Shown here: positions 1-23,500 of the stretch, piece by piece | Layout of the letters: every line of letters starts with the position of its first letter | Position numbering within the stretch: position 1 is the stretch's first letter | Source: Bacteroidales bacterium | GTDB lineage: Bacteria; Bacteroidota; Bacteroidia; Bacteroidales; UBA12077 | DNA: 23,500 nucleotides | Assembly (NCBI GenBank): GCA_030600625.1 | Contig: JAUVLS010000002.1 | Coordinates: 1 to 23,500, forward strand | Direction: 5' to 3' | Notes under the pieces: generated by a model | The model's database searches: none | What the model saw: only the letters and a program-made list of their open reading frames with translations | What the model was told of the DNA's origin: nothing | Translations under genes and position numbers: made by a program

Positions 1-948
1 AATTGTAGCCGGATAAACAGCATCTTTTCTATGAGTTATGCATGTAACATGAAACTTAGGATACCAATCTGCTAAAGAATAAAAACCTGTATGATCACCA
101 AACGGGCCTTCCCAAATAAAATCTTCTTCAGGATCAACATAACCTTCGATAATAATGTCTGCATCAGCCGGAACTTCAATATCCTGTGTAATACATTTAA
201 CAAGTTGAACTTTTTGTTTTCTTAAAAATCCTGCCAGTAAAAATTCATCAACATTATCAGGCACAGGAGCAGTTGCGGCATAAGTGTAAGCAGGATCTCC
301 TCCCAAAGCAACAGCAATTGGCATTTGCTTCCCAAGCTTTTTATACTCCTCGAAATGACGTGCTCCTACTTTGTGTTTATGCCAGTGCATACCGGTTAAG
401 TTTCTTTCAATAACCTGCATTCGATACATTCCGACATTTCGAATACCTGTATTTGGATCTTTAGTTATAACCATTGGCAATGTTACAAATGGACCACCAT
501 CCTCAGGCCAACATTTTAGTATTGGTAATATATTTAACTCAGGATCATTATAAATAATATCCTGACACTTTCCTTTTCCAGAAACAATTTTAGGCATCCA
601 GGAAGAAATACTTGAAAGTTTAGGTAAAAGCTTTAATTTATCAAAAATATTTGTTTTTGCACCTGTTAAATCATTAAATATATTTTCTATTTCTTCGCTA
701 ATATCATCCAGTTTATCAACATCTAAAGACATACACATTCTTTTTTCAGAACCCATTGCGTTTATCAAAACAGGGAATTTTGTTCCTGTATTTTCAAATA
801 GTAAAGCTTTACCTCCTCCAGTTGACTTAGATATTCGATCAACTATTTCTGTTATTTCTAACTCGGGATTTACAAACTCTTTTATCCGAATAAGCTCATT
901 TTCATTATCAAGCTTCTGAATAAAATAATGTAATGATTTATAAAACAT
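1..948 (-). CDS. UbiD-family decarboxylase, N-terminal part (cut by window edge)
   Basis: Open frame of 316 codons from the ATG at 948 running off the left edge, so the C-terminus is missing. UbiD enzymes are prenylated-FMN-dependent (de)carboxylases of aromatic or unsaturated acids, and relatives act in quinone biosynthesis. The family signature EGPFGDHTG is at residues 280-288, preceded by the acidic stretch IIIEGYVDPEEDF. Other typical stretches are NVGMYRMQV, MHWHKHKVGARH and PVPDNVDEFLLAG. In this phylum the family is often labelled menaquinone biosynthesis decarboxylase, but the substrate cannot be read from the sequence. It lies downstream of eno on the same strand, separated by the eno terminator, so it probably has its own promoter. 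Family assignment is firm; exact role is open. Confidence 0.9.
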   Translation of the reverse strand, partial: MFYKSLHYFIQKLDNENELIRIKEFVNPELEITEIVDRISKSTGGGKALLFENTGTKFPVLINAMGSEKRMCMSLDVDKLDDISEEIENIFNDLTGAKTNIFDKLKLLPKLSSISSWMPKIVSGKGKCQDIIYNDPELNILPILKCWPEDGGPFVTLPMVITKDPNTGIRNVGMYRMQVIERNLTGMHWHKHKVGARHFEEYKKLGKQMPIAVALGGDPAYTYAATAPVPDNVDEFLLAGFLRKQKVQLVKCITQDIEVPADADIIIEGYVDPEEDFIWEGPFGDHTGFYSLADWYPKFHVTCITHRKDAVYPATI

Positions 949-971
949 AAAAACGATTTGTGAGTAATCGT

Positions 972-979
972 GAAATATA
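972..979 (-). promoter_or_regulatory. Possible -7 element for the UbiD-family gene
   Basis: The minus strand reads TATATTTC, seven of eight positions of the Bacteroidota -7 consensus TAnnTTTG, about 25 nt before the ATG at 948. No clear TTTG -33 element is present; only T-rich sequence from the eno terminator tract lies upstream. It is the best candidate between the terminator and the start, but weak. Confidence 0.25.
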
Positions 980-981
980 CG

Positions 982-1038
982 AAAAAATAAAAAAGGCTGA
1001 CATCCCGATCCCGATAATTATTGGGATCGGGACCAGCC
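982..1038 (-). terminator. Rho-independent terminator of eno
   Basis: On the minus strand a GGCTG arm and a 10-bp TCCCGATCCC arm (separated by a small internal loop) pair with GGGATCGGGA and CAGCC around an AT-rich 10-nt loop. They are followed by TTTTTT, AT, and a second T-run at 982-987. It starts 24 nt after the eno stop codon. The inner stem is also a near-perfect palindrome, listed separately. Confidence 0.85.
1004..1031. repeat. 28-bp near-perfect GC/AT palindrome within the eno terminator
   Basis: CCCGATCCCG-ATAATTAT-TGGGATCGGG is a 28-bp palindrome with one mismatched pair. Its GC-rich ends stand out from the AT-rich surroundings. It could be a copy of a dispersed intergenic palindrome adopted as a terminator stem. 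No second copy occurs in this window, so the repeat status is an inference. Confidence 0.5.
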
Positions 1039-1062
1039 CTTAAATTCAATAAATAATATAAG

Positions 1063-2358
<1,296 letters not shown>

Positions 2359-2393
2359 TTAAGATTAGAATTTTATAAAAATAAATAAGCTAT

Positions 2394-2401
2394 CAAAGTT
2401 A
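2394..2401 (-). promoter_or_regulatory. Promoter -7 element for eno
   Basis: The minus strand reads TAACTTTG, a full match to TAnnTTTG, about 47 nt upstream of the eno ATG and downstream of the rplQ terminator. The -33 element is poor (CTTT with an 18-nt spacer rather than TTTG). The predicted transcript starts near 2388 with a leader of about 40 nt. Confidence 0.5.
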
Positions 2402-2447
2402 GTAAATTTTAAATATTTTAAAGTATAGTAAGGTTTAATAAATGCAT

Positions 2448-2472
2448 AAAAAAAGGGCGGAAAATCCGCCCT
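2448..2472 (-). terminator. Terminator at the end of the ribosomal protein operon
   Basis: On the minus strand AGGGCGGA-TTT-TCCGCCCT forms an 8-bp GC-rich hairpin with a 3-nt loop, followed directly by six more T. It begins 23 nt after the rplQ stop codon and marks the end of the 33-gene cluster. The A-run and hairpin would be a much weaker terminator in the plus direction. Confidence 0.9.
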
Positions 2473-2495
2473 CTTTTAAAATATCTAAATGAAAT

Positions 2496-3371
2496 CTATT
2501 CTTCTTTCTCGCCTGCCGGACGAGCAGGTTTCTCTTCGTTCTTGCCTTCTTTATTCTTTTCCTTTTTTGCAGGAGTCTTATCAGCCCCGCCTGCCGGACG
2601 GGCAGGTTTCTTCTCTACCCCGCCTGCGGAACGGGCAGGCTTTATTTCTTCCTCGCCTGCCGGACGAGCAGGTTTCTTCGCTTTAACAGGTTTTTCTGTT
2701 TTTTCCTTCCCGCCTGCAGAATCTGCCTTGTCGGCAGACAAGCTGGCAGGTTTCGGCTCTTCCTTAGCAGCTTCCTTAACTTTTTCTTCAACAACAGGAG
2801 CTTTCTCCACTTTAACATCTTCAGTAGCAGGAGTTTCTTCAACCCCGCCTTCCGGACGGGCAGGTTTTACTTCGTCTTTTGTTTCAACTTCTTCAGTCTT
2901 TACTTCTTCAGTAGCTTCAACTTGTTCAGTTGCCTGAGTAGTAGTTTTCTTACTTCCTCTTCTACGTCGTGTAGATTTAGCTTTAGTTTCAGATTTAGCA
3001 GCAAGAAGATTTTCGTTATAATCAACTAATTCGATAATACACATATCAGCATTATCACCTAAGCGATGTCCTGTTTTCAATATTCTTGTGTAACCACCTG
3101 GTCTGTCAGCAATTTTACCACTTACTTCTCTAAAAAGTTCTGTTACAGCTTCTTTGTCTTGTAAATGTTTGAATACAAGTCTCCTTGAGTGAGTTGAATC
3201 ATCTTTTGCTTTTGTAATTAATGGCTCAACATACATTCTAAGAGCTTTTGCTTTTGCAGTTGTGGTAGTAATTTTCTTATGTAAAACCAACGATGCTGCC
3301 ATGTTTGCCAACATAGCCTCCCGGTGTGCTTTCTTTCTCCCTAGGTGGTTAAATGATTTTCTATGTCTCAT
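2496..3371 (-). CDS. rplQ: Large-subunit ribosomal protein bL17 with a long repeat-bearing C-terminal tail
   Basis: L17 sits near the polypeptide exit tunnel of the 50S subunit. Residues 1 to about 125 are a standard L17 core ([16 protein letters not shown] at the start, then [24 protein letters not shown]). The family is usually about 115-160 aa; this one is 291. The remaining ~165 residues are low-complexity, rich in K, E, P, A and T, and predicted to be disordered. Bacteroidota L17 often has some charged extension, but here six GC-rich palindromic repeats lie inside it and encode KPARPAG-type units at about residues 169-176, 206-221, 233-240, 244-251, 254-261 and 280-287. The gene starts 4 nt after rpoA and is last in the operon. 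The frame stays open across the tail and the terminator follows at a normal distance, so a frameshift is unlikely. Confidence 0.96.
2512..2864. repeat. Six in-phase copies of a 17-bp GC-rich palindromic repeat inside rplQ
   Basis: Copies lie at 2512-2528, 2590-2606, 2623-2639, 2656-2672, 2713-2750 (an expanded variant) and 2848-2864. The best copy reads CCTGCC-GGACG-GGCAGG on the plus strand, commonly flanked by CG on the left and TTT on the right. Intervals between starts are 78, 33, 33, 57 and 135 bp, all multiples of three, so every copy is read in the same frame as K-P-A-R-P-A-G. The three 33-bp-spaced copies form near-tandem 11-residue units ([33 protein letters not shown]). Either a dispersed palindromic element entered the gene and spread, or a local minisatellite expanded. 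Confidence 0.9.
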
Positions 3372-3375
3372 CCTT

Positions 3376-4368
3376 TTACTCTTTGTCTAATTTATACTTA
3401 GTTATATCCATTCCAAATGTAAGATTCATTTGGCTAAGTAAATCTTCTAATTCAGTTAATGATTTTTTACCAAAGTTTCTAAACTTTAATAAATCGTTCT
3501 TATTATATTTAACCAAATCTCCTAATGAATCTACTTCAGCAGCTTTTAAGCAGTTCAATGCTCTTACTGAAAGATCCATGTCAACCAATCTGGTTTTAAG
3601 AAGCTGACGCATATGTAAAACTTCTTCGTCAAACTCTTCATTTTCATATTTTTCATCTGAATCCATTGTAATCTTTTCATCAGAGAATAACATCAAGTGA
3701 TAAATAAGAATTTTTGCAGCCTCTTTTAATGCTTCCTTTGGATGAATAGAACCATCTGATTCGATTTCGAAAACAAGTTTTTCAAAGTCAGTTTTTTGCT
3801 CCACACGATAATTCTCAATTGAGTATTTAACGTTTCTGATAGGAGTAAAAATTGAATCAATTGCTATCACACCAAATTCGCTGTCAACGGGTTTGTTTTC
3901 TTCAGACGGGACATAACCTCTACCTTTATTTATAGTGATTTCCATTTGAAGTTTTACATCCGATTCCATTTCACAAATTACGTGATCAGGATTTAAAACT
4001 TTAAAATTGGTTGAAAAATTATTTATATCTCCGGCTTTAAATTCATTCTGCCCTGTAATAGTAACAGTAAACTTTTCATCTTCTGCTTCTTCTACATTAC
4101 ATTTAAAACGTACCTGCTTTAAGTTCAGGATTATTTCACTTACATCTTGAACAATACCAGCTAATGTAGAAAATTCATGTTCTACACCCTCAATTTTTAT
4201 TAAAGTGATGGCATATCCTTCTAATGATGATAAAAGAATCCTTCTCAAAGAATTGCCGACAGTAATTCCATATCCAGGTTCTAAAGGACGAAATTCAAAC
4301 TTGCCATAGGTTTCGTTTGCTTCGACCATTATGACTTTATCGGGCTTTTGAAATGCTAAAATTGCCAT
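3376..4368 (-). CDS. rpoA: DNA-directed RNA polymerase alpha subunit
   Basis: Scaffold for RNA polymerase assembly; its C-terminal domain contacts upstream promoter DNA and activators. The 330-aa length is usual. The N-terminal assembly domain carries [20 protein letters not shown] at residues 32-51. An acidic linker (about 236-250, [14 protein letters not shown]) leads to the C-terminal domain with [11 protein letters not shown], where R269 and N272 correspond to the E. coli DNA-contact residues R265 and N268. The domain ends with [15 protein letters not shown]. It lies between rpsD and rplQ as in the alpha operon of most bacteria. Confidence 0.98.
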
Positions 4369-4387
4369 AAATAATGAGTAATTATTA

Positions 4388-4996
4388 TTATTTTGAATAT
4401 AATTCTACGATTAACTGTTCTTTAATATTCTCAGGAATTTCTGATCTTTCAGGAATATTTAAAAATTTACCTACCATTTGATCGTTATCCCATTCTAACC
4501 AAGAATATTTGTTGTAACGAGCTGATGCCAAGCTATTGGTAATAGCTTCAAGAGATTTAGATTTTTCTCTTACACCAACAATATCGTTAGACTTAACAGT
4601 ATACGATGGAACATTTACAACATGTCCATTAACTGTAATGTGCTTGTGTGTAACAAATTGCCTTGCAGCAGCTCTTGTAGGAGCAACACCCATACGAAAT
4701 ACCACATTATCTAAACGTGATTCTAATAATTGCAATAAGTTTTCACCAGTAATACCTTTCTTTCTTGATGCTTGTTCAAACAAATTAAAGAATTGCTTTT
4801 CCAAAACACCATAAGTGTATTTAGCTTTTTGCTTTTCCATTAACTGAACACCATATTCAGAAACTTTTTTTCTTCTTCTATTACCACCTTGTTCTCCAGG
4901 AGGATAGTTTTTCTTTTCGAAATGTTTATCAGGTCCGTAAATCGGTTCTCCTAATTTCCTCGCTATTTTCGACTTTGGTCCAATATATCTAGCCAT
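4388..4996 (-). CDS. rpsD: Small-subunit ribosomal protein uS4
   Basis: Primary 16S rRNA-binding protein that nucleates 30S assembly and helps form the mRNA entry site. The 202-aa length is normal. The N-terminus [19 protein letters not shown] is typical and has no zinc-binding cysteines (the C-minus form). The S4 RNA-binding domain covers about residues 92-150 ([20 protein letters not shown], then [14 protein letters not shown]). In E. coli S4 represses the alpha operon through an mRNA pseudoknot. I see no such structure here, and the 52-nt gap before rpsD is AT-rich and featureless. Confidence 0.98.
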
Positions 4997-5048
4997 GAAT
5001 CTTAATATTAAACTTTTTATTCAACCTCAAAATACTTATCAACACTTA

Positions 5049-5438
5049 TTATACTCTTCTGCGTGCTGGTGGACGACAACCATTATGTGGTAATGGAGTA
5101 ACATCAACAATTTCCGTTACTTCAATCCCTGCATTATGGATGGTACGCATAGCAGATTCTCTGCCGGAACCTGGTCCTTTAACATACGCTTTTACTTTTC
5201 TCAATCCTAGATCGTAAGCTACTTTTGCACAATCTTCAGCAGCCATTTGTGCTGCATAAGGAGTATTTTTCTTTGATCCTCTAAAACCCATCTTTCCAGA
5301 TGAAGACCAGGAAATTACCTGACCATTATTATTCGTTAACGAAATAATAATATTATTAAAAGAAGCATGAATGTGCACTTGCCCTGTAGCTTCAACCTTT
5401 ACAACTCTTTTTCTAGATGATCCAGTCTTTTTTGCCAT
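5049..5438 (-). CDS. rpsK: Small-subunit ribosomal protein uS11
   Basis: S11 lines the 30S platform near the E site and the path of the mRNA, together with S7 and S18. The 129-aa length and the motifs [34 protein letters not shown] and the C-terminal [15 protein letters not shown] are standard. It follows rpsM by 10 nt and precedes rpsD by 52 nt. No Shine-Dalgarno sequence is seen; the leader is A/T-rich. Confidence 0.98.
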
Positions 5439-5448
5439 TTCTTAACTA

Positions 5449-5826
5449 TTATTTAATTGCTTTCTTTTTATTAGCAATCGTTTTTCTTTTTCCTTTTCTG
5501 GTTCTCGCATTATTCTTTGTACTTTGTCCTCTAACAGGAAGACCAATACGATGGCGAATACCTCTGTAACATCCAATATCCATTAATCGCTTAATGTTCA
5601 TTTGAGTTTCTGAACGTAATGCACCTTCTACCTTGCACTTTTCGTTCACTACTTGTCTGACTTTAGCAATATGCTCGTCATTCCAGTCTTTTACTTTAAT
5701 GTCATGATCAATTCCCGCTTCATCTAATATTGATTCTGCAGTACTACGACCAATTCCGTAGATATAGGTCAATCCTATAACACCTCTTTTATTCTTTGGT
5801 AAATCTACTCCAACAATTCTTGCCAT
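5449..5826 (-). CDS. rpsM: Small-subunit ribosomal protein uS13
   Basis: S13 in the 30S head forms intersubunit bridges and touches the P-site tRNA through its basic tail. The 125-aa protein begins [19 protein letters not shown] and has the helix-two-turns-helix [18 protein letters not shown]. The signature [19 protein letters not shown] is followed by a lysine/arginine-rich C-terminus. It starts 34 nt after rpmJ. Confidence 0.98.
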
Positions 5827-5860
5827 AAATCTTTTTTAATTAAAGTACAAAAATAATAAT

Positions 5861-5977
5861 TTATCCCTGACGCTGCTTAAACTTGGGATTTTTTTTGTTA
5901 ATAACGTATAGTCGACCTTTTCGTCTAACAATTTTGCAATCGCTACTGCGTTTTTTTACAGATGCTCTGACTTTCAT
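5861..5977 (-). CDS. rpmJ: Large-subunit ribosomal protein bL36 (zinc-free form)
   Basis: This 38-aa gene lies in the gap between infA and rpsM. The translation starts [20 protein letters not shown] and ends [10 protein letters not shown], which is L36 throughout. Only one of the four zinc ligands of the C-plus form remains (C14); the other cysteines and the histidine are S, N and F or equivalents. This is the C-minus form usual in Bacteroidota, not a decayed gene. It starts 12 nt after infA and ends 34 nt before rpsM. Confidence 0.96.
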
Positions 5978-5989
5978 TTCTTTATCTTT

Positions 5990-6208
5990 TTATTTATATC
6001 TATAAGTTATTCTACCTTTTGTAAGATCATAAGGAGACATTTCAACCTTAACTTTATCGCCTGGTAAAATTTTAATATAATGCATTCTCATTTTACCTGA
6101 GATATGTGACGTAATAACGTGACCATTTTCCAATTCAACTCTGAACATAGCATTTGATAATGCTTCGATTATGGTTCCGTCTTGTTCTATTGAAGGCTGT
6201 TTTGCCAT
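5990..6208 (-). CDS. infA: Translation initiation factor IF-1
   Basis: IF1 occupies the 30S A site during initiation and supports IF2 and IF3. The 72-aa, single OB-fold protein shows the family sequence: [60 protein letters not shown]. It lies between map and rpmJ, the arrangement common in the spc operon of Bacteroidota and Firmicutes. Gaps are 10 and 12 nt, so co-transcription is near certain. Confidence 0.98.
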
Positions 6209-6218
6209 AAATTATATC

Positions 6219-6992
6219 TTATTTTTTAATTTCTTCTATATAATCAAATGTTGATAATATTTCAGCTTTACCTTTATCAACAACAACTGCTAGTTCATAA
6301 TGTGCAGAAGGTTTACCATCGATTGTTCTAATAGTCCAACCATCATTATCTTGTTTTATGTGTTTGCCTCCCATGTTAATCATAGGTTCAATACACAAAA
6401 CTAATCCTTTTTTTAACAAAACGCCTCTGCCTCTTCTCCCATAATTGGGTACTTCCGGAGCCTCATGCATATCTTTTCCTAATCCGTGTCCGACCATTTC
6501 GCGAACGACTGAATATCCAGCGTTTTCCGCATGAACCTGAACAGCATTACCTATATCTCCAACTCTTTTACCTTCAACAGCATTTTCTATTCCTTTAAAT
6601 AAGGATTCTTTGGTCGTTCGAAGCAAATTCATTACTTCTTTGCTAACTTCACCTACAGAAAAAGTATATGCTGTATCACCATAATAGCCTTCCATATAAG
6701 TACCACAATCAACCGAAATAATATCTCCGTCTTTTAAAACATAATCAGAAGGTATTCCATGAACCACCTGATCATTTACTGAAGTACATAAAGTATTAGG
6801 GAACCCACCGTAACCAAGAAATCCCGGCACAGCACCATTGTCTCTAATAAATTCTTCAGCTCGCTTATCCAATTCAAGAGTTGTAACTCCCGGTTTTATA
6901 TGTTTTGCTACTTCTGCAAGAGTTTTTGAAACTAACAAATTGTTTCGCCTGATAATTTCAATTTCCTCTTTTGACTTATAAACTAACATCAA
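6219..6992 (-). CDS. map: Methionine aminopeptidase, type I
   Basis: Removes the initiator methionine from new proteins as they leave the ribosome. The 257-aa length fits type Ia enzymes without an N-terminal zinc-finger extension. All five metal ligands are present: D95, D106, H169, E202 and E233, with H79 (VVHGIP) and H176 as the catalytic-site histidines. It follows secY directly; adk, which sits between secY and map in Bacillus, is absent. The next in-frame ATG is the second codon, so the true start could be one codon later. Confidence 0.97.
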   Translation of the reverse strand: MMLVYKSKEEIEIIRRNNLLVSKTLAEVAKHIKPGVTTLELDKRAEEFIRDNGAVPGFLGYGGFPNTLCTSVNDQVVHGIPSDYVLKDGDIISVDCGTYMEGYYGDTAYTFSVGEVSKEVMNLLRTTKESLFKGIENAVEGKRVGDIGNAVQVHAENAGYSVVREMVGHGLGKDMHEAPEVPNYGRRGRGVLLKKGLVLCIEPMINMGGKHIKQDNDGWTIRTIDGKPSAHYELAVVVDKGKAEILSTFDYIEEIKK

Positions 6993-7015
6993 AGAACGTT
7001 ATAATAAATATTATT

Positions 7016-8356
7016 TTATATAGCAGAAGCCCCACCAGCTCTGCCTTTAATTCTTCCTGATTTCATTAATCCATCGTAATGTCTCATTAATAGATGACTT
7101 TCAATTTGTTGTAAAGTATCTAAAACAACACCTACAAGAATTAATAATGATGTTCCACCATAAAATTGTGCAAATTGACTATCAACACCCCCAATTTGTG
7201 CAAAAGCTGGTAAAATAGCAATAAGCGCTAAAAATATTGATCCCGGTAATGTAATTCTCGACATTATCATATCTAAAAACTCAACTGTCTTACGCCCAGG
7301 TTTAACACCAGGAATAAAACCTCCATTCTTTTTCATATCCTCTGCCATTTGAGAAGGATTTATAGTAATGGCAGTATAGAAATATGTAAAAAGAATAATC
7401 ATAATTGCAAAAGTAAAGTTATACCAGAATCCAGTAATATTTGCAAATGCAGCCGCGAAACCAGTTAACGCTTCAGAATTAGCGAATCCGGCAACAGTTA
7501 AAGGTATAAACATTAATGCTTGAGCAAAAATAATCGGCATTACGCCAGCAGAGTTCACTTTTAATGGTATATATTGCCTAACACCTCCATATTGTTTATT
7601 CCCAATAATTCTTTTTGCATATTGAACAGGAATCTTACGAGTACCCTGAACTAAGAGAATTGTGGCTACAAATACAAAGAACAAGATAACCATTTCGAGC
7701 AAGAAAGCAACTAATCCACCTCCTTGTGATTCTAATCTGTTAATAAATTCAGCAAATAAAGAAAAAGGTAATCTTGCAATAATACCAATCATAATGATTA
7801 ATGATATACCATTACCAATACCTTTATCGGTAATTTTTTCACCTAACCACATAATAAACATGGTTCCTGATGTAAGTATAATTACTGATGAGAACCAGAA
7901 AAATGTTCCTGTTGATACAAACGCTGTATCAGGCAACTGTACTTGTAAGTTTTTCAAGTAAGCTGGTGCCTGCATGATTAAAATAGCTACAGTTAAATAC
8001 CTGGTAATTTGATTAATTTTTCGCCTACCGCTTTCTCCCTCGCGTTGTAATCTCTGGAAATAAGGAACAGCTATTCCCATTAACTGAATTACAATTGAAG
8101 CAGAAATATAGGGCATAATACCCAATGCAAAAATGGATGCATTTGCAAATGCTCCCCCTGAAAACATATTAAGAAGTCCTAACACACCATCAGAAGTTTG
8201 TTGTTTCAACGCAGCTAACTGACTAGGGTCAATACCTGGCAATACAACAAAACTTCCTAATCTATAAATTAATAAAATAAATAATGTATAAATAATACGA
8301 TATCTAAGATCTTCAATTTTAATTATATTCCTTATTGTCTGTATTAGAGCTCTCAT
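7016..8356 (-). CDS. secY: Preprotein translocase subunit SecY
   Basis: Central channel of the SecYEG translocon in the inner membrane. The 446-aa protein has about ten hydrophobic membrane segments. Recognisable stretches are the first segment (IIYTLFILLIYRLGSFVVLP), the plug region LNMFSGGAF (62-70), ITDKGIGNGIS (175-185) and the cytoplasmic loop with GNKQYGGVRQYIPLKVNSAG, which in other species binds SecA and the ribosome. It starts 4 nt after rplO and is followed by map after 23 nt, so channel production is tied to ribosomal protein synthesis. Confidence 0.98.
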   Translation of the reverse strand: MRALIQTIRNIIKIEDLRYRIIYTLFILLIYRLGSFVVLPGIDPSQLAALKQQTSDGVLGLLNMFSGGAFANASIFALGIMPYISASIVIQLMGIAVPYFQRLQREGESGRRKINQITRYLTVAILIMQAPAYLKNLQVQLPDTAFVSTGTFFWFSSVIILTSGTMFIMWLGEKITDKGIGNGISLIIMIGIIARLPFSLFAEFINRLESQGGGLVAFLLEMVILFFVFVATILLVQGTRKIPVQYAKRIIGNKQYGGVRQYIPLKVNSAGVMPIIFAQALMFIPLTVAGFANSEALTGFAAAFANITGFWYNFTFAIMIILFTYFYTAITINPSQMAEDMKKNGGFIPGVKPGRKTVEFLDMIMSRITLPGSIFLALIAILPAFAQIGGVDSQFAQFYGGTSLLILVGVVLDTLQQIESHLLMRHYDGLMKSGRIKGRAGGASAI

Positions 8357-8360
8357 TAAA

Positions 8361-8807
8361 TTATAATTTTACTATAGTTCCTTCAAGTGATTCAATTGCT
8401 GCAATAGCTGATTTTGAAAAAGCATGTGCCTTAACTTCTAATTTCTTAGTTAATGTTCCATCACCAAGAATTTTAATTAAGCTATTTTTCCTTGCTAATC
8501 CAGCCTCAACTAAAGTTTCAACATCAATTGTAGTTAAACCTTTCTTTTCAGCCAATTTTTCTAAAGTCTCTATATTAATTCCTTTATATTCCTTACGAGA
8601 AATATTTGTGAAACCATACTTAGGTACACGACGCTGTAAAGGCATTTGTCCACCTTCAAAACCAATCTTCTTAGAATATCCAGATCTTGATTTCTGTCCT
8701 TTATGACCTCTTGTAGAAGTTCCTCCTCTTCCAGATCCTTGTCCTCGACCAACTCTTTTGTTACTTTTTGTTGAGTTTTCAGCTGGTTTTAAGTTACTTA
8801 AATCCAT
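8361..8807 (-). CDS. rplO: Large-subunit ribosomal protein uL15
   Basis: L15 is a late-assembling 50S protein whose extended basic N-terminus threads into 23S rRNA. The 148-aa protein opens with MDLSNLKPAENSTKSNKRVG, then a glycine/arginine-rich tract (GRGQGSGRGGTSTRGHKGQ). It continues with the conserved FEGGQMPLQRRVPKYGF and ends in the globular domain with HAFSKSAIAAIESLEG. It precedes secY by 4 nt. Confidence 0.98.
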   Translation of the reverse strand: MDLSNLKPAENSTKSNKRVGRGQGSGRGGTSTRGHKGQKSRSGYSKKIGFEGGQMPLQRRVPKYGFTNISRKEYKGINIETLEKLAEKKGLTTIDVETLVEAGLARKNSLIKILGDGTLTKKLEVKAHAFSKSAIAAIESLEGTIVKL

Positions 8808-8831
8808 ATCTATAATTTCAATTATTCGTTA

Positions 8832-9011
8832 TTATTTTTCTTCAACCTTAAGTAAATGTCTTACCTTAGTAATCATTCCTTGAATCTGAGGTGTGTTTTT
8901 TACCTCAATAGTATTGTGCATTTTACGAATACCTAGTGCTTCTAAGGTTCTTTTTTGGCGTTTGGTACTTCCAATTCCGCTCTTTATTTGTGTAACTTTT
9001 ATCTTCGCCAT
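8832..9011 (-). CDS. rpmD: Large-subunit ribosomal protein uL30
   Basis: Short gene of 59 codons plus stop between rpsE and rplO. The translation begins MAKIKVTQIKSGIGSTKRQK and continues with RTLEALGIRKMHNTIEVKNT and QIQGMITKVRHLLKVEEK. The elements IKSGIG, TLEALGL/I and the histidine-containing VRHLL end are characteristic of bacterial L30, and the length is typical. Spacing is 20 nt to rpsE and 24 nt to rplO. The gene order rpsE-rpmD-rplO supports the call. Confidence 0.97.
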   Translation of the reverse strand: MAKIKVTQIKSGIGSTKRQKRTLEALGIRKMHNTIEVKNTPQIQGMITKVRHLLKVEEK

Positions 9012-9031
9012 GAGATTTTAATTAAAGGTCA

Positions 9032-9547
9032 TTATCCATTAAATACTTTGTCAAGGGTAACACCTCTTTGTTCGGCAACAGCTCTAGCATCACGTAATTG
9101 TAATAATGCATTTATAGTTGCTTTTACTAAGTTATGAGGGTTACTAGATCCTTTAGATTTTGCAAGAACATCGGTTACTCCAACACTCTCAAGAACAGCA
9201 CGCATCGCTCCACCTGCTTTTACTCCGGTACCATGAGATGCCGGCTTAAGAAAAACATGAGCACCGCCAAATCTAGAAACTTGTTCGTGCGGAATTGTAC
9301 CTTTATAAATAGGTACTTTTACTAAATTTTTCTTTGCAGCTTCAACTCCTTTTGCAATTGCAGTTGTAACTTCTTTTGCTTTTCCAAGACCATAACCTAC
9401 GATACCATCTTCGTTACCAACAACAACAATGGCAGTAAAACCAAAATTACGACCTCCTTTTGTAACTTTCGTTACTCTTTGAATACTAACGAGTTTGTCC
9501 TTTAATTCTAAATCGCTGGTTTTAACTTTTCTTATACTTGTTGACAT
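9032..9547 (-). CDS. rpsE: Small-subunit ribosomal protein uS5
   Basis: S5 lies at the back of the 30S subunit near the mRNA entrance and affects decoding fidelity. The 171-aa protein has the double-stranded-RNA-binding-like N-domain with [21 protein letters not shown] (around residues 24-44), the region where spectinomycin-resistance changes occur in other species. The conserved C-domain contains [19 protein letters not shown]. It sits between rplR and rpmD. Confidence 0.98.
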
Positions 9548-9559
9548 AATCTGTTTATC

Positions 9560-9919
9560 TTAAAATTTAAGTCCACCCTCTCTGGCAGCCTCTGCTAATG
9601 ATTTTACTCTTCCATGATATAAACTACCATTTCTATCAAATACAATTTCGGTAATCCCGTTTTCCAAAGCTTTTTTAGCTGCTAAATTTCCAACTAACTT
9701 AGCTTGTTCTATTTTTGCAACATTACCTTTTTCCGCTACTTCTTTATTTTTTGAACATACCGAAAGCAATGTTTTGCCTTCAAGATCATTAATAAACTGA
9801 ACATATATCTGTTTGTTGCTTCTGAAAACACACATTCTTGGCCTTGATGCAGAACCACTAATATGCTTGCGAATTCGCCTTTTTATTCTTAATCTTCTAT
9901 CTTGCTTTGTTAAAGCCAT
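9560..9919 (-). CDS. rplR: Large-subunit ribosomal protein uL18
   Basis: L18 binds 5S rRNA and helps place it in the central protuberance. The 119-aa length is normal. The basic N-terminus [19 protein letters not shown] is followed by [20 protein letters not shown], and the end [20 protein letters not shown] is the family signature. It is 21 nt downstream of rplF and 12 nt upstream of rpsE. Confidence 0.98.
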
Positions 9920-9940
9920 AACTCTTGTTTTTTAAATACC

Positions 9941-10495
9941 TTATATACTAGCAGATTTACCAGCTTTTCTACGTAATTGTTCACCGACAAACTTAATACC
10001 TTTGCCTTTATAAGGTTCAGGTGGTCTCAAAGAACGAATTTTTGCAGCTACTTCACCTATTAATTGTTTATCTACACTTGTTAAAGTGATAATAGGATTT
10101 TGTCTTCTCTCCTGAACTGCTTCAACCTTCACTTCACCAGGTATCTGAAAGTGAATATCGTGAGAAAAGCCTAAACTAAGCTCTAAAATCTGACCTTTAA
10201 CTTCAGCTTTATATCCAACTCCAACTAATTCTTGTTTAAGAGTATATCCTTGAGATACTCCAATAACCATATTATTAACTAATGAACGATATAAACCATG
10301 TAATGATTTATATCTTTTTTCATCAGATGGTCGTTCTACAATAACCTTATTTTCTTTTACTCCCACTTTGATGTCAGGATCTACTTGTTGCGAAATCTCT
10401 CCTTTTGGTCCTTTAACTTTAACCTCGTTTGTTTCGCTAACAGTCACTGTAACGCCGCTGGGTAAATCAATTGGTAATATTCCTATTCGTGACAT
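9941..10495 (-). CDS. rplF: Large-subunit ribosomal protein uL6
   Basis: L6 sits near the factor-binding centre and contacts the sarcin-ricin loop region. The 184-aa protein has the two tandem L6 domains and the C-terminal signature RPPEPYKGKGIKFVGEQLRR followed by KAGKSA. The start MSRIGILPIDLPSGVTVTVS matches the family. It is the only gene in the cluster with a perfect Shine-Dalgarno sequence, placed in the 16-nt gap after rpsH. Confidence 0.98.
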   Translation of the reverse strand: MSRIGILPIDLPSGVTVTVSETNEVKVKGPKGEISQQVDPDIKVGVKENKVIVERPSDEKRYKSLHGLYRSLVNNMVIGVSQGYTLKQELVGVGYKAEVKGQILELSLGFSHDIHFQIPGEVKVEAVQERRQNPIITLTSVDKQLIGEVAAKIRSLRPPEPYKGKGIKFVGEQLRRKAGKSASI

Positions 10496-10503
10496 TTAGA
10501 ACT

Positions 10504-10509
10504 CCTCCT
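10504..10509 (-). promoter_or_regulatory. Perfect Shine-Dalgarno sequence for rplF
   Basis: The minus strand reads AAAAAGGAGGAGTTCTAA then ATG. AGGAGG lies 8 nt before the start codon and 2 nt beyond the rpsH stop codon. None of the other starts in the cluster that I inspected has a comparable motif. This is unusual for Bacteroidota, whose ribosomes are reported to sequester the anti-Shine-Dalgarno end of 16S rRNA. Confidence 0.85.
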
Positions 10510-10511
10510 TT

Positions 10512-10910
10512 TTAATGTACATAACATATTACCTCGCCACCAACGTTTAAAGTACGTGCTTCTTTATCGGTAATAACACCTTTAGATGTTGATAAAATAG
10601 CAATACCTAAACCGTTAAGTACTCTTGGTATATCGTTAGTATCTACATATTTTCTTAATCCAGGCTTACTCACTCTCTTTATCGAGCGAATAGCTGGTGC
10701 TTTTGTTTCAGGGTGATATTTTAAAGCTATCTTAATAGTTCCCTGCTTATCGTCATCTTCGAATTTATACGATAAAATATAACCTTTATCATATAATAAC
10801 TTAGTTATATCCTTTTTTAAGTTTGAAGCAGGTATTTCTACTACCCTGTGATTTGCCATCACGGCATTTCTTAAACGAGTAAGATAATCTGCTATCGGAT
10901 CTGTGATCAT
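10512..10910 (-). CDS. rpsH: Small-subunit ribosomal protein uS8
   Basis: S8 binds helix 21 of 16S rRNA and is a central-domain assembly protein. In E. coli it represses the spc operon by binding the rplE leader. The 132-aa length is standard. The N-terminus [19 protein letters not shown] and the C-terminal [20 protein letters not shown] are typical. I could not see an S8-binding hairpin near rplE in this window. The gap to rplF is 16 nt and holds the Shine-Dalgarno sequence. Confidence 0.98.
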
Positions 10911-10935
10911 ATCTCTTCTTAATTTAAATTACAAT

Positions 10936-11205
10936 CTACCAACTTGCTTTCTTTACACCAGGTATTAAACCTTTTGATGCCATTTCTCTAAAGGTAATTC
11001 TACTAATACCAAACTGTCTCATATAACCTTTTGGTCTTCCAGTGATTAAACATCTGTTATGAAGTCTAATCGGATTAGAGTTCTTTGGCAATCTGCTTAA
11101 TCCAACATAATCACCTTCTGCTTTAAGTTTTGCTCTTTTTTCAGCATACTTATCGACCAATTTTTGACGCCTTACTTCACGGGCTTTCATTGATTCTTTA
11201 GCCAT
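10936..11205 (-). CDS. rpsN: Small-subunit ribosomal protein uS14 (zinc-free form)
   Basis: S14 is a 30S head protein near the decoding site. At 89 aa it is the long form without the CxxC...CxxC zinc finger; the only cysteine in the signature region is in [20 protein letters not shown]. The C-terminal [20 protein letters not shown] is diagnostic. It lies between rplE (6-nt gap) and rpsH (25-nt gap). The missing cysteines are normal for this form. Confidence 0.98.
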
Positions 11206-11211
11206 AATTAT

Positions 11212-11769
11212 CTAATTCTTTTTAATATTTTTAAATGGAATACCAAATTTGCGTAATAATGCAAATCCTTCTTCGTCAGTTCGGGCTGATGTAACAAAAG
11301 TTATTTCTAATCCTAAGATTTTGTTGATCTTATCAAGATCAATTTCAGGGAAAATAATTTGTTCCTGAATACCCATAGTATAATTACCACGTCCATCAAA
11401 TTTAGAACTTACACCATTGAAGTCACGAATTCGAGGAATAGAAACACTAATTAATCTCTCTAAAAATTCATACATTTTACTTCTACGTAACGTAACTTTC
11501 ACTCCAATTGGCATACCTTTTCTTAATTTGAAATTGGATATGTCTTTCTTTGAATATGTCTTAACAGCTTTTTGTCCAGCAATAAGCGTTATTTCTTCCT
11601 GAGCAGTTTCAATAAGTTTTTTATCGGCAACTGCCTGACCAACTCCCTGGTTAATGATAATTTTTTCCAGTTTAGGAACTTGCATAACACTTTTATACTT
11701 AAATTCCTTTTTTAATTCCGGAATAATATCTTTTCTATATTTGGTCTGTAAAGCAGGCGTATATTCCAT
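11212..11769 (-). CDS. rplE: Large-subunit ribosomal protein uL5
   Basis: L5 binds 5S rRNA and contacts the P-site tRNA and S13. The 185-aa protein shows [40 protein letters not shown] and the C-terminal [20 protein letters not shown]. Its ATG overlaps the rplX stop codon by one base (TAATG), which points to translational coupling. Confidence 0.98.
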
Positions 11770-12092
11770 TACTTGATTTCCTCTCCTGATTTTTTTGAAT
11801 ATCGCACTAATTTATTTTTATCATTTAATTTTCTACCAATCCTTGTTGGATTTCCGGTAGAAGGATCAACCACCATCAAATTCGAAATATGAACCGGGGC
11901 TTCCTTTTTAACGATACCACCTTGTGGATTATTAGCATTAGGCTTAGTATGTTTTGAAACCATATTAACACCCTCAACAATAGCTTTCTCTTTGTCGTAA
12001 ATCATTTCAAGGACTTTTCCTTGTTGTCCTTTATATTCACCTGCATTTACGTAAACAGTATCGCCTTTTTTAATGTGTAATTTCCTTCGCAT
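11769..12092 (-). CDS. rplX: Large-subunit ribosomal protein uL24
   Basis: L24 is an early 50S assembly protein near the exit tunnel. The KOW motif lies at about residues 8-32 ([20 protein letters not shown]). The conserved [20 protein letters not shown] follows. The 107-aa length is normal. Stop and next start share one base with rplE (TAATG), and the gap to rplN is 17 nt. Confidence 0.98.
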
Positions 12093-12109
12093 GCAGCAAT
12101 TGTTTTTAA

Positions 12110-12475
12110 TTATAATACTTCTGGAGCTAATGAGATAATTTTCATATAATTTTCACGTAATTCTCTTGGTATTGGACCAAAAATACGAGTTCCACGAATT
12201 TCACCTGCCTCATTTAACAATACAACAGCATTGTTGTCGAAACGAACATAAGAACCATCTGGTCTACGAACTTCTTTTCTAGTTCTAACCACAACAGCAC
12301 GAGTTACTGTTCCTTTTTTTACTTCTCCTGATGGTAAAGCACTTTTAACAGCAACAACTATTTGATCACCAATAGAAGCATATCTTTTACGAGTACCTCC
12401 GAGCACACGGATACATAATACCTCCTTGGCTCCGCTGTTATCAGCTACTGTTAGTCTACTTTCTTGTTGTATCAT
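12110..12475 (-). CDS. rplN: Large-subunit ribosomal protein uL14
   Basis: L14 sits at the subunit interface and forms bridges with 16S rRNA; silencing factor RsfS binds it in other bacteria. The 121-aa protein begins [20 protein letters not shown], has the central [19 protein letters not shown], and ends [14 protein letters not shown]...[11 protein letters not shown], all typical. The gap after rpsQ is only 2 nt. Confidence 0.98.
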
Positions 12476-12477
12476 GA

Positions 12478-12738
12478 CTATTTAACTCTTTCAATTATTT
12501 CTACTAATCTCCAACATTTATTTTTGCTCAAAGGTCTGGTTTCCATAATTCTAACAGTATCCCCTATATTGCAAGTATTCTCTTCATCATGCGCAGTAAA
12601 TTTACTTCTACGTTTGATGAATTTACCGTATTTTTCGTGTTTTACTTTTCGTTCTACAGCAATTACAATGGTTTTGTCCATTTTGTTGCTCACAACAACA
12701 CCAGTACGTTCTTTTCTTAGTTTTCTTGATGTTTCCAT
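12478..12738 (-). CDS. rpsQ: Small-subunit ribosomal protein uS17
   Basis: S17 is an OB-fold primary binder of the 16S 5' domain. The 86-aa protein has [20 protein letters not shown], the loop [20 protein letters not shown] and the end [20 protein letters not shown]. It lies 9 nt after rpmC and 2 nt before rplN. Confidence 0.98.
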
Positions 12739-12747
12739 TTTAAAAAA

Positions 12748-12954
12748 TTAACTGTTCGAATTTTCGTTTAATTCTCTTTTTCGCAACTCAGTTTTTAATC
12801 TTGCAATATTTTTGCGTGTTTCTGTGATCTTCAAAGGATTGTCTAAAGGAGACACAGCATGATTAAGTTTTAGACGAATTAGATGAGCTTTTTCGGTATC
12901 GATTCTCTCTACTAACTCCTTTGTTGTCAACTCTCTTATTTCAGAACTTTTCAT
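12748..12954 (-). CDS. rpmC: Large-subunit ribosomal protein uL29
   Basis: L29 is a small helical-hairpin protein beside L23 at the exit site. The 68-aa sequence MKSSEIRELTTKELVERIDT, followed by HLIRLKLNHAVSPLDNPLKI and ETRKNIARLKTELRKRE, is typical. It sits between rplP (6-nt gap) and rpsQ (9-nt gap), the standard order of the S10 operon. Confidence 0.97.
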   Translation of the reverse strand: MKSSEIRELTTKELVERIDTEKAHLIRLKLNHAVSPLDNPLKITETRKNIARLKTELRKRELNENSNS

Positions 12955-12960
12955 TTCGCA

Positions 12961-13389
12961 CTAATTTGTTTTTTCAACATAATCACGTCTAACGACGAAC
13001 TTCACAGGTATAGGCAATTTTTGTGCTGCAAGACGCAATGCTTCCTGAGCAACTTTAAATGGTACACCTTCGGCTTCGATAATAATTTTTCCCGGTTTAA
13101 TAGGAGCAACAAATCCTTCTGGTGCTCCACGACCTTTACCCATACGAACCTCTGCAGGTTTCTTAGTGATTGGTTTATCCGGAAAAACTCTGATCCAGAT
13201 TTGCCCTTCACGTTTCATATATCTTGTCACAGCTTGTCGAGCTGCTTCAATTTGTCGTCCAGTCATCCAACACTCTGCAAGTGCCTTGATTCCGAAAGAA
13301 CCAAAAGCAAGCTGATTCCCTCTTTGGGCATTTCCTTTCATCTTGCCCTTTTGGACTCTTCTGTATTTAGTTTTCTTTGGCTGTAACAT
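12961..13389 (-). CDS. rplP: Large-subunit ribosomal protein uL16
   Basis: L16 helps shape the A-site tRNA pocket and is added late in 50S assembly. The 142-aa protein starts [19 protein letters not shown] and has the signature [20 protein letters not shown]. The loop [20 protein letters not shown] reaches toward the tRNA. It follows rpsC after 29 nt. Confidence 0.98.
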
Positions 13390-13418
13390 TATTCCTAATA
13401 ATCTTTAAAATTATCGCC

Positions 13419-14129
13419 TTATTTTCTTTTTCTCTTATGGAAACCACCTTTATTCCCTGGCTTTTGGCTTCTAGAAGCACCCAAGTTCGGAGATAAATCT
13501 CTTTTACCGAATACTTCACCTTTACAAATCCAAACTTTGATTCCAACTAAACCCACTTTAGTTAAAGCTTCGCTTAGTGTATAATCAATATCGGCACGAA
13601 AAGTGTGTAATGGTGTACGTCCTTCTTTATATACTTCTGTACGGGCCATTTCAGCACCACCCAAACGTCCTGATATTTGAACTTTAATACCCTGTGCGCC
13701 CATTCTCATTGTTGATGCAATTGTCATTTTTATCGCGCGACGGTATGACACTTTGCCCTCTATTTGGCGAGCAATTGAGTTACCAACGATAGTAGCATCA
13801 AGTTCTGGTCTTTTAATTTCAAATATGTTTATTTGAACTTCTTTTCGGGTTATTTTTTTTAACTCTTCTTTTAACTTATCTACTTCCTGACCACCTTTAC
13901 CAATAATAATTCCTGGTCGTGCGGTATTTACAGTAACGGTTATTAGTTTCAACGTTCTTTCAATAACAATCTTAGAAATACTAGCTTTTGCTAATCGAGC
14001 TTCAAGATATTTTCTTATTTTATTATCCTCAATCAGTTTGTCAGCGTATTTTCTTCCACCGTACCAATTAGAATCCCAACCTTTAATGATTCCTAATCGA
14101 TTTGCTATCGGATTTACTTTTTGTCCCAT
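13419..14129 (-). CDS. rpsC: Small-subunit ribosomal protein uS3
   Basis: S3 lies at the mRNA entry channel with S4 and S5 and has helicase-related basic residues. The type-2 KH domain includes [14 protein letters not shown] at about residues 73-86. The C-domain has [19 protein letters not shown] and [19 protein letters not shown]. The 236-aa length is normal, ending in a basic [10 protein letters not shown] tail. Its ATG immediately follows the rplV stop codon (TAAATG), with no gap. Confidence 0.98.
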
Positions 14130-14549
14130 TTATTGTTCTATTTGAGTATCGTTGTTATTTAAATTATCAAGCACTAAAGTCACGTGATTTGATCTTTTTC
14201 TAATTCGATGTGCCCTTCCTTGTGGTGCTGGTTGAATTCTTTTAAGCATTCTTCCACTATCAACAAAAACTTCTTTCACTATTAACTTACTATCTTCAAT
14301 TCGAACACCTTCGTTTTTACCTTGCCAGTTAGAAATAGCTGATAATAGCAATTTTTCCATGCGATTTGAAGCTTCTTTCGAACTATATTTTAATAAATCA
14401 AGAGCTTTATTTACATTCATACCTCTAACCATATCGGCTACTAACCTCATTTTCCTAGGTGAGGTAGGGCAATTACGTAATACAGCAAAATATTGATTCT
14501 TTTTGCTTTCTTTTATCTCGTTCGCTCTTATTCTTTTTCTTGCACCCAT
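14130..14549 (-). CDS. rplV: Large-subunit ribosomal protein uL22
   Basis: L22 has a long beta-hairpin that lines the exit tunnel and, with L4, forms its constriction. The 139-aa protein has [20 protein letters not shown] and the hairpin region [21 protein letters not shown] polar tail (NNNDTQIEQ) extends a little beyond the usual end. The stop abuts the rpsC start. The 40-nt gap to rpsS is among the largest inside the cluster. Confidence 0.98.
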
Positions 14550-14589
14550 TATAGTCTAATATTTTAATGTCATATACTACTGTCGGTTG

Positions 14590-14859
14590 TTAACCTTTTC
14601 TGGCACCGCCATGTCCTCTATAAGTTCTGGTAGGAGCAAATTCACCTAATTTATGTCCAACCATATTTTCGGTAACATAAACCGGGATAAATTTATTTCC
14701 GTTGTGAACTGCAATAGTATGCCCAACAAAATCCGGAGATACCATTGATCTTCTTGACCAGGTTTTAATCACAGATTTTTTACCTGATTCATTCATATCA
14801 AGAACTCTCTTCTCTAATTTAAAATCAATAAATGGGCCTTTTTTCAATGATCGACTCAT
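14590..14859 (-). CDS. rpsS: Small-subunit ribosomal protein uS19
   Basis: S19 forms a heterodimer with S13 in the 30S head. The 89-aa protein starts [20 protein letters not shown], then [20 protein letters not shown] and [18 protein letters not shown], the family signature. It is 12 nt after rplB. Confidence 0.98.
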
Positions 14860-14871
14860 AGTACTCTATAT

Positions 14872-15696
14872 TTATTTCTTACGTTTTTCTACAATATACT
14901 TATTAGAAGCCTTTTTCTTAGCTCGTGTTTTATATCCTTTAGCAGGCATGCCGTTTCTTGATCTTGGGTGACCTCCCGAAGATCTACCTTCGCCACCACC
15001 CATTGGGTGATCAACCGGATTCATAACAACACCACGAACTCTAGGTCTTCTGCCTAACCATCTACTTCTACCAGCCTTACCGGAAACTTCTAAAAAGTGA
15101 TCCGCATTGGAAACAGTTCCAATTGTTGCACGGCAAGTAACTAATATCATTCTGGATTCACCTGATGGTAATTTAACAATAGCATATTTTCCATCACGTG
15201 AAGTTAGCTGAGCATAAGAGCCAGCACTTCTTGCTAAAATTGCTCCTCTTCCTGGTTGTAATTCAATATTATGTATAATTGTTCCTAATGGAATATCTGA
15301 TAAGAATAATGTGTTTCCAATTTCCGGAGCTACATCTTTACCAGACATAATAATCTGATCAACTTTTAATCCGTTAGGAGCGATAATATATCTTTTTTCA
15401 CCATCTTTATATACAACTAATGCAATACGAGCTGTTCTATTTGGATCATACTCAATACTCTTAACAGTTGCTTCCATTCCATCTTTGCTGCGAAGGAAAT
15501 CAATAATTCGGTATCTTTTCTTATGACCACCACCTAAATATCTCATGGTCATTTTTCCGTCATTATTCCTTCCACCTGATTTCTTCATAGGAGCCAACAA
15601 AGATTTTTCCGGTGTGCTTTTTGTAATTGTATCAAATGCACCGATAACCTTATGTCTTTGTCCTGGTGTAACAGGTTTTAATTTACGTACTGCCAT
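14872..15696 (-). CDS. rplB: Large-subunit ribosomal protein uL2
   Basis: L2 is a core 50S protein needed for subunit association and peptidyl-transferase structure. The 274-aa length is normal. The RNA-binding core and the conserved C-terminal [20 protein letters not shown] are present. The histidine of DHP, matching E. coli H229, is kept, while the next HG position is MG. The basic end [15 protein letters not shown] is typical. It is 5 nt after rplW. Confidence 0.98.
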
Positions 15697-15701
15697 ATCA
15701 A

Positions 15702-15992
15702 TTAAATATTGCTATAAAAATCTATCTTTTCACCTTCTGTTAAAGTAACAATTGCCTTTTTAAAAGACTTTGCTCGTCCTTCGATTATACCTGACTTAGT
15801 ATTACGAGATTTCTTTTTGCCTAAATAACGCATAGTGTTAACAGATTCAACTGAAACATCATACATTTCTTCAACAGCTTTTTTAATCTGAAGCTTATTC
15901 GCCCTTGTATCCACTATAAAACCATACCTGTTTAAGTCTTCACTTTGCATGGTCATTTTTTCGGTAACTATTGGCTTCAATAAAATATCCAT
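15702..15992 (-). CDS. rplW: Large-subunit ribosomal protein uL23
   Basis: L23 borders the tunnel exit and is the docking site for trigger factor and SRP. The 96-aa protein begins [21 protein letters not shown]12 in VTEK matches the trigger-factor docking glutamate (E18 in E. coli). The stretch [20 protein letters not shown] is typical. It lies 14 nt after rplD. Confidence 0.97.
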
Positions 15993-16006
15993 CGTATCAA
16001 TTTTTA

Positions 16007-16636
16007 CTAAATTCTAAACATTTTATGTAATGGCTCAATTGAATTCTCAACAAAGAGTACAACTGATGCATTCATTATATCATAAGTGGCTAACTCAGAA
16101 ATAGTTATCACCTTAACATCTCGTAAATTTCTGGATGACAAATATATATTTTTATTTTGTTCAGATAAAACTAAAAGTACTTTTTTATCTGCTACTTCAA
16201 GATTATTTCTAAGGTCAACAAACTCTTTTGTTTTTGCAGCCTCAAAATTAAAGTCTTCCAGAATCTTAATATTGTTATCGTTAGCTTTATAAGCTAAAGC
16301 CGATTTACGAGCTAGCTGTTTTACTTTTTTATTTAATTTGAAAGAGTAATCTCTTGGTTTCGGGCCAAAGATTCTTCCTCCACCTCTCAAAATAGGAGAT
16401 TTTATACTACCTGCTCTAGCCGTACCAGTTCCTTTTTGTCTCTTAATCTTTCTTGTGCTACCGGCAATTTCCGATCTTTCTTTTGCTTTGTGTGTACCCT
16501 GACGTTTATTAGCCATATATTGCTTAACATCAAGATAAATAGCATGATCGTTTGGTTCAATTTTAAAAATTGAATCGTTCAGGGTAACCTTTTTACCGGT
16601 ATCTTTTCCTGTTATATTAACTATAGATAATTCCAT
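16007..16636 (-). CDS. rplD: Large-subunit ribosomal protein uL4
   Basis: L4 has an extended loop in the exit tunnel and in E. coli autoregulates the S10 operon. The 209-aa protein shows the basic loop [20 protein letters not shown] and the glycine-rich [20 protein letters not shown]. The start [19 protein letters not shown] is the family start. Upstream, a 17-bp tandem duplication separates it by 13 nt from rplC. No E. coli-like L4 leader hairpin is evident upstream of rpsJ. Confidence 0.97.
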
Positions 16637-16637
16637 T

Positions 16638-16671
16638 ACTTCTGAATAATTAAAACTTCTGAATAATTAAA
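16638..16671. repeat. Perfect 17-bp tandem duplication at the rplC/rplD junction
   Basis: ACTTCTGAATAATTAAA occurs twice in direct succession (16638-16654 and 16655-16671, plus strand). One unit codes for the last residues of L3 and the other covers the stop codon and the short gap to rplD. Removing one unit would give ...CAG AAG TAATGG, with rplC ending at TAA overlapping the rplD ATG. Confidence 0.95.
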
Positions 16672-17270
16672 TATGAACCTTTTGCGCCAGGAACAGATCC
16701 TTTTACAACTAATAAATTATTCTCTTTAATAACCTTGATAACTTTAAGGTTTATTACTTTAACCTTTTTATTTCCAGTCTGACCAGCCATTCTCATACCT
16801 TTAAACACTCTTGAAGGATATGAAGATGCTCCTAAAGAACCTGGAGCACGAAGTCTGTTATGCTGACCATGAGTTTGTCCGCCTACACCATGAAAACCAT
16901 GACGTTTAACCACACCTTGAAATCCCTTACCTTTAGTATAACCGGCCACGTCAACCCACATATCTTCATTAAAGATATCGATAGTTACATCATCACCAAG
17001 CTTATAATCCTTAGCGAAATTTTTAAATTCGTGTAAAATTCTTTTAGGTGTTGTACCGGCTTTCTTAAAATGTCCTTTTAAAGGACCGCTGGTATTTTTA
17101 TCCTTTTTTTCATCAAAAGCCAATTGGTATGCGTTATAACCGTCATTTTCAAGCATTTTAACCTGAGTTACGACGCATGGCCCAGCCTCAATAACAGTGC
17201 ATGGGATATTTTTCCCCTCGGCACTGAAGATGGAAGTCATTCCGATCTTTTTTCCAATTAATCCTGGCAT
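16650..17270 (-). CDS. rplC: Large-subunit ribosomal protein uL3
   Basis: L3 is an early 50S assembly protein whose loop approaches the peptidyl-transferase centre. The 206-aa protein starts [20 protein letters not shown] and has [20 protein letters not shown], then the conserved [20 protein letters not shown]. The C-terminus reads SYLIIQKF; the final F and the present stop codon come from the 17-bp duplication. It starts 21 nt after rpsJ. Confidence 0.98.
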
Positions 17271-17291
17271 GTTTTTCCTTTTTAACTTTTA

Positions 17292-17597
17292 TTACACTTT
17301 TATTTCTACTTCCACTCCACTAGGTAATTCCAACTTCATTAAAGCATCTATAGTTTTTGGTGTTGAACTATAAATGTCTAATAATCTTTTATAAGAAGAA
17401 AGTTGAAACTGTTCTCTCGATTTCTTGTTAACGAAAGGAGAACGTAATACCGTAAACACTCTTTTGTGTGTAGGTAGTGGGATTGGCCCACTAATTACAG
17501 CACCAGTGGATTTAACCGTCTTCACAATTTTCTCTGCAGATTTATCTACAAGATTGTGATCGTAAGATTTTAATTTAATTCTAATCTTCTGGCTCAT
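17292..17597 (-). CDS. rpsJ: Small-subunit ribosomal protein uS10
   Basis: S10 is a 30S head protein that also acts as NusE in transcription antitermination. The 101-aa protein has [20 protein letters not shown], the loop [20 protein letters not shown] and the end [11 protein letters not shown]. It follows fusA after only 11 nt, so the str and S10 operons are joined with no tuf between them. Confidence 0.98.
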
Positions 17598-17608
17598 CTT
17601 TATCCTAA

Positions 17609-19717
17609 TTAAACAAATTCACTTTTACCTTTTGCTTTCTCAACTATTTCTTTAGCTATTCCCTCAGGAGTTTCTTCGTAATGAGAAAATTCCATTGTTG
17701 AAGTAGCTCTACCCGAACTTATTGTTCTTAATACAGTTACATATCCGAACTTTTCGGCTAATGGCACCTTTGCTTTAATAACCCTGGCGCCACCTTTATT
17801 TTCCATTCCTTCAACCTTACCTCTACGTCTGTTAAAGTCAGCTATGATGTCACCCATATATTCTTCAGGTGTAACCACTTCAGCAGACATTATAGGTTCA
17901 AGTAATTTAGGTCTTGCTTTGGTACAAGCATTTTTAAATGCCATTTTAGCAGCTATTTCAAATGATAATGCATCTGAGTCAACATCGTGATATGACCCAT
18001 CGATCAATGTTACTTTTAAGCTATCAACAGGATAACCTGCTAATACGCCATTATACATTGCTTCTTCAAATCCTTTTTGAACAGCTGGAATATATTCTCG
18101 AGGAATATTTCCTCCTTTAATTTTATCAATAAATTGTAATCCTTGGTGGTCTTCATCAACTGGTCCGATCTCAACTTTAATATCAGCAAATTTACCACGA
18201 CCACCAGATTGTTTTTTAAACACCTCGCGATGTCCAACTGTTGCTGTAATTGATTCCTTATAAGCAACTTGTGGCGCACCTTGATTACACTCAACTTTAA
18301 ATTCACGTACTAAACGATCCAATAATATTTCCAAGTGTAATTCACCCATTCCACTAATTACAGTTTGTCCGGAATCTGCATCAACTTTTACTGAAAATGT
18401 AGGATCTTCTTCTGCTAATTTATGAAGGGCAATATTTAATCTATCTAAATCTTTTTGTGTTTTTGGCTCAACTGCAATACCAATTACAGGATCAGGAAAG
18501 TCCATAGACTCTAAAGTTATCTGACGTTTTTCGTCACATAATGTATCACCTGTACGTAAATCTTTAAATCCTACTGCAGCACAAATATCACCAGCTTCGA
18601 TAACATCTTTAGGATTTTGCTTATTGGCATGCATTTGATATAAACGAGATATTCTTTCACGTTTACCTGTCCTTACATTCATTACATAAGAACCAGCATT
18701 AATTTTACCAGAATATACTCTTAAGAATGCCAAACGACCCACGAATGGATCGGTTGCAATTTTAAATGCTAAAGCAGCTAAAGGCTCGTTAGCTTCTGGT
18801 TTACGTTCAACAGTTTCTTCATTCTTTGGATTGATTCCTGTAACATTTCCAACATCAAGTGGACTTGGTAAAAATGCTACTATAGAATCTAATAAACGTT
18901 GAATACCTTTATTTTTAAATGCTGATCCGCAAAGCACAGGAGTAATTGTCATCTCGATTGTTGCTTTCCGAATTACAGCTATCATTTCTTCTTTTGTAAT
19001 TGATTCGGGGTCTTCGAAATATCTTTCTAATAATGCATCATCATGTTCAGCTACTGCCTCAACTAATTTTCCTCTCCACTCTTCAGCTTCATCAACTAAT
19101 TCAGCAGGGATATCAACCAATTCATAACGAGTACCCATAGTTTCATCATCATGCCAAACAACCGCCTTATTTTCAATTAAGTCTATAACCCCAGAAAATG
19201 ATTCTTCTGATCCAATCGGTATTTGTAATGGAACAGCATTTGCTCTAAGTTTTTCTTTAATTTGGCTTACAACTGAGAAAAAATCAGCACCCGAACGGTC
19301 CATTTTATTAACAAATGCCATTCTAGGTACATTATACTTATCAGCCTGACGCCATACAGTTTCAGATTGAGGCTCAACTCCACCTACAGCACAAAATACA
19401 GCAATCGCACCATCTAAAACACGTAAAGACCTTTCTACTTCTACAGTAAAGTCAACGTGTCCCGGTGTATCAATTATATTGATTTTGTAATCTTGATTCA
19501 GATATTTCCAATATGTGGTAGTAGCTGCTGAAGTAATCGTAATTCCCCTCTCCTGTTCCTGAACCATCCAGTCCATAGTTGCAGCTCCATCGTGCACCTC
19601 TCCAATACGATGTGTGATACCAGTATAAAACAGAATTCTCTCTGTTGTAGTAGTTTTACCGGCATCAATGTGAGCCATGATTCCGATATTCCTGGTATTT
19701 TGCAGCGTTTTACTCAT
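17609..19717 (-). CDS. fusA: Elongation factor G (canonical)
   Basis: GTPase that drives tRNA-mRNA translocation. The 702-aa length is typical. The G domain has AHIDAGKT (15-22), switch I RGIT (57-60), G3 DTPGHVDF (83-90, with catalytic H87), NKMD (137-140) and SAFKNKG. Domain IV carries RHKEVF-like [19 protein letters not shown] and the tip loop GSYHDVDSD, which enters the decoding centre. It lies between rpsG (33 nt) and rpsJ (11 nt). All catalytic elements are intact, unlike the paralogue at 21099-23252. Confidence 0.98.
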
Positions 19718-19750
19718 TTCTATTTCTCTAACCTCTTAACCTCTGTATTA

Positions 19751-20227
19751 TTAAAATCTAAAATGTGCAAAAGCTTTATTAGCTTCGGCCATTCTGTGTG
19801 TTTCTTCTTTCTTCTTAAACGCTCCGCCTTCTTCATTAAAAGCAGCCTGTATTTCCTGTGACAATTTTTCAGCCATATTCTTACCACTACGTTGGCGAGC
19901 ATACTTGATCATATTTCTAATACTGATCGCTGTTTTTCTTTTTGGATTAACTTCCATTGGAACCTGGAACGTAGCACCACCGATTCTTCTACTTTTCACC
20001 TCAACCATTGGGGTAATATTTTCTAATGCTTTTTTCCACATTTCAACTGGAGTTTTCTCACTATCCTTATTTTTTGCAGCTAAAATATCCATTGCATCAT
20101 AAAATATCTTATATGCAAGATTTTTCTTACCATCAATCATAAAATCATTAACAAACCTGGTAACCAAAGTATCGTTATATTTTGGATCTGGTAAAATTAT
20201 TCGCTGTTTTGGTTTTGATTTTCTCAT
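19751..20227 (-). CDS. rpsG: Small-subunit ribosomal protein uS7
   Basis: S7 nucleates assembly of the 30S head and represses the str operon in E. coli. The 158-aa protein has [40 protein letters not shown] and [15 protein letters not shown], all standard. The gap after rpsL is 25 nt, too short for the E. coli-type S12-S7 regulatory structure. Confidence 0.98.
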
Positions 20228-20252
20228 TTCTCTCTAAACTCTTTGATTTAGT

Positions 20253-20627
20253 TTATTTTTTTGGTCTCTTAGTTCCGTATTTTGAACGTCTTTGAGTTCT
20301 TCCTTCAACCCCTGAAGTATCTAAAGCACCACGGATTAAGTGATATCTAACACCCGGCAAATCTTTTACTCTACCACCTCTTATCAAAACAATAGAGTGT
20401 TCTTGTAAATTATGACCTTCTCCAGGAATGTATGCATTCACTTCTTTACCGTTTGTTAACCTTACTCTCGCAACTTTTCTCATTGCTGAATTAGGTTTCT
20501 TAGGTGTTGTAGTATATACACGAGTACATACACCTCTCCTTTGAGGACATGCGTCCAAAGCAGGGGCTTTTTTCTTAACCACAATCTGAGTTCTTCCTTT
20601 TCTTACTAACTGCTGTATTGTAGGCAT
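20253..20627 (-). CDS. rpsL: Small-subunit ribosomal protein uS12
   Basis: S12 lies at the decoding centre and controls accuracy. The 124-aa protein carries [20 protein letters not shown] and [20 protein letters not shown]. The lysines where streptomycin-resistance changes occur (K42 and K87 in E. coli mature numbering) are wild type, and the aspartate that is methylthiolated in other bacteria is present. It is the first gene of the 33-gene cluster, downstream of two promoter candidates. Confidence 0.98.
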
Positions 20628-20668
20628 ATAAACAACTATTTAAATTATTTTTTATAAAATTCGGTTCG

Positions 20669-20701
20669 CAAAAGTAATTCTTTTTTTTAAAAATCCACAA
20701 T
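20669..20701 (-). promoter_or_regulatory. Proximal promoter of the str-S10-spc-alpha cluster
   Basis: The minus strand has a full -7 match TACTTTTG (20676-20669) with ATTG (three of four to TTTG) 21 nt upstream at 20701-20698. The predicted leader to the rpsL ATG is about 35 nt. Confidence 0.55.
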
Positions 20702-20838
20702 AAAAGTTAATTTATTTCGTACTTTTCAAATTGCTTACAAAATAATTTTACTTCTCAATTATAGAACACCTTTAAAAAATTCAAAAATCACTGATTATTA
20801 TTATTTTAACCAACGAAAATTTTAGTCGGAAAATGCCG

Positions 20839-20870
20839 CAAAAATATATACTTTTTTATAATATCACAAA
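20839..20870 (-). promoter_or_regulatory. Distal promoter of the str-S10-spc-alpha cluster
   Basis: The minus strand has TTTG (20870-20867), a 20-nt spacer and TATTTTTG (20846-20839), a full match to the Bacteroidota -33/-7 consensus with ideal spacing. Initiation near 20832 would give a leader of about 205 nt before rpsL. Confidence 0.7.
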
Positions 20871-20985
20871 AGAAAACTTACTTAATTTATTTTTTCACAT
20901 TATTTAGAAAGATTTTTAATATCCACAAGAAATATATCATTAAGACTCCCTGCTTAATTTTTAATATAATATTATAATATATGCA

Positions 20986-21016
20986 CTTGCGTGTTTATAA
21001 AAAATTACTATTTTTG
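20986..21016 (+). promoter_or_regulatory. Promoter of fusA2
   Basis: CTTG (three of four to TTTG) at 20986-20989, a 19-nt spacer and TATTTTTG (full -7 match) at 21009-21016. The predicted start is near 21022, with a leader of about 75 nt. An AT-only palindrome ends 5 nt before the -33 element and could be an operator or simply A/T-rich upstream sequence. Confidence 0.65.
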
Positions 21017-21098
21017 AGGCCATTTATCTAACAAATAATAAATGCTTTGTTTGAAGAAATTGTAAGAAATATATTATTAATTAAATCATTAAATAAAT

Positions 21099-23252
21099 AT
21101 GAAAACTTATCAAACTGATAAAATTAGGAATATCGCTTTGATTGGTAATGCGGGGTCGGGAAAGACCTCGATTGCAGAAGCTATGCTCTTTGAAGGTGGT
21201 GTTATTGATAGGAAAGGAACAGTAAATGGTAAGAATACTGCTTCTGACTATAATGAAATTGAACAAGAGAATTTAAATTCAGTTTTTTCAACTGTTTTAT
21301 ATACAGAATTTAACGACCATAAAATAAATATTATTGACACCCCTGGTGCAGATGATTTTATTGGTGGAGTAATTTCTTCGTTTTCGGCTGCTGATTTAGC
21401 AGTAATGTTAATTAATGCACAACAAGGCGTAGAAGTAGGAACTGAGATACTAAACAGGCATTGCGATAAGTATAATAAACCATTAATGTTGGTTTTTAAC
21501 AAACTGGATCATGAGAATGCTAATTATGAAAGGGCTATTGAATCTGTAAAAACTACTTTTGGAAGTAAAGCTGTAGTAGTTCAGTATCCTGTTTCAAGTG
21601 GTCCTGATTTTAATGCAATTATTGATGTGCTTTTAATGAAAATGTACAAATTTAATGATGCCGGTGAAAGAGAAATATCAGACATTCCTGCCGATCAGAT
21701 TGATACTGCAACAGAACTTCATAATACTTTAGTTGAAGCAGCCGCTGAAAACGATGAACCATTAATGGAATTATTCTTTGAAAAAGGATCTCTTGACGAA
21801 AATGAGATGCGTAAAGGAATTACTGCAGGATTAATTTCTCGTGGATTATTTCCAATTTTCTGTGCTTCGGCTGAAAAAAATTACGGTATTAAACGACTAT
21901 TAGAGTTTATTACGAATGTTGCTCCATCACCAAATATGCTTCCTGCTTCTAAAACTATTGATGAAAAAGAAATAGAATGTAAAGAAGGTGGTAATACTAA
22001 TATTTTTGTATTTAAAACATCAAATGAATCTCACATTGGTGAAATAAACTATTTTAAAGTTCATTCAGGGCAGGTAACTGAAGGGATGGACTTAAACAAC
22101 AACACATCGAATACAAAAGAAAGGCTTTCTCAATTATATGTAGTTGCCGGTAAAGACAGAACAAAAGTTTCAAAACTTGTTGCCGGAGATATTGGTGCTG
22201 CAGTAAAATTAAAAAACACAAAAACCAATCATACATTATCAGATGCTAAGGATACTGTTAAATTTCCTGAAATTTCTTTCCTTAACTCAAAATACAGAAC
22301 AGCCATTAAAGCTGTTAACGAATCTGATGATGAAAAATTAGGAGAAACATTAAACAGATTACACGAAATTGATCCAACAATTGAAATTGAATATTCAAAA
22401 GAATTAAAACAAATTATCATTTCCGGTCAAGGAGAATACCATTTAAACAATATTGTTAAATGGCATCTTGATAATATTTATAAAATTGAAGTTGAATTTT
22501 TAGCTCCGAAAATTCCTTATAGAGAAACTATTACCAAACTTGCAAGTGCAAGCTATCGTCACAAGAAACAATCAGGAGGTTCCGGACAATTTGGAGAAGT
22601 TTATATGGTTATTGAACCTTACAAAGAAGGTATGCCAGATCCTACTACTTATAAAGTTAATGGTAAAGACATCAAAGTTTCTGTTAGAAATAAAGAAGAG
22701 CTTGCATTACCTTGGGGTGGTAAATTAATATATTATAACTGTATTGTTGGCGGTTCAATTGATGCCAGATTCTTGCCTGCAATTTTAAAAGGTATAATGG
22801 AGAAAATGGAAGAAGGCCCATTGACAGGATCTTATGCTCGCGATATAAGAGTAGCAGTTTATGATGGTAAAATGCACCCGGTTGATTCAAATGAAATTTC
22901 ATTTAAACTTGCCGGACGTCATGCATTTAAAACTGCGTTTAAAGAAGCCGGACCAAAAATTATGGAACCTATCTATGATATTGAAATTTTAGTTCCATCT
23001 GACAGAATGGGTGATGTAATGAGTGATTTACAAGGCAGAAGAGCTATGATTGAAGGTATGAATAGTGATAAAGGTTTTGAGAAACTAAATGCTAAGGTAC
23101 CTTTAGCTGAATTGAATAAATACTCAACAGCTTTAAGCTCATTAAGTGGTGGTAGAGCAACTTATACAATGAAGTTTGCTAAATACGAACAAGTTCCGAT
23201 GGATGTTCAAGAAAAGCTTATTAAAACATTCGAACAAGAAGAAGAAGAATAG
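21099..23252 (+). CDS. fusA2: EF-G paralogue (EF-G2 type) lacking the catalytic histidine
   Basis: 717-aa translational GTPase homologue with full EF-G architecture. The G domain has P-loop GNAGSGKT (16-23), NKLD (134-137) and SAEKNYG. The G3 motif is DTPGADDF (80-87), so A84 replaces the histidine that triggers GTP hydrolysis in EF-G, and switch I reads NLNS where EF-G has RGIT. Domains III-V are well kept (RHKKQSGGSGQFGEV, LTGSYARDIRV, HPVDSNE at the domain IV tip, LSGGRATYTMKF). From memory, Bacteroides has such an EF-G2, described as ribosome-acting without GTPase activity and important in carbon-poor conditions. It is divergent from the str operon with its own promoter and terminator. 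A tetracycline ribosomal-protection protein is less likely. Confidence 0.93.
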   Translation: MKTYQTDKIRNIALIGNAGSGKTSIAEAMLFEGGVIDRKGTVNGKNTASDYNEIEQENLNSVFSTVLYTEFNDHKINIIDTPGADDFIGGVISSFSAADLAVMLINAQQGVEVGTEILNRHCDKYNKPLMLVFNKLDHENANYERAIESVKTTFGSKAVVVQYPVSSGPDFNAIIDVLLMKMYKFNDAGEREISDIPADQIDTATELHNTLVEAAAENDEPLMELFFEKGSLDENEMRKGITAGLISRGLFPIFCASAEKNYGIKRLLEFITNVAPSPNMLPASKTIDEKEIECKEGGNTNIFVFKTSNESHIGEINYFKVHSGQVTEGMDLNNNTSNTKERLSQLYVVAGKDRTKVSKLVAGDIGAAVKLKNTKTNHTLSDAKDTVKFPEISFLNSKYRTAIKAVNESDDEKLGETLNRLHEIDPTIEIEYSKELKQIIISGQGEYHLNNIVKWHLDNIYKIEVEFLAPKIPYRETITKLASASYRHKKQSGGSGQFGEVYMVIEPYKEGMPDPTTYKVNGKDIKVSVRNKEELALPWGGKLIYYNCIVGGSIDARFLPAILKGIMEKMEEGPLTGSYARDIRVAVYDGKMHPVDSNEISFKLAGRHAFKTAFKEAGPKIMEPIYDIEILVPSDRMGDVMSDLQGRRAMIEGMNSDKGFEKLNAKVPLAELNKYSTALSSLSGGRATYTMKFAKYEQVPMDVQEKLIKTFEQEEEE

Positions 23253-23273
23253 ATATTACAACTATATAAAAAC

Positions 23274-23307
23274 AAAAAAGCTTGGTCAAATTAACCAAGC
23301 TTTTTTT
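23274..23307. terminator. Bidirectional terminator between fusA2 and the convergent gene
   Basis: AAAAAAGCTTGGT-CAAATTA-ACCAAGCTTTTTTT: an 8-bp core stem (23279-23286 with 23294-23301) flanked by A-runs on the left and T-runs on the right, so it can end transcripts from both directions. It starts 21 nt after the fusA2 stop. Confidence 0.92.
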
Positions 23308-23338
23308 ATACCTACTTATTATACTCTTATTAAAAAAT

Positions 23339-23500
23339 TTAACGAAACAGTCTTATTACGCCAAACATGCTACCTCCACTATTAGAACTTGCACCTTGGT
23401 CACCTTCTGCTCCTGTGGCTTGAGTGTTTGATATTTTTCCCAGATTCTTATTATTATAATTAACATTATCCCATCCCAAGACTTCAACAACAAAAAAGTA
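23339..23500 (-). CDS. C-terminal 53 residues of an unidentified convergent protein (cut by window edge)
   Basis: Minus-strand open frame entering from the right edge and stopping at TAA (23341-23339), 32 nt before the shared terminator. It translates as FFVVEVLGWDNVNYNNKNLG, then a polar G/S/N/Q-rich stretch (ATGAEGDQGASSNSGGS), then MFGVIRLFR at the end. The alternation of hydrophobic residues near both ends could be beta strands, as in an envelope protein, but nothing identifies a family. That the frame is real is supported by the terminator spacing. Confidence 0.5.
   Translation of the reverse strand, partial: YFFVVEVLGWDNVNYNNKNLGKISNTQATGAEGDQGASSNSGGSMFGVIRLFR

Follow-up and report, generated by a model that had tools for sequence, protein, structure and literature searches.

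We identify the GC-rich palindromes embedded in the tail of rplQ, with a probability that we put at about 0.8, as copies of a mobile palindrome that is REP-like and non-autonomous. They lie in a window (the whole 23.5-kb stretch of DNA analysed) that represents a Bacteroidales-type ribosomal-protein region and has 60% of sampled 31-mers in common with the nearest genome, G001. The encoded L17 consists of a conserved part of about residues 1–120 and a K/E-rich tail from about residue 125, and this tail holds five 21-bp units and one 42-bp composite (Table 1), with a predicted in-frame reading KPARPAGG/E. Searching with at most three mismatches placed CCTGCCGGACGGGCAGG at 2512, 2590, 2623, 2656 and 2848 and nowhere else in the 23.5 kb, against a chance expectation of 0.00 in 100 shuffles of the window; the perfect copy is its own match on the opposite strand as well. 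Every start-to-start interval between the rplQ copies is a multiple of three, bearing out the first-pass annotation, which had described in-frame GC-rich palindromes here. Its count of six holds for five separate units, while the sixth, at 2713, turns out to be part of the composite at 2709–2750, which contains two palindromes; the 17-bp repeat unit it proposed has to be extended to 21 bp, the CCCG on the left being conserved at 77–97%. The further proposal that the repeats had lengthened L17 from 115–160 to 291 aa fails, as the units account for just 49 residues (5 × 7 + 14), leaving an L17 of about 240 aa. Because copy-free L17 already measures 240 aa in the sister genome G012 (L027) and 306 aa in another Bacteroidales (L054), the tail was not made by the repeats. 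Rfam returned no matches at the gathering score for window positions 2300–3500. Elsewhere in the window, between ribosomal genes at 16638–16671, lies a perfect 17-bp tandem duplication, ACTTCTGAATAATTAAA.

Table 1. rplQ and the palindromic units in its tail (window coordinates)
Feature	Positions	Strand	Basis
rplQ, ribosomal protein L17, 291 aa	2496..3371	(-)	Pfam L17 over residues 20-116
Unit 1, family 1, CTCG/CGAG stem variant, PARPAGE	2508..2528	(-)	sequence comparison
Unit 2, family 1 consensus, PARPAGG	2586..2606	(-)	sequence comparison
Unit 3, family 1, CGTTCCGCAGG variant, PARSAGG	2619..2639	(-)	sequence comparison
Unit 4, family 1, PARPAGE	2652..2672	(-)	sequence comparison
42-bp composite: family 2 unit nested in the loop of a decayed family 1 unit; encodes 14 residues	2709..2750	(-)	
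Nested family 2 unit (TCTGCCTTGTCGGCAGACAAG), orientation opposite to host unit	2722..2742	(+)	
Unit 5, family 1, PARPEGG	2844..2864	(-)	sequence comparison

The presence of copies in rplQ differs site by site among the sister genomes G001, G003, G012 and G016. The sites of units 2 (2586) and 4 (2652) are exactly empty in all four; unit 1 (2508) is filled in G003, G016 and G001, in the last with a nested copy, and exactly empty in G012; and unit 5 (2844) is filled in G001, exactly empty in G012 and G016, and falls in a region deleted from G003. Unit 3 (2619) is common to the window and G003 and empty in G012, with adjoining bases also missing in G001 and G016, and the composite recurs in G003, is represented by a remnant in G016 and is missing from G001 and G012. 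Further comparisons come from rpsP, where the second copy of G001 faces an empty site in G003 at 99.6% identity over 240 bp and the third an empty site in G016 at 96.9% over 225 bp, both free of gaps. A loose empty-site filter passed 31 of 108 distinct copies, not all of which had enough flank for testing; several of the 31 are weak (low identity, nearby gaps, or a match that is itself another palindrome), and the argument here uses the gap-free cases and rplQ. The empty sites in rplQ, rpsP and alaS are nucleotide-exact, with neither target duplication nor deletion, and from these sister-genome comparisons we infer that the unit moves as a discrete 21-bp insert. No fixed target motif was found in the flanks of copies from the genus, and a purine^pyrimidine preference appeared only in the prophages of one genome. 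Dispersed copies and exact empty sites in sisters are what the initial idea of an amplifying palindrome colonising the tail in frame called for, the tail being of low complexity.

Read in the L17 sense, the unit is CCTGCCCGTCCGGCAGGCGGG, 21 nt made up of CCTG + CCCG(T)CC + GGCA + GGCGGG, in which CCTG forms the tag and GGCA the loop, the stem having 6 bp and a single bulged T. Across 70 copies from G001, G003 and G016, chosen by the 17-bp core, the 21 positions are conserved, and outside them there is a weak A/T bias reaching at most 66% for one letter. In a set of 94 copies, the CCTG is kept in 91, the GGCA in 84 and the bulged T in 93. Stem pair 5/19 is C–G in 67 of these, T–A in 18 and neither in 9, and pair 6/18 is C–G in 85, T–A in 7 and other in 2; Watson–Crick cells amount to 524 of 564, which 0 of 2000 shuffles equalled, a shuffle count that is not a probability since the copies include orthologues and subfamilies of uncontrolled relatedness. 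The unit folds at −10 to −11 kcal/mol. Because the minimum-energy fold of family 1 is a competing hairpin, CCTGCC/GGCAGG, which differs from the covariation-supported tagged form, the tagged hairpin rests on covariation, not on energy.

Related families have the same tag and loop (CCTG CCTTGTC GGCA GACAGG and CCTG CCTGAC GGCA GTCAGG). Within 638 kb of G016 and G013 contigs without a family 1 match, perfect-stem CCTG/GGCA hairpins number five, which places this tag–loop pair joint first, tied with AAAA/TGAA; among the tags of GGCA loops, CCTG (5) is followed by CTTG (3), and among the loops of CCTG tags, GGCA (5) is followed by a loop with 2. The stems of all five are CCTGAC or CCTGTC, and none is family 1. 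The numbers are small, the pair ranking fifth in G016 alone (2) and joint first in G013 alone (3). This count replaces an earlier one over 396 kb of G016, which favoured CCTG/GGCA but was biased, being made on copy-bearing contigs with four of the six hits known beforehand.

Searching related genomes for the palindrome confirmed that it is dispersed: G001 has 13 exact copies of the 17-bp core, and the 17-mer with at most one mismatch occurs in 19 of 59 relatives, for which a reversed-pattern control gave 0 matches. By rank, these are 16 of 20 genomes of the genus, 2 of 5 from the remainder of the family and 1 of 34 from the remainder of the order. The genus members that lack a core match are G005, G007, G010 and G015, two of them only 78–86% complete; G001, G003, G016 and G412 are copy-rich. 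Across the phylum, the 21-mer with at most one mismatch was recovered from 19 of 395 sampled genomes, belonging to 18 genera, against two genomes with one match each for the reversed control. The order-level distribution is patchy, with 6 of 149 genomes positive and this genus supplying two of the six, and many of the compared genomes are incomplete assemblies. In G412 (L330, L328, L329, L332), inverted pairs of the 21-mer, spaced by 128–149 bp, belong to a longer repeated element that ends in palindromes (CACCGTCATT...ATGACGGTG) and looks like a larger MITE bearing the unit. In G139 (L333, L334, L335, L337), the 21-mer lies in a longer common context, preceded by AAAAAGATT and followed by a GGAAAAGC-like sequence, as if a larger repeat had received the unit and then been amplified.

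The survey of host genes covered all 20 places in G001, all 25 in G003 and 23 of 28 in G016. By our codon score, the 58 distinct sites in these genomes divide into 37 coding-like, 9 ambiguous and 12 non-coding; as about 85% of the examined G016 DNA lies under frames of at least 100 aa, genes are struck slightly below their share, yet are not avoided. The first-pass remark that such palindromes are common between genes therefore holds only in part: most sites in these three genomes lie within genes, and 11 of the 14 sites scored in other Bacteroidota are non-coding. Hosts with profile support encode L17, S16, Thx, an HU-SPOR protein, UvrA, an FlpD-type oxidoreductase, a biotinyl protein and a PspC protein; a MutS-type protein read as MutS2 and a class II synthetase read as GlyRS are further hosts, and S1 and AlaRS were identified by reading. 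Since the unit spans seven codons and all six of its frames were observed to read without stops, most in-gene insertions would be survivable. Such dispersed, in-frame insertions in many unrelated genes, on both strands and in several reading frames, support the likeness to Rickettsia palindromic elements (RPEs) drawn at the outset, and the L17 tail is probably a tolerant landing site in which the inserted peptides have no function of their own.

In alaS, the insert sits in the AlaRS core between GNWSFG(D/N) and YFKKEA and occurs at the identical base in five genomes of two families: G001, G009 and G004, and, in the other family, G139, found through the phylum scan, and G457, found with a pattern built for the filled alaS site. 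The copy is perfect in G001, 21 nt long and altered in G009, and decayed in G004. The filled G001 site compares with empty ones in G003, G012 and G016 at upstream identities of 96–98%, and its product has a 7-residue insertion relative to the solved human-type cytoplasmic AlaRS. Among 16 members of the genus searched, 14 gave the region, 3 of them filled and 11 empty; in the genomes round G139, the filled site was matched in 2 of 26. Because upstream identities follow the species and not the insert, the unit must have been either gained more than once at a single base or lost exactly more than once, and the intact copy of G001 beside three empty closest sisters leads us to favour repeated gain.

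Copies also nest within one another. In the cases seen, family 2 lies inside family 1 at one loop point, CCTGCCGGA^CGGGCAGG on the plus strand or an altered form of it: in the window composite, the last rplQ site of G001, rplQ of G013, the HU-SPOR genes of G016, G003 and G001, and S1 of G003. Un-nested orthologues exist for three of these, namely G001 rplQ (window, G003 and G016), HU-SPOR (L139 against L179, 151 bp at 93.4%, gap-free) and S1 (L134 against L150, by reading). In other Bacteroidota, the two sides of the target are complementary at 0.36, 0.54 and 0.43 at the first three positions in 28 copies with readable flanks, several of which come from one G412 repeat family and are not independent; the composition-only expectation of 0.26–0.28 was computed for two other sets rather than for these 28. 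By eye, several of the copies in other Bacteroidota sit in the middle of other palindromes, which suggests that hairpin loops are a preferred target there. This preference is not general, because targets in the genus are less complementary than expected (0.10–0.22 against 0.28 over positions 1–9).

The exact unit is also contained in 17 stretches of viral contigs. IMG genome 2820306284 carries 37 copies (at most two mismatches) in 67.7 kb, with up to 13 in 14 kb, an upper figure for density since the stretches were fetched for matching; L389, L390 and L382 are its unit-dense prophage contigs, and several copies fall within one 1054-aa frame of L390. Two tail-sheath paralogues, 68% identical where aligned, differ at three of the six inserts by gaps of exactly seven residues, the alignment not being clean at the other three. 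Among the best matches, sheaths from phages of Lactobacillus and other Firmicutes are 26–33% identical to the prophage sheath, a likeness from which the host may not be one of the Bacteroidota; a search of a 5.8-billion protein set scored 7993 candidates and found no tail-sheath homologue at the cut-off. Single exact matches in GC-rich (58–68%) viral contigs, where chance is possible, were excluded from the evidence.

Several other explanations have to be weighed against a mobile palindrome. A local minisatellite, grown by slippage or unequal recombination within rplQ, would account for the three copies that form a 33-bp tandem-like array there (period 33, 2.9 copies), and the first-pass annotation had offered it as an alternative. 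We judge it very improbable: the unit occurs genome-wide, the rplQ copies have their own separate, exact empty sites in sisters, and only 21 of the 33 bp are in common with copies elsewhere. A genome-wide signal motif, of an uptake or Chi-like kind, that arose by point mutation and was then selected would agree with the many copies in few genomes and with exact conservation across genera; however, exact 21-bp gains against empty sites imply insertion, not mutation, so that this account is refuted wherever a sister is empty and scarcely credible overall. A functional KPARPAG module that gene conversion spreads, and that selection favours where ribosomal or nucleic-acid-binding proteins have tails, is improbable too. 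It would explain why 27 of the 37 coding-like sites are in the PARPAG (L17) frame (binomial p 6e-14 against 1/6) and why L17, S16, Thx and S1 (S1 by reading) are among the hosts, but 12 of the 58 sites are non-coding, the other 10 coding-like sites are spread across four further frames (the sixth being unused), UvrA, GlyRS and MutS2 are unrelated hosts, and copies differ between sisters that are 96–98% alike. The prophage contigs of IMG 2820306284 have mixed frames, the PARPAG frame being used at only 2 of 19 coding-like sites. Because this set lacks the bias, selection appears the best explanation for it, in preference to targeting, in a comparison that runs across different hosts.

It is also conceivable, though in our view rather unlikely, that a RAYT of the genus moves the unit, which would then be an ordinary REP with a new tag. 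Y1_Tnp matches occur in 21 of 24 relatives, some of the genes having motifs (NHIH, YIHNNP) that resemble Bacteroidetes subclass 2.6 as presented in PMC6006769, and a single-strand hairpin logic and the missing target duplication would fit. Against this, the unit has no GTAG tag and no fixed target, and it flanked no examined Y1 gene: four overlapping sets, covering a subset of the Y1 matches and including loci that end at contig ends, gave 0 of 30, 0 of 18, 0 of 30 and 0 of 26, with one 4-mismatch match in the last. In G014, which is 96% complete, 5 copies occur without any Y1 match, and copies and Y1 matches correlate with a Spearman coefficient of 0.34 (p 0.23, 14 genomes). One Y1 gene, present in the second and third of these sets and located on contig C442 of G009 (L234/L242), holds the unit internally, directly after the tyrosine of a YIHNNP-like motif. 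We considered it as a self-carried REP and rejected this; its closest full-length relatives have 182–188 aa and their central part is missing in G009, so that the gene reads as a decayed one struck by the unit. Near a Y1 gene of G012 (C28, L235), another repeat, AACTACGGGTGTAACCCGTGGGAAAGGGTGCAAGCC, and a variant of it occur at 1664, 2062 and 2456 and possibly represent a RAYT-linked REP.

Comparison with known systems places the mobile palindrome close to REP and RPE elements. The GC clusters of yeast mitochondrial var1 are GC-rich palindromes that interrupt, without loss of frame, a gene encoding a ribosomal protein; the genome is A/T-rich, and the clusters vary between strains. They differ from our unit in being organellar, of other sequence and longer, reportedly about 40–50 bp. 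Single-stranded DNA elements of the IS200/IS605 type insert 3′ of a fixed tetra- or pentanucleotide, whereas no fixed flank accompanies the unit in the genus. MITEs are accompanied by a target-site duplication; the unit brings an exact 21-bp gain, and its empty sites are of unchanged length. RPE-1 is said to be longer than 21 nt. According to PMC3733652, MITEs measure 70–300 bp with terminal inverted repeats of 15–30 bp; that paper, together with PMC6006769, presents REPs as dispersed, mostly intergenic, tagged stem-loops of 20–40 bp. GTAG-tagged REPs are matched by the unit as a stem-loop in many copies per genome (the 13 exact cores of G001), but their hairpin carries GTAG or GTGG at its foot in place of CCTG (91 of 94), and they flank a RAYT gene, as the unit does with no Y1 gene among those examined, and are mostly intergenic, whereas the unit lies mostly within genes in three genomes of the genus. 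PMC6006769 further describes subclass 2.4 RAYT genes that bear in-frame REPs within themselves. CGTC-tagged REPs, as described in PMC3733652, have a terminal unpaired CGTC, 8–9-bp stems and a short CCA-like tail, and underlie two RPE families (RPE-4, RPE-6) without a transposase; the same paper reports palindromes of this kind from Bacteroidetes and lists tRNA synthetase and uvr genes among REP hosts. The unit differs from these in its internal CGTC, 6-bp stem and CCTG end, and shares with them in-frame insertion in unrelated genes without an associated transposase. A palindromic amphipathic repeat coding sequence, as outlined in the abstract of PMC2996958, is likewise a palindromic coding repeat found across microbes, but is a tandem protein repeat, unlike the dispersed 21-bp insert here. 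In the literature covered, which left most subscription journals outside, no description of the 17-mers, the 21-mer or KPARPAG was found; the papers that came up dealt with REP/RPE elements, further known relatives or unrelated subjects. The unit works like REP/RPE elements without a GTAG or CGTC tag, and is shorter, codon-sized and present across a phylum, its hosts including ribosomal and tRNA-synthetase genes.

For the REP-like mobile palindrome that we prefer, a trans-acting enzyme, for which a RAYT would be the natural candidate, may recognise the tag and hairpin in single-stranded form and paste the unit without target duplication, with a preference for hairpin loops or any DNA that is exposed. 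Selection would keep copies where the protein is pliable, as in the K/E-rich tails of L17, S16 and S1. We would go further only tentatively, and may well be mistaken, in regarding the CCTG-tagged, GGCA-looped units as a third REP-like super-family, specialised in coding DNA and living inside essential genes by means of its seven-codon length and six open frames. Such a super-family would cross phyla, from Bacteroidota chromosomes to Firmicutes-like prophage contigs with about one copy per two kilobases, and a putative single-strand enzyme would insert it into hairpin loops and, more than once, at a single alaS base.

The question of how tiny protein-coding palindromes move dates, to our knowledge, from their description in Rickettsia. 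Rickettsia is an obligate intracellular germ and hard to work with. The present system offers a short unit whose sites are exactly empty in sister genomes; its nested copies expose a fixed target within the unit, and separate lineages carry it at the same base of alaS, a universal gene. As the unit adds seven residues to essential proteins, seemingly without killing the cell, its copies may amount to a natural scan of insertion tolerance.
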